Source: Streptantibioticus ferralitis (GTDB taxonomy: Bacteria > Actinomycetota > Actinomycetes > Streptomycetales > Streptomycetaceae). Taken from it: a stretch of 64,000 bases of DNA. A program made the translations under genes and the position numbers. The stretch covers positions 310,001 to 374,000 of the forward strand of contig NZ_JARHTQ010000005.1 of NCBI RefSeq assembly GCF_029223525.1. The letters run 5' to 3'. Shown here in pieces: positions 1-64,000 of this stretch (position 1 is the stretch's first letter; the number at the start of each line of letters is the position of its first letter). Under the pieces are notes generated by a model that did not search any database, had not been told where the DNA came from, and saw only the letters and a list, made by a program, of their open reading frames with translations.

Positions 1-24
1 ACACGGCCCGCGTTGGCGGTCGGC

Positions 25-1668
25 TCAGTCGGCCGGTACGACCTTGACGCCGATGTACTCCTGGGTCCGCTCAGCGGGCAGTCGGACCAGCTGCGCCCAG
101 TAGTAGATGACCAGGCTGAACGCAGCGATGATGACGATGTCCCACCACAGCGGAATACGGTCGGCAGCGCCGCAGGCAACCTTGGACGCCGGTCCGCTGC
201 TGCAGAAGCCGCCCTGCCAGGAGATCACGCCCATGCCGACCAGATATACCGGCAGCCACTGTGCGGACTTCCAGTCCAGATGCGGGGCCCGCGGGTTGAG
301 CTTGAGCGCCACCGAGCCACCCAGCAGCACATAGCCGAGCACGATCGCCGTTCCCAGCCGCCAGAGCGTGTCCCACCCCGCCCAGTAGATGATCAGGTTC
401 GCCACGATGAAGGCCACCGGCGCCCAGATCCCTCCGCCCGGCAACCGGTAGGGGCGGGGCCGGTCCGGGTCCTGCTTGCGCAGGCAGCCGAAGGCGAGCG
501 GCGCCCCCGCGTACATCAGCACACTGGCGGAGGTGATGAATCCGACCAGCTTCTGCCAGGTGGGGAAGGGCAGGAAGACGATGAGTCCGATGACGAAGGC
601 GAACAGCAGGCTGAACCACGGAACGCCGCGCCTGGTGGTGCGTTCGAAGATCTCGGGCACATAGCCGTTGCGGGACAGGCCGTATGAGACACGGGATGTC
701 GCGGTCACGTAGATCAGACCGGTACCGGTCGGCGAGACGACCGCGTCGACATAGAGGAGGGCGGCCAGCCAGCCGAGCCCGACCGAGGCGGCCAGACCGG
801 CGAACGGACCCGCCTTGCCGCTGAACGTGAGGTTGGCCCACCCGTGGACGAAGGCACTGTGCGGCAGGGCCGCGATGAAGACCACCTGCAGGGCCGCGTA
901 CAGCAGCGTGCCGATGAGGATCGAGCCGATCACCGCCCGCGGGATGTCCCTGGCCGGGTTGCGGCTCTCACCGGCCAGTTGGTCGGCCTGCTCGAACCCG
1001 AGCAGCGCGAAGATGACACCGCTGGTGCTCACCGCGGAGAGCACGCCCTTGGCGCCGAACGGGGAGAAGCCCTGGTAGCCGAAGTTGCCGCCGTGGAACC
1101 GGGTCACCGCGAGCACCACGATGGTGAACACCGGAACCGCGATCTTCCACCAGGTCGCGGCACTGTTCGTATGGGCCAGCCACCTGATGCCCAGGAAGTT
1201 GACGACGACGAAGAACGCCATGAAGGCGACGGCCAGCCCGTAGCCGCCCGCGGTCAGGTGGTTCTTGCTCGTCTGCACCCAATTGGCGTGCACACTGAGG
1301 TAGTTCAGCGAGGCCATGACCTCGACCGGCGCCACGGTGACCGCCTGCAGCCAGGAGAACCAGCCGAAGGAGGCTCCGGCGACGCTGCCGAAGGCGTAGT
1401 GCGGAAAGCGCGCGGTGCCGCCCGCGACCGGATACATCGCCCCCAGCTCGGCGTGCACGAAGGCCAGGACGATGATGGCGAGCGCGCCGATCCCCCAGGA
1501 CAGCAATGCGGCGGTTCCGGCGGCTTGTGCGGCGTAGAGCGCCCCGAACAGCCAGCCGGAACCGATGACGGACCCTTCCGAGGCCCAGACCAGGCCGACC
1601 AGTCCGATCTCTCGCTTGAGACCGGGGTTCTTGGGCGTCACGAGAGCGGCTGCGGGCGGCGACTCCAT
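25..1668 (-). CDS. APC-family amino acid permease
   Basis: Integral membrane transporter of the amino acid/polyamine/organocation superfamily. It would import an amino acid or related amine by proton or cation coupling; the substrate cannot be read from the sequence. The 547-residue protein opens with a polar leader, then a conserved first helix segment (GLVGLVWASEGSVIGSGW) of the kind that carries the substrate-binding break in APC proteins, and about 12 hydrophobic segments follow. A loop around ATSRVSYGLSRNGYVPEIFERTTRRG resembles the typical cytoplasmic loop of the family. The frame opens further upstream, but the ATG at 1668 has GAGGGG about 9 nt upstream; an ATG two codons earlier is only 3 nt from it. 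It stands alone, divergent from nothing recognisable on its 5' side. Confidence 0.85.
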   Translation of the reverse strand: MESPPAAALVTPKNPGLKREIGLVGLVWASEGSVIGSGWLFGALYAAQAAGTAALLSWGIGALAIIVLAFVHAELGAMYPVAGGTARFPHYAFGSVAGASFGWFSWLQAVTVAPVEVMASLNYLSVHANWVQTSKNHLTAGGYGLAVAFMAFFVVVNFLGIRWLAHTNSAATWWKIAVPVFTIVVLAVTRFHGGNFGYQGFSPFGAKGVLSAVSTSGVIFALLGFEQADQLAGESRNPARDIPRAVIGSILIGTLLYAALQVVFIAALPHSAFVHGWANLTFSGKAGPFAGLAASVGLGWLAALLYVDAVVSPTGTGLIYVTATSRVSYGLSRNGYVPEIFERTTRRGVPWFSLLFAFVIGLIVFLPFPTWQKLVGFITSASVLMYAGAPLAFGCLRKQDPDRPRPYRLPGGGIWAPVAFIVANLIIYWAGWDTLWRLGTAIVLGYVLLGGSVALKLNPRAPHLDWKSAQWLPVYLVGMGVISWQGGFCSSGPASKVACGAADRIPLWWDIVIIAAFSLVIYYWAQLVRLPAERTQEYIGVKVVPAD

Positions 1669-1830
1669 GTGCATACACCCCTCGTGTCGCGGTCGAACCA
1701 GGTGAGGTGAGGGCAAGGTGAGCCGGGGAGCAATACCTGACAAGAATGATCATTCCACAGTAGACGTTGCGGGCATGGTTGACGGGCCGCCACCCCGGCG
1801 CCGCACGGCCGGCCGCCGGGCCCCGGCGGA

Positions 1831-2847
1831 CTACGCCCCGGTCGCCCGCTCGCGCACCACCTCGCGGGGGCTCTTGTCATCGCGCAGCCCGAGGAAGCGG
1901 GGGTGCCGCAGCTTTCCGTCGCGCGTCCACTCGGTGAAGCCGATCTGTGCGACCAGCTCGGGTCTGACCCAGTGCGCCGCCCGTTCCCGGACCGGCTCGG
2001 CGAAGGGCGAGCTGCCCTGTTCGAGCTCGTCGAGGCGGGCTCTGAGCCGCAGCAGGGTGGCGGTGTCGAATCCGGTGCCCGCCTTGCCCGCGTAGCGCAG
2101 CCGGTCGTCCTCGTAGTAGCCCACCAGCAGCGCACCGAAGCCGACGCGGCTGCCGGCCGGTTCGGTGAACCCGCCGACCACCATTTCCTGTCCGGCCGAG
2201 CACTTCAGCTTCAGCCAGTCCGCTGACCGCTTTTGTACGTAGCGTCCCTCGGCCCGCTTGGCGATCAGCCCTTCCCAGCCCTGCTCACAGGCGCGGGCCA
2301 GCAGCTCCGGTCCTCCGGAGCTGCGGTGGGTGGTGAAGCGCAGCGGGGGCTGGACGTCGATGGCGCGGCGCAGCAGTGACGCGCGGGTGCGCAGCGGCAG
2401 CCGCGTGAGGTCCTGGCCGTCGAGGCGGAGCAGATCGAAGAGGTAGTACGTCACCGCCACGCCGCTCATTCGCACGTCGTGGGGCTTGGTGAGGCCCATG
2501 CGCCGCTGCAGCCGGGCGAAGCTGGTGCGGCCCTGGTCGTCCAGGGCGACGATCTCGCCGTCCACCAGGAAGTCCTGGCACTCCTGCCGCTCCAGGACGT
2601 CGATGATCTCGGGGTAGGTGGAGTCCATCGGCCGTCCGGTACGGGACAGCAGACCCGCGCGGCCACCGATGCGGAAGCCCAGCGCCCGTACCCCGTCGAG
2701 CTTGCGCTCGAAGATCCAGCCGCTGTCGAAGGACTTGCGGTCGCTGAGCACGGCCAGCATCGGGCGCACCTCGCGGGGGTGCGGGGCGGGGCGCAGCAGG
2801 TCACGCTGCTCCGGCGGCAGCCGCCGCAGCACCTCGGTCACGGTCAT
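1831..2847 (-). CDS. ATP-dependent DNA ligase, LigD ligase-domain type
   Basis: Nick-sealing ligase of the bacterial non-homologous end-joining class. The protein has 338 residues. The adenylation motif I is visible as FERKLDGVRAL near residue 47, in which the lysine becomes the AMP adduct. Further nucleotidyltransferase motifs follow (FLVDGEIVALD, EGLIAKRAEGRY, DWLKLKC), and a C-terminal OB-fold region begins near VVGGFTEPAGSR. It has neither the polymerase nor the phosphoesterase domain of a full LigD, so those activities must come from other proteins. Its ATG overlaps the stop of the upstream phosphoesterase gene by 4 bp (ATGA), so the two are translationally coupled. Ku is not in the window. 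Confidence 0.9.
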   Translation of the reverse strand: MTVTEVLRRLPPEQRDLLRPAPHPREVRPMLAVLSDRKSFDSGWIFERKLDGVRALGFRIGGRAGLLSRTGRPMDSTYPEIIDVLERQECQDFLVDGEIVALDDQGRTSFARLQRRMGLTKPHDVRMSGVAVTYYLFDLLRLDGQDLTRLPLRTRASLLRRAIDVQPPLRFTTHRSSGGPELLARACEQGWEGLIAKRAEGRYVQKRSADWLKLKCSAGQEMVVGGFTEPAGSRVGFGALLVGYYEDDRLRYAGKAGTGFDTATLLRLRARLDELEQGSSPFAEPVRERAAHWVRPELVAQIGFTEWTRDGKLRHPRFLGLRDDKSPREVVRERATGA

Positions 2848-3485
2848 GACCGGGTGCCGTGCCGATGCGCGTCGTCGGCACGCTGCCTGTCCTTCCGGGC
2901 CGCCTCTGCGTCGGCCGCGATCTGCTTCAGGGTGCGACGGGTGCGGACCGACTTGGCGCGGCCCGGCTCCGGCGTACCCGCCGAGGACGCGTGCCCGTCG
3001 TCCCTCTTCACCAGCAGCCAGGCCTCCGGACGGATGCGGGTGAGGGCGAATCCGCCGTGCAGTTTCCTTCCGTCGAGCCAGAACGAGGCATGGCCGCGGG
3101 CCAGCGCCTCGGCGATGGGGATCTCCTCGCCGTCCCGCTCGCTCAGATTGCGGTACGTCCCGGAGTCCCAGACCAGCACGGTTCCCGCGCCGTACTGGTC
3201 GTCGCCGATGACGCCCTCGAAGTCCTGGTAGTCCAGTGGGTGGTCCTCGGTGGGCACCGCCAGCCGCTTGTCGTGCGGGTCGGTGGAGGGGCCCTTCGGA
3301 ATCGCCCAGGACTTCAGTACCCCGTCGACCTCCATGCGGAAGTCGAAGTGGCGGGTGCTGGCGTCGTGCAGTTGCACGACGTAGCGGGACCCCCGCGGTC
3401 CGCCGCCCCGGCCGCCCTGGGGCTCGGGAGTCTTCGAGAAGTCGCGTTTGCGGTGGTACTCCGCCAGCGATTTTCGCGAGGTCAT
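2844..3485 (-). CDS. Stand-alone LigD-type DNA 3'-phosphoesterase
   Basis: This 213-residue protein corresponds to the 3'-phosphoesterase module of LigD, which trims 3'-phosphate and 3'-monoribonucleotide ends before ligation. The diagnostic core is RYVVQLHDASTRHFDFR near residues 34-50, containing the metal-binding histidines and aspartate, followed by SWAIPKGPS, the histidine in EDHPLDYQDFEG, and GDDQYGAGTVLVWD. The C-terminus is an Arg/Lys-rich tail. The frame is open for hundreds of bases upstream, but the ATG at 3485 is preceded by a good GGAGGAA ribosome site, and family homology begins there. The gene overlaps the downstream ligase by 4 bp; together they reproduce two of the three LigD modules as separate polypeptides. 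Confidence 0.88.
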   Translation of the reverse strand: MTSRKSLAEYHRKRDFSKTPEPQGGRGGGPRGSRYVVQLHDASTRHFDFRMEVDGVLKSWAIPKGPSTDPHDKRLAVPTEDHPLDYQDFEGVIGDDQYGAGTVLVWDSGTYRNLSERDGEEIPIAEALARGHASFWLDGRKLHGGFALTRIRPEAWLLVKRDDGHASSAGTPEPGRAKSVRTRRTLKQIAADAEAARKDRQRADDAHRHGTRS

Positions 3486-3655
3486 GGCGGCCTTCCTCCG
3501 GATAGGCACCAGCGGCCGCGGACAGCGGGTCACCGCCCGTGGCCCTCCCCCGTAACCCACCGTTACCCGCTGGGTCCGCGGATGCAAGCGGTACGCGAGC
3601 CCGGGGCCGCGCCCGACACTGGCCGTACCGTCAGCCCTCCCGGGCCGGGCGGACC

Positions 3656-4420
3656 TCAGAGCTGGCTGAAGTCCCCGTGCCGGCCGGCGCCCGCGGCGAA
3701 CCGTGCGGCGCCGCTGAGCGCCTCCGCCATGGCCGCCTGGCCGTGCCGCAGCTCGACGGCCATCGCCTCCTGTTCCGTGAGACCGTCCTGGGCGAGGACG
3801 GAGGCCCGGTCGCCGCGCAGGCAGGTCTGCGGGAACCGGGCGATCTGCCCCGCGAGCTCCTCGGCGGCGGCCCGTGAACGGCCGGTCGGTACAACGCGGT
3901 TGGCCAGTCCGATGGCGTGCGCCTCGGCGGCGGGTACCGGCCGACCGGTCAAGATCAGGTCCATCGCACGGCTGGTGCCGATGAGCCGCGGGAGCCGTAC
4001 CGTACCCCCGTCGATCAGCGGCACGCCCCAGCGTCGGCAGAAGACGCCGAACACCGCGTCCTCCTCGGCCACCCGCAGGTCGCACCAGAGGGCGAGTTCC
4101 AGCCCGCCCGCCACCGCATGCCCGCTCACCGCGGCGATCACGGGTTTCGTCAGTCGCAGCCTGGTGGGGCCCATGGGGCCGTCGCCGTCCGGCGCGACCC
4201 GGTTGCCGCGCTCGGTGCCGACCGCCTTGAGGTCAGCGCCGGAACAAAACGTTCCGCCTTCGCCCCACAGCACGGCCACCCTCGCCCGCGGATCGGCGTC
4301 GAAGGCACGGAACGCCTCGGCGAGCGCGGCCGCGGTCACCCCGTCCACCGCGTTGCGGCACTCCGGCCGGGACAGTACGACCGTGGTGACCGGACCGTCG
4401 CGCTCGACGCGGACACTCAT
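3656..4420 (-). CDS. Enoyl-CoA hydratase/isomerase family protein
   Basis: Crotonase-fold protein of 254 residues, expected to hydrate or isomerise an enoyl-CoA thioester in the cytoplasm. Visible signatures are the N-terminal VVLSRPECRNAVD, the oxyanion-hole segment GEGGTFCSGADLKAVG, and the second oxyanion-loop VSGHAVAGGLELALWCDLRVAEEDAVFG. The usual first catalytic glutamate position of true hydratases is hard to assign, so isomerase or another crotonase activity is possible. The ATG at 4420 is chosen because GAGGAGCC lies just upstream; an earlier in-frame ATG at 4480 adds a low-complexity leader. It is a single gene. Confidence 0.88.
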   Translation of the reverse strand: MSVRVERDGPVTTVVLSRPECRNAVDGVTAAALAEAFRAFDADPRARVAVLWGEGGTFCSGADLKAVGTERGNRVAPDGDGPMGPTRLRLTKPVIAAVSGHAVAGGLELALWCDLRVAEEDAVFGVFCRRWGVPLIDGGTVRLPRLIGTSRAMDLILTGRPVPAAEAHAIGLANRVVPTGRSRAAAEELAGQIARFPQTCLRGDRASVLAQDGLTEQEAMAVELRHGQAAMAEALSGAARFAAGAGRHGDFSQL

Positions 4421-4571
4421 TCCTGGCTCCTCGATCGCCATCCGGGGGCTTCCCGGGGAGACCCCCACGGGATTCGGCATCCGACGCTCATCCTATGCGG
4501 GTGCGGTCCGCCACCGGACCGGCCGGCGCGTGACGCGGGACGGCGCCGTCAAGTCCGCGCCAACGCTTTGA

Positions 4572-5144
4572 CGCACCATCAGGCACGGTGCGGAGAACCT
4601 CTCGGCCAACCCCTCGTCGGGTACGGACCAGTGGGCGGTCTCCCCGGCGGCGCCGTACCTCAGTAAGCACCTGCGCGGTTCGCTGCGCCTGTACGACGGG
4701 GGCTGGTCCAGCGGTGGTTCCACCGCCGACTCGGTGATCGACGGGCAGCCGCGGTCGGGCAGCCGGCAGCAGTGGCTTTCGCGGAACACCGAATGGGGAG
4801 GCTGGACCGGGTCCGACTGGAACATGGTGTTCGTCGGCGACACCAATCCGCCCGCCGGCAACTTCCCCAACCCGCCCTACACCGTGGCCGGTCAGGCACC
4901 GACCACGCGGGAGAAGCCGTTCCGCGGCGGGCGGAGGCACTTCTTCCAGAACGAACTGCCGTACGACCCGCCGAACCAGACCGCCTGGTGAAGCGACGCC
5001 AACGGATACGACGCGTACAAGGTGGCCGACGCGGTGACGAGTCATGAGGCGTGGGGGCTTGGCGGCTACCGCTACTTGAGCAGCGATCCGGGCATCGCGG
5101 CGGTCCGCTCATTCGAGTTGCCGGACACCCGCGGTCAACACCTC
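4572..5144 (+). pseudogene. Decayed secreted beta-helix protein (adenylyl-cyclase-annotated family)
   Basis: One frame from 4572 to about 5144 reads as pieces of a large secreted actinobacterial protein. The pieces are LRLYDGGWSSGGSTADSVIDG, RSGSRQQWLSRNTEWGGW, NMVFVGDTNPPAGNFPNPPYT, REKPF, then HFFQNELPYDPPNQTAW, a TGA stop at 4989-4991, and in the same frame ANGYDAYKVADAVTSHEAWGLGGYRYL. From memory these phrases belong to the right-handed beta-helix proteins that databases label adenylyl cyclase or coagulation-factor-like. The central helix, normally several hundred residues between REKPF and the FFQNE block, is missing. There is no start codon or signal peptide, and a stop precedes the frame at 4569-4571. 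I read this as a deletion remnant; the family name is less certain than the decay. Confidence 0.6.
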
Positions 5145-5238
5145 GGTAGGCGGCGGTGGACCGGTGCGGAATCGATTTTGTTTGCCGGATGTGGATCGGG
5201 GCAGGCGCGTTGCGGAAGTGCGAGTCCAGCTCGCCGCC

Positions 5239-5293
5239 GCCACACGTGGTGCCCTGCCGGTCCCCCCACTATCGACCGGGCACCACGTGTGGC
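5239..5293. repeat. 16-bp perfect inverted repeat with 23-nt spacer
   Basis: Arms at 5239-5254 and 5278-5293 are exact reverse complements (GCCACACGTGGTGCCC and its complement). Each arm contains an ACACGTGG core that is itself nearly palindromic. It lies in the 334-bp gap between the decayed gene and the beta-propeller gene. It could be a bidirectional terminator-like hairpin, a regulator site or a remnant of a mobile end. The rest of the gap (5145-5478) shows no gene. Confidence 0.75.
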
Positions 5294-5478
5294 ACACACG
5301 CAGCGGTCACCGTTGTCCGCCCGGCACGTCGAACGTCTACGTCCTTCCACGCCCTTCCGCGAGTCGATCTTCGTAGGGCAGCCCCAACCCCCGCCGCACC
5401 AGGGGCGGCGAGTCGCGCCATCGGTGCGCTGTGCCTAGGTTTGTCCCGTATCCAGTTCATCGACGACGGGAGGACCCT

Positions 5479-6750
5479 GTGCGTGCGCGCCCCCTCCGCA
5501 TCGCATTGGTCTGCGGCCTCGCGCTCACCGCGGGCGTCGTGGCGGTCAGTACGCTGGCCGCCCCCGACAACAACGCCAGCGCGTCAACCCGTCCGGGCCG
5601 CCCGGCGCCGGTGCGGGCCGGGCACGCCGCCACCGGTGTGCACCACCCGTCCGGCGGCATCCCCTGGATAGCGCAGGCCGGCGCGGCGAACCCGTTCAGT
5701 CGCCCGCTCGCCCTGGCGGACGCCTACGCGTTCACCCGAACGGGGATGCTCAGCCCCACCGTCGCCAAGGACCCCGAACTGGTCTACGTGCCCAACAGCG
5801 GCGAGACCGGCATGGGCGGCACCAACATCTCGTCCAGCCGCGACCGCGACACCGTGACCGTGATAGACCCCAAGTCCTTCCGGATCGTCGGCCATTTCCC
5901 GGTCGGCAGGCTGCCGCAGCACGTCACCCCGTCCTGGGACCTGCGGACGCTCTGGGTCGACGCCAGCGGCAGCAACCAGCTCGTACCGCTGGACCCCCGA
6001 ACCGCCAAGCCCGGCAAGCCGGTTCCGGTGGACGCCCCGTACAACCTGTACTTCACCCCGGACGGCGGCTCCGCGCTCGTCATGGCGGAGCGCCGGAACC
6101 ATCTGGATGTCCGGGACCCGCACACCATGGCCTTGCGGCGCACCGTCACCGCGCCCTGTTCCGGTATCAATCACGCCGACTTCTCGCCGGACGGCAGCTA
6201 CTTCATCGCCAGCTGCGAGTTCTCCGGGCAGCTGCTGAAGTTCGACACGGCCACGCTGCGGATCCTCGGAGAGCTCGACCTCGGCCCGAACGCGATGCCG
6301 CAGGACGTCCGGCTCGGCCCGGACGGGCGCACGTTCTATGTCGCCGGTTTCCATGACGGCGACCTGATCGCTGTCGACGGAGCGACCATGCGCCAGGAGG
6401 GGACGATCCCCACCGGGGCCGGTGCGCACGGGATATACCCCAGCAGGGACGGAACCCTGCTGTATGTGTCCAACCGCCAGGACGGGTCGGTCAGTGTGGT
6501 GGACCCCGGCAGACGCACCACGACGGCCACCTGGCGAATACCCGGCGGCGGCTCCCCCGACATGGGCGGGGTCAGCGCCGACGGCACACAACTGTGGCTC
6601 TCCGGCCGTGACCACGACGAGGTGTATGTCTTCGGCACCGCCGACGGGCGGCTGCTGGCCCGGATACGGGTCGGCGCCAACCCGCACGGACTCGCGTTCT
6701 TCCCGCAGCCCGGCCGCTACAGCCTGGGCCACACCGGCAACTACCGCTGA
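5479..6750 (+). CDS. Secreted YVTN/YncE-type beta-propeller protein
   Basis: The 423-residue protein begins with a Sec signal (RARPLRIALVCGLALTAGVV, cleaved near an ASA motif). About seven repeats of a beta-propeller follow, with recurring D-P-K-S-F, YNLYFTPDGGSALV, NHADFSPDG, PQDVRLGPDGRTFYVAG, and YVSNRQDGSVSVVD, which is the classic YVTN-type repeat. Such propellers act as extracellular binding scaffolds; no catalytic residues can be named. A GTG at 5479 is preferred because GGGAGGA lies 5 nt upstream and the signal peptide begins there; an earlier in-frame ATG at 5431 would place 16 charged residues before the signal. It is followed by the chitinase gene on the same strand after 161 bp with its own promoter, so they are probably separate units. 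Confidence 0.8.
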   Translation: MRARPLRIALVCGLALTAGVVAVSTLAAPDNNASASTRPGRPAPVRAGHAATGVHHPSGGIPWIAQAGAANPFSRPLALADAYAFTRTGMLSPTVAKDPELVYVPNSGETGMGGTNISSSRDRDTVTVIDPKSFRIVGHFPVGRLPQHVTPSWDLRTLWVDASGSNQLVPLDPRTAKPGKPVPVDAPYNLYFTPDGGSALVMAERRNHLDVRDPHTMALRRTVTAPCSGINHADFSPDGSYFIASCEFSGQLLKFDTATLRILGELDLGPNAMPQDVRLGPDGRTFYVAGFHDGDLIAVDGATMRQEGTIPTGAGAHGIYPSRDGTLLYVSNRQDGSVSVVDPGRRTTTATWRIPGGGSPDMGGVSADGTQLWLSGRDHDEVYVFGTADGRLLARIRVGANPHGLAFFPQPGRYSLGHTGNYR

Positions 6751-6805
6751 GCGCACGGCATCACGTGATCCGGCCGACCGGCAACGGTCGGCCCTGTCGC
6801 ATGCC

Positions 6806-6861
6806 TTGACACCGGTTGGCGGCGGGGCCATTCTCACCCAAACCAGTTAGGAAACTTTCCT
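6806..6861 (+). promoter_or_regulatory. Promoter and palindromic operator of GH18 gene
   Basis: A TTGACA box at 6806-6811 is followed after 17 nt by CATTCT at 6829-6834. Just downstream of the expected start point is the 13-bp palindrome AGGAAACTTTCCT (6849-6861, central C). Position and symmetry suggest a repressor site for the chitinase gene that starts at 6912. The regulator is not identified. Confidence 0.5.
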
Positions 6862-6911
6862 TCCAGTCTCCCGCCATGCCCGTCCAGGGCGCATATGAGG
6901 GGCTTCCTGTC

Positions 6912-7844
6912 ATGCGCAGATCATTTCAGGCGTCCGTACTGGCGACATCCGGCCTGATCCCCGCCGCACTGCTGATCGCCACCGCTCCAGCCCATGCGGC
7001 GGCCTCGTTCCCCGCGCACTACGCCGCCCCGTACCTCCAGATCAGCCACTCGGACGCCGGTGACATGGCGGCGGACATGAAGACCACGGGCGTACGCGAC
7101 TACACACTGGCCTTCCTCACCCCCAAATCGGGGTGCACACCGCAGTGGGAGGACGGCGGCGACTCGCTCGGCGCGTTCGCCTCCCAGGTGAAGTCGCTGA
7201 AGGCGGCCGGCGGCGATGTCATCATCTCGTTCGGCGGCGAGGCGGGCGGTGAGCTGGCGCAGACCTGCACCTCGGTCTCCCGACTCACCGCCGCGTACAG
7301 CAAGGTGGTCACCACCTACGGCGTCACCCGTCTGGACTTCGACATCGAAGGCGGCGTCCTCGACGACTCATCGGCCAACTCCCGCCGCGACCAGGCCCTG
7401 GCCGCGCTGCAGAAGGCGAACCCGTCGGTCCAGATCGACTACACCGTGCCGGTCGCCCCGACCGGCCTGGAGTCCAACGCCCTCAACCTGCTGAGGGACG
7501 CCAAGAGCAAGGGCGTCAAGGTCAACCTGGTCAACATCATGACGATGGACTTCGGCAACGGCCACAACGCGCTCGCCGACGCCGAGTCGGCCGCCAACGC
7601 CACGCACGGCCAGCTCGCCGGACTCTACGGCGGTTCGTCGTCGCAGGTGTGGGGGCGCATCGGGCTCACCCCGATCGCCGGGAAGAACGACGACAACGAG
7701 AACTTCACCCAGTCCAACGCCACCACACTGGAGCGCTTCGCCGCCGCCAAGGGCGTTCAGGAACTGTCGTTCTGGGAGGTCGACGGCTACGACAAGGGCA
7801 CCGGATACGCGTACTCCAGGATCTTCAACGAGATCACGAGCTGA
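6912..7844 (+). CDS. Secreted GH18 chitinase-like protein
   Basis: Secreted glycoside hydrolase family 18 protein, 310 residues, with a Sec signal ending near AHA at residues 27-29 and a single catalytic domain. The family 18 motif is present as LDFDIEGG, with D142, D144 and E146 as the catalytic DxDxE; E146 is the proton donor. The barrel strands IISFGGEAGGE and VNIMTMDFG are also typical. It has no carbohydrate-binding domain, unlike its relative at 15330-17078. The start at 6912 is fixed by the signal peptide; the upstream GAGGGG is about 8 nt away. Likely role: chitin hydrolysis outside the cell. Its 3' end overlaps the convergent gene on the other strand by 11 bp. Confidence 0.88.
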   Translation: MRRSFQASVLATSGLIPAALLIATAPAHAAASFPAHYAAPYLQISHSDAGDMAADMKTTGVRDYTLAFLTPKSGCTPQWEDGGDSLGAFASQVKSLKAAGGDVIISFGGEAGGELAQTCTSVSRLTAAYSKVVTTYGVTRLDFDIEGGVLDDSSANSRRDQALAALQKANPSVQIDYTVPVAPTGLESNALNLLRDAKSKGVKVNLVNIMTMDFGNGHNALADAESAANATHGQLAGLYGGSSSQVWGRIGLTPIAGKNDDNENFTQSNATTLERFAAAKGVQELSFWEVDGYDKGTGYAYSRIFNEITS

Positions 7845-8160
7845 CCGGCTGTCCCGCCGTGGAGACCGCGGCTCCGCCCGGCCTCACGGTGCCGCCGCCC
7901 GACGCGAGGCCGGGCGGGGCGGCGGCCAGCGCGTCGTGGATGGCGCGTACCAGTGCCAGGGCGGACTCCTCGGTCAACTCCACCGCCACCCGCGCCCCGG
8001 GACCCTGCTCGGGGTTGATGAAGTCGATGTTGAGGGTGTGCTCCTGCGGCGCGTGCTGGGGGTGGTCGACATAGACGGTCGCATGGGTCAGCGGGAACCA
8101 GCCGCGCGCCCCTTTGCCGCTGCCCTCGACGGAGATCTTCTCGGTGAGGTACGTGCACAT
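7834..8160 (-). CDS. DUF6295-type small conserved protein
   Basis: A 108-residue soluble protein beginning MCTYLTEKISVEGSGKGARGW, with a conserved middle (HATVYVDHPQHAPQEHTLNIDFINPEQGPGARVAVEL). From memory this matches the actinobacterial DUF6295 family of unknown function. No signal, membrane segment or catalytic motif is evident. It sits 34 bp downstream of the dienelactone hydrolase gene on the same strand and is probably co-transcribed with it, which hints at a shared but undefined role. The last residues (about 91-108) are low in complexity and overlap the 3' end of the convergent chitinase gene. Confidence 0.75.
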   Translation of the reverse strand: MCTYLTEKISVEGSGKGARGWFPLTHATVYVDHPQHAPQEHTLNIDFINPEQGPGARVAVELTEESALALVRAIHDALAAAPPGLASGGGTVRPGGAAVSTAGQPVSS

Positions 8161-8194
8161 GCTGGACTCCTGGTCAGGCGGAAGGGGGACGGTG

Positions 8195-8938
8195 TCAGGC
8201 GGAGAGATGGCGGCCGAAGAAGTCGAAGATCCGCTGCCAGCCGTCCACGGCGGCCGCCGGCCGGTGGCTGGGCCGGTCGACGGAGAAGAACGCGTGCCCG
8301 GCGCCCTCGTAGGTGTGGAACGCGTACTCCTTGCCCAACCGCTCCAGTTCGGCGGCGAGTTGGGCGGTCTCCTCCGGCGCCGGGTAGGAGTCCTCGGCGC
8401 CGAACAGGCCGAGCAGCGGACACGACAACTGCGGCGCGAGGCCGATCACCGGCTTCATGGTGGCGGGCATCGAGGCGGGCGGATCGTTGACGACGAAGGC
8501 GCCGTAGCAGTCCACCGCCGCGTCCAACTGCATCGAGCAGGCGGCCAGGAACGCCTGACGGCCGCCGGAGCAGTGGCCGATCACCCCGATCTTGCCGTTC
8601 GCGCCCTCCAGTGACTTCAGATGGCGTACCGCACCCTCCACATCACCGGTCAACTGGTCGTCGGCGACGCCCCCCGCGGCCCGGACCGCGGCCGCCGCGT
8701 CGTCCGGGCTGGCCCCGGGTGCCTGACGCGAGTACAGGTTCGGGCACAGCGCCGCGTAGCCGTTGGCCGCGAAGTCACGCACCATCTGCTTGGTGGCCGC
8801 GTCATAACCCGGCATGTGGTGGATCACCACCACCCCGCCGTACCCGGGGCGGTCCGTCGGCCGTGCGAGGTATGCCTCGATGGGATCGCCGTTCCCCGCG
8901 GTGATGGTGACCGTTCCGGCCGTCATCGCGTCGCTCAT
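8195..8938 (-). CDS. Dienelactone hydrolase family protein
   Basis: Alpha/beta-hydrolase of 247 residues. The cysteine nucleophile elbow GHCSGG (C123), the acid D183 in GAEDSYP and H215 in GAGHAFF form the Cys-Asp-His triad of dienelactone hydrolases. The known family reaction is opening of dienelactones in chloroaromatic or hydroxyquinol breakdown, but many streptomycete members are of unknown substrate. It is cytoplasmic, with no signal peptide. The first gene of a likely two-gene unit with the DUF6295 protein downstream. Confidence 0.88.
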   Translation of the reverse strand: MSDAMTAGTVTITAGNGDPIEAYLARPTDRPGYGGVVVIHHMPGYDAATKQMVRDFAANGYAALCPNLYSRQAPGASPDDAAAAVRAAGGVADDQLTGDVEGAVRHLKSLEGANGKIGVIGHCSGGRQAFLAACSMQLDAAVDCYGAFVVNDPPASMPATMKPVIGLAPQLSCPLLGLFGAEDSYPAPEETAQLAAELERLGKEYAFHTYEGAGHAFFSVDRPSHRPAAAVDGWQRIFDFFGRHLSA

Positions 8939-9050
8939 GTCGTCTCCCGGTGTCTACGGTGCCGCTGCCGCCCGCGACGCTGCGGGCGGTTGCCGGTTCG
9001 CCGCATGCCTACCACATGTGGGCCCGGCGTCCGTTGGGCCGGGGCCGGTC

Positions 9051-10061
9051 TCAGCCTCGCCAGCCCACCGTGAGCAGCGTGTCCAGTCCGGGAGCGAGCG
9101 CCACCAGCACCGGGACCATGATCATCATCAGGCCCACCGCGGTCAGGTTGAGCCGCTGCACCGGGCGCAGCCGGGGCGGCCCGGTGAGCAGCCGGTCGAC
9201 GCGCGCGGCGACCTGTTCGACCGGCGGTGGCGGAGGTGTCCCGGGAGCCCAGACGGCGGGCACCGGGCGGGCCGTGCCGAGCCGGGTCTCGTTCAGGTCC
9301 AACAGGGCGAGAGCGGTGGCCAGATGGCCGTGCCGGTACGCCGCCGCGTCGTCGGCGGCCAACTCCACCAGCCGCGCGGAGCGGTCCGCGTAGGCGGTGA
9401 ACAGCGTCGCACCGGGGAACGCGGTGGCCAGCGCGCCCGCGGACTGCAGCAGCAGATGGTGGCGGGCCCTGGCGTGGGCGCGTTCATGGGCGAGGACCGC
9501 GTCCAACTGCTCACGGCTGAGCCGCCGCATCGCCCCTGTGGAAACGACGAGTTGCAGCGGCTTGCGCGGCAGTGGCAGCGACCAGGCCTGCGGTCGTGGG
9601 CTTTCCATGACCAAAAGCCGCTCATCCCGCCGGATCCGCCAGCGGTGCGGCTGCTCGTACGGCAGCGGTGGAGCCGCCTCCCGTAGTTCGTGGTAGCGGC
9701 GGCGACGGCTGATGCGGGCGAGGTGCGCTTCCCGGACCAGGTGCAGTACGAGGTGGATGGCGGCGGTCACCAGTACGGCGGCGAACACCCCCCGCCAGGC
9801 CCCGCCCACGGTCAGGTCGTAGGAGTCCTGGACACCGCGCGGCGCGATCCAGAAGAGCCGGTCGCGCAGCGGTGCCCACAGGGCGGCGGCGGTGACGAGC
9901 AGGGACAGTCCGAAACACAGCAGTACGGCGGCGACGACACACTGCCACACCCACAGCGCGACCACGGGTTCGCGGTCCTGCCAGCGGGCCCGCGCCAGTA
10001 TCCGCGGCGCCACCATAGCGAACGCGACACCAACGAGCGGCAGCGCGAAGGCCGTTCCCAC
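9051..10061 (-). CDS. M56/BlaR1-type membrane zinc peptidase
   Basis: Membrane-bound zinc metallopeptidase of 336 residues. Three or four hydrophobic segments at the N-terminus are followed by a cytoplasmic catalytic region with the zinc motif HERAH (LAHERAHARARHHLLL) and the downstream ELAADDAAAYRHG glutamate that completes the site. Two further hydrophobic segments close the protein. The GTG at 10061 is chosen because GAAGGAGGG lies 5 nt upstream and the first membrane helix starts immediately; the frame opens further up without support. M56 proteins in actinomycetes usually follow a BlaI-type repressor gene; none is present here. Confidence 0.82.
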   Translation of the reverse strand: MGTAFALPLVGVAFAMVAPRILARARWQDREPVVALWVWQCVVAAVLLCFGLSLLVTAAALWAPLRDRLFWIAPRGVQDSYDLTVGGAWRGVFAAVLVTAAIHLVLHLVREAHLARISRRRRYHELREAAPPLPYEQPHRWRIRRDERLLVMESPRPQAWSLPLPRKPLQLVVSTGAMRRLSREQLDAVLAHERAHARARHHLLLQSAGALATAFPGATLFTAYADRSARLVELAADDAAAYRHGHLATALALLDLNETRLGTARPVPAVWAPGTPPPPPVEQVAARVDRLLTGPPRLRPVQRLNLTAVGLMMIMVPVLVALAPGLDTLLTVGWRG

Positions 10062-10191
10062 AGTGTCCCTCCTTCGCCCGGGTTGTGGCCTGCACACCGC
10101 AGCATGCCCGGCAAAGCGCCGGGCCGCCACGTGGACGTGCCAACCCGAGGAGGTTTGCGCTCACTTCACGACACAGCGTGATGCTTCTGTG

Positions 10192-11097
10192 TCAGCCGCG
10201 TCGTCGTGCGGCGCTCACCGCCTTGGCCAACGAGGAGGGGAGGACCCGGGCGGCGAGGCGTCGTGCCGTGGGCCGGGGGCGGTCGCTCGCCGCCGGGGCG
10301 GACGCCTGCCGGTTCAGGTCGGCCGCCGGGTGCCGGGACGCGGGGTGCGGCGGGGCGACGGCCTTCTTGCCGTCGACGCGGATCAGCGGGCCACCCGCCA
10401 CAGACTGCACCTCGTACCACAGGTCGCGGCGCCCGCTCAGCCAGCTGAGCAGTTCGTCGCGCACCGGGCCCGGATCGCCCCATGTGCCGTAGAACTTGGT
10501 GCTGGTGATGCAGACGGCCTGCAGTCCGCCGCTGGTCACCGCCTGCCAGGTGGCGGCGGCCACGCCCGGGCAGTGCTCGGCGCGGAAGTCGTCCAGCGCG
10601 ACGATGCCGTGCGGCCGCAGCAGGGTGCGGGCGCACACGATGTCGGCGTGCACATGGTCGTACAGGTGCGAGGCGTCGATGTGGACGAAGCGGCAACTGT
10701 CCTTGTCGACGTGGTCCGGGACGAACGAGGACGGGCCCTGTACGACGGTGGGCAGTTCGTCGTGGAAGGAGAGGTAGTTGGCCTCGAACGCCCGCCGGGT
10801 CAAGGTGGAGTACGACTTGGCCATCTCGGCGCTGTTGGAGGAGTCCTCGGCGGGCGAGTCGAACAGGTCGCACACGGTGAAGCGGTCACCGTCGCGTACA
10901 TAGGCACCGCTGAAGATCGCGCTCTTGCCCAGATAGACGCCGACCTCCAACAGGTCGCCGGATTCGTCGCGTTGGCGCTGGCGGGTCAGGAACCAGTCGA
11001 AGAGCAGTTGATCGACCGGGAAGAACCAGCCAGGGACGTCGGCCAGGCGGGAGGGGGCGGGGAGCTGCTCGTCGGTGTCCACGGGGGAAGTGGTCAT
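10192..11097 (-). CDS. Class I SAM-dependent methyltransferase
   Basis: The 301-residue protein carries a Rossmann-type methyltransferase core: LLEVGVYLGKSAIF is the SAM-binding motif I variant, RFTVCDLFDS is motif II, and CRFVHIDASHLYDHVHADI resembles methyltransferase-24 family enzymes acting on secondary-metabolite sugars or small molecules. A poorly conserved Arg/Ala-rich tail (from about residue 255) follows. No substrate can be assigned. The open frame runs through the neighbouring transporter region, but homology starts at the ATG at 11097, with a modest GGAAC ribosome site. The transporter gene on the same strand ends 149 bp upstream, so the link is uncertain. Confidence 0.8.
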   Translation of the reverse strand: MTTSPVDTDEQLPAPSRLADVPGWFFPVDQLLFDWFLTRQRQRDESGDLLEVGVYLGKSAIFSGAYVRDGDRFTVCDLFDSPAEDSSNSAEMAKSYSTLTRRAFEANYLSFHDELPTVVQGPSSFVPDHVDKDSCRFVHIDASHLYDHVHADIVCARTLLRPHGIVALDDFRAEHCPGVAAATWQAVTSGGLQAVCITSTKFYGTWGDPGPVRDELLSWLSGRRDLWYEVQSVAGGPLIRVDGKKAVAPPHPASRHPAADLNRQASAPAASDRPRPTARRLAARVLPSSLAKAVSAARRRG

Positions 11098-11246
11098 GAG
11101 CGTTCCGTCTTTCGGTCGGCAGGACCCGAGAAGGCTGCCGGACTCCGGTGTTGCCAAGGTGATGGGGGCGCGTCCACCCGGTGAACGCTTGGCTTTGACG
11201 ACCGGGGTGCCGTGGCTCGCGGCGGGAGCGGCACCGCCGGACTGGA

Positions 11247-12740
11247 CTACCCGCCGCCCGGGTCCAGCGGCGGTGCCTGGACGCCGCAGTACACCGAGCA
11301 CTGCGGATGCGCGCAGGGCACCGCGAGGCGCGGTTCCCGTACGGTGAACCAGGCGAGTACGCCCCCGGCGGCCATCACCACCGCGCAGATGACCACCGCC
11401 TCCTGGAACGCACGGTGCACGGCGGGCCCGGAGGTGTACTGCCCACCGGAGAGCCCCACGGCGAGCGGCAGCGCCGCGACGGCGAGGAGACCGGCGGCCC
11501 TGGCGGCCGCGTTGTTGACGCCGCTGGCGATCCCCGCCCACCGCACCGGCACGGCGGCCAGCACGGTGGCGGTCAGCGGTGCGACGAACAGCGCCATCCC
11601 CAGCCCCTGCACGATGGCGGCGGGCAGCACCGTGCTCCAGTAGGCGCCCTTGGGGCCCACCCGGTACAGCAGCGCGATGCCCGCGGCCGCCAGTAGCGGC
11701 CCCACGGTCAGCGGCAGTCGTGGGCCGATGCGCCGGGCGAGGTCCCCGGCACGGGCGGACAGCGCCAGCATCAACACGGTGATGGGCAGCATGGCGACAC
11801 CGGCCTGCAACGCGCTGTATCCGGACGCCACTTGGAGCTGTACCGGCAGCAGGAACAGGACCCCGCTCAACGGCGCGTACAGGCACAGGGTGATCACATT
11901 GACGACGGTGAACATCCGGGACGCGAACAACGCGGGCGGCAGCATCGGATGGGCCCGCCGCCGCTCCAGCACGACGAACCCGGCACCGAACGCACAGGCC
12001 GCGACCGCGCACCCGAGGACCGGGGCGGAAACGCCGGCGGTCGGCGCTTCGACCAGCGCGTAGGTGAGAGCCGCCAGCGCCAGCGCTGCCAGGGCGGCCC
12101 CGGCCACATCGAAGGAACCGGTCCGTTCGCCCTCCCGGCTCTCCGGAATCCAGCGCACCGCGACCGCCACCACCACCAGGGCCACCGGACAGTTGATGAG
12201 GAACACCCAGCGCCAGCCGGGTCCGTCGACCAGCCAGCCGCCGACGAACGGGCCGATGGCTCCGGCCACACCCCCCAGCCCCGACCAGGCACCGACCGCC
12301 CGGGAACGGTCCTCCTCGACATAGGTGGCCTGGATGAGCGCGAGTGACCCGGGCGTCAGCAGGGCGCCGCCCACGCCCTGCAGCGCGCGGGCCGCGATCA
12401 GCACGACGGGGTTGGGCGCGAGCCCGCAGGTCGCGGAGGCGAGGGCGAACCACACCGTGCCCACCACGAAGACCCGGCGCCTGCCGAACCGGTCGCCGAG
12501 CGATCCGCCGAGCAGGATGAGCCCGGCCAGGGTCAGCAGATAGGCGTTCACGGTCCACTGCAAGGCGGCCAAGGAGGCATGCAGGCTCTCCCCCAGCCGC
12601 GGCAGGGCCACGTTGACCACCGTGCCGTCGAGCAGTGCCATTCCGGAACCGAGCACCGTGGCCAGCAGGACCCACCGTCCGCGCGCACCGGCCAGCCGGA
12701 TGCCTCCCGCCGCGTTGCCCTCTGCCGCATTCGCCGTCAT
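11247..12740 (-). CDS. MFS drug transporter, DHA2 (14-helix) family
   Basis: Proton-coupled efflux pump of the major facilitator superfamily, 497 residues with about 14 hydrophobic segments. The first helix with LLDGTVVNVALPRLGESL is the DHA2 hallmark, and motif A follows as GGSLGDRFGRRRVF. Motif C-like VGGALLTPGSLALIQATY and later GLGGVAGAIGPFVGGWLVDGPGWRWVFLINCPVAL are also clear. Likely exports drugs or secondary metabolites. The C-terminus is an unusual Pro/Cys-containing tail (CAHPQCSVYCG). The upstream gap has no strong ribosome site, so translation may be leaderless. No dedicated regulator lies next to it. Confidence 0.88.
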   Translation of the reverse strand: MTANAAEGNAAGGIRLAGARGRWVLLATVLGSGMALLDGTVVNVALPRLGESLHASLAALQWTVNAYLLTLAGLILLGGSLGDRFGRRRVFVVGTVWFALASATCGLAPNPVVLIAARALQGVGGALLTPGSLALIQATYVEEDRSRAVGAWSGLGGVAGAIGPFVGGWLVDGPGWRWVFLINCPVALVVVAVAVRWIPESREGERTGSFDVAGAALAALALAALTYALVEAPTAGVSAPVLGCAVAACAFGAGFVVLERRRAHPMLPPALFASRMFTVVNVITLCLYAPLSGVLFLLPVQLQVASGYSALQAGVAMLPITVLMLALSARAGDLARRIGPRLPLTVGPLLAAAGIALLYRVGPKGAYWSTVLPAAIVQGLGMALFVAPLTATVLAAVPVRWAGIASGVNNAAARAAGLLAVAALPLAVGLSGGQYTSGPAVHRAFQEAVVICAVVMAAGGVLAWFTVREPRLAVPCAHPQCSVYCGVQAPPLDPGGG

Positions 12741-12907
12741 GGCTCAATCGTCGGCGATCCGTCCGCTCATGGGTACGAGGCGCGCCATCGGGCCCGTCGC
12801 CGGGAGAGGTACCGTGGTCGCCTGGTCAGGACCTACCGCAGCCCTCCCGGGAGTTGTCGTATGCAGCGCACGAACCCGCCCACCGCGGCCCGTCGCTCGG
12901 TACGCCG

Positions 12908-14074
12908 GTGAGTGCCCGGCCGCGGGTGGCAGCCGGGCAGCGGCGGGCCCGGCTCGGTGTCCGGCATCTGCTGGCGCCCGGCGCCAAGGGGGCGGCGGTG
13001 GAGGACGTCGCGCACGCGCTCGTGGCGCTGCACGCCACCGATCCGGCGACGGTCCACCTCGCCGCGTGCGCCCGCCTCACCGCCCCGAGCGTCGCGGAGG
13101 TCGAGCGCGGCCTGTACGACGACCTGACGTTGGCCCGGATGCTCTGTATGCGGCGCACCATGTTCGTCGTCCCCGCCGAACTCGCCCCGGTCGTCAACGC
13201 CTCCACCGCGCGCCCGGTCGCGTTGCGGGAACGCGCCCACCACGCGAAACTCCTGCTGCGGGCCGGGGGGTTCACCGCCGAATGGATCGCCGCCGCCGAA
13301 GAGGCCGCCCTGGCGGCGCTCCGGGAACGCGGTCAGGCCGGCGCCGCCGAGCTGGCAGCGGATGTGCCCGCGCTGCGCGAGCAGATCGTGGTCTCGCCGG
13401 GGAAGCCGTACGAGGCCAGGCAGCGGGTGTCCAGCAGGATCCTGGGCGTCCTCGCGGCGGAGGGCAGGATCCGGCGGGCCAGGCCGCTGGGCGGCTGGAC
13501 GTCGAGCCAGTTCCGGTGGGCCGTGGCGGAGCCGCTCGCACGGTTGCCGGAAGGCCCGGCGAAGGCCGACCTCGCCCGCCGCTATCTGGCGTCCTTCGGA
13601 CCCGTCACGGCCGACGACCTGAAGTGGTGGACCGGTTGGACGCTCACCGACACCCGTAAGGCGATCGCCGCGACCGGGGCCGTCGCCGTCGACCTCGACG
13701 AGGGCACCGGCCATCTGCTGCCGGACGACACGGAGTCCATCGCGGAACCCGAGCCGTGGGCGGCGTTGTTGCCCGCGCTCGACCCGACCGCGATGGGCTG
13801 GCGGCACCGCGACTGGTACGCCGACCCGGAGTTGCGGCAGCCGCTCTTCGACCGCAACGGCAACATCGGCCCCACCGTGTGGTGGAACGGCCGGGTGATC
13901 GGCGGTTGGGCACAGCGCCCGGACGGTTCCATCGCCTACCGCCTGCTCACCGACGCGGGGCGGCAGGCCCGGTCGGCGATCGGCGCCGAGGCCGACCGGC
14001 TCGCCGGATGGCTGGGCGGCACCCGGATCAGGCCGAGTTTCCGTACCCCGCTGGAGCGCGAGCTGACCGGTTGA
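12908..14074 (+). CDS. Winged-helix DNA-binding domain protein (HTH_42/YcaQ-like)
   Basis: About 388 residues of the winged-helix family that also includes the YcaQ/AlkZ DNA glycosylases. Characteristic phrases are VRHLLAPGAKGAAVEDVAHALVALHATDPATVHLAAC, RMLCMRRTMFVVP, and the C-terminal LLPALDPTAMGWRHRDWY with VWWNGRVIGGWAQRPDG. Some relatives unhook interstrand DNA crosslinks and give antibiotic self-resistance, but this actinobacterial branch is mostly uncharacterised. The start is uncertain: the GTG at 12908 precedes the conserved region closely, whereas the open frame begins at 12635. It is divergent from the MFS pump gene, with 167 bp between. Confidence 0.72.
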   Translation: MSARPRVAAGQRRARLGVRHLLAPGAKGAAVEDVAHALVALHATDPATVHLAACARLTAPSVAEVERGLYDDLTLARMLCMRRTMFVVPAELAPVVNASTARPVALRERAHHAKLLLRAGGFTAEWIAAAEEAALAALRERGQAGAAELAADVPALREQIVVSPGKPYEARQRVSSRILGVLAAEGRIRRARPLGGWTSSQFRWAVAEPLARLPEGPAKADLARRYLASFGPVTADDLKWWTGWTLTDTRKAIAATGAVAVDLDEGTGHLLPDDTESIAEPEPWAALLPALDPTAMGWRHRDWYADPELRQPLFDRNGNIGPTVWWNGRVIGGWAQRPDGSIAYRLLTDAGRQARSAIGAEADRLAGWLGGTRIRPSFRTPLERELTG

Positions 14075-14186
14075 CCACGGCGCATGCCCGGCGCACCGGT
14101 GCACGGTGAACGGGCTCTGGCCGTATGGGCCTCCAGAGCCGACGGCCGACTTTCGGCAATCCCCGTGAAGTGGGCGCCAACGCCTC

Positions 14187-14192
14187 TAGGCT
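14187..14192 (+). promoter_or_regulatory. Likely -10 box of the STAS gene
   Basis: TAGGCT at 14187-14192, with GTGAAG (14165-14170) 16 nt upstream as a possible -35. It lies 47 bp before the ATG at 14239. The same TAGGCT box occurs before pfkA and the cupin gene. Confidence 0.4.
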
Positions 14193-14238
14193 GATCTTCC
14201 CACCGTCCGCGGAAGCGCGCTCGGGAGAGGAGCACGCC

Positions 14239-14553
14239 ATGGCGACCACCGTGACGCTCGACGGTGAGCTGGATCTGCTCACCACCGCACGCACCACCGG
14301 CCTGCTTGCCGCCGCGGCGCTCACCACTTCGGACATCGTCGTTGACCTGAGATCGGTGACCTTCATGGACGCCACGGGTCTCGGACCGCTGGTCCGCACC
14401 GCCTGCCAGATGGGGCGTCGGGGTGGCCGGGTGACCCTGGTCGTCACCGACCCGTGGCTGGAGCGGGTGCTGCGCCTTGCCCGGCTGACCGACTTGTTCA
14501 CCGTGGTGCGACAGTGCGGCGACGCGGACACGTACTGCCCACGGCACGCCTGA
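14239..14553 (+). CDS. STAS-domain anti-sigma factor antagonist
   Basis: A 104-residue single STAS domain like SpoIIAA/BldG, which binds and neutralises an anti-sigma kinase. The switch segment is FMDATGLGPLV. The usual DSSG phospho-site is DATG here, so a threonine occupies the phosphorylated position. The ATG at 14239 follows GAGAGGAGCAC. No anti-sigma kinase is adjacent; a separate HATPase protein of that class is at 59839-60309, but I cannot link them. A strong hairpin follows the gene. Confidence 0.85.
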   Translation: MATTVTLDGELDLLTTARTTGLLAAAALTTSDIVVDLRSVTFMDATGLGPLVRTACQMGRRGGRVTLVVTDPWLERVLRLARLTDLFTVVRQCGDADTYCPRHA

Positions 14554-14576
14554 ACACAGCGCGTTGAGAAACAAGC

Positions 14577-14609
14577 GCCCCCGTACCGCGCCTGAGGCGG
14601 TACGGGGGC
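14577..14609. terminator. Hairpin terminator after STAS gene
   Basis: A perfect 13-bp stem (GCCCCCGTACCGC at 14577-14589 pairing with 14597-14609) with a 7-nt loop, 24 bp after the STAS stop codon. There is no U-run, as is usual for streptomycete terminators. Confidence 0.8.
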
Positions 14610-15261
14610 ACCGGCGGTCAGAGCCTGATCGGGAGATCGGCGATCAGACCTGTCCGCCGTTCGCGGCGGGCAGCACGGCGGACCGGACGCGAGGGCGGCT
14701 GCGGTATGGGCACCGCCCACCGCTGTCCCGGGAATTCCAGCCGTTGTCAGCGCCGCCGAGTCCGGGTGCGGACCGGTGGAGCAGTGGGCGGTGACGGCGT
14801 ACCGCCCTGCTTTGGTGATACCCGCCGTCTGTAGGATTCCGGTGAAGACGCTGCCGGTTGGTGCGCCGAAACCAGCGAAACCGCCTTGGAGTTGCGGTCC
14901 GCGGCGACTTGGGCGTACCCGCTGCGATACCGCCCGAGCGAGACGCCGCTGGCCCGGCATACGGTCCCGGGCCGGGCGCCCGGATCGGGTCGCAGGCGGA
15001 TTCCCAGCCTCCGGCCGACTACGGCGAAGACCGCACCGCACCATTCGCTGACCGGCAGCCGGCGATTCACCCGGACGGCCTACGCCTGGGAGTCGGGGGC
15101 GGGTCGGGAAGACCGCGTGCGGTGTTCCGGGGTGCGGCTGTTTGCCGGTGTGCTGCTCGTACGCCTCAAGTACCCGCTCGGTCTGGACGCCCTCGCGGCG
15201 GCGACGGTCGCCGCGCTCACCGCCGGACCACGGACCGCCTGACGGCGGTCGACACGACGCC
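14610..15261. other. Intergenic stretch without a recognisable gene
   Basis: About 650 bp between two terminators, between the STAS gene and the chitinase gene. Several frames are open but none has a start with a ribosome site and family likeness. A short plus-strand piece near 15130-15240 (RLFAGVLLVRLKYPLGLDALAAAT) and a minus-strand piece near 14800-14890 read somewhat like protein. They may be decayed genes; I cannot identify them. Confidence 0.5.
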
Positions 15262-15294
15262 GCAGGCCCGCGGGATCGCATCCCGCGGGCCTGC
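15262..15294. terminator. Hairpin terminator of GH18-CBM gene
   Basis: A perfect 14-bp stem (GCAGGCCCGCGGGA at 15262-15275 pairing with 15281-15294) and a 5-nt loop, 36 bp beyond the minus-strand stop codon of the chitinase. Confidence 0.8.
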
Positions 15295-15329
15295 CGCACC
15301 CGTGACGCGGGCCCGACCGGGCCGACTCG

Positions 15330-17078
15330 CTAGCTGAGCGAGAAGTCGTCCCCGTACACATTGCCCTGCCCGTACCAGCCGTGCAGGTAGACCGTCACGC
15401 TGCCGGTGGAACCGGTGGTGAACGGCACCGTCAGTTGGGTCCAACCGGTGGACGAGGCCCAGGTGTTGGCCGTCGCACCACCGCTGACGCCGATGAACGC
15501 GTAGTCGCCCTGCACCCAACCGGTCAGCGTGTAGGCGGTGTTCGGGGCGAGGGTGAGGGACTGGTCGCATTCACCGGTCTGGCTCGGCGTCGGGGTCACC
15601 TGAAGCGCATGGCTTCCGGAGTGGACAGGGCCGCTGACCACGGTACTGCCCGGCTGGCAGGTCCACGGGCTCGGGCTTCCGCTCTCGAAGCCGCCGTTGA
15701 CGATGGTCCCCGAGCCTCCGCCGGATCCGGTGACGGTCAGGGTGTACGTGGCCGAATGGCTCCCGGAAGCAGCCGATCCGGTGACGGTGACGGGATAACT
15801 GCCGGGCGCGGCCGACGAGGAGACCTGCGCCGTCAGCGTCGACGACCCGCCCGCGCTCACCGACGCCGGACTGAACTTCACCGTCACTCCCGCGGGGGCC
15901 CCGGTCGCCGTGAGGCCCACGTTCTGCGCGCTGCCCGCGGTCACGGCCGTACTGACCGTCGCGCTCGCCGTACCGCCGGGCGGCACCGAGGCCGCGGCCG
16001 GTGACACGGCCACCGAGAAGTCATCGGCCACCGGACCGCCGCCGCCGGTGAAGGGGGCGAAGGTGCTGCTGAAGTACCACTGGCTCTGCGCGATGCCGGA
16101 GCAGGTGTCGGAGCCGCCGGTGCCCGGGCAGCCGCCGTTGTCGCGCTGCAGCGCCCAGAACGACAGGCTGCTGATCCCCTTCTGTACCGCCCAGTTGTAG
16201 ACCGTCGCCGCGTCGGCGGTGGTGAAGGTTTCGGCGGCGCCGTAGTCGTCGATCCCGGGCATCTCGGTGATGCCGACCATGGCCCACAGCTGCGCCGGGG
16301 TCTTCGACGGGTAGAGGTTGGCGAGTTGGCCGTACAGCCCCGAGGCGGCGTGCTCGGTGTCCGTCGCCATCTCATGCGTGGCACCGTCGTAGTAGTCGAA
16401 CGTCATGATGTTGACGATGTCGATGCGCGCACCGTTGGACACGGCGTTCTGCAGCACCGCGAGGCCGCTGGCGGCCAGCCCGCTCGTGGTGGTCGGCAGG
16501 GTGTAGGAGAACTGCACGGTACGGCCGTTGGCCGCCGCCCAGTCCTCGACCTGCTTGATCGCCTTGTTGCGGCGGTCGACACCGGCGCTGTTGGTGAGCG
16601 AGTTGTCCTCGGTGTCGAGGTCGATGCGGGTGATGCCGTAGGTGGTGACGACGCTCTCGTACGCGGCGGCGATGGCGGAGACATCGGTACAGCTGTCGGC
16701 GATCTCCGTGCCGGTGTTGTCCGCGGTGTAGCCGCCGAAGGAGGGTATGACATCACCGCCCTTCGACTGGATGGTGGCGATGTCCGAGCCGAACGACGAG
16801 GCGGCGATCGGCTTGCCGGCGTCTCCGTTCCAGTAGGGGGTGCATGAGCCCTTCGACGCGGCCTGGATGAACGCCATCGTCAGGTACTTCGCCCCTGACG
16901 CGGCCGACAGCGCGGCCGGGCTGTCGCCCCTGTAGGCCTCGAAGTAGGGGGCGAAGACATGGGTGGGAAGCGGAGTCGCGGCATGCGCCGCGCCACCGCC
17001 GGTCACCATGAGTCCCACGGAGGTCGCGGCCGTGGCCACGGCAGTCAGGGCAGCGCGAATCGATCTGAGTCGTCTCAT
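15330..17078 (-). CDS. Secreted GH18 chitinase with Ig-like and CBM domains
   Basis: A 582-residue secreted chitinase. The signal peptide ends near AHA (about residue 33). A family 18 barrel follows at about 38-340, with the catalytic run RIDLDTEDN (D153, D155, E157). A beta-sandwich repeat domain lies at about 345-450 ([41 protein letters not shown]). A carbohydrate-binding module closes it at about 455-582 ([46 protein letters not shown]). Its barrel resembles that of the chitinase at 6912-7844. The gene is probably under DasR control through the operator at 17133-17148 and therefore linked to N-acetylglucosamine sensing. The ATG is preceded by GGGAGC. Confidence 0.92.
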
Positions 17079-17132
17079 GTTTGCTCCCAGCAGGGTGAGG
17101 CAGCGTGGGGAGAGCCTCGATGCTGGAACATG

Positions 17133-17148
17133 ATTGGACTAGACCAAG
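17133..17148. promoter_or_regulatory. DasR-type operator (dre) of the chitinase gene
   Basis: The 16-bp near-palindrome ATTGGACTAGACCAAG differs by few bases from the known DasR consensus (A-C/G-TGGTCTAGACCA-G/C-T). It lies 54 bp upstream of the chitinase start codon. DasR is the GlcNAc-responsive GntR repressor of streptomycete chitinases; assignment here is by sequence resemblance. Confidence 0.7.
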
Positions 17149-17179
17149 CGACTGTCAATACTCCTAACAATTAACGCCG

Positions 17180-17839
17180 TTACCGTCCGGGAACACGCAA
17201 CAGCCCCCTCTCGTACGCGGCGGCGACCGCGGCGGCTCGGTCCTTGACGCCGAGCTTGGCGTAGATGTGCAGCAGGTGGGTCTTGACCGTGGCCTCACTG
17301 ATGAACAGACGCGCGGCGGTCTCACGGTTGGTGGAACCGGCGGCGACCAGGCCCAGTACCTCGACCTCGCGCGGACTGAGCGGTTCCCGCTCTGGGGTAC
17401 GGACCTGGCCGAGCACCCGGGTGGCCACCGCGGGAGAGAGCACCGATTCACCCCGCGCCGCCGCCCGCACCGCGCGGACCAGTTCCTCCCGTGCGGTGTC
17501 CTTGAGCAGATAGCCGGTGGCGCCCGCCTTGACCGCGGGCAGCACATCGCTGTCGGTGTCGTAGGTGGTGAGCACCAACACCCGTGCGGGCAGGCCTCGT
17601 TCCGCCATCGCACGGATCGCGGCGACTCCGTCGAGCCGCGGCATGCGCAGATCCATCAGCACCACATCGGGGCTCAGCCGCTCGGCCAGCGTCACCGCCT
17701 CGGCGCCGTCACCCGCCTCGGCCACCACCTCGAAGCCGGGGTCGCCGTCGAACATCCCGCGCAGCCCGTCCCGCACCACCGGGTGGTCGTCGGCGATGAG
17801 CAAGCGGAGGGGCGCACCGTGCGCCGTGGACTCAACCAT
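17180..17839 (-). CDS. NarL/LuxR-family response regulator
   Basis: Two-component response regulator of 219 residues. The receiver domain spans about 11-125, with acidic pocket D17/D18 and the phospho-acceptor D63 in VVLMDLRMP. A LuxR-type helix-turn-helix at about 150-215 (LSPREVEVLGLVAAGSTNRETAARLFISEATVKTHL) binds DNA as a dimer. It is translated from the same message as the sensor kinase upstream, whose stop codon overlaps this start by 8 bp. The adjacent ABC exporter genes are the likely target. Confidence 0.93.
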   Translation of the reverse strand: MVESTAHGAPLRLLIADDHPVVRDGLRGMFDGDPGFEVVAEAGDGAEAVTLAERLSPDVVLMDLRMPRLDGVAAIRAMAERGLPARVLVLTTYDTDSDVLPAVKAGATGYLLKDTAREELVRAVRAAARGESVLSPAVATRVLGQVRTPEREPLSPREVEVLGLVAAGSTNRETAARLFISEATVKTHLLHIYAKLGVKDRAAAVAAAYERGLLRVPGR

Positions 17840-19169
17840 CGAGGCCGCCCCGGGTGATCGCGGGCAGCGTGGCGGAGACCGCCGTACCGCCGCCGCGCTC
17901 GGACTCGATCGCCAGCCGCCCGCTGAGGCCCTGCACCCGCTGGCGCATCACGGTCAGCCCGAACCCGCCGCCCGCCGCTCTCGCACTGCCCGGCTCCGGC
18001 AGGGTCGGCAGATCGAAGCCCGCGCCGTCGTCGCGAACGTCCAAGGTCACCACATCCTCCATGTACGACAGGGTCAGGCCGACCCGGGACGCTCCGGCGT
18101 GCTTGGCCACATTGGCGAGCGCCTCCTGCGCGGCGCGCAGCAGGGTTATCTCCACCTCGGGATGGAGCGGTCGGGCGGTGCCTGTGATGGTCAACTTCGC
18201 CTCGGTGCCGTGTAGTTCCCGCCACTGGCCGACGGCCTCGGCGAGCGCGTCGGGCAGCTCCGCGTTCTCCAGCGGCTCCGGACACAGTGCCCGCACCGCG
18301 CGACGGGCATCGGTCAGTCCCTCCCTGGCCAGCCGGGCCGCGTTCGCCAGGTGGCGGCGGTCGGCATCGTGGCCGCCGCGCTCCCGCGCCTGATCCACCG
18401 CGTGGAGTTGGGTGACGATCCCGGCGAACGCCTGGGCCAGGGTGTCATGGATCTCCCTCGCCATGCGCTGGCGTTCGTCCAGCACGCCCGCTTCCCGGGC
18501 CTGGCTGATGAGTTGGGCGTGCAGTCCGCGGTTCTCGGCGAGCATCGCCGCCAGCCGTACGTTGGCCGCGGTCAGGGCCGCGTTGGACTGCTTCCGGCGG
18601 TTGCTCTGCCGCTCGGTGATCCCGTCCAGGGCGAGCACCGCGCCGACCGAGACCACGTTGAACAGGAACGTCACCGCGAGGTTGAGGTAGGCCGCGGTGG
18701 ACGTCGGCAGCATTCCGCCGGTCTGTGAGACGGACACCGGCAGCGCGGTCACCAGCCCGCCGATGCTCCGCCAGCTCCCGCGCAGATAGCGCATCGCGTG
18801 CAGATATCCCGCGAAGCCGAAGTACCCGAAGACCGGATTGGCCAGGATCATCAGGAAGATCAGCGCGATCAGGCCCGCGAAGTGCAGCACGGTCAGCCAC
18901 AGTCGGCCGTCGGCGGCGCCGAGCCTGTCGTAGTGGTCATAGCGGTCCATCGCCGCCCGCAGCAGCAGCCAACCGAGCGCTGTGGCGGACAGGGTGAGGC
19001 TGTACGGGAAGGGTTTCGCGGTCGGGACGGGGACCGTGACGGCCAGTAGGACGGAGACCACCAGCGCCGCGTACGGCAGGTAGACCAGCATGGCCTGCAC
19101 GCGCCGTTCCCACATCTCCAGTCGATCGTCTTCGGACGTGAGCGGCCTACTCTCGACCGTGCCGAGCAT
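17832..19169 (-). CDS. Sensor histidine kinase (NarL-type, HisKA_3)
   Basis: Membrane sensor kinase of 445 residues with five or six hydrophobic segments in the first 190 residues and almost no extracytoplasmic loops, so it probably senses the membrane itself or a signal inside it. The dimerisation helix carries the phospho-histidine H241 in ERQRMAREIHDTLAQAFAGI. The ATPase domain has the N box NVAKHAGASRVG and the G box DDGAGFDLP. It belongs to the class that pairs with LuxR-type regulators and lies with the DesK/LiaS-like kinases. A GAAGGGA ribosome site precedes the ATG. The ABC transporter genes end 46 bp upstream, so all four genes form one probable operon. Confidence 0.92.
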   Translation of the reverse strand: MLGTVESRPLTSEDDRLEMWERRVQAMLVYLPYAALVVSVLLAVTVPVPTAKPFPYSLTLSATALGWLLLRAAMDRYDHYDRLGAADGRLWLTVLHFAGLIALIFLMILANPVFGYFGFAGYLHAMRYLRGSWRSIGGLVTALPVSVSQTGGMLPTSTAAYLNLAVTFLFNVVSVGAVLALDGITERQSNRRKQSNAALTAANVRLAAMLAENRGLHAQLISQAREAGVLDERQRMAREIHDTLAQAFAGIVTQLHAVDQARERGGHDADRRHLANAARLAREGLTDARRAVRALCPEPLENAELPDALAEAVGQWRELHGTEAKLTITGTARPLHPEVEITLLRAAQEALANVAKHAGASRVGLTLSYMEDVVTLDVRDDGAGFDLPTLPEPGSARAAGGGFGLTVMRQRVQGLSGRLAIESERGGGTAVSATLPAITRGGLDG

Positions 19170-19215
19170 GTTCGGTCCCTTCCCCCGGCTGTCTTCCCCT
19201 GGTGGTCTGCCGGAC

Positions 19216-20013
19216 TCACTCCCAGCGGAAGAGTTTGGCCGCCGCGCACCCGGCGACCAGGGCGAACACCGCCATTTTCGTCAGATCACCGGCGTGCGGC
19301 CAACTGCCGTGCCAGGCGTCCAGCACCGCCTGGGTGGCGGCGCCGCTGGGTATGAAGTCCCCGATGCGGCGCAGCGTGCCGGGCATCAGGTCACGCGGCA
19401 CCCACAGTCCCGAGAAGAACATCATCGGGAAGAAGGACGCGACACCGATGGCGTTGCCCGCCTTGGCGGACGGCGCCAGCGCCGCGAGCAGCAGGCCGAC
19501 GGCGAACAGCGAGGCCGCGGACATGACGAGGGCGACCAGAAACGCCAACGGCGCCTGCGGTAGCGCGATATGGAAGGCGAGCCGCCCGACCACCGCCACC
19601 AGCAGCAGGGAGACCACGGCGACGATGGCGTACAGGGTGACCAGCGCGCCCAATATCATCGCGGCGGGCGCCGGGCTCGCCGACAGCCGCCGCAGTATGC
19701 CCTTTTCGCGGTAGGCGGTGAGGACCGGGGTGATTCCGTTCGTCGCCAGCATGACGAGCGTGAAGATCACCATGACCGGCGCGTAGACCTCGATGGTCGA
19801 CAGACCGTGCAGTTTCGGCGTCGCCTTGCGGAAGGCGGGAACGGACCCGAGAATCGCCAGCAGCAGCACCGGAAAGGCGAGGGTGAAGAACGCCGCGGCC
19901 GGGTCCCGTAGGAACAACCGGCCCTCGGTGATGGTGAGTTTGCGCAGGGCGTGCACGGTGGTGCCGCTCGGTGCGGCGGCTTGGATGACGCGGTCGGTGG
20001 TGGGCGCGCTCAT
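19216..20013 (-). CDS. ABC-2 type transporter permease
   Basis: A 265-residue membrane component of an ABC exporter with six hydrophobic segments and the ABC-2 domain pattern (FLRDPAAAFFTLAFPVLLLAILG near the N-terminus, then FSGLWVPRDLMPGTLRRIGDFIPSGA). It forms the channel for the ATPase encoded immediately upstream; the start overlaps that gene's stop by 4 bp. Substrates of such pumps are usually lipids, peptides or antibiotics. Placement with a two-component system suggests an envelope-stress or antibiotic-responsive pump. Confidence 0.9.
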   Translation of the reverse strand: MSAPTTDRVIQAAAPSGTTVHALRKLTITEGRLFLRDPAAAFFTLAFPVLLLAILGSVPAFRKATPKLHGLSTIEVYAPVMVIFTLVMLATNGITPVLTAYREKGILRRLSASPAPAAMILGALVTLYAIVAVVSLLLVAVVGRLAFHIALPQAPLAFLVALVMSAASLFAVGLLLAALAPSAKAGNAIGVASFFPMMFFSGLWVPRDLMPGTLRRIGDFIPSGAATQAVLDAWHGSWPHAGDLTKMAVFALVAGCAAAKLFRWE

Positions 20014-20912
20014 TCGGTGCCTTCGGTGATGGCTGCGTAGGCGTCGTCCAGAGTGCGGTCGTGGATGCGCAGGTTGGCGACGACGATCTGGTTGCGGGCG
20101 AGTACGGCGGTCACCTCATCGGTCACGGCTCCGCTGCCGCTGACCGTCACGGTGTCTCCGCACTGTTCGACGCGGGCCACGCTGGGCAACGCGGACAGGG
20201 TCGCCAGGTCCAGTTCCGCGGTGGGCCGGAAACTCAGTGCGGTCTGCTCACCCGCGCCGAATATCAGCTCGGTGGGGGTGCCGGCGGCGACGATGCGGCC
20301 CTTGTCGAGGATGGCGGCTCGATCGCACAGCGCCGCCACCTCGTCCATGAAGTGCGACACCAGGACGACCGTCACCCCGCCGTCACGCATCTGCCGGACC
20401 AGGTCCCAGGTGGCGCGGCGGGCCTGTGGGTCCAGGCCGGTGGTGAGTTCATCGAGGAACACCACGCGAGGATCGCCGACCAGGGCGAGCGCTATGAACA
20501 GCCGCTGCTTCTGACCGCCCGACAGCTTGCCGAACTTCGTGTCGCGCTTGTCCTCCAGGCCCCACTGGGACAGCAGTTCGTCGGGGTCCCGGGGCCGCGG
20601 GTAGAAGGACGCGTACAGTTCGAGCGCCTCGTGGACCCGTAGGGCGTCGGGCAGATGGGCCTGCTGCAGCTGTACGCCTATCTGGCGACGCAGTTGCCGC
20701 CCCTGCCGCACCGGGTCCAGGCCGAGTACGCGTACCGAGCCTGAATCGGCGCGCCGCAGCCCTTCGACGCACTCCACCGCGGTGGTCTTCCCGGCACCGT
20801 TGGGACCGAGCAGACCGAAGATCTCACCGTCGTCAACGGCGAAGGAAACCCCGCCCAGGGCTGTGCGCCCGCCGTAAGTCTTGGTGAGGTCCTCAACCTC
20901 GATGACCGCCAT
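20010..20912 (-). CDS. ABC transporter ATP-binding protein
   Basis: ATPase of 300 residues energising the ABC-2 permease downstream. Walker A is GPNGAGKTT (residues 36-44), the signature is LSGGQKQR, and Walker B is VVFLDELTTGLD, where the usual LDEPT is LDELT. A C-terminal extension of about 70 residues follows the ATPase core, as in drug-exporter subunits of the DrrA type. The ATG at 20912 has GAGGAG 9 nt upstream; the longer open frame above it is not supported. First gene of the four-gene operon with permease, kinase and regulator. Confidence 0.92.
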   Translation of the reverse strand: MAVIEVEDLTKTYGGRTALGGVSFAVDDGEIFGLLGPNGAGKTTAVECVEGLRRADSGSVRVLGLDPVRQGRQLRRQIGVQLQQAHLPDALRVHEALELYASFYPRPRDPDELLSQWGLEDKRDTKFGKLSGGQKQRLFIALALVGDPRVVFLDELTTGLDPQARRATWDLVRQMRDGGVTVVLVSHFMDEVAALCDRAAILDKGRIVAAGTPTELIFGAGEQTALSFRPTAELDLATLSALPSVARVEQCGDTVTVSGSGAVTDEVTAVLARNQIVVANLRIHDRTLDDAYAAITEGTE

Positions 20913-21124
20913 GCCGATCAGCTCCTCGTCCGCCGTTGTCAGGCCACTCAGAGCCTCCCGCGCGGACCCTACGCCGCGCCTCGCCCGACCGGATAGGACG
21001 GCGCATCGGTCCGGTGGAAACGATGCGCCCACCGGCTGGTGGACAGCATCCACCGATCGGTTGATGCTCCGCCTCCACCTGGCAGGCAGCGGGCCTGCGG
21101 CCACGCGGGCCGCCGAGAACACGG

Positions 21125-21159
21125 CGGCGCCCACCCGGGGAATTCGCGGGTGGGCGCCG
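21125..21159. terminator. Hairpin terminator after chaplin gene
   Basis: A 12-bp stem (CGGCGCCCACCC at 21125-21136 with 21148-21159) around an 11-nt loop, 58 bp after the minus-strand chaplin stop codon. The rest of the gap from 20913 to 21217 holds the promoter region of the ABC operon and no gene. Confidence 0.75.
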
Positions 21160-21217
21160 TGCAGCAGGCCCTTCGGCCGTAGCGGACGCGTCGCGGGGGG
21201 TATGTCCCCGCGAGGGC

Positions 21218-21457
21218 TTACCGGTTGATGCAGGCGTTGCCGAAAGCGGGGTTCAGAATGCCGACGGCGTCGATCGTGTTGCCGCAGAGGTTGATCGGGA
21301 CCGAAACCGGCACCTGGATGACATTGCCCGAGATCACACCCGGGGAGCCGACTGCGGCAGCGGCGGCACCCGAATCGGCCGCAGCCAGTCCGGCACTGCC
21401 CGCGACAGCGGCCCCACTTACGGCGGTCACCACGAGAGCCTTGGCGATACGCGACAT
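21218..21457 (-). CDS. Short chaplin (hydrophobic aerial-hypha protein)
   Basis: A 79-residue secreted protein of the chaplin family, the amyloid-forming coat proteins that let aerial hyphae leave the water surface. After a signal ending near AAADS comes one chaplin domain: GSPGVISGNVIQVPVSVPINLCGNTIDAVGILNPAFGNACIN. The two conserved cysteines are C58 and C76. There is no second domain or sortase signal, so it is of the short ChpD-H type. The ATG is preceded by AAAGGA. Such genes are usually under developmental (bld/whi) control; nothing in the upstream sequence proves that here. Confidence 0.95.
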   Translation of the reverse strand: MSRIAKALVVTAVSGAAVAGSAGLAAADSGAAAAAVGSPGVISGNVIQVPVSVPINLCGNTIDAVGILNPAFGNACINR

Positions 21458-21818
21458 GCTCGAGTCCTTTCATGCATGAAGATCAGCGGATCACGCTCCC
21501 CGCCGACAGGCGGCTGGGACACTGACCAACGCACGGCTGCCCTATTTGTGGCGCAATGCCCCTCGAACAGGTGAATACCCGTGCCGCAGTCGGCGCAATG
21601 GTGACGTTCAACGGCTGAATCACCTGTTTCGCGTACCTCTCGCACCGTCACCAGCACTCCTCGGAGCCGCACTCCGCGATGCCCGCATGCCACCCCTCCC
21701 CATCCCACCGGCGGGCACCGCCCCGATGGAGCAGCGACACTCCCGCTCGCCGCGACAGACCGCCGCGGCGCACATAGCGTCACTTACGTCCCATTCGCGC
21801 GATTCGAGGAGCTCGATC
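21458..21818. promoter_or_regulatory. Shared divergent promoter region with repeats
   Basis: 361 bp between the divergent chaplin and polyhistidine genes, with no coding gene. It contains a 9-bp inverted repeat AACAGGTGA/TCACCTGTT at 21566-21574 and 21620-21628, and within and beside it a direct repeat GGCGCAATG at 21550-21558 and 21592-21600. These are candidate regulator sites for one or both genes. Confidence 0.45.
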
Positions 21819-22049
21819 GTGAAGAAGTCCCTTGCCCGAGGCGCCGCTGCCGCCTTCCTCTCCGCCGCCATCGTCCTGCCGCTGGCCGGCGTGGCCCAGG
21901 CCATGACTCCGACCTGGAACCACCCCGAGCACCAGAAGCACTGCCGCCACCACCACCATCATCACCACCATCACCACCACCTCTGGAACGATGGCTGGCA
22001 GGGCAACTGGGCCTGGGGCGGTCACCGCGGCTTCCTCGGGCACTTCTGA
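21819..22049 (+). CDS. Small secreted polyhistidine protein
   Basis: A 76-residue preprotein with a clear Sec signal (KKSLARGAAAAFLSAAIVLPLAGVAQA). The mature part of about 48 residues contains 16 histidines, including an unbroken run of 11 at residues 44-54 preceded by HCR, and ends in Trp/Gly-rich WNDGWQGNWAWGGHRGF. Free histidine runs bind Ni, Cu, Zn or Co, so an extracellular metal-binding or buffering role is a reasonable inference; I do not recognise a family. The GTG at 21819 has GAGGAG 7 nt upstream. It is divergent from the chaplin gene and followed by a strong terminator. Confidence 0.82.
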   Translation: MKKSLARGAAAAFLSAAIVLPLAGVAQAMTPTWNHPEHQKHCRHHHHHHHHHHHLWNDGWQGNWAWGGHRGFLGHF

Positions 22050-22076
22050 CCAGGCTCCATCCAGCGGCCTGTCGAT

Positions 22077-22108
22077 CGACGGTCCCCGGCAGTTGCCGGG
22101 GACCGTCG
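22077..22108. terminator. Hairpin terminator after polyhistidine gene
   Basis: A 15-bp perfect inverted repeat (CGACGGTCCCCGGCA at 22077-22091 with 22094-22108) separated by only 2 nt, 28 bp past the stop codon. Confidence 0.8.
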
Positions 22109-22180
22109 CATGACGGCCCTTCGGGTACGCCGCCGCGCGCTACCGCCGCCGGACCGCACCCGCGCACCACCGTCGTCGGA

Positions 22181-22330
22181 TCAGTCCCGACGCGCGCTCG
22201 CGTCCCGGCCGGACGCATCGCGCGCCACCTCCAGGAACCGTGCGACCAGGGGGCTGCGGTCATCGCGTGTGTGCGGCCTCGCGGATCCCCGTATGAAGAT
22301 CGAGATCGAGGTGTACGCGCGGCGGCCCGT
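22181..22330 (-). pseudogene. Possible LysR-type regulator C-terminal remnant
   Basis: On the minus strand a piece reading VHLDLDLHTGIREAAHTR, then one frame away DDRSPLVARFLEVARDASG and a stop, resembles the end of a LysR-family regulator split by a frameshift. There is no upstream portion. The likeness is weak and this could be chance. Confidence 0.22.
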
Positions 22331-22342
22331 GCTCGGGCGCCT

Positions 22343-22918
22343 CTAGGGGCGCCGCCCCAGCAGGCACAGCAGCTTGGTCTGGTCGTCCGCCCCGGCCGGC
22401 GGCTTCACCGCCGGCGCGAACAGACCGCTCTTGGACAGGCCCTTCGCATACGGTTCGACCTCGCGTAGACACGCGGTGGCCAGTTCTTCCGGCATCTTCT
22501 CGTCGGCGCCGATCGCCCGGGCCAGATCCCAGCCGTGGACGGCCGCGTCCGTGGTCATCTGGGCGCAGTAGGCGCTCGCCGAACTGTCCCCGTAGGACAG
22601 ATGGACCGTGCCGTCGAGTGCGCCCGGCATGCGGAACGCCTCGTAGGAAGCGGCTGACGCACGGTCCCAGGCGCTCACCGGGTCATCACCGAGCTGGTCC
22701 CCGTCGTAGGCTTCGCCGACGTCCGCGATGGTCGCCCCGTCGAGCACGAGGTCCGGCACCCAGAGCTGTTCGACGGTCAGGTGGTTCACCAGATCGCGCA
22801 CCGACCAGTCGGCACAGGGGGTGGGGGCGTCCCACTGGTCATCGTGTACGGCGTGCACCGCAGTGGTGAAGAAGTCGATCGCCTCTTCGTGCCAGCGCAG
22901 AATCTCGTTGTCAGCCAT
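22343..22918 (-). CDS. TIGR03086-type DinB/mycothiol-family metal-binding protein
   Basis: A 191-residue four-helix protein of the maleylpyruvate-isomerase/DinB group that is common in mycothiol-producing actinomycetes. Visible marks are DDQWDAPTPCADWSVRDLVNHLTVEQ, in which the histidine is a metal ligand, and TDAAVHGWDLARAIG with the second histidine motif. It may be a mycothiol-dependent transferase; no substrate is known. The ATG at 22918 begins the conserved region. The next gene upstream on the same strand ends 175 bp away. Confidence 0.82.
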   Translation of the reverse strand: MADNEILRWHEEAIDFFTTAVHAVHDDQWDAPTPCADWSVRDLVNHLTVEQLWVPDLVLDGATIADVGEAYDGDQLGDDPVSAWDRASAASYEAFRMPGALDGTVHLSYGDSSASAYCAQMTTDAAVHGWDLARAIGADEKMPEELATACLREVEPYAKGLSKSGLFAPAVKPPAGADDQTKLLCLLGRRP

Positions 22919-23093
22919 GTGCCGATTCTTCCCCTGGCCGCCCGCCGAGCGCATGGCGTACGCGTCCCGTTGCCGCTGTCCACCCGTCCGGTGGAACAGC
23001 CCTTCTCCCACCCGGCGGGTGCTGGGTACGACGGCACCGCCTTGGGGGCGGCACGTCCACGTGTCACCCCCAAGGCTGCGGTATCGGCCGCGG

Positions 23094-23792
23094 TCAGCCG
23101 TGCGGGGCGGTGCCGGTGTGCAGATGGACCACTCCGCCGTCGAGCGGACGCCAGCGGACGCGGTCCCAACCGGCGGCGGTGATGCGCGCACCGAGGACCG
23201 CCGGATCCGGCCAGGCTTCTATGGACTCGCCCAGGTAGGCGTACGCCTCCGGATTGCTGCTCACCCTGCGGGCGATCAGCGGGACGAGATGCCGCAGATA
23301 CGTACGGAACAGCGCGCGCCGCACCGGTGTCACCGGCAGGCTGAACTCGCACACCGCCAGCAGCCCGCCGGGCCGGGTGACCCGGAGCATCTCGGCCAGC
23401 ACCTGCGGGGCGTCAGCGACGTTGCGCAGCCCGAAGGATATGGCCACGGCATCGAACGTCCCTTCTGCGAAGGGCAGTTGGTGACCGTCAGCGACGACGA
23501 AGTCCATCGCCGGATGGCGGTGGCGGCCGATGGCCAGCATGCCTGCCGAGAAGTCGCAGGCGACGACCCGCGCGCCACGGGCGGTCAGCGCCATGCCGGA
23601 GGTGCCGGTGCCCGCTGCGACATCGAGGATCCGGCGGCCGGGCGCGGCCTGAACGGTCTCGGCCGTCCGGCGGCCCCAACTGTTCATCCGGCCGAGCCAC
23701 AACCGGGCACGCGTGCGGTCGTAACCTTGCGCGACCTCGTCGAACATGGCGGCGACCTCCGCCGGATCCTTCTCCAGACCTGCTCTGACCAC
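23094..23792 (-). CDS. menG: UbiE/MenG-type methyltransferase
   Basis: SAM-dependent methyltransferase of 232 residues with the family signature MFDEVAQGYDRTRARLWLG, SAM motif I ILDVAAGTGTSGMAL, and the UbiE/COQ5 hallmark FDAVAISFGLRNVADAPQVLAEM. This points to C-methylation of demethylmenaquinone, the last step of menaquinone synthesis. A paralogue acting on another quinone-like substrate cannot be excluded because no other men gene is nearby. The GTG at 23792 has AGGA 5 nt before it. Confidence 0.8.
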   Translation of the reverse strand: MVRAGLEKDPAEVAAMFDEVAQGYDRTRARLWLGRMNSWGRRTAETVQAAPGRRILDVAAGTGTSGMALTARGARVVACDFSAGMLAIGRHRHPAMDFVVADGHQLPFAEGTFDAVAISFGLRNVADAPQVLAEMLRVTRPGGLLAVCEFSLPVTPVRRALFRTYLRHLVPLIARRVSSNPEAYAYLGESIEAWPDPAVLGARITAAGWDRVRWRPLDGGVVHLHTGTAPHG

Positions 23793-23894
23793 GGTGTTCC
23801 TGTCTCTGGACAGCGGGTGACAACACTTCCATGCCCATGGCGGAAATGCTTCTCCCGCTCCTGGCCGGATCGTTACGGTCGGCCATGCGCTCCG

Positions 23895-25919
23895 TCAGCC
23901 GGTGACGTCCGCCGGGCAGAGCCGGTGTGCGCGGTGCTCACCGCGCAACGAGGCGTCGACGCAACCGCCGGGCAGCCCGTCGTGCGGGGTGGCGCCGAAG
24001 TTGGCGGTCACGGTCAGCGTTCCGTCGCCGAAGACGGTGCGCTGCAGCTGGTGGTCGCCGGTGAGGTAGCGGAACGAGGTCATGGGCTGGGCGCCCGCGG
24101 CCTGGTGCAGCGGGGCGAAGTACTTCTGCAGGGCGGCGAGTTCGGCGCCGTGCTGCTGCAACGAGGGGCCGTCCAGGACGAAGTTGAGCGGGATGTTGTA
24201 CAGCATGGCGAGCAGCGCGCGGGTGTTCTTCTGCTGCGGCAGCTTGTCGAACGACAGCTCCCAGCGCTCCACGTTGACCACCGAGTCGTGCAGCGCCGTC
24301 TCGTAGAGCGGAACCCGGTACCGCGGGTCGTACATCGCGGTGGCCAGGTCCGCGGGCAGGCCCACCGGCTTGAAGAAGGTCCCGGGCGCCTTGGCCGGGG
24401 CGTAGCCGCCCCAGGCCTGCTTGTCCTTCTCCAGCTTCCACAGGCCGTCCGCGACGGGCGTCGTGGAGCCGTGGTCGTAGGCCAGGACCTGGTTGGCCCA
24501 GGCACCCGCCGCCTCCGAGCCGAGGACCAGCTTGTCGTCACCGGACAGCCGCTTCATCCGGGCCAGCCGGTCGGCCCGGTCCTGGGCCTGGGTCATGGGG
24601 TGCGCGGCGCTGTGGTCCTGGTACAACTCGCCCGCGGCGTCCACGTCGAGGAAGTAGCTGTTGACGCCGTTGGCCGTCATCTGCCGGGCGCGGTCCGCGA
24701 GGTAGTGGCGGGTGGGCTCGGCCTGTTCGAACGCCTGCGAGCTGAGGTAGCAGCCGCGGCCGTGGAAGCCGCTCAACGGCTTGCCGTCCGGGCTCTGTAC
24801 ACAGAAGTCGGGGTACACCGTGCCGGGCCAGGTGGAGGTGGGGCTGTCCGAGGTCTTGGGGTCCTGGCCGTTGGCGAACGAGTCGTACGGGCCGACCAGA
24901 TACCCCGCCTTCTTGGCGGCGCTCACGGCGGCGGGGCTCATCGGTGAGTCATCGGCGTCGTAGCCGAGCCACATCCGGGAGACGCCCAGCTTCTTCAGGC
25001 GCGCGATGCCGTCGGGGGTACGGGCGTCGCCCCACAGGTAGGCGTGGAACGCACCGAGCAGCTTGGCGTTCTGCGGACTGGCGGCGATCTTGTCGCGCAG
25101 GCTGCCGAGTTGGCCGTGCTGCGCCAGCCAGCCTCGGTAGTCGACGGCCGTGGCGACCGGCGAGCCGTCGGTCAGGGCGAAGGTGACCGTGTAGTCGCCG
25201 GTGGCGTTGGCGCGTGAGAAGCGGTGGCTGGTGGTGGTGTGCAGCCGACCCCGGTCGGAGGCGAAGTGCAGGGTGCTGCCGATATCGGTGGGGACGAGGT
25301 AGCTGACGCCGCGCCCGCCGATGGTGTAGCCCCACATGGGCATGCTCAGGTCGGAGGACATGTCGGCGTCACTGCCCGCGAGCCCGGCCGCGGGCGAGTT
25401 CCAGAACCGGTCATGGACCGGAACGGAGAGCCCTTCACCGCGCGGGAACTGCACGGCGTCGGCGGCCGGGTCGGTGCCGGTGACCGGCCAGTTCAAGGTG
25501 GTGTCGCGGTGTGCTGCGGCGGTGATCTGCAGCCGTCCGTGGTCGGGGCGGGCGGTGAAGTCCAGCCCGGATCCGGAATAGCTCCAGTGGGCGGCGCCGT
25601 CGGAGACGGTGATACGTCCCGGTGTACCGGGAGCGGTGGCGGGCGCGTCGGACAGCCGCACGGAACGGCCGTCGTCGGTGCGCGCGGTCACCCGCAGGGT
25701 GGCCGTGTCGATGGTGGCGGTACCGCCCTGGACGGGGACGTCGACCCGGTTGCCGTCGACCCGCGGCGCGGCGGTCGGACGGGTGGGACCGGCATTGGCC
25801 GCGACACAGGTGGCCGCGGCCACCAGTGCGGTGGCGGCGGCCAGGAACGGAACAGCGCGCCGGACCCGGCCGCGCCTGCGATGCGTCGTCGGTACTTGCG
25901 TCATTCGCGTTGAGTGCAT
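23895..25919 (-). CDS. Secreted GH101/GH129-related glycosidase
   Basis: A 674-residue secreted protein. The N-terminus has an Arg-rich n-region and hydrophobic core (RRAVPFLAAATALVAAATCVAANA). A beta-rich domain to about residue 240 is followed by a barrel-like region with YFLDVDAAGELYQDHSAAHPMTQAQDRADRLARM and LVLGSEAAGAW. From memory these phrases match the glycosidases related to families 101 and 129, which release alpha-linked GalNAc-type sugars; the DVDAAG aspartate is the probable nucleophile. Substrate is inferred only. Two closely placed ATGs (25919, 25904) lack strong ribosome sites, so the start is uncertain. It stands alone and is divergent from the trypsin-like protease gene. Confidence 0.68.
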   Translation of the reverse strand: MHSTRMTQVPTTHRRRGRVRRAVPFLAAATALVAAATCVAANAGPTRPTAAPRVDGNRVDVPVQGGTATIDTATLRVTARTDDGRSVRLSDAPATAPGTPGRITVSDGAAHWSYSGSGLDFTARPDHGRLQITAAAHRDTTLNWPVTGTDPAADAVQFPRGEGLSVPVHDRFWNSPAAGLAGSDADMSSDLSMPMWGYTIGGRGVSYLVPTDIGSTLHFASDRGRLHTTTSHRFSRANATGDYTVTFALTDGSPVATAVDYRGWLAQHGQLGSLRDKIAASPQNAKLLGAFHAYLWGDARTPDGIARLKKLGVSRMWLGYDADDSPMSPAAVSAAKKAGYLVGPYDSFANGQDPKTSDSPTSTWPGTVYPDFCVQSPDGKPLSGFHGRGCYLSSQAFEQAEPTRHYLADRARQMTANGVNSYFLDVDAAGELYQDHSAAHPMTQAQDRADRLARMKRLSGDDKLVLGSEAAGAWANQVLAYDHGSTTPVADGLWKLEKDKQAWGGYAPAKAPGTFFKPVGLPADLATAMYDPRYRVPLYETALHDSVVNVERWELSFDKLPQQKNTRALLAMLYNIPLNFVLDGPSLQQHGAELAALQKYFAPLHQAAGAQPMTSFRYLTGDHQLQRTVFGDGTLTVTANFGATPHDGLPGGCVDASLRGEHRAHRLCPADVTG

Positions 25920-26103
25920 GAGGAGTTGATAGGGAACGATCCTGAACGGTTCCTGAGAACGGCCCGCCGACCCCGTGGCCCCCACCTCCCCCGGGTCTTT
26001 GCGCGCTGACCACTCGTCACTCACCTGCCGTTCGTAAGACGATGACAGCGTTGTGCCGCTCGTGTCGCCGGTCCCGCACCCGTTTCCCGTGGAGGAACCG
26101 CTC

Positions 26104-27066
26104 ATGCGCAGATCGACCGCTCTTCGTGCCCTCGCCGCCGTGCTCCTCGGAGCGCTGGCCGTCGTCTACCCCGGCCCCGCCTCGTACGCCGCCGCGCCGC
26201 CACCCCCCTCGCCCGGCGGTTCGGCGCCGGCGGCCGCGGGCACCGTCGACTCGTACTGGACGGCGCAGCGCATGGAGGCGGCGCAGCCGGTCGCGGACGG
26301 CAAGCCGAGTTCGGCGCCGCTACAGTCCGACGCGGCCGTACCGCCGAGCCATCCGTTCAACGGGCTGCCGCAGGTGGGCACGTTCTTCTGGACCGACGGG
26401 AACAACGTCGGCCGCTTCTGCGGGGCGACCGTCGTCCGCAGCCCGCGGCGCGATCTGGTGGTCAGCGCCGGGCACTGCCTGAGCCACCCGGACCCCAAGA
26501 GGTATCTGTCGTTCGTCCCGCAGTACCACGACGGACTCAAGCCGCATGGCATCTTCCCCGTTCAGGCGATCTACATCGATCCCCGGTACTACTCGCTGGG
26601 CTCGGGCAAGGGCGCTCGCTGGGACTACTCGGTGGAACGGCTTGCGCCGCGGGAGGACGGGCGTGAGGTCGAGGACGTGGTCGGCGGCTTCGATCTGGCG
26701 CCCTACCCGGGGTACGCGCATTCCCATGTGCGCCTCATCGGATATCCGGGGTTCAGCGACGCCAGCCATCCCAAGCCACTGGACTGCTGGTCCTCCACGG
26801 ACAAGTACACCAGCACGGATCCGGGCGCCCCGGGTGACTTCCTGGAGATCGCCTGCGCGGCGTACATCGACGGCACCTCCGGCGGGCCCTTCCTGGTGCG
26901 AGACCCGTTCGGCTACGCACTGATCGGCGTGATCGGCGGCTACCACACGGGCGGCGACACTCCCGATATCTCCTACAGCTCGTACTTCACCGAGGACACC
27001 CTCGCCCTCTACATACACGCCCTGCTCGGTGATCCGCCCGCGGGGAGCGGCCAACCGGCCGTGTGA
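26104..27066 (+). CDS. Secreted trypsin-like serine protease
   Basis: A 320-residue secreted S1-type protease. The Sec signal ends near YAAAPP at residues 28-33. The triad is visible as H124 in VVSAGHCLS, D174 in RWDYSVERL and S259 in DGTSGGPF. A prosegment of about 60 residues separates the signal from the catalytic domain, as in V8-like secreted proteases of streptomycetes. Cysteine pairs C106/C125 and C228/C251 look like disulfides. The ATG has a GGAGGAA ribosome site 6 nt upstream. Confidence 0.9.
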   Translation: MRRSTALRALAAVLLGALAVVYPGPASYAAAPPPPSPGGSAPAAAGTVDSYWTAQRMEAAQPVADGKPSSAPLQSDAAVPPSHPFNGLPQVGTFFWTDGNNVGRFCGATVVRSPRRDLVVSAGHCLSHPDPKRYLSFVPQYHDGLKPHGIFPVQAIYIDPRYYSLGSGKGARWDYSVERLAPREDGREVEDVVGGFDLAPYPGYAHSHVRLIGYPGFSDASHPKPLDCWSSTDKYTSTDPGAPGDFLEIACAAYIDGTSGGPFLVRDPFGYALIGVIGGYHTGGDTPDISYSSYFTEDTLALYIHALLGDPPAGSGQPAV

Positions 27067-27224
27067 CGTTGCCGTTCGGTGCGCACTGGGTGCGGGCCTC
27101 GTCGTATCCGACACGGGCCCGCCCCTTCGTCACGTATGGCGCACCACCAGTTGCGCTGCGTGGTCACCTCTCGCACGGTGGTCGAGTCTGAAGCCCGCCC
27201 CGTACGTGAAGGGATTTGGCCCAC

Positions 27225-28112
27225 ATGCGTATATCCCGGAAGACCGGCATCCTCGTCTCCTCCGCCACGGTCGCCGCGCTCTCGCTCGGCACCGTCGGTG
27301 CCGCGGCCGCCGCCGTCACCGCTGATCCGCCCGCCCGGCCCGCCGTCCAGGCGCCCGACCCGAACGCGGCCCTCAGTCAGCTGGCCAACCTCGGCGCGGT
27401 CAGCAAGGTCGTCGAGTCACTGCAGGCGGCCATGGCCGGAAAGCAGGACCCCGCCAAGGTCACCCAACTCGTCAATCAGGCGAAGCGGCAGCTGGACGCC
27501 ATGGCCGCCAGCACCCCCACCGCCGCCGCACCGGGGAAGACCAGCAAACCCAGCAAGACCGCCAAGACCGCCAAGACCACCAAGCCGGGCAAGACCACCA
27601 AGCCGGGCGTGGTCGCCAAGCCGGGCAAGACCACCAAGCCGGGCGTGGTCGCCAAGCCGGGCGGTACCGGCTCGGCCACCGGCAAGATCGCCGCCCCGGC
27701 GGCGTCCGCCTCGCCCAGCCCCCACGCCGGCGCCACGCTCGCGCCCCGTACGGCCGCGGACGCCTCCGACGACCTCGTCACCAAGGCGGTGAGCCAGCTT
27801 GAGGCGCTGCTGAACTCCGTGGTCAACGCCGTGGACACCAACAACCCGACGAAGATCCTGGACGCGGTCAACGCCGCCGCGCTGTCCACCGTCAGCGTCG
27901 TCTCGGCGGTCCTCACCGCCAGCGGTCTGTCGGTCTCGAACCTGCCCAGCCCGACCCAGCCCCCCGCCCTGCCAAGCACGGCAACCGTACCCAGCACGCC
28001 CACCGTACCCAGCACGCCGACCGTGCCCGCGGCGCCGAGCACACCGGCGGTGATCACGACGCCGATCCTGCCCGCCGAGCCCTACGCGCCCGGCGTGCCC
28101 GCTCGCAGCTGA
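27225..28112 (+). CDS. Secreted Lys/Pro/Thr-rich repeat protein
   Basis: A 295-residue secreted protein of unknown function. The signal peptide is followed by a helical segment at about 40-95, then a basic linker at about 95-150 built of KPGKTTKPGVVAKPG repeats and short KTAKTTKPG units. A second helical segment lies at about 180-240, and a Pro/Thr/Ser tail (VPSTPTVPSTPTVP) ends it. The layout of charged linker and proline tail suggests attachment to the anionic cell wall. The ATG at 27225 follows GAAGGGA. A strong terminator follows. Confidence 0.72.
   Translation: MRISRKTGILVSSATVAALSLGTVGAAAAAVTADPPARPAVQAPDPNAALSQLANLGAVSKVVESLQAAMAGKQDPAKVTQLVNQAKRQLDAMAASTPTAAAPGKTSKPSKTAKTAKTTKPGKTTKPGVVAKPGKTTKPGVVAKPGGTGSATGKIAAPAASASPSPHAGATLAPRTAADASDDLVTKAVSQLEALLNSVVNAVDTNNPTKILDAVNAAALSTVSVVSAVLTASGLSVSNLPSPTQPPALPSTATVPSTPTVPSTPTVPAAPSTPAVITTPILPAEPYAPGVPARS
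27591..27662 (+). repeat. 36-bp tandem duplication inside Lys-rich gene
   Basis: Two identical 36-bp units (27591-27626 and 27627-27662), each coding KTTKPGVVAKPG; a half-unit coding KTTKPG precedes them at 27573-27590. Exact identity implies a recent or length-variable expansion. Confidence 0.9.
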
Positions 28113-28139
28113 CGGCACCTCACGACGGCGCCCTCGCAT

Positions 28140-28181
28140 GGGCCTGGACCGCCCCGGAGCGGTCGGAAGCGGTCCAGGCCC
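28140..28181. terminator. Bidirectional hairpin terminator
   Basis: A 13-bp stem (28140-28152 with 28169-28181, GGGCCTGGACCGC) between the convergent Lys-rich and P450 genes, which it can serve from both sides. Confidence 0.8.
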
Positions 28182-28219
28182 CGGGCCCTTACGGGCCGCC
28201 GGTCACCGTGACGGTCGCG

Positions 28220-29422
28220 TCACCAGGTCACCGGCAGTTCATGGACACCGTAGATCGCCATGTCGGTACGGAAGCGGATGTCCTCGTAGGGGATGGCCAG
28301 TTGCAGCCCCGGCAGGCGCCGGAACAGGGTCTCCACGGCGATCTGCAACTCCACACGGGCCAGCGGCTGGCCGAGGCACTGATGGACGCCGAAGCCGAAC
28401 GCGACATGACGGCGTGACTCGCGTGCCAGGTCCAGTTGGTCGGCGGTGGCGAACACCTCCTCGTCCCGGTTGGCCGCGGAGATCATGCACAGCACGCCCT
28501 CGCCCGCGCGTATGGTCTCGCCCCCGACCACCATGTCCTCGGTGGCGACCCGGGGCAGCCCGCTGTGCACGATGCTGAGGAAGCGCAGCAGTTCCTCCAC
28601 CGCGGTCTTCACCAGCGCGGGTTCGGCCCGCAGCCTGGCCAGTTGGGCCGGGTCGCGAAGCAACGCGAGCGCGGACAGTGAGGTCATGTTGGCGGTGGTC
28701 TCATGGCCCGCGACCAACAGGAGCAGGCCCATGGTGGCCACTTCGTCGTCACCGAGCTCGCCACGGGCCACCAGACGGCTGATGATGCCGTCATCGGGTT
28801 CGCGCCGCTTGCGCTCCGCCAACTGCTGCAGGTAGTCGGTCAGTTCGTCGCGAGCCTGCCGGATCTGGTCGACCGTCGAGTGGTTGTGCAGCATGACCCG
28901 GCTGCGTTCCTGGAAGTACGCGTGGTCCACGTAGTCGACCCCGAGCAGCAGACAGATCACCAACGACGGTATGGGCAGGGCGTATTCGGTGACGAGGTCG
29001 GCGGGCGCGCCGTGCGCGACCATCCGGTCCAGGAAGTCGTCGACGATGCGCTGTATCCGCGGCCGTAGCACCTCGGTCTTCTTGATCATGAAGTCAGCGG
29101 TGAGCATCCGGCGCAGCCGAGCGTGTTCGGGGTCGTCAAGGCGGATTAAGTTGCTGATGGTCTCGTTGGCGAGCGCACGTCGGCCGTCGGTGACGAAGGG
29201 GAAACCGGGGAGGCTGGCGTCGGAGCTGAACCGCTGGTCGCGCAGTACGGTGCGGACCTCGGCGTGCCGGGTGACCATCCAGCACTGCGAACCGTCCCAC
29301 AGGGTGACCCGGCTGACCGGCTGCTCCCGGCGCGCCTGCTCGTAGGCGGGTGGCGGGGCGAAGGGGCAGGCGCCCCGGGGTGCGGGAAAGCTCAGCGGTT
29401 CTACGGGGTGCGCGGTCGTCAT
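28220..29422 (-). CDS. Cytochrome P450 (CYP105-like), with TTA codon
   Basis: Haem monooxygenase of 400 residues. The I-helix oxygen-activation motif is AGHETTAN, the K-helix is EELLR and the haem-ligand loop is FGFGVHQCLG, with the cysteine as fifth iron ligand. The segment GVDYVDHAYFQERS and general layout recall the CYP105 family, many of which oxidise xenobiotics or antibiotics. The ferredoxin gene 70 bp upstream is its likely electron donor. Residue L92 is encoded by TTA (29147-29149), so translation may depend on the developmental tRNA BldA. The ATG at 29422 has GAAGGAG 9 nt upstream. A MarR regulator gene diverges from the pair. Confidence 0.93.
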   Translation of the reverse strand: MTTAHPVEPLSFPAPRGACPFAPPPAYEQARREQPVSRVTLWDGSQCWMVTRHAEVRTVLRDQRFSSDASLPGFPFVTDGRRALANETISNLIRLDDPEHARLRRMLTADFMIKKTEVLRPRIQRIVDDFLDRMVAHGAPADLVTEYALPIPSLVICLLLGVDYVDHAYFQERSRVMLHNHSTVDQIRQARDELTDYLQQLAERKRREPDDGIISRLVARGELGDDEVATMGLLLLVAGHETTANMTSLSALALLRDPAQLARLRAEPALVKTAVEELLRFLSIVHSGLPRVATEDMVVGGETIRAGEGVLCMISAANRDEEVFATADQLDLARESRRHVAFGFGVHQCLGQPLARVELQIAVETLFRRLPGLQLAIPYEDIRFRTDMAIYGVHELPVTW

Positions 29423-29492
29423 CGCGGATATCTCCTTCACGGTCAGGTGCGGAACGCGGCGGTACGGCCCCGGTGCGGGTGCGCCCGCGCGG

Positions 29493-29690
29493 TTACGCCT
29501 CGTGCACTTCGATGGCTCCGGACGGACAGACGGTGGCGGCGGTACGGACATCGGCGTGGAGTTCGGCGGGCGGCCGGTGGTCGAGGAGGCGGACGATCCC
29601 GTCCTCCTCGCGCTGGTCGAAGACCTCGGGTACGGCCAGCACGCACTGGCCTGAGCCGCAGCAGCGGTGAGTGTCGACACTGACTCGCAT
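29493..29690 (-). CDS. 3Fe-4S ferredoxin partner of P450
   Basis: A 65-residue single-cluster ferredoxin of the Streptomyces P450 type: CCGSGQC near the N-terminus and VCPSGAIEVHEA at the end supply the cluster cysteines. It is acidic, as expected for docking to P450 and ferredoxin reductase. The ATG at 29690 has GGAGGAC 8 nt upstream. First gene of the unit with the P450 gene downstream. Confidence 0.93.
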   Translation of the reverse strand: MRVSVDTHRCCGSGQCVLAVPEVFDQREEDGIVRLLDHRPPAELHADVRTAATVCPSGAIEVHEA

Positions 29691-29723
29691 AGGGCCTGTC
29701 CTCCATCGGGTCGACCCGGTACC

Positions 29724-29765
29724 TGGCAACTAGATACCTAACAAAGGCAATTAATGCTGTTGCCA
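29724..29765. promoter_or_regulatory. AT-rich divergent operator region of MarR/P450
   Basis: Between ferredoxin and MarR genes there is a 7-bp inverted repeat TGGCAAC/GTTGCCA (29724-29730, 29759-29765) flanking an unusually AT-rich centre (TAGATACCTAACAAAGGC). Its position just upstream of the ferredoxin gene makes it the likely MarR binding site and P450 promoter. Confidence 0.5.
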
Positions 29766-29864
29766 CGCTAACTCCGGTGCCGGTCCTCGAAACAGGGCTC
29801 GGGGGGCACCGGACAGAACTTGGCCGATACCAGGCGATCCGCCGCCCGCGATCCGCTTCGCCGC

Positions 29865-29870
29865 TAGAGT
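29865..29870 (+). promoter_or_regulatory. -10 box giving a leaderless MarR transcript
   Basis: TAGAGT at 29865-29870 ends 7 nt before the ATG at 29878, and there is no ribosome site. The message would begin at or next to the start codon, a common actinobacterial arrangement. Confidence 0.45.
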
Positions 29871-29877
29871 TCCCGGC

Positions 29878-30378
29878 ATGCCCGATGCCGCCGCCGACGC
29901 CTGCGATGCCGACGACGCCACCGCCGCCCTCGAACGGGTTCTGCTCTCGCTGTCGTACCTGCTCACCCGCCCACAGGCGCACGACCGCTCGGTGACCAAG
30001 GCGGATGTCCAGATAGGCAGGTCCGATGTACACCTGCTGATGGCGCTGGAGAACGACGGCGGCTCCTGCCGGGTGGGAGATCTGGCCGCGCGACTGCTGG
30101 TGGAGCCCTCCCATGTGACCCGCCAGGTGGCGCAACTCCAGTTGCAGGGGCTGGTGGAGCGCACCCCCGATCAGACCGACCGCCGTGCGCGCAACATCAC
30201 GATCACGCCAATGGGCACGTCCGTTCTGTCGCGGCTGCGCCGCTCGAACCGCGACAGCCTGCACCAGGCACTGCACGACATCGACGAGCGGGACATCGAC
30301 GCCACCGTGCGGGTGCTGCGCAGGCTCATCGAGCGGTACGTCCGCCAGGTGCGGTCCGGCGAGCCGTGGCACCGCTAG
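29878..30378 (+). CDS. MarR-family transcriptional regulator
   Basis: A 166-residue winged-helix regulator. The DNA-binding part is DVHLLMALENDGGSCRVGDLAARLLVEPSHVTRQVAQLQLQGLVERTPDQTDRRARNITIT, in which the DRRA(R) sequence forms the wing. MarR proteins are dimers that usually repress a neighbouring gene until a small ligand binds. Divergence from the ferredoxin-P450 pair suggests those are its targets. The transcript is probably leaderless. Confidence 0.9.
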   Translation: MPDAAADACDADDATAALERVLLSLSYLLTRPQAHDRSVTKADVQIGRSDVHLLMALENDGGSCRVGDLAARLLVEPSHVTRQVAQLQLQGLVERTPDQTDRRARNITITPMGTSVLSRLRRSNRDSLHQALHDIDERDIDATVRVLRRLIERYVRQVRSGEPWHR

Positions 30379-30406
30379 GCCGACGCATCGAAGTCCGAAC
30401 ACCGGC

Positions 30407-30440
30407 AGGCCCGGCTCCCTCCGCAGAGGGGGCCGGGCCT
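30407..30440. terminator. Hairpin terminator between MarR and sedolisin genes
   Basis: A 14-bp stem (AGGCCCGGCTCCCT at 30407-30420 with 30427-30440, one G-U pair) and a 6-nt loop, between the convergent MarR and S53 genes. A weaker second hairpin (CCGGGGG...CCCCCGG) lies at about 30460-30480. Confidence 0.75.
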
Positions 30441-30502
30441 TCGGTCACTCGGGGGACCCGGGGGTTGAAACCCCCCGGAGAACCATCACCCCCCGGGGAG
30501 AA

Positions 30503-31873
30503 TCAGCGCATCCAGCTCGCACGCGCGAGGGCCGGGACGAAGCGGACCGCGTCGACGGTGCCGACGCCGGTCGCCATGTCGTAGCCCTTCACCGCGGTGT
30601 AGCCGGTGACACCCGCGTAGCTGTTGTTCGTGCCGTCCTTGACGTCCACGATCCCGGTGTTCGGGTTGTGCGCGGACTCGCTGTTCAGCTTGTACAGCGC
30701 CTTGTGGATGTCGCCCACCCGGTGGCCCGCCTGCTGGTCGGCGAGCGCGATGATGCCGGAGAACAGCGGGCTGGCCTCGCTGGTGCCGCCGGAGACGTCC
30801 CAGCCGACCGAGGTCGGGTCGTAGCTGGAGTAGACCCAGGCGCCACCGTCGACAGCCGCGGCCATGGAGATGTCCGGGGTACCGCGGCGGGTGCCGACCA
30901 CGTTCTTCACGCTGTTCTGGAACGCCGGGCGGGTGAAGACGTGTGACTGCCCGCCACCGCCGGCGCCATGGTCGTTGTACACGCTCTCGGGCTTGATGCG
31001 GTCGCCCTTGTCGTTCAGGTGCAGCTGGGTACCGCCGATCGAGGTGACCAGCGGGTCCGAGGACGGCCAGGAGTTCACCCGGTACTTGTAGTAGCCCTTG
31101 CCGTCCGCGGTGTTGTCGGTCGCGCCGCCGTCACCGGAGGACGCGAGCACCGTCACACCGTGCTTGGCCGCGTCCTTGAACGCGTACCGCAGGTTGTTGA
31201 TGCTGGAGAAGTCACCCTTGTCGAAGCCCGGGAACGTGTTCTCGGTGGCCCCGAAGCTCTGGGTGATGACATCGCCGATGTTGTGGTCGATCGCCCACTT
31301 CTCGGCGTCCATCATCTCCGGCAGGCCGGTGACGCCCTCGGTCTCCGCCACCGCGGTCTCGATCAGGACGATCTTCGCGTCCGGCGCGATGGCGTGGGCC
31401 ATCTCGACGTCCAGCGTGGTCTCCCCGGCCCAGCCGGTCATGTCGGCGTTCTTCGGGTCCCACGGCGGGACGTTGCCCCACTTCTTGACCTCGACCTTGG
31501 TGCTGGGGATGCCGAACTGCTTGCTGTACACGTCCAGATCGTGCTGGACCGTCGGCGAACCGAACGAGTCGACTATCACGATCGTGCGCCCCTTGCCGGT
31601 GACGCCCTTCTTGTACAGCGGGTTCAGGTTGTACGCCTGACGGTACTGCAGCGGGCTGTAGCAGGCGAGCTTCCACTTCGCCTGGCACTGCTCCGTGGTC
31701 AGCGGGCTACCGACGCCCTTGATCAGGGAGTGGCCTGCGATCGCCGGGACCGCCTTGACCTGCGGCGCGGCGGCCGCTGTCCCGCTCAGCGGGGAAATCG
31801 CCGCAGCGGCGGCAAGGGCGGTGGCCCCGGCGGCTGCGGCCACGGCGCGCGGCCGGGGACGAACTCTTCGCAT
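30503..31873 (-). CDS. Secreted S53 peptidase (sedolisin)
   Basis: A 456-residue secreted serine-carboxyl peptidase. After the Sec signal (to about residue 36) comes a subtilisin-like fold with the sedolisin acid pair E151 and D155 in GWAGETTLDVEMAHAIAP and the nucleophile S365 in SGGTSEASP. The SSGDGGA segment provides the oxyanion aspartate. S53 enzymes act best at acid pH. The large pro-domain of classical sedolisins is mostly lacking, as in other short streptomycete members. The ATG has AAGGAGAG 5 nt upstream. A paralogue lies directly upstream on the same strand, so a local duplication or paired function is likely. Confidence 0.9.
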   Translation of the reverse strand: MRRVRPRPRAVAAAAGATALAAAAAISPLSGTAAAAPQVKAVPAIAGHSLIKGVGSPLTTEQCQAKWKLACYSPLQYRQAYNLNPLYKKGVTGKGRTIVIVDSFGSPTVQHDLDVYSKQFGIPSTKVEVKKWGNVPPWDPKNADMTGWAGETTLDVEMAHAIAPDAKIVLIETAVAETEGVTGLPEMMDAEKWAIDHNIGDVITQSFGATENTFPGFDKGDFSSINNLRYAFKDAAKHGVTVLASSGDGGATDNTADGKGYYKYRVNSWPSSDPLVTSIGGTQLHLNDKGDRIKPESVYNDHGAGGGGQSHVFTRPAFQNSVKNVVGTRRGTPDISMAAAVDGGAWVYSSYDPTSVGWDVSGGTSEASPLFSGIIALADQQAGHRVGDIHKALYKLNSESAHNPNTGIVDVKDGTNNSYAGVTGYTAVKGYDMATGVGTVDAVRFVPALARASWMR

Positions 31874-32183
31874 GAACTCTCCTTGTATGGAGGGAAGTCG
31901 TACTCAGACGACTGCGGCGATCCCATCTGGCAGGTCATGACCAGGACAAGAGTGTTTTGTTTTTACTATCAAATGCTTTACCTCCCTGCGTGATTATTTG
32001 CCCTCTAATGACCACTCCTTGACCGGAATTCACCTACGAAGCGGGACATTCGACCCTGTGGCGGCCCCCCTGGCCGTACTCCAAGGCGTTCCACGGCAGT
32101 TCCCGGCCACCTGCCCCAACACACCGCTACCCCGGTGGGCGTGATCGGGAATCAGCCCTCGCCGGGCCGGTTCAGCGCATGGC
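31874..32183 (-). promoter_or_regulatory. AT-rich upstream region of sedolisin 1
   Basis: No gene lies between the two S53 genes. The part at about 31950-32020 is strikingly AT-rich for this genome and should carry the promoter. On the minus strand it contains GGTAAAG (plus-strand 31976-31982), 103 bp before the start codon; the same heptamer occurs 109 bp before the secreted aminopeptidase start at 52402. Confidence 0.4.
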
Positions 32184-32222
32184 ACCGGGCCCCGGCCGCA
32201 TGGAGCGCGGCCGGGGCCCGGT
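32184..32222. terminator. Hairpin terminator after sedolisin 2
   Basis: A perfect 16-bp GC stem (32184-32199 with 32207-32222) and a 7-nt loop, 18 bp beyond the stop codon of the minus-strand S53 gene that ends at 32240. Confidence 0.85.
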
Positions 32223-32239
32223 GTACTACCTGACGGACG

Positions 32240-33490
32240 TCAGCCGGTGAACGCCTTGAGGCCGTTCGGGGTGCCGAGACCGGTCGGGCCGTCGTAGCCC
32301 TGACCCGCGTTGCACAGGTACGACGGGTTGCACGAGCCGTTGGAGCCCGAGGTCACGTCGTTCAGCGCGGACGGGTTCTTGTACGGGAACGACGCCGGGT
32401 TGCTGCCCGAGGACGGCGCACCGGCCAGCGCGTACACGCTGGCGATGATCGGCGACGAGGCGCTGGTGCCGCCGACGACCTGCCAACCGTTCGACTGGTA
32501 GGTGTCGTAGACCGCCACACCGGTCGCCGGGTCGGCGACGGCGGACACGTCCGCCACCGTACGCTTCGCGCAGCCGGTGTCCTTCTGCCAGCTGGGCTTG
32601 GCCGCGACCGTCGAGCAGCCGGAGCCGGTGCCCTCGCCGCCGCCGCTGGTACCCCACACCTTCTCGGTCCAGCCGCGGGAGCTGGAGTCCTTGGTGAGCG
32701 AGGTGCCGCCGACCGACGTCACGTTCGGCGAGGCCGCCGGGTACTCCACGCCGAAACCGGAGTCGCCCGCCGAGGCGGTGATGACGACACCGGGGTGGTT
32801 GAAGTACTGGGTGTCCGCCTGGGCGTCCGAGGCGTCCTCGCCACCGCCGTAGCTGTTGGAGACGAACTTGGCACCGGACTTGACGGCCTGGTTGACCGCC
32901 GCGCCGAGGTCGCTCATGTTCGCCGAGTTCGCCTCGACCAGGAGGATGTTGGCCTTGGGCGCGATGGCCGAGACCATGTCCAGGTCGAGCGAGATCTCAC
33001 CGGCCCAGCCGGCGTCGGCCGACGGGTAGTTGGTGCCGCCGTTCTGGTCGATCTTCTTGAAGCAGCCGTCGCCGCAGTCCGGCAGCCCGTACTGCTTGCG
33101 GTAGGCGGCCAGGTCCTGCGCGGCGTTGGGGTCGTCCTGGGCGTCGACGATGGCGACCGTCTGGCCCGAGCCGTCCCCGGTGAGGTTGTACGCCTTGCGC
33201 AGGTCATCGGGGCCGAAGCCCTGCGGGGTGTCGTTGGCGCCGGCCACGTGGTGCTTGACCATGTCGGTCCGCACCAGCCCGAGGCAGGCCATCATGCCCG
33301 GCTTGCTGGGCTGCGAACACATCCGCTTGACCTGCGGCTGGCTGGCGGTGGCCGACGTCGTGGACGCCGCACCCGCCGGAGCGACGAGCGCGTAGGTACC
33401 GGCGACCAACGCGCTGAGCGACGCCGCGGCGATGGTGCCCTTACGAAGTCCGCGCTTGCGCTTGTGCGCGGAGGGAGACGATATGTGCAA
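32240..33490 (-). CDS. Secreted S53 peptidase (sedolisin), second copy
   Basis: A 416-residue secreted sedolisin. The preprotein has a basic n-region (HKRKRGLRKG) and hydrophobic core, then FGPDDLRKAYNLTGDGSGQTVAIVDA, the acid pair in GWAGEISLDLDMVSAIAP and the nucleophile serine in GGTSASSPI. Several cysteine pairs (CGDGC, CNPSYLC) suggest disulfides that stabilise it outside the cell. A TTG at 33490 is taken as start: AGGGAGGG lies 7 nt upstream and the signal peptide starts there, whereas the longer frame has no signal. It is related to, but clearly different from, the copy downstream. Confidence 0.88.
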   Translation of the reverse strand: MHISSPSAHKRKRGLRKGTIAAASLSALVAGTYALVAPAGAASTTSATASQPQVKRMCSQPSKPGMMACLGLVRTDMVKHHVAGANDTPQGFGPDDLRKAYNLTGDGSGQTVAIVDAQDDPNAAQDLAAYRKQYGLPDCGDGCFKKIDQNGGTNYPSADAGWAGEISLDLDMVSAIAPKANILLVEANSANMSDLGAAVNQAVKSGAKFVSNSYGGGEDASDAQADTQYFNHPGVVITASAGDSGFGVEYPAASPNVTSVGGTSLTKDSSSRGWTEKVWGTSGGGEGTGSGCSTVAAKPSWQKDTGCAKRTVADVSAVADPATGVAVYDTYQSNGWQVVGGTSASSPIIASVYALAGAPSSGSNPASFPYKNPSALNDVTSGSNGSCNPSYLCNAGQGYDGPTGLGTPNGLKAFTG

Positions 33491-34095
33491 TGAACGGCCC
33501 TCCCTGGGGGGATGGGGACGGCGCGGTCGCCACCCTCGTCGGGTGGAGCGATCCGGACGCGATCCCGGGAAATCGCCACTCGTGCGCGTGCTGCTCCCTG
33601 ACGTGATTGGGGCACGACAGGGGTGGGGGTAGCACATGGATGACAGGTCAGGCATGCCCATGACATGCAGCGAAACTGCCACCCCGCTGAGTGGTGTCTG
33701 GCGCTAGGAAGCTAGCCGAACGGACCGCCTCGGGACAAGGCCGCAACCACCTCACGGGCACCGCGAAACACCCATGTAACCAGGCCACGCCCCCCATATG
33801 GAAGGGGTGTTCGAGATCCGCAACCCCTCGACCGGCGGCAACACCGCCAACCCGACGCCATCCGTGGCCCCTTGCCGCAACTGCACCTACCTGCGGTAAC
33901 GCATTAGCCAAGGGCTGGCAACGGAGCGGCCTCAGGGTGGCGCCTGACGCAGCGTCACCCGCGTTGGCCGGCCCGACGACCGCCGTCCGAAATTACGCAG
34001 GATTCCTCAAGAAATAATTTCGCCCGGCGCGCCACCGGTCGGACACCACACTCATAGCGGCAAGTCCTCGGCAAAACATCACAAACCGTAAGGCG
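33491..34095. other. Gene-poor stretch upstream of sedolisin 2
   Basis: About 600 bp with promoter sequence for the S53 gene near 33500-33660 and no convincing gene. A short minus-strand frame at 33648-33911 has no ribosome site or family likeness. The sequence at about 33990-34020 is AT-rich. Confidence 0.5.
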
Positions 34096-35121
34096 CTACA
34101 GCAGTCCGGCGCGAGCCGCCTGGATGCCCGCCTGGAATCTGGTGCGCGCACCGAGCGCGTCCATCACCTCACGCACCCACCGTTGGACGGTGCGCGGTGA
34201 GACGCCCAACTGCCGCGCGATGCTGTCGTCGGTGAACCCGGCCGAAAGCAGCGTCAGAAGTTCACCCTTGCGGTCGCCCGCCCCCCGCGCCGGGCCGATC
34301 ACGTCGGGCACCCGTACCGCCCGGTGCCAGTACGCCTCGAACATCCCGGCCAGCGCGTCCAGCAGGGACGAGGCACGGAGCAGTACCGCGGCCCTCAACT
34401 CCGACCCGGTGGCGACCGGCAGCATCGCCCAGCGGTCGTCCACCATGGCCAGCTTGCACGGGAGTTCCGGGAGCATCCGGGCCTCCTCCCCCGCCGCCAC
34501 CACATCGCGGATCTCGGCCAGTCGGCCGGGGGCACTGACCGAACCCGCCTCGTACACCGCGCGGATGCGCACTCCCCGGCCCAGCAAGGAGCGCTCCAGC
34601 TCGGTGTCGGTGCGCGAGATGTGCGGAGGCTTGTCGAACAGCAGCAGGTGCCGCCGTGCGCCGTCCTGCATCTGCCGCCAGCGCTCGGCGATGGCGGCCT
34701 GGCCGGTGACCACCTCGACGAGGTCGGCCGCCTGCGGCTGCTGGGACCGCCGGTAAGCCCGCATCAGCTCGCTCACCCGGCCGCGAGTTCGCAGCAGTTC
34801 CTCCTCTCGGCGTAGCAGCAGCGCCTCGACGGCGACGTCCGGAGCGGCGGCCGACCAGCGGGCCGGAACGCCGTCATGCCGGGTGACCAGACCGCGTTGG
34901 GTGAGCGCGGCCAGCAGTCGCTCGGCGCGGTCGGGCGTGATGCCGAGCTCCGCGGCGAGACCAGCTGCCGTACAGTGCGGACAGGCCAGTACACGTAGAT
35001 AGGTGTTCTGTTCCGCTTCAGGGATGCCAAGGCCTTCGAGCAGACCGCCCGAGGCCGCGCGCACTGACGCAGAGGCCGACTGGGTTCCGCCTGACACCGT
35101 GTGGAAACCGGCTGGGAACAC
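34096..35121 (-). CDS. LuxR-type HTH regulator with N-terminal TrmB-like domain
   Basis: About 341 residues. The N-terminal winged-helix segment (LGIPEAEQNTYLRVLACPHCTAAGLAAELGITPDRAERLLAAL) resembles TrmB/helix-turn-helix regulators, a coiled region follows, then a sensor-like centre (HLLLFDKPPHISRTDTELE, IRAVYEAGSV). A LuxR-type HTH sits at the C-terminus (LLTLLSAGFTDDSIARQLGVSPRTVQRWVREVMDALGARTRFQAGIQA). This architecture is frequent in streptomycetes with unknown signals. It is divergent from the G1 peptidase gene, which makes that gene a candidate target. The start is uncertain: a GTG at 35121 is used, but 35097 or 35181 are possible. Confidence 0.78.
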   Translation of the reverse strand: MFPAGFHTVSGGTQSASASVRAASGGLLEGLGIPEAEQNTYLRVLACPHCTAAGLAAELGITPDRAERLLAALTQRGLVTRHDGVPARWSAAAPDVAVEALLLRREEELLRTRGRVSELMRAYRRSQQPQAADLVEVVTGQAAIAERWRQMQDGARRHLLLFDKPPHISRTDTELERSLLGRGVRIRAVYEAGSVSAPGRLAEIRDVVAAGEEARMLPELPCKLAMVDDRWAMLPVATGSELRAAVLLRASSLLDALAGMFEAYWHRAVRVPDVIGPARGAGDRKGELLTLLSAGFTDDSIARQLGVSPRTVQRWVREVMDALGARTRFQAGIQAARAGLL

Positions 35122-35318
35122 CCTGACCGCCCTTCGGTTCCGGGCGGGTGAAGCTCGACGAGCGGTACCCGCCACCACCAACTATTGTGTCATGTTCTCG
35201 CCATGGCGGGTTCCGGTTGGCGCTTGGCTCTTGAGGGTTCACGCAGGCCAGACCCACGATGAACCCCGGTCTGACAGGCCCCCGAACATCGACTCCATCC
35301 CCCACAGGAGACCGGTAC

Positions 35319-36083
35319 ATGGGCACGAATGCAGGAACAAGACGTAATCGCTTCACCGGCAGGGCAGCGGCCGCGAGTCTGCTGCTCGCGGCCGCCGCTC
35401 TCGTCCCGGCAGGTGCCGGGTCGTCAGCGGCCGCCACAGCGGCGGGCTTCGGCCCGCACGCCGGCCGCTTCCAGGACAGCAACTGGGGCGGCTACGTCGC
35501 CTCGGGCAGCTTCAGCACCATCAGCGGCTCCTGGACCGAACCGCATGTCACCTGCAACAGCAGCAACGACCTGTTCGCCCCCTGGGTCGGCCTGGACGGC
35601 TACGGTTCGCAGACCGTCGAGCAGACCGGCGTGCAGACCGACTGCTCAAGCGGTTCGCCGGTGCTCTCCGCCTGGTACGAGATGTACCCCGCCGCGCCGG
35701 TGTACTGGAACGACCCGGTATCCGAGGGCGACAGCATCACGGCCTCGGTGGTCTCCAACGGCGGTGGCAGCTACACCCTGACGCTCACCGACAACACCAA
35801 GGGCTGGACCGAGCACGTAGACCAGAACCTCGGCGGCGAGAACGTCAGCGCCGAAGCGGTGATCGAGTCCCCCACCCAGAGCTATCCGTCCTTCAGCAGG
35901 CTGGACTTCTCCGGAGTGACGGTGGACGGTCAGCCGTTCGACGCCGCCAACCCGCAGACGTTCACCAGCGGCGGCTACTCACCGGGCCCGCTGTCCAACG
36001 GCTCGTTCTCCATGACGCAGGGCAGCGGCGTCGCCCGTACTCCCCACGCGCCCGCCAAACGGCCGAGCGTCATCCGCTACTGA
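35319..36083 (+). CDS. Secreted G1-family glutamic peptidase (eqolisin)
   Basis: A 254-residue secreted peptidase with a Sec signal (to about residue 40) and a G1 beta-sandwich. The catalytic pair is Q102 in TVEQTGVQTDC and E180 in SAEAVIESP, the positions used by scytalidoglutamic peptidase. SNWGGYV and FAPWVGLDGYG are also family marks. Eqolisins cut proteins at very low pH; they are known mainly from fungi with a bacterial branch. The ATG has CAGGAGA 6 nt upstream. It probably works with the two acid-active S53 peptidases encoded within 5 kb. Confidence 0.88.
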   Translation: MGTNAGTRRNRFTGRAAAASLLLAAAALVPAGAGSSAAATAAGFGPHAGRFQDSNWGGYVASGSFSTISGSWTEPHVTCNSSNDLFAPWVGLDGYGSQTVEQTGVQTDCSSGSPVLSAWYEMYPAAPVYWNDPVSEGDSITASVVSNGGGSYTLTLTDNTKGWTEHVDQNLGGENVSAEAVIESPTQSYPSFSRLDFSGVTVDGQPFDAANPQTFTSGGYSPGPLSNGSFSMTQGSGVARTPHAPAKRPSVIRY

Positions 36084-36165
36084 CGGTCGTCTCGCGGTAG
36101 CGTGAAAGCGATTGGTCGCCCGGGCCGCGCAGCCGGTCCGGGCGCCGTCGTCACCAAGCGCCGTG

Positions 36166-36984
36166 TCACTTGAAGATGTTGACGGCGCGCGCGATGACCA
36201 GTACGACCGTGATCAACGACACCAGGGACTGCCCGAGCATCAGCATCTTCGCCCAGCGCGACAACGGCATCACATCAGTGGGGCTGAACGCGGTCGCGTT
36301 GGTGAACGAGACGTACAGATAGTCGAGGAAGCCCGGCTCCCAGTGTGCGGGGGCGAGCTCCCGCTCCTGCATCTGCGGGAAGAGGAAGTCGGGGTACGGG
36401 CTCGCGCCCGCCGCCCGACTGGCCGGACCGCCCCGGTCCCACTCCCAGTACCAGAGCGCGAAGACAATGATGTTGGTGATCCAGATTCCGGCACCCGTCA
36501 TCAGCAGCGGCCCGGCGTCCGCCCCCGCCGTACCGCGCACCAGGGCGCGCACCAGGCTGAAGGCGGACCAGCCGTTGGCCACGCTGACCAGCGCGGTCAG
36601 TATCAGACTGGCGGTGCGCAGCGGTCGCGAGTGCCGCTCGATCCGGTACGGACTGGCGGCGACCAGCCCCACCAGCAGAATGATCTCCAACAGCGGCAGC
36701 AGCCAGTGCGGGTGGATGGTGAACCGCGGTGGCAGTGCCCACTGCAGGCCGACGGCGACGACGATCGCCACGGTGACCGCCCAACGCTGCTCGCCCTGTG
36801 TAGAGCGTCGCCAGGCGGGCACGGCCGTCCGCTCGGCGCGCGGCTCGGCGGCCGCCGCGTCCTGAAGCAACCGCTCCATCCGGTCGAGCCGTGCGTGCAA
36901 CTGCCCACCGAGCTGCCGCATTCCCTCGGGCTGGTGTGCCGGGCCGTCCGCCGAAGACCGGCCGTTCCCCTCCGTATCGCTCAT
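36166..36984 (-). CDS. Conserved membrane protein with pore-like motif
   Basis: A 272-residue membrane protein with a soluble N-terminus of about 65 residues and about six hydrophobic segments. The conserved stretch FLDYLYVSFTNATAFSPTDVMPLSRWAKMLML near the C-terminus sits where two-helix ion channels carry their selectivity filter, but the filter signature is absent. I recognise it as a family common in actinomycetes but cannot give a function. No ribosome site is evident; CACAAT 6 nt before the ATG could be a -10 box of a leaderless message. Confidence 0.75.
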   Translation of the reverse strand: MSDTEGNGRSSADGPAHQPEGMRQLGGQLHARLDRMERLLQDAAAAEPRAERTAVPAWRRSTQGEQRWAVTVAIVVAVGLQWALPPRFTIHPHWLLPLLEIILLVGLVAASPYRIERHSRPLRTASLILTALVSVANGWSAFSLVRALVRGTAGADAGPLLMTGAGIWITNIIVFALWYWEWDRGGPASRAAGASPYPDFLFPQMQERELAPAHWEPGFLDYLYVSFTNATAFSPTDVMPLSRWAKMLMLGQSLVSLITVVLVIARAVNIFK

Positions 36985-37045
36985 AGGGCCATTGTGCGCC
37001 GTGCCCCGGGCGGGCCCGACCGCGACCGGGCCCGCCGGTGGCCGG

Positions 37046-38275
37046 CTACCGCACTGCGGGCAGCACCCGGCCGGTGACCTCGCCGAATCCGATCCGCTTG
37101 CCGTCCGGAGCCGGTGCCCACGCGGTGATGGTGACCTCGTCGGCGTCCTCCAGGAAGGTCCGGGACGCTCCGCCGCCAAGGCGCAGCGGATCACGGCCGT
37201 TCCAGGTCTGCTCCAGCAGGCAGCCGCGCTCGTCGTCGCCCGGACCGCTGACCGTGCCGGAGGCGAAGAGGTCGCCGGTGCGCAAGGAAGCGCCGTTGAC
37301 CGTCATATGGGCCAGTTGCTGGGCCGCCGTCCAGTACATCGCGGCGAACGGCGGACGCGAGATGACCTCGCCGTTCAGCGCCACCTCAAGGCGCAGGTCC
37401 AGCCCCCACCCCTCGGCCTTGGCGTCGTCGAGGTACGGAAGCAACGGGGCGTCCCGGGGCGGCGGTGCGACCCGTGCGGCCTGCAGCGCGTCCAGCGGAA
37501 CGATCCACGGCGAGACCGACGTCGCGAAGGACTTGCCGAGGAACGGTCCCAGCGGTACGTACTCCCAGGCCTGGATGTCGCGCGCGGACCAGTCGTTGAC
37601 CAGGCAGACACCGAAGACATGGTCGGCCAGCGCGTCCAGCGGCACCCGCTCCGCCTGCCGCGACGGAGTGCCGACCACGAAGCCGACCTCGGCCTCGAAG
37701 TCCAGCCGCGCCGAGGGGCCGAAGACCGGCTCGGGATCATGGGCTGCCTTGTGCTGACCGGCCGGACGTACGACATCGGTGCCCGAGACGACGACCGTGC
37801 CGGCCCGCCCGTGGTAACCGATGGGCAGATGCTTCCAGTTCGGCGTCAGCGCCTCGCCGTCCGGCCGGAAGATCCGGCCGACGGTCGTGGCGTGGTGCTC
37901 ACTGGCGTAGAAGTCCACGTAGTCGGCGACCTCGAACGGCAGTCGCAGCACGACCGCCTCCAGCGGGTGCAGCAGCGGTTCGACGGTCCGCCGGTGCTCG
38001 GGCTCGGTGAGCCATTCGGTGAGCGCACCGCGCACCCGCTGCCAGGTCTGCCGTCCCGCCGCCATCAGCGGATTGAGCACCGGATGCGCCAGGAGTTCCG
38101 CGTCCTCGGAGCCGAGGGCTCGGGCGGCGGCGCCCGCGTCGAGCACATGGTCACCGATCCGGACGCCGATCCGGGGTGATCCGGGGGCGTCGGCGGTGGT
38201 GAAGACCCCGTAGGGGAGATTGTGCGGGCCGAACGGGCCGCTTACGGCCGCATCCAGTGGGCTGACTTCGGGCAT
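37046..38275 (-). CDS. fahA: Fumarylacetoacetase
   Basis: Cytoplasmic hydrolase of 409 residues that splits fumarylacetoacetate into fumarate and acetoacetate, the last step of tyrosine breakdown. The full two-domain length fits. Signatures are ADYVDFYASEHHATTVGRIFRPDGEALTPNWKHLPIGYHGRAGTVVVSG, whose HH supplies the catalytic histidine, then the metal ligands in FEAEVGFVVG and CLVNDWSARDIQAWEYVPLGPFLGKSF. The ATG at 38275 begins the family homology. No other tyrosine-pathway genes are adjacent, which is usual in streptomycetes. Confidence 0.94.
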   Translation of the reverse strand: MPEVSPLDAAVSGPFGPHNLPYGVFTTADAPGSPRIGVRIGDHVLDAGAAARALGSEDAELLAHPVLNPLMAAGRQTWQRVRGALTEWLTEPEHRRTVEPLLHPLEAVVLRLPFEVADYVDFYASEHHATTVGRIFRPDGEALTPNWKHLPIGYHGRAGTVVVSGTDVVRPAGQHKAAHDPEPVFGPSARLDFEAEVGFVVGTPSRQAERVPLDALADHVFGVCLVNDWSARDIQAWEYVPLGPFLGKSFATSVSPWIVPLDALQAARVAPPPRDAPLLPYLDDAKAEGWGLDLRLEVALNGEVISRPPFAAMYWTAAQQLAHMTVNGASLRTGDLFASGTVSGPGDDERGCLLEQTWNGRDPLRLGGGASRTFLEDADEVTITAWAPAPDGKRIGFGEVTGRVLPAVR

Positions 38276-38383
38276 CGGTGGTGCCTCGCCTTCCACATCG
38301 CGGGTGAACGCGGAGGTAAGGCTACGGGTTGACCGGCCGTGGCGGTGGAACGGGGTCGGCCATTGAGTGCCGGCTCGCGCGGG

Positions 38384-38521
38384 CTACCAGCGGCGCAGCG
38401 CCATCAACCGGCGACGCACGTCGACGCGTTGCCGCTGGCGCCGCGGCTGGGGGTCCTCCGGGGCCTCGGGGGGCGGCGCGGTGTCCGGCGCTGATCGGTC
38501 GGCGTCCTGGTTCGCGTTCAT
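38384..38521 (-). CDS. Hypothetical 45-residue basic small protein
   Basis: A short frame starting MNANQDADRSAPDTAPPPEA and ending in the very basic RQRQRVDVRRRLMALRRW. AAGGA lies 10 nt before the ATG. It has a Pro/Asp-rich head and Arg-rich tail, no membrane segment and no known family. It follows the winged-helix gene on the same strand by 177 bp. It may be a real small protein or chance. Confidence 0.35.
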   Translation of the reverse strand: MNANQDADRSAPDTAPPPEAPEDPQPRRQRQRVDVRRRLMALRRW

Positions 38522-38698
38522 CGCTGGCGCATCCTTAAGCCGGTCGGAGCATCGGTGATGGATGTCAGGACGTCCATCCCACGGCTGTTGGTTCCCCGCC
38601 CGGACGACCCAGCACCAACAACGGTGCCAGGGGCACCATGGTCACGCCACCGTGCCGCGGCGCCCGCCGCTCGGACCCCGCGGCCAGCTGGGCGCCGG

Positions 38699-39235
38699 TC
38701 AGTCGCGGGTGACCGGCGCGTACTTGTATCCGACCCGGCGGACGGTGACGATGCCCGCCCGGTGCTCGGGGCCGAGCTTGCGGCGCAGCCGTGCCACATG
38801 CACGTCGACGGTGCGGCCGTCACCGACATGGCCGTAGCCCCAGACCGTGTTCACCAGTTGGTCACGGGTGTGCACCCGGTGCGGATGGGCCACCAGGTGT
38901 GCCAGCAGCTCGAATTCGAGATAGGTCAGATCCAGCACACGGCCGTCGATGCTCGCCGTGCGGCGGTCGAGATCGATCTGGATCGGATCGTCCGACTCCG
39001 CGGGCCCGGCCGCCACCGAAGGTGGGGCCTGGTCGGCGGGGACGAGGACCAGATAGCCGACCATCGGCGGCTGTCCGGCCACAGCGGGCAGGGTGTGTCC
39101 GGGAGCTGGCATCCAGGTGGCGCCGGGCGGCAGGAAGTCCGGCGCCGGAACCACCTCGTCAGGGCGTACGGCGCGCAGCCGCTGCCGGGCCGGTACGGGG
39201 GCGTGCAGGGGCTGGGTGTTCGAGATGTTCGACAT
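38699..39235 (-). CDS. OmpR-type winged-helix DNA-binding protein without receiver
   Basis: A 178-residue protein. The C-terminal half (about 85-178) is a typical OmpR/PhoB winged helix: LDLTYLEFELLAHLVAHPHRVHTRDQLVNTVWGYGHVGDGRTVDVHVARLRRKLG followed by VRRVGYKYAP. The N-terminal half is Pro/Ala-rich and does not contain a phosphorylatable receiver domain, so activity must be controlled some other way. No kinase gene is nearby. The ATG at 39235 is supported by an AGAGCCGAG site. Confidence 0.85.
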   Translation of the reverse strand: MSNISNTQPLHAPVPARQRLRAVRPDEVVPAPDFLPPGATWMPAPGHTLPAVAGQPPMVGYLVLVPADQAPPSVAAGPAESDDPIQIDLDRRTASIDGRVLDLTYLEFELLAHLVAHPHRVHTRDQLVNTVWGYGHVGDGRTVDVHVARLRRKLGPEHRAGIVTVRRVGYKYAPVTRD

Positions 39236-40196
39236 GGGGTCTCGGCTCTTTCGCGCGAAGGGGACGCATGGACGTCGTGCGCGGGGCCGGGCGGTGACGA
39301 CGGCAGTGGCCGTTGACGGTTCAGCCGTGGACGCGGGCCCGCGCGGAGGTCGCGCGGCAACACAGACGGTCGAAGTGGTGCGCCTGCCGGGACGGCCAGA
39401 ACGGCTCAAGGTCACTACGACCCGTCGCGGTGTCAATCAAGCTGGCCATGGCCCCATTGAACCAGAAGGTGTGTATCCATCGCGCGAGTTGATGCGGTAC
39501 GCATCTTTCCGGCCGGAAATCCGGCCGGAAAGAGCACGGCCCACACCGCCCCCTCCACGAACTGCCCACAACGACGGAGCCATCCGTTTTGCCGCGATTC
39601 TCCTTACTATCTCCACCCGGCGGAGCGCCGCCGCCACCGGCAGGTGTGTGAGGCGCTGCTTGACTTCCGCTCGGCGCGGCCGGCCTGGGACCAGGCGGTC
39701 GGCCGGGCCCGCGCGGAGCCTGTGCGGCACCGTGGTCCGTCACCCCGGGCGGGTGAACTCGCCAAGGACGCACTGACCTTGACGGGGCGTGGCGGGATGC
39801 CACTGGAGGCTCATCTGCCGGGTCGCGACGCGCCGCCGGTAACCGGAGGCCGACGCGTTCACCGTGGCGCTGCGCTCGGCGACGGCGTCCGGGGCCCAGG
39901 CGATCCGCGAGCGCCGGGCCCCTCTTGGCGACGGCGCACCCGAGGCGCCGAGGGCGCTGGCGCGGCGGAACGGGGACGGCCCGCGGACCCGGTGCCGGCA
40001 CGGGCCGCGGAGCCCATCACGGAGGCGCTCGAAGACCTGGCGCCCCGGCCCCTCGACGTCAACTGCCGTACGGGGGAAGGATGATGCGGGCGCCGCACGG
40101 GGGAAGCGGCGCCCGACACGGCAAGCATAGCGGACTGATGCCCCTTACATCTACCCCCGTCCGACGTGACGCCCAAGACACCGGGAACGCGATGGT
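39236..40196. other. Gene-poor kilobase with palindromes
   Basis: No gene with a ribosome site and recognisable product. A plus-strand frame at about 39644-40084 (MCEALLDFRSARPAWDQAV...) continues in a neighbouring frame as AFTVALRSATASGAQAIRERRA, and may be a decayed gene that I cannot identify. A notable tandem palindrome lies at 39504-39533. Confidence 0.5.
39504..39533. promoter_or_regulatory. Tandem palindromic operator-like site
   Basis: Two identical 10-bp palindromes TCCGGCCGGA at 39508-39517 and 39520-39529, spaced 12 bp centre to centre. Together they form a 13-bp perfect inverted repeat (39504-39516 with 39521-39533). This is the form of a cooperative repressor site or a hairpin. 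It lies 270 bp upstream of the winged-helix gene. Confidence 0.55.
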
Positions 40197-41423
40197 TCAG
40201 CGGATCGGCAGACCCGAGATGGTGCGGGCGATCACCAGTCGCTGGATCTCGCTGGTGCCTTCGAAGATGGTGTAGATGGCGGCGTCCCGGTGCATCCGCT
40301 CCACCGGGTACTCACGGGTGAATCCGTTGCCGCCGAGGATCTGCATGGCCGACGCGGTGACCCACTTCGCCGTCTCGCCCGCATACAGCTTGGACATCGA
40401 CCCCTCCGCGGCGGTGAAGGGCTTGCCCGCGGTGGCCATCCACGAGGCGCGCCACACCAGCAGCCGGGCGGCGTCGATCCGTGTCCGCATGTCGGCGAGA
40501 GTGAAGGCCACGCCCTGGTTGTCGATGATGGGGCGGCCGAACTGGACCCGGGTCTTGGCGTAGTCGAGGGCGACCTCGTACGCGGCCCGGGCGATACCGA
40601 CCGCCTGCGCACCGACCGCCGGACGGGAGGCCTCGAAGGTGGCCATCGCCGCGTTCTTGATCCGCTCGCCGCCCGCGCGCTGCTTCTCCCGGGCGCGGGC
40701 CAGCCGCTCCTCCAGCTTCTCCTTGCCGCCGAGCAGACAGGAGCCCGGGACCCGCACCTGGCCCAGGACGACCTCGGCGGTGTGCGAGGCGCGTATGCCG
40801 TGCTTCTTGAACTTCTGCCCCTGGGACAGGCCCGGTGTGCCCGGCGGGACGATGAACGACGCCTGACCGCGGGCGCCGAGTTCGGAGTCGACGACCGCGA
40901 CGACCACATGGACGTTGGCGATGCCACCGTTGGTGGCCCAGGTCTTGGTGCCGTTCAGCACCCATTCGTCCTTGGCCTCGTCGTAGACCGCGCGGGTACG
41001 CATGGCGGAGACATCCGATCCGGCATCCGGCTCGGAGGAGCAGAAGGCGGCGACCTTCACATCGTCGGCGGTGCCGAACATCTGCGGGACCCAGGTGCCG
41101 ATCTGCTCCTCGGTGCCGTTGGCGAGTACGCCGACGGCGGCCAGCGTGGTGCCCACGATGGACAGGCCGATGCCGGCGTCTCCCCAGAACAGTTCCTCCA
41201 TGGCGACCGGGATGCCGAGGCCGGTCGGGTCGAAGAACGCCTGGGCGTAGAAGTCCATGGAGTACAGGCCGATCTTGGCGGCCTCCTGGATCACCGGCCA
41301 CGGGGTCTCCTCGCGCTCGTCCCACTCGGCGGCGGCCGGGCGCATCACATCGGCGGCGAAGCCGTGCACCCAGTCGCGGACCCCCTTCTGGTCGTCGTTG
41401 AGCTCCAGGCCGAAGTCGCCCAT
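40197..41423 (-). CDS. Acyl-CoA dehydrogenase
   Basis: FAD-dependent acyl-CoA dehydrogenase of 408 residues. Family signatures are [19 protein letters not shown] for FAD and substrate contact, [27 protein letters not shown], and the C-terminal [31 protein letters not shown], whose FEGTSE glutamate is the usual catalytic base. The chain-length preference cannot be told. It is divergent from a TetR gene with a palindrome between them, so it is probably induced by an acyl-CoA. The ATG has GAGGGG 4 nt upstream. Confidence 0.93.
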
Positions 41424-41448
41424 CGTTCCCCTCCACCTGCTTGTTACT

Positions 41449-41461
41449 TGCGGTAACCGCA
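41449..41461. promoter_or_regulatory. Palindromic operator between dehydrogenase and TetR genes
   Basis: TGCGGTAACCGCA, a perfect 13-bp palindrome with one central base, 26 bp from the dehydrogenase start codon and within TTAC/GTAA-rich flanks (41443-41480). Likely binding site of the TetR protein encoded at 41625. Confidence 0.55.
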
Positions 41462-41624
41462 GTGTGTTACCAGCGAGTAAGGATGTCAACCGCGGTCCGC
41501 CCAGCGGCCGTACTCGCGCCGGATCCGGGGCCGGGCCGCGAGAGAGCCGCAGAGCGTTGCGGCATTCCGCGGAAAATGCAGTACGTTGCGCACAGCGCGG
41601 AATCGAACGGGCGGGGAGGCTCGA

Positions 41625-42266
41625 GTGCAGACCAGCCAGCGACTGGACCAGCAACAGGCGGCGGAGAACAGGCGTCGGGAGCTGCTCGAAGCCGCGGACC
41701 GGGTGGTGCTGCGCGACGGGCCCGAGGCGTCCATGAACGCGATCGCGGCCGAGGCGGGGATCACCAAACCGATCCTCTACCGCCACTTCGGTGACAAGAG
41801 CGGGCTGTACCGCGCGCTCGCCAAGCGCCACACCGACGCGCTGCTGGACACGCTGCGTGCCGCGCTGGACACCCCGGCCGCCCGCCGCGAGCGGGTCGAG
41901 GCCACCTTGGACGCGTACCTGGCGGCAATCGAGGCGCGCCCGCAGGTGTACCGCTTTCTGATGCATCCCACCGAGGCCGCGGACGCCGAGAAGGATTTCG
42001 ACACCAGACGCCACTCCGCGCCGCTACTGCGCCGACTCGGCGAGGAGTTGGCGAAGATCATCGCCGAACGCCTCGACCTCGGCCCCAACAGCGAGGAGCT
42101 TGCCCGGGTCTGGGGCCACGGAATCGTCGGCATGATGCACGCGGCCGGTGACTGGTGGCTCGGCGAACGCCCCTGCGAGCGCAGCCAGTTGGTGGCTCAT
42201 CTGGCCGATCTGCTCTGGGGGCGCCTGGCGGCGGCGGGCGATGCCCCGGGCGGACCCGGGTTCTGA
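41625..42266 (+). CDS. TetR-family transcriptional regulator
   Basis: A 213-residue repressor. The N-terminal HTH is [54 protein letters not shown]; the helical C-terminal ligand domain includes [22 protein letters not shown], as in fatty-acid-responsive members. It probably represses the divergent acyl-CoA dehydrogenase gene and itself. The GTG at 41625 has GGGGAGG 5 nt upstream. Confidence 0.92.
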
Positions 42267-42601
42267 CCGGGGGCGCCCGCGGCGGACGGGATTCGCCAGG
42301 TGCGGTGAGTTGGCTACCGCCGGACCACGACACCGTGGTTGCGCGCCGACGCGGCGGAGATTTCCTGGGGCGAGCCCCCCGAACCCTCTTAGGGGGCGAG
42401 CCCACAGACCTCCCGGGTACGGGTCCGGCTGACGGTCGCGCCCCAAGCCCCGGGCGGTGTCAGGAGCTTGCCCCCGACCGGAAAGTCCGTGGGGAGCGTG
42501 CCCACAGGAAAACATCCGCCGCGGCGGCGAGCAACCCCCGCGGCGGGGACCAGCGGTGTCCGAACCCGCCGCACCCCCCACCAGGATCCGCCGGAAGCGA
42601 C
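42267..42601. other. Non-coding GC-rich gap
   Basis: 335 bp between the convergent TetR and deformylase genes. It has several short GC-rich repeats (recurring GAGC-TTGCCC-like words) that can form hairpins and may end both transcripts. I see no gene. Confidence 0.5.
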
Positions 42602-43132
42602 CTACCGCACCCGCCGGGCGGCGCGCAAGGCGCGCCACCGACGCACACCGGTGAGCCGGTCGATGAACAACTCGCCGCCGAGGTGGTCGCATTCATGCTG
42701 CAGGCAGCGGGCGAAGAACCCGGTCCCCTCGATCCGCACCGGCTCGCCCCGCAGGTCGAAGCCCTCCACGACCGCGTGGTCGAAGCGCGGGGTCGCCGCG
42801 GTGACACCAGGCAGCGACAGACACCCTTCCGATCCGGCGACCACGACGCCGTCCACCGCCGTCAAGCGCGGATTGACCACGTACCCGAGGTGGCGGCGGT
42901 CCTCGTCGTCCGGGCAGTCATAGACGAACACCCTCGCCGGTACGCCGATTTGCGGCGCGGCCAGACCCACGCCGTCGGCGGCGTACATCGTGGCGTACAT
43001 GTCCTCGACCAGCCGCGCCAGCTCCTGGTCGAAGTCGGCCACCTCGGCGGCCGCCGACCGCAGCACGGGGTCGCCGAGCAGCCGCATGGGCCGGACGGTT
43101 CCGGAGCTGCCGGGGATCGCGGCGCGTTTCAT
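42602..43132 (-). CDS. def: Peptide deformylase
   Basis: Metalloenzyme of 176 residues that removes the N-formyl group from nascent proteins. The three deformylase motifs are intact: GVGLAAPQIG, EGCLSLPG, whose cysteine is a metal ligand, and HECDHLGG, with the HExxH histidines and catalytic glutamate. The ATG at 43132 has no ribosome site but lies 7 nt after TAATCT (43140-43145, minus strand), which looks like the -10 box of a leaderless transcript. Streptomycetes carry several def paralogues; which one this is cannot be told here. Confidence 0.94.
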   Translation of the reverse strand: MKRAAIPGSSGTVRPMRLLGDPVLRSAAAEVADFDQELARLVEDMYATMYAADGVGLAAPQIGVPARVFVYDCPDDEDRRHLGYVVNPRLTAVDGVVVAGSEGCLSLPGVTAATPRFDHAVVEGFDLRGEPVRIEGTGFFARCLQHECDHLGGELFIDRLTGVRRWRALRAARRVR

Positions 43133-43139
43133 GGCGGCA

Positions 43140-43145
43140 AGATTA
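43140..43145 (-). promoter_or_regulatory. -10 box giving a leaderless def transcript
   Basis: TAATCT read on the minus strand, ending 7 nt before the def ATG. Confidence 0.45.
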
Positions 43146-43613
43146 CGGTCCCGCCCCGGCGGACCAGTCTGTCGGGGGCGAGCCGCCGAGGGTTGGAACT
43201 CACCCCGCGGCGATGCCCGCCGTAACCCCGAGTGGTCCGCCCACGCGGACCGGCGGTGCCCAACCCGCGCAGCCCACCGAAGATCCACCGGGAGCTCTCA
43301 GCACCCCAATCCCCCCCAACACCCGCCCCAACCGGGGTGTTTCACCTCCCCGACGGCCTACCACTCCCCGGCGGCGGCCCCCGACGGGCCCGGCCAGCGG
43401 CCCGTCGGCCGGTGGCGCGGTGCGGGGCCGGGCCGAGGACTCGATAGGCTGATCCGAGACCGAAGCCTCCCGCCCCGGCGGACCGGCGCGGACCGCGGGG
43501 GGTATCCCACCCGCGGCGCGGCACCGGCGGACGCGCTACGCCACCCCCATCCAGGCGGTGGTGGACCACGCGCCCGGAGGCGCGGTGCCGGACGCGAGGA
43601 GGATCGAAAGACG
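43146..43613. other. Promoter region between def and murT
   Basis: A GC- and C-rich region with no gene between divergent genes. GATAGGCTGATC at about 43442-43453 contains a TAGGCT -10-like box on the plus strand that may drive the murT operon with a long leader. Confidence 0.4.
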
Positions 43614-44852
43614 ATGGCAGGCAACTCGGAGCCGCTGTCGCCGCGGGCGAAGCTGGCCGTGACGGCGGGCAAGGCTGCGGCGGCGGTGTCGCGCGCCGCG
43701 GGCCGCGGCAGCGGATCGGTGATCGGCGGCCGGGTGGCCCTCAAGCTCGACCCCGAGCTGCTGGGCCGGCTCGCTCACCACCTGGACGTGGTCCTGGTGT
43801 CGGCGACCAACGGCAAGACCACCACCACCCGCCTGATCGCCGAGGCGCTGGGGGCAGCCGGTCCTGTCGTATCCAACGCGCTGGGCGCCAACATGCCCGC
43901 CGGTATCACCTCCGCCCTGGCGGGCGGCTCGGACGCCCGGTACGGCGTCATAGAGGTCGACGAGAAGTACCTGGCGGGAGTCGCCCGCGATGTCACGCCG
44001 AAGGCCATCGCGTTGCTCAACCTGTCGCGCGACCAGCTCGACCGCGCCGCCGAGACCCGGATGCTCGCCGAGAAGTGGCGCGAGGGCCTGGCCGGTACCC
44101 ACGCGATCGTGATCGCCAACGCCGACGACCCGCTGGTGGCCTGGGCCGCGTCCTCCTGCCCGACCGTGGTGTGGGTGGCCGCGGGCCAGGAGTGGAAGGA
44201 CGACGCCTGGTCGTGCCCGTCCTGCGGCGGTGTGCTGCAGCGCCCCGGTGACGACTGGTTCTGCGGCGAGTGCGGCTTCCGCCGCCCGCAGCCCACCTGG
44301 GCGCTCTCCGGCGACTACGTCATCGCCCCGGACGGTGTCGCCTGGCCGATCCAGCTGCAGCTGCCCGGCCGGGCCAACAAGGCGAACGCGGCCACCTCGG
44401 CCGCCGTCGCCGCGGTCTTCGGCGTGGCCCCGAAGATCGCGCTGGAGCGGATGTACGCGGTGCAGGCGGTCGCCGGACGGTACGACGTGGTCTCGTACCT
44501 CGGCCGTGACCTGCGGCTGCTGCTGGCGAAGAACCCGGCGGGCTGGTTGGAGACCTTCTCGCTGATCGACGGCCCGCCCGCGCCGGTACTGCTGTCCGTC
44601 AACGCCCGCGGCGCGGACGGCACCGACACCTCCTGGCTGTGGGACGTGGACTACACCCGGCTCGCCGGTCACCCGATCTACGTGATCGGCGACCGCAAGC
44701 TGGACCTCGCGGTCCGCCTTGAGGTGGCCGGACTGCAGTTCCAGGTCTGCGCCGATGTGGACGAGGCGGTGCGCTCGGCGCCCCCCGGCAAGATCGAGGT
44801 CATCGCCAACTACACGGCGTTCCAGGATCTGCGCCGCGTCGTGGGCAACTGA
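43614..44852 (+). CDS. murT: Lipid II isoglutaminyl synthase, MurT subunit
   Basis: Mur-ligase-like subunit of 412 residues that, with GatD, amidates D-glutamate of lipid II. The ATP loop is VLVSATNGKTTTTRLIAEAL; the Mur-ligase centre VIEVDEKYLAGVARDVTPKAIALLNLSRDQLDRAAET is clear. A MurT-specific four-cysteine zinc ribbon (CPSCGG...CGECG) sits near residue 203-222. The C-terminal DUF1727 domain ends with TAFQDLRRVVG. The gatD gene follows after 36 bp, as in other Gram-positive bacteria. Confidence 0.95.
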   Translation: MAGNSEPLSPRAKLAVTAGKAAAAVSRAAGRGSGSVIGGRVALKLDPELLGRLAHHLDVVLVSATNGKTTTTRLIAEALGAAGPVVSNALGANMPAGITSALAGGSDARYGVIEVDEKYLAGVARDVTPKAIALLNLSRDQLDRAAETRMLAEKWREGLAGTHAIVIANADDPLVAWAASSCPTVVWVAAGQEWKDDAWSCPSCGGVLQRPGDDWFCGECGFRRPQPTWALSGDYVIAPDGVAWPIQLQLPGRANKANAATSAAVAAVFGVAPKIALERMYAVQAVAGRYDVVSYLGRDLRLLLAKNPAGWLETFSLIDGPPAPVLLSVNARGADGTDTSWLWDVDYTRLAGHPIYVIGDRKLDLAVRLEVAGLQFQVCADVDEAVRSAPPGKIEVIANYTAFQDLRRVVGN

Positions 44853-44888
44853 CCCGCCTACCAGGACTCCTACAGAAGGATTGCGAGC

Positions 44889-45620
44889 ATGAGCGACACC
44901 AGCCTGCGCCTGGTGTGGGTCTACCCCGACCTGCTGAGCACCTACGGTGACCAGGGCAACGCCCTGGTGGTGGAGCGCCGCGCCCAGCAGCGGCACATCC
45001 CCGTCACCCGTATCGACGTACGTTCCGACCAGCCGATCCCCACCTCGGGCGACATCTATCTGATCGGTGGCGGTGAGGACCGGCCGCAGCGGCTCGCCGC
45101 GGAGCGGCTGCGGCGGGACGGCGGACTGAACCGGGCGGTGGGCAACGGCGCCATCGTCTTCTCGGTCTGCGCGGGCTACCAGATCCTGGGCACCGAGTTC
45201 ATCAACGACCTCGGCCGCCCCGAGCCGGGCCTGGGCATCCTCGATGTGCGCAGCGTCCGCAACGAGGGCTCCCGGCACGTCGGCGACATCATGGGCGACA
45301 TCGACGAGCGACTCGGCCTGCCGCCGCTGACCGGCTTCGAGAACCACCAGGGAAATACGGTTGTCGGCCCCGGCGCCCGCCCCTTCGCCCGGCTCCGGTT
45401 CGGCAGCGGCAACGGCACCGGCGACGGCACCGAGGGCGCTTGGTGCGACACGGTCTTCGGTACCTACGCGCACGGCCCGGTGATGGCCCGCAACCCGCTG
45501 ATCGCCGACATGCTGCTGAAACTCGCGCTCGACGTGCACGCGCTGCCGCCGGTCGACGAGCAGTGGTACGAGGCGCTGCGCGCCGAGCGGATCGCGGCCG
45601 CGACGCAGGCGTCGGCCTGA
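44889..45620 (+). CDS. gatD: Lipid II isoglutaminyl synthase, GatD glutaminase subunit
   Basis: Class I glutamine amidotransferase of 243 residues that supplies ammonia to MurT. The nucleophile cysteine is in FSVCAGYQILG and the catalytic histidine in FGTYAHGPVMARN. GDIYLIGGGEDRPQ is the CobB/CobQ-like strand. An AAGGA site precedes the ATG at the usual distance. Together with murT it forms the operon for peptidoglycan amidation, required for efficient cross-linking. Confidence 0.95.
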   Translation: MSDTSLRLVWVYPDLLSTYGDQGNALVVERRAQQRHIPVTRIDVRSDQPIPTSGDIYLIGGGEDRPQRLAAERLRRDGGLNRAVGNGAIVFSVCAGYQILGTEFINDLGRPEPGLGILDVRSVRNEGSRHVGDIMGDIDERLGLPPLTGFENHQGNTVVGPGARPFARLRFGSGNGTGDGTEGAWCDTVFGTYAHGPVMARNPLIADMLLKLALDVHALPPVDEQWYEALRAERIAAATQASA

Positions 45621-45696
45621 GGCCACCCCCACGGAGCGTGGGGTTCCGTCATCCGGACGAAACCGGCACGACGGACCGATGTTTCCCCCGTACGGA

Positions 45697-45702
45697 TAGG
45701 CT
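45697..45702 (+). promoter_or_regulatory. Likely -10 box of pfkA
   Basis: TAGGCT at 45697-45702, within CGGATAGGCTGGC and 69 bp before the pfkA ATG. Confidence 0.4.
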
Positions 45703-45770
45703 GGCGGGGTCCTTCCGGACGACGGGGTCCGGTCGCCGGTTGACTTGCAGGTGCAGGAGTAGCGAGAGCA

Positions 45771-46796
45771 ATGCGTATTGGTGTGCTGACCAGCGGCGGC
45801 GACTGCCCCGGACTGAACGCCGTCATCCGGTCGGTGGTGCACCGCGCCGTGGCCGACCACGGTGACGAGGTGATCGGCTTCCACGACGGCTGGAAGGGTC
45901 TGCTCGAGGGCGACTACCGCAAGCTGGACCTGGACGCGGTCGGTGGCATCCTCGCCCGCGGCGGCACCATCCTCGGCTCGTCCCGCGTGCAGCCCGCCCA
46001 TCTGCGCGGTGGTGTGGAGCAGGCCAAGGGCCATGTCAAGGACCTCGGCCTGGACGCGATCATCCCGATCGGCGGCGAGGGCACGCTGAAGGCGGCCCGG
46101 CTGCTGTCCGACGCGGGGCTGCCGATCGTCGGGGTGCCCAAGACCATCGACAACGACATCTCCTCGACCGACGTCACCTTCGGTTTCGACACCGCGGTGA
46201 TGGTCGCGACCGAGGCGCTGGACCGGTTGAAGACCACCGCCGAGTCCCATCAGCGGGTGCTGATCGTCGAGGTGATGGGCCGCCACACCGGCTGGATCGC
46301 ACTGCACTCGGGCATGGCGGCCGGTGCGCACGCGATCGTGGTTCCGGAGCGGCCGTTCGATATCGAGGAGCTGACCGCGCTGGTCGGCAAGCGGTTCGCG
46401 GCGGGCAAGAAGTTCGCGATCGTGGTGGTCTCCGAGGGCGCCAAGCCGCGTGAGGGGTCGATGGCCTTCGAGACCGGCGGCACCGACATGTACGGGCACG
46501 AGCGATTCGCCGGAGTGGCCCGGCAGTTGTCGGTCGAGCTGGAGCAGCGGCTCGGCAAGGAAGCACGTCCGGTGATCCTCGGCCATGTGCAGCGCGGCGG
46601 TACGCCGACCGCCTACGACCGGGTGCTGGCCACCCGGTTCGGCTGGCACGCGGTGGAGGCGGCGCACAACGGCGACTTCGGGATGATGACGGCGCTGCGC
46701 GGCACCGACATCGTGCTGGTGCCGCTGGCCGAGGCTGTCGACCATCTGAAGACGGTGCCCGCCGAGCGGTACGTCGAGGCCGAGTGCGTGCTGTGA
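45771..46796 (+). CDS. pfkA: 6-phosphofructokinase
   Basis: Glycolytic phosphofructokinase of 341 residues. The nucleotide site is MRIGVLTSGGDCPGLN and IPIGGEGTLKAA; the catalytic base aspartate lies in VPKTIDNDISSTDVTFGFDTA. VEVMGRHTGWIALHSGMA and LGHVQRGGTPTAYDR complete the sugar-phosphate site. The glycine after the glutamate in GGEGT is the residue associated with ATP rather than pyrophosphate use. The gene has its own promoter and a terminator. Confidence 0.96.
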   Translation: MRIGVLTSGGDCPGLNAVIRSVVHRAVADHGDEVIGFHDGWKGLLEGDYRKLDLDAVGGILARGGTILGSSRVQPAHLRGGVEQAKGHVKDLGLDAIIPIGGEGTLKAARLLSDAGLPIVGVPKTIDNDISSTDVTFGFDTAVMVATEALDRLKTTAESHQRVLIVEVMGRHTGWIALHSGMAAGAHAIVVPERPFDIEELTALVGKRFAAGKKFAIVVVSEGAKPREGSMAFETGGTDMYGHERFAGVARQLSVELEQRLGKEARPVILGHVQRGGTPTAYDRVLATRFGWHAVEAAHNGDFGMMTALRGTDIVLVPLAEAVDHLKTVPAERYVEAECVL

Positions 46797-46868
46797 CAGC
46801 AGCTTAAGGAGGACCTTTCCGGGGCACGGCCCCCGGACCCCCGTTCGAAGGGCCTCCCCCGACACCCC

Positions 46869-46908
46869 AGAGCCGCCCCCGCCCGAAGCCTCGGGAGGGG
46901 GCGGCTCT
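46869..46908. terminator. Hairpin terminator after pfkA
   Basis: A 12-bp stem (AGAGCCGCCCCC at 46869-46880 with 46897-46908), with a smaller internal hairpin in the loop, 73 bp after the pfkA stop codon. Confidence 0.75.
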
Positions 46909-46981
46909 AGTCTGGTGCGGGCGCACCGGTCGAATCGGTTACAAAGGGGCGCCCTGCGCGAGGTGCGACAGGAGAGTGCGG

Positions 46982-47950
46982 ATGGATCACAGCGGGCACG
47001 GCATGTCGGGCATGCACGGCATGGACATGGATATGCCGCCGTTCACGCTGGGACGGGGCCTGCAGTTCAGTGGCGATCCGTTCTTCCTGATCGGTTGTGT
47101 GCTGGCGCTGGGCCTGTACGGCTGGGCGGTGATCCGGCTGCGCCGCCGCGGCGACGCGTGGCCGGTGGTACGCACCGTCGCGTTCGCCACCGGTGTGCTG
47201 ACCGTGGGCCTGACGATGTGCACCAAGCTGAACGACTACGGCATGGTCCTGTTTAGCGTGCACATGGTGCAGCACATGGTCATCAGCATGCTCTCGCCCA
47301 TCCTGTTGCTGCTCGGCGCACCGGTGACGCTGACGTTGCGGGCGCTGCCCACGGCGGGCCGGGGCCGCAAGGGACCACGTGAGCTGCTGGTGGCCCTGCT
47401 GCACAGCCGCTACATGCGGATCATCACGCATCCGGCGTTCACCATCCCGCTGTTCATCGCGAGCCTGTACGCGCTGTACTTCACGCCGCTGTTCGACTTC
47501 CTGATGGGCAGCCGGATCGGGCACATCGCGATGATGGTGCACTTCCTCGCGGTGGGCCTGGTCTTCTTCTGGCCGATCATGGGCGTGGACCCCGGGCCGC
47601 ACCGGCCGGGGTATGTGATGCGCATCCTGGAGCTGTTCATGGGGATGCCGTTCCACGCGTTCTTCGGCATCGCGCTGATGATGGCCAGCCAGCCAATGAT
47701 CAAGACCTTCGAGCATCCGCCCGCCTCGCTCGGCGTGGACCCGCTGGCCGACATGCACGCGGGCGGTGCCATCGCCTGGGCGTTCAGCGAGATCCCGTCG
47801 GTGCTGGTGCTGATCGCGCTGGTCATGCAGTGGTACTTCTCGGAGCAGCGGCAGTCCCGGCGCAAGGACCGCGCGGCGGACCGCAACGGCGACCAGGAGC
47901 TGGTGGCGTACAACGCCTATCTGGCCTCGCTCCAGGGGCGCGGCCGCTGA
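46982..47950 (+). CDS. ctaG: Cytochrome c oxidase assembly protein, CtaG family
   Basis: Membrane protein of 322 residues with about seven hydrophobic segments and a Met/His-rich N-terminus (MDHSGHGMSGMHGMDMDM) suited to binding copper. The caa3_CtaG family pattern is clear in FSVHMVQHMVISMLSPILLLLGAPVTL, HFLAVGLVFFWPIMGVDP and MGMPFHAFFGIALM. It helps insert copper into cytochrome oxidase. The ATG at 46982 has GGAGAG 6 nt upstream; an in-frame GTG two codons earlier is too close to it. Confidence 0.9.
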   Translation: MDHSGHGMSGMHGMDMDMPPFTLGRGLQFSGDPFFLIGCVLALGLYGWAVIRLRRRGDAWPVVRTVAFATGVLTVGLTMCTKLNDYGMVLFSVHMVQHMVISMLSPILLLLGAPVTLTLRALPTAGRGRKGPRELLVALLHSRYMRIITHPAFTIPLFIASLYALYFTPLFDFLMGSRIGHIAMMVHFLAVGLVFFWPIMGVDPGPHRPGYVMRILELFMGMPFHAFFGIALMMASQPMIKTFEHPPASLGVDPLADMHAGGAIAWAFSEIPSVLVLIALVMQWYFSEQRQSRRKDRAADRNGDQELVAYNAYLASLQGRGR

Positions 47951-47971
47951 CATCGCGCGTTTTCCGGTGTT

Positions 47972-48007
47972 GTCGCCCCGTAGCGGTAGGGACCGCTGCG
48001 GGGCGAC
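47972..48007. terminator. Hairpin terminator after ctaG
   Basis: A 15-bp stem (47972-47986 with 47993-48007, one G-U pair) and a 6-nt loop, 21 bp after the ctaG stop codon. Confidence 0.75.
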
Positions 48008-48033
48008 GATGGTTCCTGGAGGTGGCTGGGACG

Positions 48034-48192
48034 ATGCCGGGATCCGCGAAGGCGATGACGGTGTGCACGTTGCTGGTCTTGGTGCTGGTCACCGCGTACA
48101 CAGTCGCGCTGGGCAGCAACGGGTGGCTGTGGTTCGGCTGGGTGGTGCTGGGTCTGCTGACCGCGGGCAGCGCACTGACCCGCCGGACCTGA
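48034..48192 (+). CDS. Small two-helix membrane protein
   Basis: A 52-residue protein with two hydrophobic helices (MTVCTLLVLVLVTAYTVAL and WLWFGWVVLGLLTAGSAL) joined by a short GSNG turn and ending in TRRT. GGAGGTGG lies 8 nt before the ATG. Function unknown. The acyltransferase gene starts 36 bp downstream, so the two are probably co-transcribed. Confidence 0.7.
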   Translation: MPGSAKAMTVCTLLVLVLVTAYTVALGSNGWLWFGWVVLGLLTAGSALTRRT

Positions 48193-48228
48193 CCGCGGTC
48201 ATCGTGGTGCACTCGGGAGGCGTCCACC

Positions 48229-48942
48229 GTGTTCTATTACCTGCTGAAGTACCTGGTGCTCGGCCCACTGCTGAAGCTGCTGTTCCGGCCGCGCATCGCA
48301 GGCCTGGAGAACATTCCGGAAGAGGGCCCGGCCATCATCGCGGGCAATCACCTCTCCTTCTCCGACCACTTCCTGATGCCCGCGATCCTGCCGCGCCGGA
48401 TCACCTTCCTCGCCAAACAGGAGTACTTCACCGGACCGGGGCTCAAGGGCGCGCTGATCGCCTCGTTCTTCCGCAGCGCGGGTCAGATCCCGGTGGACCG
48501 CACCGGTGGGAAGGCGGCGCACCCGGCCGTGACGGAGGCACTCGCCGTGCTCGGACGCGGTGAGCTGATGGGCGTCTACCCGGAGGGCACCCGCTCGCAC
48601 GACGGACGGCTCTACAAGGGGCGAACCGGTGTGGCGGTGATGGCGCTCAAGGCGCACGCGCCCGTCGTACCGTGCGCGATGGTCGGCACGTTCGAGATCC
48701 AGCCGCCGGGACGGCTGCTGCCGAAGATCCGCCGGGTGACCATCCGGTTCGGCAAGCCGCTGGACTTCTCCCGGTTCGAGGGGCTGGAGGGCGACCGGTT
48801 CGTGCTGCGCTCGATCGTCGACGAGATCATGTACGCGATCATGGAGCTGTCCGGCCAGGAGTACGTGGACCGCTACGCCGCCGAGGTCAAGGCCGAGTTG
48901 ACGCGGAACGGCACCGCACACCACCCGCGCGGGGCCGCGTAG
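48229..48942 (+). CDS. 1-acylglycerol-3-phosphate acyltransferase family protein
   Basis: PlsC-type acyltransferase of 237 residues. The catalytic HX4D is GNHLSFSD; the glycerol-phosphate site is YPEGTRSHDGRLYKGRTGVA; a membrane-anchoring hydrophobic N-terminus is present. It transfers an acyl group to lysophosphatidic acid or a related acceptor at the membrane. The start is GTG at 48229 (GGGAGG upstream). A degenerate SDR gene follows. Confidence 0.9.
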   Translation: MFYYLLKYLVLGPLLKLLFRPRIAGLENIPEEGPAIIAGNHLSFSDHFLMPAILPRRITFLAKQEYFTGPGLKGALIASFFRSAGQIPVDRTGGKAAHPAVTEALAVLGRGELMGVYPEGTRSHDGRLYKGRTGVAVMALKAHAPVVPCAMVGTFEIQPPGRLLPKIRRVTIRFGKPLDFSRFEGLEGDRFVLRSIVDEIMYAIMELSGQEYVDRYAAEVKAELTRNGTAHHPRGAA

Positions 48943-48998
48943 TCAGCGCACAGCGAACACCACCGGGTACGGCGACCGAGGTGCGTGATGTCGCTGCC

Positions 48999-49575
48999 AT
49001 GGCAGGAACCGTCTTCGTGATCGGGGCAATGCGACAGATGGCCGGGCTGTCCGAGCGGATCGGCTCGGCGGTCGTCATCTCCAGCATCACGGTGTACGGG
49101 GACGAACGCGGGCGCGGATCCGTCATCCAGGAGGAGCCGGACGGCTTCCCCCCCCACCCGGCACCGGTGCCGGAGACACAGCGCACCGTGCCTGCAGGTG
49201 ACCGCGGTTACTCGACCCTGAAGGCAGCTCTGGAACGGGAGTTGACGGCCGCGGGCGACGCGCCGCCGACGGCCCTGCTGCGCGCGGGCGCCGTCCACGG
49301 GCCGCGCTCCCGGCTGCCGCGCGAGCTGTACTTCGTCAAGCGGGCGCTGGACAAGCGTCCGGTGCGGGTGCCGGCGTACCGCGGTGAGAGCCGCTTCCAC
49401 ACCTCCCACAGCGCGAACACCGCGGAGTTGGTACCGCTGGCGGCGCGCAGGCCCTGGTCGCGGGTGCTCAACGCCGCCGATCCATACCCGCCGACCGTGG
49501 CGGAGACCGGATCGGCGATCGACCCCGTGCTGGACCATGTCTGCGAGACGGTCCCGTTGGACGGCCCCGCGACTC
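48999..49575 (+). pseudogene. Truncated NAD-dependent epimerase/dehydratase (SDR) remnant
   Basis: The frame carries the middle of an extended SDR: SAVVISSITVYGDE, the active-site tyrosine and lysine in GYSTLKAALERELTAAG, LLRAGAVHGPRSRLPRELYFVKRALDKRPVRVP, FHTSHSANTAELV and VLNAADPYPPTVAETGSAI. The N-terminal nucleotide-binding GxxGxxG strand is missing: MAGTVFVIGAMRQ is only a poor substitute. The C-terminal end runs into the antisense of the next gene. It is probably inactive. Confidence 0.6.
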
Positions 49576-50206
49576 AACGGAATTCGTGCCAGGGCCACCT
49601 GAAGCCGCCGCGCATCACCCGCACATGGCCGAACACCGACCGTCCGGTGATCCGGACGATGGGGCCGTCCTCGTCCTGCGGGCCCTTGCCGCCGGGCAGT
49701 GAGCGCTTGCCGAACAGCGCGGTCCCGGTGTCGTAGACGCGGGCGTTGTCCGGGACCAGGATCTCGATCTTGCCGCCGAAGGAGTTCGCCTCGATGACGA
49801 CCTCGCGCCGGGTGAACACCGCATGCCGCAGATCGATCACGGCGGCGCCGAAGGTGGAGCGGACCAGCGTCACCGGAGGGACCGGCCACTGCCCACCACG
49901 CCGGATCTTGCTGAACACCGCCTGGACCGGGGCGGCATCGAGGTGCACGGCGGGCGCCGGGCCGCCCGCGGGCTCGGGCAGATCGCGGGTGAGCGGGGCG
50001 AGTTCACCGACGGTGCGGGAGGCGTACACCGCCTCAAGCCGCTCGGCGTGCTCCTCGGGTGCCAGGCGTCCGGTGGCCAGCGCGTCCGCGAGTATGGCCG
50101 CCACGCGGTCACGCTCCTCGTCGGAGGCACGCAAGTCAGGCGCGACACCGGGCAGTTTGGACAGCCGAGCGGGCTCCGGGGCGGGTACGGGGGCCGATGC
50201 GGGCAT
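49574..50206 (-). CDS. DUF1707 domain protein with LiaF-like C-terminus
   Basis: A 210-residue protein. DUF1707 at about 25-80 (LRASDEERDRVAAILADALATGRLAPEEHAERLEAVYASRTVGELAPLTRDLP) is followed by a beta-helix-like C-terminal domain (VIDLRHAVFTRREVVIEANSFGGKIEILVPDNARVYDTG) as in cell-wall stress proteins. No membrane segment is seen. Function unknown; DUF1707 is found with envelope and signalling proteins in actinomycetes. The ATG at 50206 has GAGGAT 7 nt upstream. It converges on the SDR remnant. Confidence 0.82.
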   Translation of the reverse strand: MPASAPVPAPEPARLSKLPGVAPDLRASDEERDRVAAILADALATGRLAPEEHAERLEAVYASRTVGELAPLTRDLPEPAGGPAPAVHLDAAPVQAVFSKIRRGGQWPVPPVTLVRSTFGAAVIDLRHAVFTRREVVIEANSFGGKIEILVPDNARVYDTGTALFGKRSLPGGKGPQDEDGPIVRITGRSVFGHVRVMRGGFRWPWHEFR

Positions 50207-50359
50207 CAGGGCATCCTCTTCCACGGCGTGCGCGGGCTAACGACAGAACTCACGTTATATCGCGATAGTCGTCACCGGCAATACGCTGGCCTGGCCCTGT
50301 CGGCGCTGACTAGGCTGATCTTGCGTCGGCCACTGGAAGACGCGCGAGGAGGAGCAGAG

Positions 50360-50719
50360 ATGTCAGACGCCCAGCTCAGCATCGACTCCGTGATGGACGC
50401 GGTCGCCGAGAAGTGGCTGCCGCATGTGGTCGCCGAGGTCAATGACTACGACGTCAAGGTCGCCAATGTCGAGGGGGAGTTCCCCGAGCATGTCCACGCG
50501 GACACCGACGAGTTCTTCCTCGTGCTCGCCGGTCGGCTGCACCTCGATCTGCCGGACCGCACGGTGACGCTCGGCCCGAACGACGTCTTCACGGTGGGGC
50601 GCGGCACTCCGCATCGCCCGCGCGCCGAGCAGGGCACCCGGATCCTGATGTTCGAACCGCGCGGCACGGTCAACAACGGTGACGGCAACACCGGGACGAC
50701 GGGCATACGCATCGCCTGA
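50360..50719 (+). CDS. Cupin domain protein
   Basis: A 119-residue single cupin barrel. Motif 1 is FPEHVHADTDEFFLVLAGRL, with metal ligands HxH and E, and motif 2 is LGPNDVFTVGRGTPHRP. Small cupins act as isomerases, dioxygenases or sensors; no substrate can be given. The ATG follows GAGGAGGAGC, and a TAGGCT -10-like box lies at 50311-50316. A terminator follows. Confidence 0.88.
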   Translation: MSDAQLSIDSVMDAVAEKWLPHVVAEVNDYDVKVANVEGEFPEHVHADTDEFFLVLAGRLHLDLPDRTVTLGPNDVFTVGRGTPHRPRAEQGTRILMFEPRGTVNNGDGNTGTTGIRIA

Positions 50720-50736
50720 CCAGCTCCGGCAAACCA

Positions 50737-50771
50737 ATGGTGCCGCACCCGTGGTACGGATGCGGCACCAT
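50737..50771. terminator. Bidirectional hairpin terminator
   Basis: An 11-bp stem (ATGGTGCCGCA at 50737-50747 with 50761-50771) between the convergent cupin and hydrolase genes. Confidence 0.75.
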
Positions 50772-50794
50772 CATCAACTCCGGCTAGCCGAAGG

Positions 50795-52402
50795 TCACTC
50801 GGCGCTCGCCTTGCCGATGGCCTCGGTCGGCACGGCGTGCGGACCACAGACGACGTCATGGCCGTCGAGTCGGCCGTCGACGAAGTAGGCGGTCACCCGG
50901 TCGTTGATGCAGGGGTTGACCAGACCGGTCACACCGTGCGAGCCCGCATCCCGCTCGGTGATCATCTCCGAGCCGCGCAGCCTGCGGTGAAGTTCCACGG
51001 CGCCCGAGTACGGGGTTGCCGCGTCACGCGTGCTCTGCACGATCAGTACGCTCGGCAGACCACCCCGCGAGCGGACGTCGAGCGGGGTGTGCTGCGGCTG
51101 GGTCCAGGTGGCGCACGGCAGGTTCATCCATGCGTTGGACCAGGTCAGGAACGGGTACTTGGCGTTCAGCGCGGTGTTGTCGCGATCCCACGTGCGCCAA
51201 CTGGTGGGCCAGTGGGCGTCGTTGCACTCCACGGCGGTGTACACGGCGTTGCTGTTCTCCGCCGTGGTGTTGCCGGCCACATTGCTGTAGTCCGGCCCCG
51301 CCGCCTTGATCAGCGGCTTGGCGTCGCCAGCGGCGTACTTGCCCCACGCGTCGGCGATGATCGGCCAGTACTGGTCGAAGTACGGGGCGTTCTGGAAGAA
51401 GGCGATCAGTTCGGCCGGGCCGACCACACCGCCGAGCTGATGGCTCTTGGCGGTGGCGCGGAGCCGCTGCCACTGCTGCTCGACCTTCGCCCGGGTGGTA
51501 CCGAGGTGGTACGCGGCGTCATGCTGGGCGACCCAGTTCTCGAAGTCCTTCCACCGGCCCTCGAAAGCCACGTCCTGGTTCAGGTTGTTCTGGTACCAGA
51601 TCTGGTCGGGGTTGGGATTGACGACGCTGTCCACCAGCAGGCGGCGGACATGGGTCGGGAACAGCGTCGCGTAGACGGCGCCGAGGTAGGTGCCGTACGA
51701 GACGCCGAGGTAGTTCAGCTTCTTCTCACCGAGCGCCGCGCGGATGACGTCCATGTCGCGGGCGGCGTTGGGCGTCGTCATATAGCGCAGCAGCGGGCCG
51801 CTGCGGTGCGCGCACCCGTCCGCGTACTCCTTGGCGAGCTTGCGCTGCGCCAGCTTGTCCGCCTGGTCGCCCGGTACCGGGTCGGCCTTGGGGGCCTTGA
51901 CGAACTCGCGGGGGTCCTCGCAGCTGATCGGGGAGGAGTGGCCCACGCCGCGTGGGTCGAAGCCCACGAAGTCGTACGCCTGTGCGGTCCTGGTCCACAG
52001 CGGGTTCTTGGTCGTGACCCGCATGGGGAACTTCATGCCGGAGCCGCCCGGTCCACCCGGGTTGTACAGCAGCGCGCCCTGGCGCTGCGCCGGGGTCCCG
52101 GTGCTGCGGACGCGGTCCACCGCGAGCTTGATGGTGGCTCCGTCGGGCTTCGCGTAATCGATGGGGACCGTCACGAACCCACACTGGATGGGGGCCTTGA
52201 ACCCCCAGTCCGACGGGCAGTCGGTCCAGTGGATTCCGGCCTTCGCGGCGCGCGTGGCCGCGACGTCCACCCCGTGCGCCTCGGCACTCGCGCCGTAGGC
52301 GCTACCGCCCGGCGTCTGGTCCCCCGCGCTGGCCGCGGGAGCTGCCGCGATGGTGCCCGCGATCAGGGCACCGGTCGCGCCGAGCACGGCAATGCGTTTC
52401 AA
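50795..52402 (-). CDS. Secreted alpha/beta hydrolase, tripeptidyl aminopeptidase type
   Basis: A 535-residue secreted hydrolase. The signal peptide (LKRIAVLGATGALIAGTIAAAPAASA) is followed by an alpha/beta-hydrolase with the nucleophile elbow GVSYGTYLG, the acid in STRDAATPYSGA, the histidine in AGSHGVTG and the TAP C-terminal domain. GALLYNPGGPGGSG is the oxyanion-hole region. It likely removes tripeptides from the N-termini of proteins outside the cell, as the Streptomyces Tap/Slp proteases do. The start is taken as TTG at 52402, with GAGGGG 8 nt upstream, because the signal peptide begins there. Confidence 0.9.
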   Translation of the reverse strand: MKRIAVLGATGALIAGTIAAAPAASAGDQTPGGSAYGASAEAHGVDVAATRAAKAGIHWTDCPSDWGFKAPIQCGFVTVPIDYAKPDGATIKLAVDRVRSTGTPAQRQGALLYNPGGPGGSGMKFPMRVTTKNPLWTRTAQAYDFVGFDPRGVGHSSPISCEDPREFVKAPKADPVPGDQADKLAQRKLAKEYADGCAHRSGPLLRYMTTPNAARDMDVIRAALGEKKLNYLGVSYGTYLGAVYATLFPTHVRRLLVDSVVNPNPDQIWYQNNLNQDVAFEGRWKDFENWVAQHDAAYHLGTTRAKVEQQWQRLRATAKSHQLGGVVGPAELIAFFQNAPYFDQYWPIIADAWGKYAAGDAKPLIKAAGPDYSNVAGNTTAENSNAVYTAVECNDAHWPTSWRTWDRDNTALNAKYPFLTWSNAWMNLPCATWTQPQHTPLDVRSRGGLPSVLIVQSTRDAATPYSGAVELHRRLRGSEMITERDAGSHGVTGLVNPCINDRVTAYFVDGRLDGHDVVCGPHAVPTEAIGKASAE

Positions 52403-52611
52403 AGAATTTCCCCTCTCTGCTGGTGTGCCGCTGGTAGCGGCAGCGATCAAGCAGGTCCAGGGAGATCCTTTCGTCCACTTAGAGGATCCGCACAGATATT
52501 CAAGAGATTTCTTTACCATTTCGTAAGACTGGCTTGTGGGTTGACGCTCCGCCAGCCGAATGCCGCCGGTCGGCGTAGCGCCGGTCCGGCGGATTCCCGT
52601 CTCCGCGTGGC
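52403..52611 (-). promoter_or_regulatory. Promoter region of the aminopeptidase gene
   Basis: AT-rich stretch at about 52490-52530. On the minus strand it contains GGTAAAG (plus-strand 52511-52517), 109 bp before the start codon, as in front of sedolisin 1. Confidence 0.4.
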
Positions 52612-53427
52612 CTACCCCGCGGCGGCCGCCGCGGCCTGCCGGCCGGCGTCGAGCAGCCGACGCACCATCAGGGCGTCCTCGGCCAGCGCGGTCACCAGGG
52701 CCGCCGGTCCAGCGAGCGGAGTGAGCATCGCCTCGCCCTCGGCCGGATCCGACGGCAGCACCGCAACCTGGCAGGGCCGGTCCCGGAACCGTGGTTCCAC
52801 GACCAGGAGTTGGCCGACGGCCCGGTACCGGTCGAGCACCGCGGGCCCCGACCAACCGGGCGCCCCCGGGCCCAGGGCGAGTCCCTGATCGAGCAGCGCA
52901 CGGCCGTCCAGCCGGACGGTCAGCCTGCTCACCAGCCGCCCCGGCCGCTCCCCCGCCCGACCCAGCACCAGTTCCTCACGGAGCACCAGTCGGGCCCCCT
53001 CTGCAAGGTCCACCCGGGTGGTCATCGCCAGATCGCTCCCGGCCGCCGCGATCAACGGCTCCGGCAGCCAGCACAGCTCGGCGTCCGAATCCACCGTCAG
53101 CCGCACGTCATACGTGGCGGAGCGCCCGCACCGCCCCGGCAGCGAGACCGTGGCCGCCGCCGAGCCCACCGCGAGCCGGGCCCCGGTACGTACCCGCGTG
53201 TCCAGCGAGAGGTGGTCGCCGCCCAGCGGCGCGCTCATCGCCCCGACGACGGTGACCTGGGCGGTGCCCGGTGCGACGGCCCGAGTGCGGCGCAGGGCGA
53301 GCGGCCCCGCTCCGTCGAGTACCGGCAGCGCCGTCCCGCCGCGGCCGTCCGGTGCGGCCACGATCCGGGCGGCAGCGCGCACCCCGCTGGCCGGTGCGGT
53401 GGCCCGGGTCGGCACGACGGCGGTCAT
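52612..53427 (-). CDS. ureD: Urease accessory protein UreD
   Basis: Accessory protein of 271 residues that docks on the apo-urease and channels nickel from UreG. UreD has little sequence conservation; identification rests on position at the end of the urease operon and on the family pattern ([70 protein letters not shown]). It overlaps ureG by 4 bp, so they are translationally coupled. Confidence 0.9.
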
Positions 53428-54167
53428 GCGGCCGCCGCGGTCCATCCGGCGAGCCGCTCCCGGACCCAGCCGATGACCGGAGCTATCCCATCCGGTTCGG
53501 TCAACGAGGTGAAGGCGACCGGCAGTTCACCCCGCTGGGTCCTGGCGTCCCGCGCCATGACCCCCAGGTCGGCGCCGACCAGCGGGGCGAGGTCGGTCTT
53601 GTTGACCACCAGGAGATCGGCAGTGGACACCCCCGGGCCGCCCTTGCGCGGGATCTTGTCGCCGCCCGCGACGTCGATCACGAAGATCTGCGCGTCGACC
53701 AGCCCCTTGGAGAAGGTGGCGGTGAGGTTGTCGCCGCCCGATTCGACGAGGACGAGGTCGAGCGGCCCCACCGTCTCCTCCAGATCCTCGACCGCTTCGA
53801 GGTTGGCGGAGATGTCATCCCGGATGGCGGTGTGCGGGCATGCGCCGGTCTCCACCGCGGTGATCCGCTCGGCCGGCAGCACCGCGTTGCGCAGCAGGAA
53901 CTCCGCGTCTTCCCGGGTGTAGATGTCATTGGTGACAACGGCGATGGACAACTCGTCTCGCAGCTGGCGGCAGATCGCGGCGACCGTGGCGGTCTTCCCG
54001 GAGCCGACCGGCCCGCCCAGGCCGATCCGCAGCGCCCGTCGGGTGCCGTCCGGCCGCACGGTCGGAGCGCTCGAAGAGGTGGGCGCGGGGTGCTTCCCTG
54101 AAAGGGCGGTGGCGGGCGACGGGTGGGAGTACCGCTGCGGGTAGGTCTCGGGGTGGTCCAGATGCAT
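53424..54167 (-). CDS. ureG: Urease accessory GTPase UreG
   Basis: SIMIBI-class GTPase of 247 residues that delivers nickel to urease. P-loop [10 protein letters not shown]; the Ni-binding motif is [14 protein letters not shown] (Cys-Pro-His); [13 protein letters not shown] binds guanine. The first about 40 residues ([25 protein letters not shown]) are a His-containing extension, as often seen in UreG proteins that store nickel. The ATG at 54167 begins this extension. Confidence 0.95.
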
Positions 54168-54201
54168 GGTCGGCTCCGGGCGGATCGGGGGTACGGGGCG
54201 G

Positions 54202-54900
54202 CTAGGAGGCGAAGAGTCGGACCGGCCAGGCGGCGTGCCGCTCGGCGGCGATCTCCAGCAGGGGCGCGGAGGCGGCCGGCAGGGCGTCGACATCGCTGTC
54301 GAGGGCCAACCGGGCGGAGTCCACCGCCTGTTGGGCGACGCGGTCGAGGTCGGGGGCGAGTCGGGCGAGGACGGCGGTGGCGTCGAACGGATCGAGGCTG
54401 AGCAGCCGCACCGCCGCTGTCGCCGGTCCGCTGACCGCCTCGTACGCCGCCGCGTGCGCCGCGTCGAGCGGCCCGAGCCCGGCCGCGCTGGCGGTCACCC
54501 CGAGCACCACGGGTTGATGGGCGCCGCGCGGCCGAGCCGCCGCCAGCGCGTCCAGCACGGGCGACGGCCAGCAGGCGCGGGCCGCGCGCATCATCTGGCG
54601 GCCGAGCTTGCGAGCGGTGGCCCGCAACGCGGGCGAGGGGGTACGGGCATCGGCCGCCTCGTCCAGCAGCAGCGGATCGACTCCGGCCGCCGCGGCAGCG
54701 GCGAGAGCGGCGGCCACCAGTCCGGCGGTGTCCAGCCGCCCCCGGCAGAACGCCTCCAGGGACGTGGCGTCATACAGCCGGCCGGCCGCCACCGCCGCCT
54801 CGGCGCCTCCGGAGTGGGCATGCCCGCCCGCCGGGAAGCGCCCGTCCGCGAGGACGAGCAGCGCGGCGCGGTTGGCCGGTGCCGTCGTGGTGATCGTCAT
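54202..54900 (-). CDS. ureF: Urease accessory protein UreF
   Basis: Helical accessory protein of 232 residues that gates GTP hydrolysis by UreG in the UreDFG activation complex. The family pattern [28 protein letters not shown] near the N-terminus is clear. Ala-rich, as is typical in this operon. It lies between ureC (17 bp upstream) and ureG (34 bp downstream). Confidence 0.92.
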
Positions 54901-54917
54901 GGCGTACCCCGCAGGCC

Positions 54918-56660
54918 TCAGAACAGGAAGTAGCGCTGGGCCATGGGCAGTTCGACGGCCGGTGCCGGATCGATGGCCTCCCCGTCAATGCGCACCGTGA
55001 AGGAGTCCGGGTCGACGTCCACCCGCGGCAGCGCGTCGTTCTCCCGCATGTCCGCCTTGGTGACCGCGCGGGTGCTGCGGATGGCGGCGAACCGTTTGCC
55101 GAGCCCCAGCCGGTCCACGAGCCCGTCGTCGAGCGCCGTCTGGGTCACGAAGTTGACGGAGTTGCCCGACGGTGCCCGACCGGTCGCTCCGAACATCGGC
55201 CGCGGCAGCATGGGTTGGGGGGTCGGGATGGAGGCGTTGGCATCGCCCATCTGCGCGTACGCGATCTGCCCGCCCTTGATGACCAGTTGAGGTTTGACGC
55301 CGAAGAAGGCGGGCTCCCACAGCACCAGGTCGGCGAGTTTGCCCTCCTCGACCGAGCCGATCTCGCCGTCGAGGCCCTGGGCGACCGCGGGGTTGATGGT
55401 GTATTTGGCGACATAGCGACGAACCCGGTGGTTGTCCGCCCTGCCGTCGCCCGGTAGGGAGCCGCGACGCCTCTTCATCACATGGGCGGTCTGCCAGGTG
55501 CGCAGCACGACCTCGCCGATCCGGCCCATCGCCTGCGAGTCCGAGGAGATGATGGATATCGCGCCGAGATCATGCAGTACATCCTCGGCGGCGATGGTGG
55601 ACGGCCGGATACGGGACTCGGCGAAGGCGAGGTCCTCGGGCACCGTCGGGTTGAGGTGATGGCAGACCATCAGCATGTCGAGGTGCTCCTCGACGGTGTT
55701 GACGGTGTGCGGACGGGTGGGATTGGTCGAGGACGGCAGTACGTTGGGCCGGGAGACCACGGTGATGATGTCCGGTGCGTGTCCGCCGCCCGCGCCCTCG
55801 GTGTGGTAGGCGTGGATTGCGCGTCCGGCGATAGCGGCCAGGGTGTCCTCCACGAACCCGGCCTCGTTCAATGTGTCGGTGTGCACGGCGAGTTGGGCAC
55901 CGCTTGCTTCGCACACCGTCAGGCAGGCGTCGATCGCGGCGGGGGTGGCTCCCCAGTCCTCGTGCACCTTGAAGCCCAGTACTCCGGCGCGCAGTTGGTC
56001 GTACATCGACTCGGCGCTGACCGTATTGCCCTTGCCCAGCAGACCGATGTTGACCGGCGACGACTCCAGCGCTTCGAACATCCTGCCAAGGTGCCAGGCG
56101 CCGGGGGTGATGGTGGTGGCCTTGGTGCCCTCGGCGGGTCCGGTACCCCCGCCGACCAGGGTGGTCACGCCCGAGGCCAGCGCTTCGTCGACGATCTGCG
56201 GGCAGACGAAGTGGACGTGTGCGTCGATGGCACCGGCCGTGATGATCTTGCCGTTGCCCGCGACGATCTCGGTTTCCGGGCCGATGACCAGCCCTGGGTG
56301 AATCCCGTCCATCGTCTCCGGATTACCGGCCTTGCCGATGGCGGCGATACGTCCATCACGGATGCCGATATCGGCCTTGATGATGCCCCAGTGGTCGATG
56401 ATCACCGCGCCGGTGATCACGGTGTCCGGCGCGCCCTGGGCGCGGGTGACCCGGGACTGTCCCATGGACTCGCGGATCACCTTGCCGCCGCCGAAGACCG
56501 CCTCGTCACCGCTGTTGCCCGGTCCACCGGACAGGTCGCGTTCGATCTCGACCAGCAGATCGGTGTCGGCGAGCCGGATGAGGTCGCCGGTGGTGGGTCC
56601 GAACAGGTCGGCGTAGACGGCACGGCTCAGCCGGATCGGCTCGCGCAGGGAGTCAGTCAT
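54918..56660 (-). CDS. ureC: Urease alpha subunit
   Basis: Catalytic subunit of 580 residues that hydrolyses urea to ammonia and carbon dioxide. The nickel-bridging lysine to be carbamylated is in [12 protein letters not shown]; nickel-ligand histidines are in [12 protein letters not shown] and [14 protein letters not shown]. The flap histidine is in [23 protein letters not shown]. All active-site residues I can check are present, so an active enzyme is expected. It overlaps ureB by 8 bp. Confidence 0.97.
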
Positions 56661-56964
56661 CGAGTGCCCCCGCCGTCTGTCCACGCAGTCCGGCGACGAT
56701 CCGGGCGCCCGCGATGGGCACCAGTGCGACCTCGACCGGGATACCGGGCTCGAAGCGTACGGCGGTGCCCGCGGCGATCCCCAGGCGCATGCCGTGCGCG
56801 GCGGCCCGGTCGAAACGCAGGGCGGGGTTGGCCTCGGCGAAATGGTAGTGGGAGCCGACCTGTACGGGACGGTCGGCGGCGTTGAGCACGGTGAGCCGGG
56901 TAACCGGCCGGCCCTCGTTGAGGGTTACCGGCTCGTCGGCGACGAGTATCTCTCCGGGGATCAT
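56653..56964 (-). CDS. ureB: Urease beta subunit
   Basis: A 103-residue structural subunit with [74 protein letters not shown], a near-invariant pattern. A separate ureB (not fused to ureA) is the usual bacterial form. The ATG at 56964 follows AGGACA. Confidence 0.96.
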
Positions 56965-56989
56965 GAAGTGGCGTGTCCTGTCAGCCGGT

Positions 56990-57301
56990 TCAGACGATCG
57001 GGTCATGGACGGTGACCAGCTTGGTTCCGTCCGGGAAGGTGGCCTCGACCTGTACCGAGTGCAGCATCTCGGGAATGCCGTCCATCACCTCGTCGCGGGT
57101 GAGCACCTTGCGGCCGGAGGCCATCAGTTCGGCCACCGTGTTGCCGTCCCTGGCGCCTTCCAGGACATGTGAGGTGATGAGGGCGACGGCCTCGGGATGG
57201 TTGAGCTTCAACCCCCGGGCCCGTCGCTTCTCCGCCACATCGGCGGCGACGTGGATCAGCAGGCGCTCCTGCTCGTGCGGAGTCAGTTGCACACGCACCA
57301 C
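56990..57301 (-). CDS. ureA: Urease gamma subunit
   Basis: A 103-residue structural subunit: [48 protein letters not shown], then [31 protein letters not shown]. First gene of the operon ureA-ureB-ureC-ureF-ureG-ureD. Two adjacent GTG codons could start it; the promoter should lie in 57302-57500. Confidence 0.96.
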
Positions 57302-57501
57302 CTCACAGTTGATCCGGCGACCGGCCGGAACGCAGGACGGCCGCGCCCTCGCCGGGCGGCGCCGCGCGCACCGTAGTCGTGGCAGACCCCTGTTTCACCT
57401 GCCGGTTCTCAGGATTTTGCAGGGTGGTTACGCCACTGGATCGGTGCTGTTTCCGCCGCGTTAAGGAGCTAGCGCGGTCGCGATGGGGGGTGCCTGAGCC
57501 G

Positions 57502-57795
57502 TCAGGTGGTGTCGCGGCGGGAGGCCATCGGGTCGATGTGCTGGGCGGCGATGCCGAAGCGGCGGCGTTCGCCCGTGGCGGACGAGCCGGGGACATGCGT
57601 GGAGACCGTGCTGATCACCCGCTCCCCCTCCTTCTCCTCGCCCTCTTCGAGTCGTCGCAGGTCATCGGCGGACACCAGGGCAACCAGCGGCTTGCCGTGC
57701 CGGGTCACGACCACCCGCTCACCGCCGTACACCACACGGTTGATCAGTTCCGCGAGCTCCGCGCGGGCTTGTGTCACCGGGACTTCATACGCCAT
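57502..57795 (-). CDS. Phd/YefM-family antitoxin without adjacent toxin
   Basis: A 97-residue protein whose first 60 residues are a Phd/YefM antitoxin domain ([50 protein letters not shown]), with an acidic stretch and an unstructured tail. Such proteins bind DNA as dimers and neutralise a toxin (Doc or YoeB class). No toxin gene is next to it; downstream is ureA and upstream, divergent, is the ClpP-like gene. It probably represses its own promoter through the site at 57813-57829. It may be a solitary regulator or pair with a distant toxin. Confidence 0.85.
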
Positions 57796-57812
57796 GCTCC
57801 CATCATAACGTC

Positions 57813-57829
57813 ATGTACATCCTGTACAT
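57813..57829. promoter_or_regulatory. Repeated TGTACA operator of antitoxin/ClpP-like genes
   Basis: TGTACA occurs twice (57814-57819, 57823-57828), giving a 15-bp palindrome (57814-57828) with 3 central bases within AT-rich sequence, 18 bp from the antitoxin start codon and 63 bp from the ClpP-like start. Phd-type antitoxins bind short palindromes like this. Confidence 0.6.
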
Positions 57830-57891
57830 TTTGCACAGAAGGCCGGCCCCCTTGGGCCGAAGGGGTGCCCTGGCGCGCATGGAGGTGCCGC

Positions 57892-58524
57892 ATGATCCAA
57901 TCGACCGCCCGGTATGTCCTTCCCGAGTTCACCGAGCGCACCACGCAAGGCCTGCGCACGATGGACCCGTACTCCAAGCTGCTCTCCGAACGGGTGGTCT
58001 TCCTCGGCGCACCCATCGACGACACCTCGGCGAACGATGTGATGGTGCAGTTGCTGCAGCTCGAACACACCGCCCCGGAACAGGACATCCAGCTCTACAT
58101 CAACTCGCCTGGCGGATCGTTCACCGCGATGTCGGCGGTGTACGACACCATGCGGTTCATCTCCTGCGAGATCCAGACGGTATGCCTGGGCCAGGCAGCC
58201 TCGGCCGCCGCCGTCCTACTGGCCGCGGGCTCCCCCGGCAAACGCCTCGCCCTGCCCGGCGCAAGGGTCCTCCTCGACCAGCCGGGTATCGCGGAACCGG
58301 TGCGCGGCCAACCCTCGGACCTGGAGATCCAGGCGAACGAGGTACAGCGGCAGCGTGAGTTGACGGAACAGTTGCTGGCCCACCACACCGGCCAGCCGGT
58401 GGAACGGGTTCGCGGGGACCTCGAACGCGCCACCGTCCTGGACGGCGAAGGCGCCCTGGCATACGGGCTGGTCGACCACCTCACCAGCAGCCGCAAGACG
58501 GCCCTGCCGTTCAGGGAGCGGTGA
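57892..58524 (+). CDS. ClpP-like protein lacking catalytic His and Asp
   Basis: A 210-residue protein with the whole ClpP fold: [41 protein letters not shown], and [34 protein letters not shown]. The nucleophile serine is retained (S104). The catalytic histidine, normally in the sequence IHQP, is Asp here (D129, LLDQPG), and the catalytic aspartate of the RDRF-type position aligns with Ala180. Two of three triad residues are therefore lost, and it should not be an ordinary protease. It may be an inactive subunit that assembles with other ClpP copies. The ATG at 57892 has GGAGGTG 5 nt upstream. A small hypothetical gene follows after 6 bp. Confidence 0.85.
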
Positions 58525-58530
58525 CCGCCG

Positions 58531-58833
58531 GTGCTCCCCGAACTGCCGCGGCTGCCCGCACTCACCCGTGCCGAGGGCGCGCTGGTGGACCGCTATCTGG
58601 AGACGGTGGACCTGCTGGGGCGGATCAACCCGGCCCGCTGCACCGAAACGTACTCGGCACTGCGCGCCGCCCAGGCCCTGACGGGCACGGCGAACGCGCT
58701 GCGCGAGGCACTTGAGCTGATGTACGAGCGCGGCGAGCGCGAAGTGCACGGCCCGGCACTGGTGCGGGCGCTGCGCGTGCTGGACGGCGAGCGGCGTACC
58801 CGACTACCCGCCATCCCCCCGCCACCACTCTGA
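58531..58833 (+). CDS. Hypothetical helical protein, operon partner of ClpP-like gene
   Basis: A 100-residue soluble, probably helical protein (LTRAEGALVDRYLETVDLLGRINPARCTETYSALRAAQALTGTANALREALELMYERG). It has no signal or catalytic motif. It begins with GTG 6 bp after the ClpP-like stop and is very likely translated from the same message. A role with the ClpP-like protein is an inference from position only. Confidence 0.65.
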   Translation: MLPELPRLPALTRAEGALVDRYLETVDLLGRINPARCTETYSALRAAQALTGTANALREALELMYERGEREVHGPALVRALRVLDGERRTRLPAIPPPPL

Positions 58834-58999
58834 CGGACCATTCGCGGGCGGGATCCCAAAAGCGCCGACAGCGGCCTGATTGCGGGTCCGAACCGTCTCC
58901 CGGAAGCCCGAACGGAGGACCCTGCGGTCGGATTCGATGTGATTCGTGGGTAATGATCCCTGCGACGACAAGCCCCCGCCACAGCGACGGGGCGGTCCG

Positions 59000-59190
59000 G
59001 GCGGACGCCGAGTCCTGCCGCCGCCTGGATGCCGAGTCGACGCAGCAACGGCAGGAGCGGAGGACCCGAGCAGTACGGGGTCGTCCGGGAAACCGAGGAC
59101 GGTCCCTCGGGGTGAAGCCGCCACGGCGGCCGGGCAACTTCGCCAGCCCGAACCCGACAGGCCACCCTTCGTAGGCGGACGACGAAGGGG
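59000..59190 (+). ncRNA. c-di-AMP riboswitch (ydaO-yuaA type)
   Basis: The leader of the NlpC/P60 gene matches the conserved pieces of the ydaO/yuaA aptamer (RF00379) in order: GACGCCGAGTCCTGCCG at 59004-59020, GGGAAACCGAGGAC at 59087-59100, CTCGGGGTGAAGCCGCC at 59106-59122, GCCGGGCAACTTCG then CCCGAACCCGACAG ending near 59160, and GTAGGCGGACGACGAAGGGG ending at 59190. In streptomycetes it represses cell-wall hydrolase genes when c-di-AMP is high. Here the aptamer's end overlaps the ribosome site (GAAGGGG), 6 nt before the ATG. Confidence 0.85.
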
Positions 59191-59195
59191 TGCGC

Positions 59196-59669
59196 ATGAG
59201 TGCGCCGATAAATCCGTCTGTACTGCTCTCCCGTGTCAGCGCGACCGTGGCACTGGCCACCGCCGCTCTGGCCGGGACCATCGTGGCCCCGGGGCTCGCA
59301 CAACAGGCGAGTGCCTCCCCCGTATCCATCAGGGCCCTGAAGATCGCCACGGCCAAGCAGGGCTCCCCCTACCGGTGGGGCGCCACGGGCCCGTACAGCT
59401 TCGACTGTTCGGGACTGACGTCCTACGCCTTCCGGAAGGCGGGCCACAGACTGCCAAGGACCGCGGCGGCCCAGTACTACCGGACCCGCCATATCCCTGC
59501 CGGCGCCCGCCGTCCAGGTGACCTGGTCTTCTTCCACTACGGAGGTTACGTCTACCACGTGGGCGTCTACGCGGGGCACAACAAGATCCTGCACGCCCCC
59601 AAGACCGGCACACGAGTGCGCCTCGAACGGATCTGGACCCGCCACGTCTGGTACGGACGGGTGCGTTGA
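59196..59669 (+). CDS. Secreted NlpC/P60 peptidoglycan hydrolase
   Basis: A 157-residue secreted cell-wall endopeptidase. The signal peptide ends near ASA at about residue 40. The NlpC/P60 domain follows directly: YRWGATGPYSFDCSGLTSYAFRKAG with the nucleophile C71, then GDLVFFHYGGYVYHVGVYAG with H121, and H133 in KILHAPKTG. It cuts peptidoglycan stem peptides. There is no separate wall-binding domain. Expression is set by the c-di-AMP riboswitch just upstream, tying it to osmotic state, germination and growth. Confidence 0.92.
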   Translation: MSAPINPSVLLSRVSATVALATAALAGTIVAPGLAQQASASPVSIRALKIATAKQGSPYRWGATGPYSFDCSGLTSYAFRKAGHRLPRTAAAQYYRTRHIPAGARRPGDLVFFHYGGYVYHVGVYAGHNKILHAPKTGTRVRLERIWTRHVWYGRVR

Positions 59670-59838
59670 CCCTGGTGGCCCGGGAACCGCGGCATCTGCG
59701 ACTGCCGCCGCGGTTCCCGGGCCACCGCCTTGGCGGCAACGCCGTTGGACAAGTGGTGACTTGGCGGCGTGACAGTTCCGGCGGCTACGGCAACCGGGCA
59801 GCCGACGGGACGCCGTGCCGAACGCCCAACGAGCTCTG

Positions 59839-60309
59839 TCACGGGGTGCGTTCGCACGACCTGTCCCATAACTCGCCCCGGGCGCCGGACAGTGCGGGCC
59901 AGGGCAGCGCGATCCACACCGTTTTACCGCCCTCCGGTCGCGGCGCGACGGACATCCGGCCGCCCGACTCCGCGGTGAGGTAGCGGATGATGGCCATCCC
60001 CCGCCCGTTGTCCTGCTGCACCGCCGCCGGAAGCCGTTGGGGCCAGCGCGGATGGCTGTCACTGACACCGATGCGCAACCGCTCGTCGTGGTCGAGGAGC
60101 AGATCGACGGTGAACGTCGGCGACTGTCCGAGAGTGTGCTGCACGGCGTTGGTCGCCAACTCCGACACGATCAGCCGTACGGTGTCCGCGGCCGGCGCGG
60201 TGTCCGGCAGGCCCCAATCGTCGAGCACCCCGGTTACGTATCTACGCGCCACGGTCACCGAGGCGGGATCGCTCGGCAGGGTGACGGATGCTTCCTGGTG
60301 ATCTGCCAT
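59839..60309 (-). CDS. ATP-binding anti-sigma factor type regulator (HATPase_c_2)
   Basis: A 156-residue single-domain protein of the SpoIIAB/RsbW-related histidine kinase-like ATPases. The N box is RLIVSELATNAVQHT, followed by LRIGVSDSHPRWPQ and the G box DNGRGMAIIRYL. In streptomycetes dozens of these act as serine kinases or anti-sigma regulators, often with STAS-domain partners; the STAS gene at 14239 is far away and not proven as partner. The ATG at 60309 has GAGGGAC 10 nt upstream. Confidence 0.85.
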   Translation of the reverse strand: MADHQEASVTLPSDPASVTVARRYVTGVLDDWGLPDTAPAADTVRLIVSELATNAVQHTLGQSPTFTVDLLLDHDERLRIGVSDSHPRWPQRLPAAVQQDNGRGMAIIRYLTAESGGRMSVAPRPEGGKTVWIALPWPALSGARGELWDRSCERTP

Positions 60310-60537
60310 GGCGACGCTGTCCCTCTTCCGCCGGCTTGGGGCTCCGAGAGCGGACTGTCCGCGCCCTGCCGCCTGTGGATATGTCAGTGGCACGACTACG
60401 GACAGTTGCTTTTCTCAGAGTGCGATCCATGCTGCCGCCGATACGGGTGGTCCGCCAAGCGCTGCTTTGCTCTGTCCCCCAAAGCGGTGAACTCTATTGG
60501 GGAATACCGTGTTAGGCCGTCGCGGGCACACTCAGGT

Positions 60538-61680
60538 TCAGCCGCGCGGGGCGGTGCGGATGATCACGTCGCAGGCTTCGGCGATATCACCCTCCGTCAT
60601 ATCGGCGCGGGCGGAGAGCCGTAGCCGCGAGATTCCGTCCGGCACGGACGGCGGACGGAAGCAGCCGACGGCGATACCCGCCGCCCGGCAGTCCGCGGCC
60701 CACTGCACCGCGGCCTGCGGCCCCGGCGCCCGTACCGACAGCACACAGGCGTCGGGCGCGGCCGACTCAAGACCGGCCGAGGTCAGCCGCTGGTGCAGTT
60801 CACGGGCGACGGTACGGGCGCGCGCCGCCCGGCCCGGTTCGCCGCGCAGCAGGCGCAGTGCGGCCAGCGCTCCACCCGCCGCGGCCGGGGCGAGCCCGGT
60901 GTCGAAGATGAACGTACGTGCGGAGTTGACCAGATGTTCGATGACCGGGGCCGGACCGAGCACCGCACCCCCTTGGCTGCCCAGCGACTTCGACAGCGTG
61001 ACCGTGCACACCAGGCCGGGCGCACCGGACAGCCCCGCCTCGGCCGCCGTGCCCCGGCCGCCGTCGCCCAGCACCCCGAGCCCGTGCGCGTCGTCGACCA
61101 GCAGCCCCGCGCCCGCCTCTTGGCAGACAGCGGCCAGTTCACGCAGCGGCGCGGCGTCGCCGTCGACCGAGAAGACCGAGTCGGTGATGGCGAGCGCGGG
61201 CCCGTCATGCCCGTCCAGGGTCTTGCGGAACGCGTCCGGGTCGCGGTGCGGTACGACGGAGGTCTCGGCGCGCGAGAGGCGGCAGCCGTCGATCAGCGAG
61301 GCGTGGTTGCCGGCGTCGGAGACGATCAGCGCCCCCGACGGGGTGAGCGCGGTGACCGCGGCGAGGTTGGCGGCATAGCCCGTGGCGAAGACCAGGGCCG
61401 CCTCGAAACCGCAGAACGCGGCGAGTTCCGCCTCCAGTTCGGCGTGCAGCTCGGTCGTTCCGGTGACCAGCCGCGACCCGGTCGAGCCCGCGCCCCACCG
61501 CTGCGCGGCCCGCGCGGCGGCCCCGGTGACCTCGGGGTGCCGGGCGAGCCCCAGGTAGTCGTTGCTGGCCAGGTCGAGCAGGTCCGGCTCGGCGGGCCGG
61601 GGGCGCAGCGTACGGACCAGCCCGGCGCGGCGGCGGGCCTCGGCGCTGGCGTCGATCCAGTCGAACGGGTCACGGGTCAT
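60538..61680 (-). CDS. bioF: 8-amino-7-oxononanoate synthase
   Basis: PLP-dependent enzyme of 380 residues that joins pimeloyl thioester and L-alanine, the first ring-building step of biotin synthesis. Signatures are LASNDYLGLARHP, GSTGSRLVTG, VDDAHGLGVLG, and the PLP lysine in VTLSKSLGSQGG. It is divergent from bioB and bioA across 173 bp, where a shared promoter and any biotin regulator site should lie. The ATG at 61680 has no strong ribosome site. Confidence 0.95.
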   Translation of the reverse strand: MTRDPFDWIDASAEARRRAGLVRTLRPRPAEPDLLDLASNDYLGLARHPEVTGAAARAAQRWGAGSTGSRLVTGTTELHAELEAELAAFCGFEAALVFATGYAANLAAVTALTPSGALIVSDAGNHASLIDGCRLSRAETSVVPHRDPDAFRKTLDGHDGPALAITDSVFSVDGDAAPLRELAAVCQEAGAGLLVDDAHGLGVLGDGGRGTAAEAGLSGAPGLVCTVTLSKSLGSQGGAVLGPAPVIEHLVNSARTFIFDTGLAPAAAGGALAALRLLRGEPGRAARARTVARELHQRLTSAGLESAAPDACVLSVRAPGPQAAVQWAADCRAAGIAVGCFRPPSVPDGISRLRLSARADMTEGDIAEACDVIIRTAPRG

Positions 61681-61853
61681 GGTCGTCCAGTCGTCCAGGA
61701 GCTCGGGCGGGCGCACGGGGTCGCACCGGGTTTGCGTGAAACCTAACGGGCGTACGGCGCGAAACGTGGTGTGGCGATACACACATGTTGCTCGGCGGGT
61801 GTTGTGTGGTTTGCCATTGGCCCATGGCGCTCCCCTGGGCGAGGATCATCGCC

Positions 61854-63044
61854 ATGGACCTGCTGAACACGCTGGTGGACAAGGGGCTGCGGCGCGAACT
61901 GCCGACCCGGGACGAGGCGCTGGCCGTACTGGCCACCTCCGACGATGAACTGCTCGACGTGGTGGCCGCTGCCGGGAAGGTCCGGCGCCAGTGGTTCGGA
62001 CGCCGGGTGAAGCTGAACTACCTGGTCAACCTGAAGTCCGGGCTGTGCCCCGAGGACTGCTCGTACTGCTCCCAGCGGCTCGGCTCGAAGGCCGAGATCC
62101 TGAAGTACACGTGGCTGAAGCCGGATGAGGCGGCGGGCGCGGCGGGCGCCGGGATCGCGGGCGGCGCCAAGCGGGTCTGCCTGGTGGCCAGTGGGCGCGG
62201 TCCGACCGACCGGGACGTGGACCGGGTCTCGAAGACCATCGAGGCCATCAAGAACGAGCACAAGGACGTGGAGATCTGCGCCTGCCTCGGGCTCCTCTCC
62301 GAGGGCCAGGCCGATCGGCTGCGGGCGGCCGGCGCGGACGCCTACAACCACAACCTCAACACCTCCGAGGGAACGTACGGCGACATCTGCACCACCCACG
62401 ACTTCTCCGACCGGGTCGACACCGTCCGGCAGGCGCAGGCCGCGGGCCTGTCGGCGTGCTCCGGGCTGATCGCCGGAATGGGTGAATCCGACACCGATCT
62501 GGTCGATGTGGTCTTCGCTCTGCGCGACATGGACCCGGACTCGGTGCCGGTCAACTTCCTCATCCCGTTCGAGGGCACCCCGCTGGCGGAGAAGTGGTCG
62601 CTGACCCCGCAGCGCTGTCTGCGCATCCTGGCGATGGTCCGCTTCGTCTGTCCGGATGTGGAGGTCCGGCTGGCGGGTGGCCGGGAGATCCACCTGCGCA
62701 CGCTCCAGCCGCTGGCGCTGCACCTGGTCAACTCCATCTTCCTGGGCGACTACCTGACCAGTGAGGGCCAGGCGGGCCAGGCCGACCTGGAGATGATCGC
62801 CGACGCGGGTTTCGAGGTGGAGGGCGCGGACACCACCACCCTGCCCGAGCACCGGCGCGACGCGGGGTCGGGCTGCGGTTCGCACGAGGGCGCCAGTGCG
62901 TCGGGCTGCGGTTCGCAGCAGAGCGCCTGCGCGCCGTGCGCCGCGGAGCCGGAGCCGGTGGCGGCATCCGCCGCGGCCGCCCGTACCGACCTGGTCGCGG
63001 TGCGCCGCCGCGGCGTGGGCACGGACCTGCCGCCCAATGCCTGA
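61854..63044 (+). CDS. bioB: Biotin synthase
   Basis: Radical SAM enzyme of 396 residues that inserts sulfur into dethiobiotin. The SAM cluster cysteines are C65, C69 and C72 in [10 protein letters not shown]; the second cluster ligands lie in [17 protein letters not shown] and the [13 protein letters not shown] arginine. A C-terminal tail of about 70 residues ([31 protein letters not shown]) is Cys/Ser/Gly-rich; from memory such tails occur in actinobacterial BioB, role unknown. The ATG at 61854 follows GAGGAT. It overlaps bioA by 8 bp. Confidence 0.96.
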
Positions 63045-64000
63045 GCCGCTCGCGGTGCGTGAGCTGCTGGATCTCGACCGGGAGCATGTGTGGCACCCGT
63101 ACGGCCCGATGCCCGGCCGTGCGGAGCCGCTCCTGGTCGAGTCGGCCAGCGGCGTCCGGCTGCGGGTCACCGACCCCGCGGGCGACCGCGCCGAACTGGT
63201 GGACGGGATGTCCTCGTGGTGGTCGGCCATCCACGGCTACAACCACCCGGTGCTCAACGAGGCGGCGCGCGGCCAACTGGACCGGATGAGCCATGTGATG
63301 TTCGGCGGGCTCACCCATGAGCCCGCCGTCCGGCTCGCCGCCCGGCTGGTCGAGATCACCCCGGAACCGCTGCGCCATGTCTTCCTCGCCGACTCCGGCT
63401 CGGTATCGGTCGAGGTCGCGGTCAAGATGTGCCTGCAGTACTGGCGCTCGCGTGGACGGCCCGGCAAACGGCGGCTGTTGACCTGGCGGGGCGGATACCA
63501 CGGTGACACCTGGCAGCCGATGTCGGTGTGCGATCCGGACGGCGGGATGCACCACCTGTGGTCCGGTGTACTGCCCCATCAGGTCTTCGCCGACACGCCA
63601 CCGGGCGGCTTCGACGACCCGCCCGACCCGCGGTACGCCGCACACGTACGGGAGTTGATCGCGCGGCACGCCGATGAGCTGGCCGCGGTGATCGTCGAAC
63701 CCGTGGTGCAGGGGGCCGGTGGGATGCGCTTCCACTCCCCCGGCTATCTACGGGTACTGCGCGAGGCGTGCGACGAGCACGATGTGCTGCTGGTGCTGGA
63801 CGAGATCGCCACGGGCTTCGGACGTACCGGCGCGTTGTTCGCGGCCGGGCACGCCGGGATCGCGCCTGATGTGATGTGCCTCGGCAAGGCGTTGACCGGC
63901 GGCTATCTGACGATGGCCGCGACGCTGTGCACCACCCGGGTCGCCGAGGGCATCTCCCGCGGCGAGGTGCCGGTGCTGGCGCACGGCCCCACGTTCATGG
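63037..64000 (+). CDS. bioA: Adenosylmethionine-8-amino-7-oxononanoate aminotransferase (partial)
   Basis: The first 321 residues of BioA, cut by the window end. It converts 7-keto-8-aminopelargonate to 7,8-diaminopelargonate using SAM as amino donor. Visible marks are [65 protein letters not shown] and the PLP-lysine segment [16 protein letters not shown]. The start ATG lies inside the end of bioB, so the two are translationally coupled; bioD would be expected next. Confidence 0.95.

Follow-up and report, generated by a model that had tools for sequence, protein, structure and literature searches.

A secreted histidine-run peptide encoded beside a chaplin gene in Streptantibioticus ferralitis and its possible role in extracellular metal binding

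The peptide gene and its chaplin neighbour

We analysed a 64,000-nucleotide stretch of the S. ferralitis genome (contig NZ_JARHTQ010000005.1, positions 310,001 to 374,000 of the forward strand), referred to here as the window. A sequence-only reading of this DNA had described the frame at 21819-22049 on the plus strand as a signal peptide followed by a 48-residue mature part with 16 histidines, 11 of them consecutive, divergent from a chaplin gene. The translation agrees with this description in every part. The frame starts with GTG and encodes a 76-aa pre-peptide, VKKSLARGAAAAFLSAAIVLPLAGVAQA followed by MTPTWNHPEHQKHCRHHHHHHHHHHHLWNDGWQGNWAWGGHRGFLGHF, with the cleavage site directly after VAQA. 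The genes and the parts of the peptide are as follows.

21218-21457, minus strand: short chaplin of 79 aa, the divergent neighbour (PF03777, E 7.8e-26)
21806-21811, plus strand: ribosome-binding site GAGGAG, 7 nt 5' of the GTG, kept in all four orthologues
21819-21902, plus strand: signal peptide of 28 aa, Sec type with an AxA cleavage site
21903-22046, plus strand: mature peptide of 48 aa, with 16 His, 5 Trp and 1 Cys
21939-21980, plus strand: His/Cys cluster HCRHHHHHHHHHHH, which includes Cys42 and the run of 11 His (H44-H54, nt 21948-21980)
21981-22046, plus strand: Trp/Gly-rich C-terminal tail LWNDGWQGNWAWGGHRGFLGHF

Codon statistics were computed from the window, and the GC content of the peptide gene at the three codon positions (0.72/0.46/0.88) is typical of coding DNA there. 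At the window His frequency of 2.5%, the probability of at least 16 His in 48 residues is about 3e-14, and a random 11-His run is expected about 6e-12 times per genome, therefore the His content of the peptide is not a matter of chance composition. Judged by its sequence and by the orthologues described below, the gene is real and under selection, and its product carries an export signal.

The divergent neighbour has the three properties that we used to define a chaplin, namely a PF03777 match above the gathering score (90.1 bits vs a cut-off of 21), a signal peptide and two Cys residues, while the peptide itself gave no PF03777 match at E<=1. Natural His runs of this length had been expected to be rare, and runs of at least 10 His codons are indeed present in only 10 of 298 family genomes. 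The 8.8-Mb genome of the window species has one such run, that of the peptide, and this genus is the only one among the 298 genomes in which a small secreted peptide carries a run of at least 10 His. The other runs lie in unrelated long surface or Pro/Thr-rich proteins, in linkers or in doubtful frames. Four loci (L050, L051, L052 and L054) have 10-His runs inside long proteins; three of these proteins are Pro/Thr-rich, with Pro, Ser and Thr repeats after the His run, and one is a surface protein that is rich in Gly and has a hydrophobic segment at its C-terminus. Further along the window, a secreted GH129/GH101-type glycosyl hydrolase (23895-26105, minus strand; PF11308, E 4e-101) adjoins a trypsin-like protease (26053-27066, plus strand).

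Orthologues and conserved parts

A search for orthologues beside chaplin genes, which the sequence-only reading had proposed as a check, found the peptide in three species of the genus and in one other genus, so the gene is not confined to one strain. The set comprises four sequences: the window species, G001, G002 (Streptomyces sp. RPT161) and G007, which belongs to the other genus. In all three genus genomes compared, the peptide and chaplin genes diverge in the same way and are flanked by the same ABC-transporter and MDMPI-like genes; DNA identity is 88.5% between G001 and G002 and about 85% between either of them and the window. The G007 orthologue, whose mature part has diverged, escaped the first search. 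It lies 366 bp from a chaplin gene with a very similar signal peptide and with conserved promoter and ribosome-binding site, and the trypsin-like gene is also found downstream at this locus. Its mature part contains far less His, with CHHHG in place of a run of the window type, and has many W/Y/G/N/D repeats. A five-row profile found no further copies divergent from a chaplin in 395 family genomes, and a divergent His-rich secreted peptide was absent from the best chaplin locus of every other sampled genome of the order. In these genomes, the pairing of chaplin and peptide is conserved in two genera.

The signal peptide is the most conserved part, with 18 of its 28 positions invariant among the four orthologues. 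Cys42, which lies inside the His cluster, is invariant in all four, and the Trp-rich tail (LWNDGW..W.W..HRG) is retained within the genus. The His run, by comparison of the same sequences, is the least conserved part of the peptide: its length is 11 in the window species, 10 in RPT161, 3+3 in G001 and 3 in G007. A run that varied in length with nothing else conserved had been named as grounds for dismissing the peptide; the length does vary, but the signal peptide, Cys42 and the genus tail are conserved. The dN/dS ratio of the peptide gene is about 0.3-0.45, calculated from the alignable parts only, compared to about 0.22 for four neighbouring genes, which marks the peptide as under purifying selection, but loosely constrained.

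The variation in run length bears on an alternative in which the run is mostly a neutral triplet expansion, and it is the Cys/His core and the Trp-rich tail that carry the selected function. The four run lengths are consistent with it, as is the fact that G001 and G002 are sisters, so that a run must have been lost or gained within the genus. Because of this sister relationship, the genus probably inherited a long run that G001 then lost, or long runs arose on two occasions. However, the two long runs have different mixes of CAC and CAT codons, which argues against a fresh expansion of a pure repeat, and the most parsimonious account is that the ancestor had a long run, which was kept in the window species and G002 and lost in G001. 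The short G001 version, the shortest in the genus, moreover keeps HHHSHCGHHH and still has 8 His in 41 mature residues. On balance, we regard a mostly neutral run as improbable.

The intergenic region

The chaplin and peptide genes are separated by 361 bp, in which two conserved blocks lie about 150 bp apart, one for each gene. The following features were identified here and downstream of the peptide gene.

21559-21574, minus strand: conserved chaplin promoter element TCACCTGTTCGAGGGG (TCACCTGTTCGAG), BldM Group I-like
21566-21628, no strand: 9-bp inverted repeat AACAGGTGA ... TCACCTGTT, arms at 21566 and 21620, of which the left arm alone is conserved
21723-21733, plus strand: conserved upstream element CCGATGGAGCA of the peptide promoter
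21752-21780, plus strand: candidate housekeeping-type promoter GCGACA-17-TAGCGT of the peptide gene, spacing 17-18 nt, in all four orthologues
22078-22107, no strand: strong hairpin, a probable terminator (z = -5.8, no T run), conserved in three species

The candidate peptide promoter was read by eye, and a scan with the sigma-70 consensus did not report it. Its upstream element CCGATGGAGCA occurs twice in G007, 22 bp apart. A regulon defined by this element was considered and rejected; its sites were not enriched genome-wide compared to a reversed control, and the same promoter layout was found only at orthologous promoters. The hairpin sits between the convergent peptide and MDMPI-like genes.

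On the chaplin side, TCACCTGTTCGAGGGG matches the BldM Group I site TCACcCgnncGgGTGA (PMC4125116) at 10 of 14 specified positions and is not identical to the published consensus. The BldM-like site lies on this side only, and none was identified at the peptide's own promoter. One class of short chaplin genes, including ones that lack the peptide, shares TCACCTGTTCGAG at a distance of about 100 bp upstream (window 21559-21574; L062-L066, L070 and L109).

A repeat-containing promoter region shared by the two genes had been taken as a hint of expression on aerial hyphae. The repeats do exist, and they include a small intergenic repeat GGCGCAATG at 21550 and 21592, but the inverted repeat was rejected as a shared regulator site, since its second arm is absent from the orthologues. 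Given the separate promoter blocks and the strain-specific inverted repeat, the region at most suggests expression of the peptide on aerial hyphae; co-expression with the chaplin there is possible but not implied.

Predicted function and wider relatives

Profile searches did not assign the peptide to a named family. In Pfam nothing scored above its cut-off (ZrgA 17.1 vs 27.4 bits, CbtA 12.2 vs 30.7 bits), and in NCBIfam neither the peptide nor seven relatives matched any family above the curated cut-off; the G007 orthologue scored 17.3 bits with mini_HHHH against a cut-off of 40. The zinc uptake protein ZrgA and mini_HHHH are thus His-rich like the peptide, but the profile matches are weak and all far below the cut-offs. 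Closer in form are Hpn and Hpn-like proteins of Helicobacter and the poly-His peptides of viper venom, which are likewise short, with a His run and expected Ni/Zn/Cu binding. Hpn proteins are cytoplasmic. The venom peptides are eukaryotic, whereas the peptide described here is bacterial and, besides its signal peptide, features a single conserved Cys and a Trp tail; it has no profile match to any named family of poly-His metal-binding peptides. The sequence-only reading knew of no described function, and a literature search found none and no paper on a His-rich peptide with chaplins.

Considering its composition, its conservation and the chemistry of poly-His, the peptide most likely binds Zn, Cu or Ni outside the cell. 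Poly-His tracts bind Zn2+ and Cu2+ stably, and more His gives stronger Zn binding (PMC5756558); His-rich low-complexity regions of prokaryotes have been linked to metal transport and to the binding of Ni and Co (PMC6821194). The orthologues have retained a Cys inside a His cluster but no fixed run length, a pattern that favours metal coordination over a tag-like run, and the Trp-rich tail suggests attachment or self-association. We propose that the peptide would be exported via Sec and remain largely unstructured; an AlphaFold prediction from its sequence alone had a mean pLDDT of 61.6 and no confident fold. The His cluster around the one Cys would then serve outside the membrane as a coordination site for Zn(II), Cu(II/I) or Ni(II), and the Trp/Gly-rich tail would probably hold the peptide within or on the wall or surface of the hypha, or aid self-association. 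Thus retained, the peptide would buffer or store transition metal for the growing hypha, or shield the hypha. In Streptomyces, aerial growth requires Sco, ECuC, DtpA and GlxA, which handle copper outside the cytoplasm (PMC4736821); this need for copper beyond the membrane makes it plausible that a metal buffer works outside the cell close to the chaplin layer.

Several observations count against a metal role. We found no Zur, Nur or CsoR-like operators in the intergenic region (best sites with 5-8 mismatches to the consensuses used), the neighbouring genes that we examined (ABC-2 exporter, two-component system, MDMPI-like and UbiE-like genes) include none for metal transport, and the mature part of the G007 orthologue is His-poor. 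Taken together, the chances are about even that this is a small Sec-exported metal-binding peptide that buffers or stores metal for the hypha, or shields it. Surface retention and use during aerial growth are possibly part of its role, with less support than metal binding itself.

The main rival to metal binding is a structural one, in which a disordered His/Trp/Gly-rich peptide phase-separates or crosslinks in response to pH or metal and forms a coat or condensate next to the chaplin film of the aerial hypha. The peptide is rich in His and aromatic residues, contains Gly and has no confident fold, its chaplin neighbour is conserved, and the W/Y/G/N/D repeats of the G007 orthologue would also suit such a coat. 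Squid beak proteins, which are secreted, disordered and rich in His, aromatic residues and Gly as the peptide is, likewise separate, through His deprotonation and aromatic stacking, but their peptides need tandem GHGxY repeats for condensation (PMC6884462). They are animal proteins and serve as an analogy only; the peptide has only 48 aa and lacks such repeats, and the promoters of the chaplin and peptide genes differ. A pH- or metal-driven coat peptide is a rival that we consider rather unlikely. Composition alone (16 His and 5 Trp in a small, secreted product) would also suggest an antimicrobial peptide or one that acts between species, with a positive charge at low pH and perhaps potentiated by metal. 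Such a role appears very unlikely, as no immunity gene was recognised in the conserved neighbourhood, the tail is conserved rather than diversifying (dN/dS below 1) and the linkage to the chaplin would be left unexplained.

A wider, undescribed set of secreted His/Asp/Cys/Trp-rich proteins may include the peptide as a short member that is linked to a chaplin. In many Streptomycetaceae there are secreted proteins whose signal peptide is similar and whose repetitive mature parts are rich in His, Asp, Cys, Gly and Trp (for example L011, L014, L016, L018, L139 and L147). As in the peptide, the signal peptide starts with Lys/Arg and ends V.PL.G.AxA, Cys residues lie in His clusters and the C-termini are Gly/Trp-rich; unlike the peptide, these proteins are longer, are not divergent from a chaplin and often end in GLLGIL. 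The profile matches (E 2e-12 to 5e-6) are driven by the signal peptide and His residues. Because signal peptides converge and low complexity inflates scores, common descent with this set is likely at most. G007 has a second, chaplin-free copy (L045/L139) in which 24 of the 28 signal residues are the same as in the chaplin-linked one; its mature part ends in GLLGLGGLL, bridging the chaplin-linked and wider groups. In the neighbourhoods checked, distant relatives had no chaplin except at L029/L046 and L151, where a chaplin is nearby but is not the divergent partner of a His-run peptide. No paralogue was found in the peptide's own genome, where weak matches (on C57, C110, C99, C66 and C22) were rejected as unrelated frames.

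It is conceivable, though doubtful, that aerial hyphae have in this peptide a dedicated, chaplin-coupled factor that binds metal outside the cell or forms a coat when triggered by metal, and that it represents the short end of an undescribed superfamily of secreted His/Asp/Cys/Trp-rich proteins in Streptomycetaceae. If so, the surface layer of Streptomyces would have a new component, one that connects coat formation with the handling of metal. Streptomyces requires both chaplins and extracytoplasmic copper for aerial growth, and a secreted His/Cys peptide that is genetically tied to a chaplin would connect these two requirements in a simple and testable way. The peptide is in effect a natural, native secreted 11-His tag, and it draws attention to a group of low-complexity, His-rich secreted proteins of Streptomycetaceae whose tested members have no curated NCBIfam match.

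Within Streptomyces, secreted proteins with R-K-x-V-G-R signal peptides (L143, L146, L147, L149, L150 and L152, from position 1501 onward) carry long DRDRD, DCDRGRHH or GWGGHH repeats and are worth a family definition. In another genus (g14), L025 and L030 encode secreted proteins with imperfect H-x-GYWE/HKTWHKGYW repeats.

Follow-up and report, generated by a model that had tools for sequence, protein, structure and literature searches.

The palindrome pair and its neighbourhood

The window, a stretch of 64,000 nucleotides from Streptantibioticus ferralitis, carries at 39504-39533 a perfect inverted repeat, TCTTTCCGGCCGGA-AA-TCCGGCCGGAAAGA, whose 14-bp arms (39504-39517 and 39520-39533; no strand assigned) are separated by a 2-bp AA spacer. 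On one side of it lie an overlooked small open reading frame of 42 codons (39321-39449, minus strand) and, downstream of that, the gene for a receiver-less OmpR-type winged-helix protein (38699-39235, minus strand), which has a Trans_reg_C domain only. On the other side lie what is left of a FUSC-type membrane transporter gene, a 3′ remnant with a frameshift (39608-40127, plus strand), and a hairpin element (40087-40153, minus strand) downstream of an acyl-CoA dehydrogenase gene. As the first-pass annotation of this region had reported, the repeat contains two exact copies of the 10-bp palindrome TCCGGCCGGA (39508-39517 and 39520-39529) that are 12 bp apart from start to start; the 13-bp inverted repeat that it also described is indeed an inverted repeat, with arms one base pair longer than it had given and the 2-bp spacer between them. 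The copy nearer the small gene forms a 14-bp perfect palindrome, TTTCCGGCCGGAAA (39506-39519, again with no strand assigned). Single copies of TCCGGCCGGA are not rare, with a third exact copy at 37860 and 16 sites in the window at up to one mismatch against 8.5 expected; it is the pair that is rare. Long inverted repeats are in themselves no rarity in the window: eight distinct sites have arms of 11 bp or more with spacers of up to 10, and in three of these the arms are at least 14 and the spacers up to 4, a class for which 40 Markov simulations gave three in total. Other inverted repeats without mismatches, whose arms are 15-17 bp long, lie at 15262-15294, 22077-22108, and 32183-32223 and are perhaps terminators.

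The kilobase around the repeat had been described as unusually gene-poor, and so it appears, although it is in fact occupied by the small gene and by the remains of a larger one. Both same-genus genomes available for comparison, G002 and G001 (Streptantibioticus rubrisoli), have an intact gene of 686-732 codons upstream of, and divergent from, the OmpR-type gene, and the G001 protein matches the Pfam families FUSC_2 and FUSC. Because window positions 39613-40159 align to the 3′ part of this transporter gene, and codons 568-728 of the G002 transporter match positions 39608-40114 by tblastn across a shift of frame, what remains here is a stump: the transporter gene has been truncated and lacks approximately its first 560 codons. 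The stretch upstream of the stump, including the repeat, has been kept in the window.

A conserved small gene upstream of the OmpR-type regulator

The small gene (MASLIDTATGRSDLEPFWPSRQAHHFDRLCCRATSARARVHG) has the repeat on one side and the OmpR-type gene on the other. It is conserved at every Streptomycetaceae locus examined, 110 in all. These loci comprise 30 from a genome search and 80 from a contig scan, with genomes that partly overlap; a scan requiring a motif in the OmpR-type gene skipped 10 of the 110, and a second scan recovered the small gene there. Its core, GRxDLEPFWPSRQxHxFDRxCCRA, is conserved at the protein level: 81 distinct 22-codon cores yield 40 distinct peptides, and the mean variant fractions at codon positions 1, 2, and 3 of these cores are 0.08, 0.05, and 0.18, a codon-position pattern of the kind that coding sequence shows. 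Among 149 sampled genomes of the phylum, four carried the small gene, all of them from this family. The protein had no match in Pfam or NCBIfam, and a literature search for strings of the peptide found no paper. The first-pass annotation had suggested an unseen small RNA as a possible target of the palindromes; a hidden element is there, in the form of a small protein-coding gene. Rfam gave no match at gathering score within 39200-40250.

Directly before the small-gene ATG is a conserved block, TTCTGGTTCAATGGGGCC (39450-39467, minus strand), which takes the form TCTG.TT.AAT.G at most loci and places TTSAAT 6-7 nt before the ATG; at zero mismatches, the block pattern together with the ATG is found nowhere else in the genome. 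Judged by its letters and position, TTSAAT looks like the −10 element of a leaderless transcript, with a partial fit to consensus. A study of S. lividans (PMC8079986) gives the −10 consensus as TAnnnT, and leaderless transcripts are common in that organism. Folding of the small-gene leader revealed no unusual stability (z 0.36), a result that lends no weight to classical attenuation. The small gene is similar to the leader peptides with cysteine codons that precede actinobacterial cys operons (Seliverstov et al. 2005, PMC1262725) in having Cys-Cys near its end, in preceding another gene, and in being possibly leaderless, whereas it differs from the peptides described there in being longer (~40 codons), in the conservation of its central protein sequence, and in being followed by an OmpR-type gene and not by a cys gene.

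The OmpR-type protein is itself widely conserved, with relatives in all 150 family genomes searched (E<=1e-15; some are likely paralogues), identities of 88-92% in G001 and G002, and of at least 72% at all 30 loci fetched. Directly before the start of its gene is a palindrome, TTCGCGCGAA (39250-39259), followed by AGAGCCGA on the minus strand, an element kept in most of seven aligned loci. What we have here is a strongly conserved small gene, as yet without a Pfam or NCBIfam model, that precedes an OmpR-type regulator gene in Streptomyces and relatives, and we consider that it merits more attention than the repeat, whose value lies in having pointed to it and to the loss of the transporter gene.

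Distribution of the repeat within the genome and among relatives

The genome-wide scan proposed in the first-pass annotation located the exact pair at a single place in the 8.8-Mb genome, with no other pair at one or two mismatches; at three mismatches there were eight further places, compared to 12 for the reversed control. A regulon of such pairs was accordingly rejected, there being no excess over the control at up to three mismatches in the genome itself. The 14-mer TTTCCGGCCGGAAA likewise occurs exactly once, as it also does in G002, there at the orthologous position; relaxed to two mismatches, it has 29 genome sites against eight for the reversed control. When single palindromes at up to two mismatches were inspected at 14 loci of the three same-genus genomes (L157-L170), they shared no common promoter or gene context. 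Across 394 family genomes, pairs at up to two mismatches were found at 15 places in 15 genomes, compared to eight control places; a crude ORF scan put the 13 from outside the genus at a mix of ORF-internal, gene-end, and other positions, at least four of them terminator-like in lying directly past ORF ends. These mixed contexts rule out an operator widespread across the family. An operator that acts only locally need not recur upstream of other, co-regulated genes. A literature search on the letters of the palindrome returned nothing relevant among the matches listed.

Phylogenetic footprinting, also proposed earlier, was carried out on the two same-genus genomes; by OmpR-type protein, close relatives are Streptomyces sp. 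RPT161 and Streptantibioticus rubrisoli. A 22-bp core, CGGCCGGATTTCCGGCCGGAAA, is identical between the window and G002 at all 22 positions and lies at the same place, while the 38 bp adjoining it toward the small gene match at 24 positions (~63%, counted by hand on the alignment). If positions are independent and vary at the flank rate, the probability of such a core is ~4e-5, a figure that applies to a site preselected for its symmetry. In Streptantibioticus rubrisoli the core is degraded (14 of 22 positions), although both divergent genes are kept there, so that one of the two same-genus genomes has conserved it. Outside the genus, the 400 bp preceding the small gene contained no TTTCCGGCCGGAAA-like 14-mer at up to two mismatches; at three mismatches two loci had one (L083 and L120). 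The repeat is real, locally unique, and lineage-restricted. The combination that the first-pass annotation had named as refuting its proposal, a random genomic frequency together with a lack of conservation in relatives, is not what was observed, as the pair is unique and one of the two same-genus genomes keeps it. In G002 it lies between two divergent starts, with the centre of the core ~68 bp from the start of the small gene and ~75 bp from that of the transporter gene; a comparison of this 231-bp divergent region with plasmids gave no match.

Interpretation of the repeat and competing explanations

The repeat is probably an ordinary regulatory site (or an RNA hairpin) that has been kept in one of two close relatives. 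Between these, our preference goes, tentatively and with a confidence just short of even, to a lineage-specific binding site for a dimeric regulator in a former divergent promoter region, in which the protein binding, the promoters, the regulator, and its mode of action are all putative. Such a region would have the FUSC-type transporter gene on one side and the small gene with the OmpR-type gene on the other, and two dimers could sit side by side on the two palindromes, whose starts are 12 bp apart. Dyad symmetry is present upstream of the small gene, where the conserved −10-like block suggests a promoter, and both transporter starts, in G002 and G001, have TATGAT 6 nt before the ATG (read by eye). 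Both G002 starts thus look leaderless, with −10-like boxes 6-7 nt before the ATG, and because of this the putative regulator would be placed upstream of both −35 regions, as expected of an activator or a dual regulator and not of a roadblock. The first-pass annotation had taken the pair for a cooperative repressor site. A site for a dimeric regulator is still the best reading, with the 22-bp core in G002 in its favour, and simple steric repression is not its obvious mode since the repeat lies beyond the −10-like block, 55-84 bp before the start of the small gene; activation or dual control would fit better. The deletion that truncated the transporter in the window would, by removing the 5′ part of that gene, have left the regulatory site facing the small gene only.

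The main rival is an RNA stem, which we consider unlikely yet deserving of serious weight: the repeat would be a terminator without a U-tract, or a stabilising stem in a 5′ UTR, that shields the small gene from upstream transcripts. On each strand the repeat forms a G+C-rich stem with a short loop (−29.2 kcal/mol, z ~ −6). Many loci outside the genus, with other neighbours, have strong hairpins in this stretch before the small gene (at G017, for example, a 12-bp hairpin and then TTCTCTTTTC at −90 to −58), and the similar pairs past ORF ends elsewhere in the family also speak for an RNA stem. Many Streptomyces terminators lack a U-tract, and the repeat resembles them in its strong, perfect, G+C-rich stem with a short loop and in occupying a spot at which relatives carry hairpins. 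It differs from them in that it is not at a gene end, in that its stem is shorter in the relative, and in that the hairpin of the upstream gene lies elsewhere. A U-tract is missing here on either strand, the stem being flanked by UUU on the 5′ side and AAA on the 3′ side both ways; no intact gene ending within 500 bp before the repeat was identified on either strand of the window, where the upstream same-strand gene ends 664 bp from it; and that gene, the acyl-CoA dehydrogenase gene, already has a conserved hairpin of its own near 40087-40118. In G002, where the site lies between divergent starts with no gene end in need of a terminator, the 14-bp palindrome is complete, but the hairpin stem is disrupted at its outer end, leaving 8 bp that pair and a folding energy of −23.1 kcal/mol (for a sequence slightly different in length from that of the window). 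A kept palindrome with a broken stem is slightly more in line with a DNA site than with an RNA stem. We also counted stems of at least 12 bp within 150 nt of the small gene in 100 distinct upstream regions, of which the window is the hundredth with, by this count, a 13-bp stem. There were none at the 16 loci with an intact divergent transporter gene and 33 at the 83 other loci, the latter made up of four of nine with a co-directional acyl-CoA dehydrogenase gene and 29 of 74 with other or undetermined neighbours. Hairpins therefore go with places where a terminator could make sense, and the arrangement of G002 is not such a place. Together with the kept 14-bp palindrome, as seen in two sequences, this distribution appears to favour a DNA site.

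That the repeat is a chance tandem palindrome in G+C-rich intergenic DNA, functionless and common to G002 by descent, strikes us as improbable. It is confined to two of the three same-genus genomes and degraded in Streptantibioticus rubrisoli despite the same genes, and words of the CCGGCCGG type are common in the genome, as the excess of relaxed 14-mer sites indicates; set against this are the uniqueness of the exact pair and the identity of the core beside a far more variable flank. Those same observations, with the single genomic occurrence of the exact 14-mer, support the binding site that we prefer, and what counts against it is that the repeat is carried by two sequences only, that there is no second site of equal architecture and the Streptantibioticus rubrisoli core is decayed, and that some of the similar pairs outside the genus directly follow an ORF. 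The first-pass annotation had linked the repeat to the OmpR-type gene, which is the nearest regulator, ~270 bp downstream and transcribed in the same direction, and autoregulation by its product was the corresponding proposal; we regard this as very improbable. OmpR-type winged helices usually read direct repeats, which counts against such a reader, and the protein is conserved at loci outside the genus where the repeat is absent and in Streptantibioticus rubrisoli where it is degraded, the site being kept only in G002 among its relatives.

Compared to the divergent regulator/transporter operators of the TetR, MarR, and LysR types, the preferred binding site is likewise palindromic, intergenic, located between divergent starts (in G002), and beside a membrane transporter gene. 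It differs in that no such regulator is encoded directly beside it, in having as partners a small ORF and a gene of the OmpR type, and in its tandem palindromes 12 bp apart. A literature search combining FUSC, Streptomyces, and divergent operators returned nothing specific among the matches listed. On its own, the repeat would count as yet another local operator. A more ambitious version, which is doubtful, has it as a switch through which a putative regulator jointly sets the FUSC-type exporter and a leaderless transcript for the small protein and the OmpR-type protein, with the pair as a recent, lineage-specific input and the small gene as the conserved part; the Cys-Cys small protein would then possibly be a thiol- or cysteine-sensing leader.

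The element downstream of the acyl-CoA dehydrogenase gene (40087-40153, minus strand) consists of TATGCT and then the strong hairpin GGGCGCCGCTTCCCCCGTGCGGCGCCC with loop CTTCCCCC, and is also found in G001, G002, G007, G017, and G028. It is probably the terminator of that gene or, alternatively, a small RNA with its own promoter; Rfam did not confirm a tentative identification of the hairpin near 40100 as 6C RNA. Elsewhere in the window, Rfam matched the 5_ureB_sRNA family at 56185-56475 (plus strand, 70.4 bits), possibly only urease coding sequence, and a c-di-AMP riboswitch at 59100-59160 (plus strand) with a score just above gathering (38.3 versus 38).
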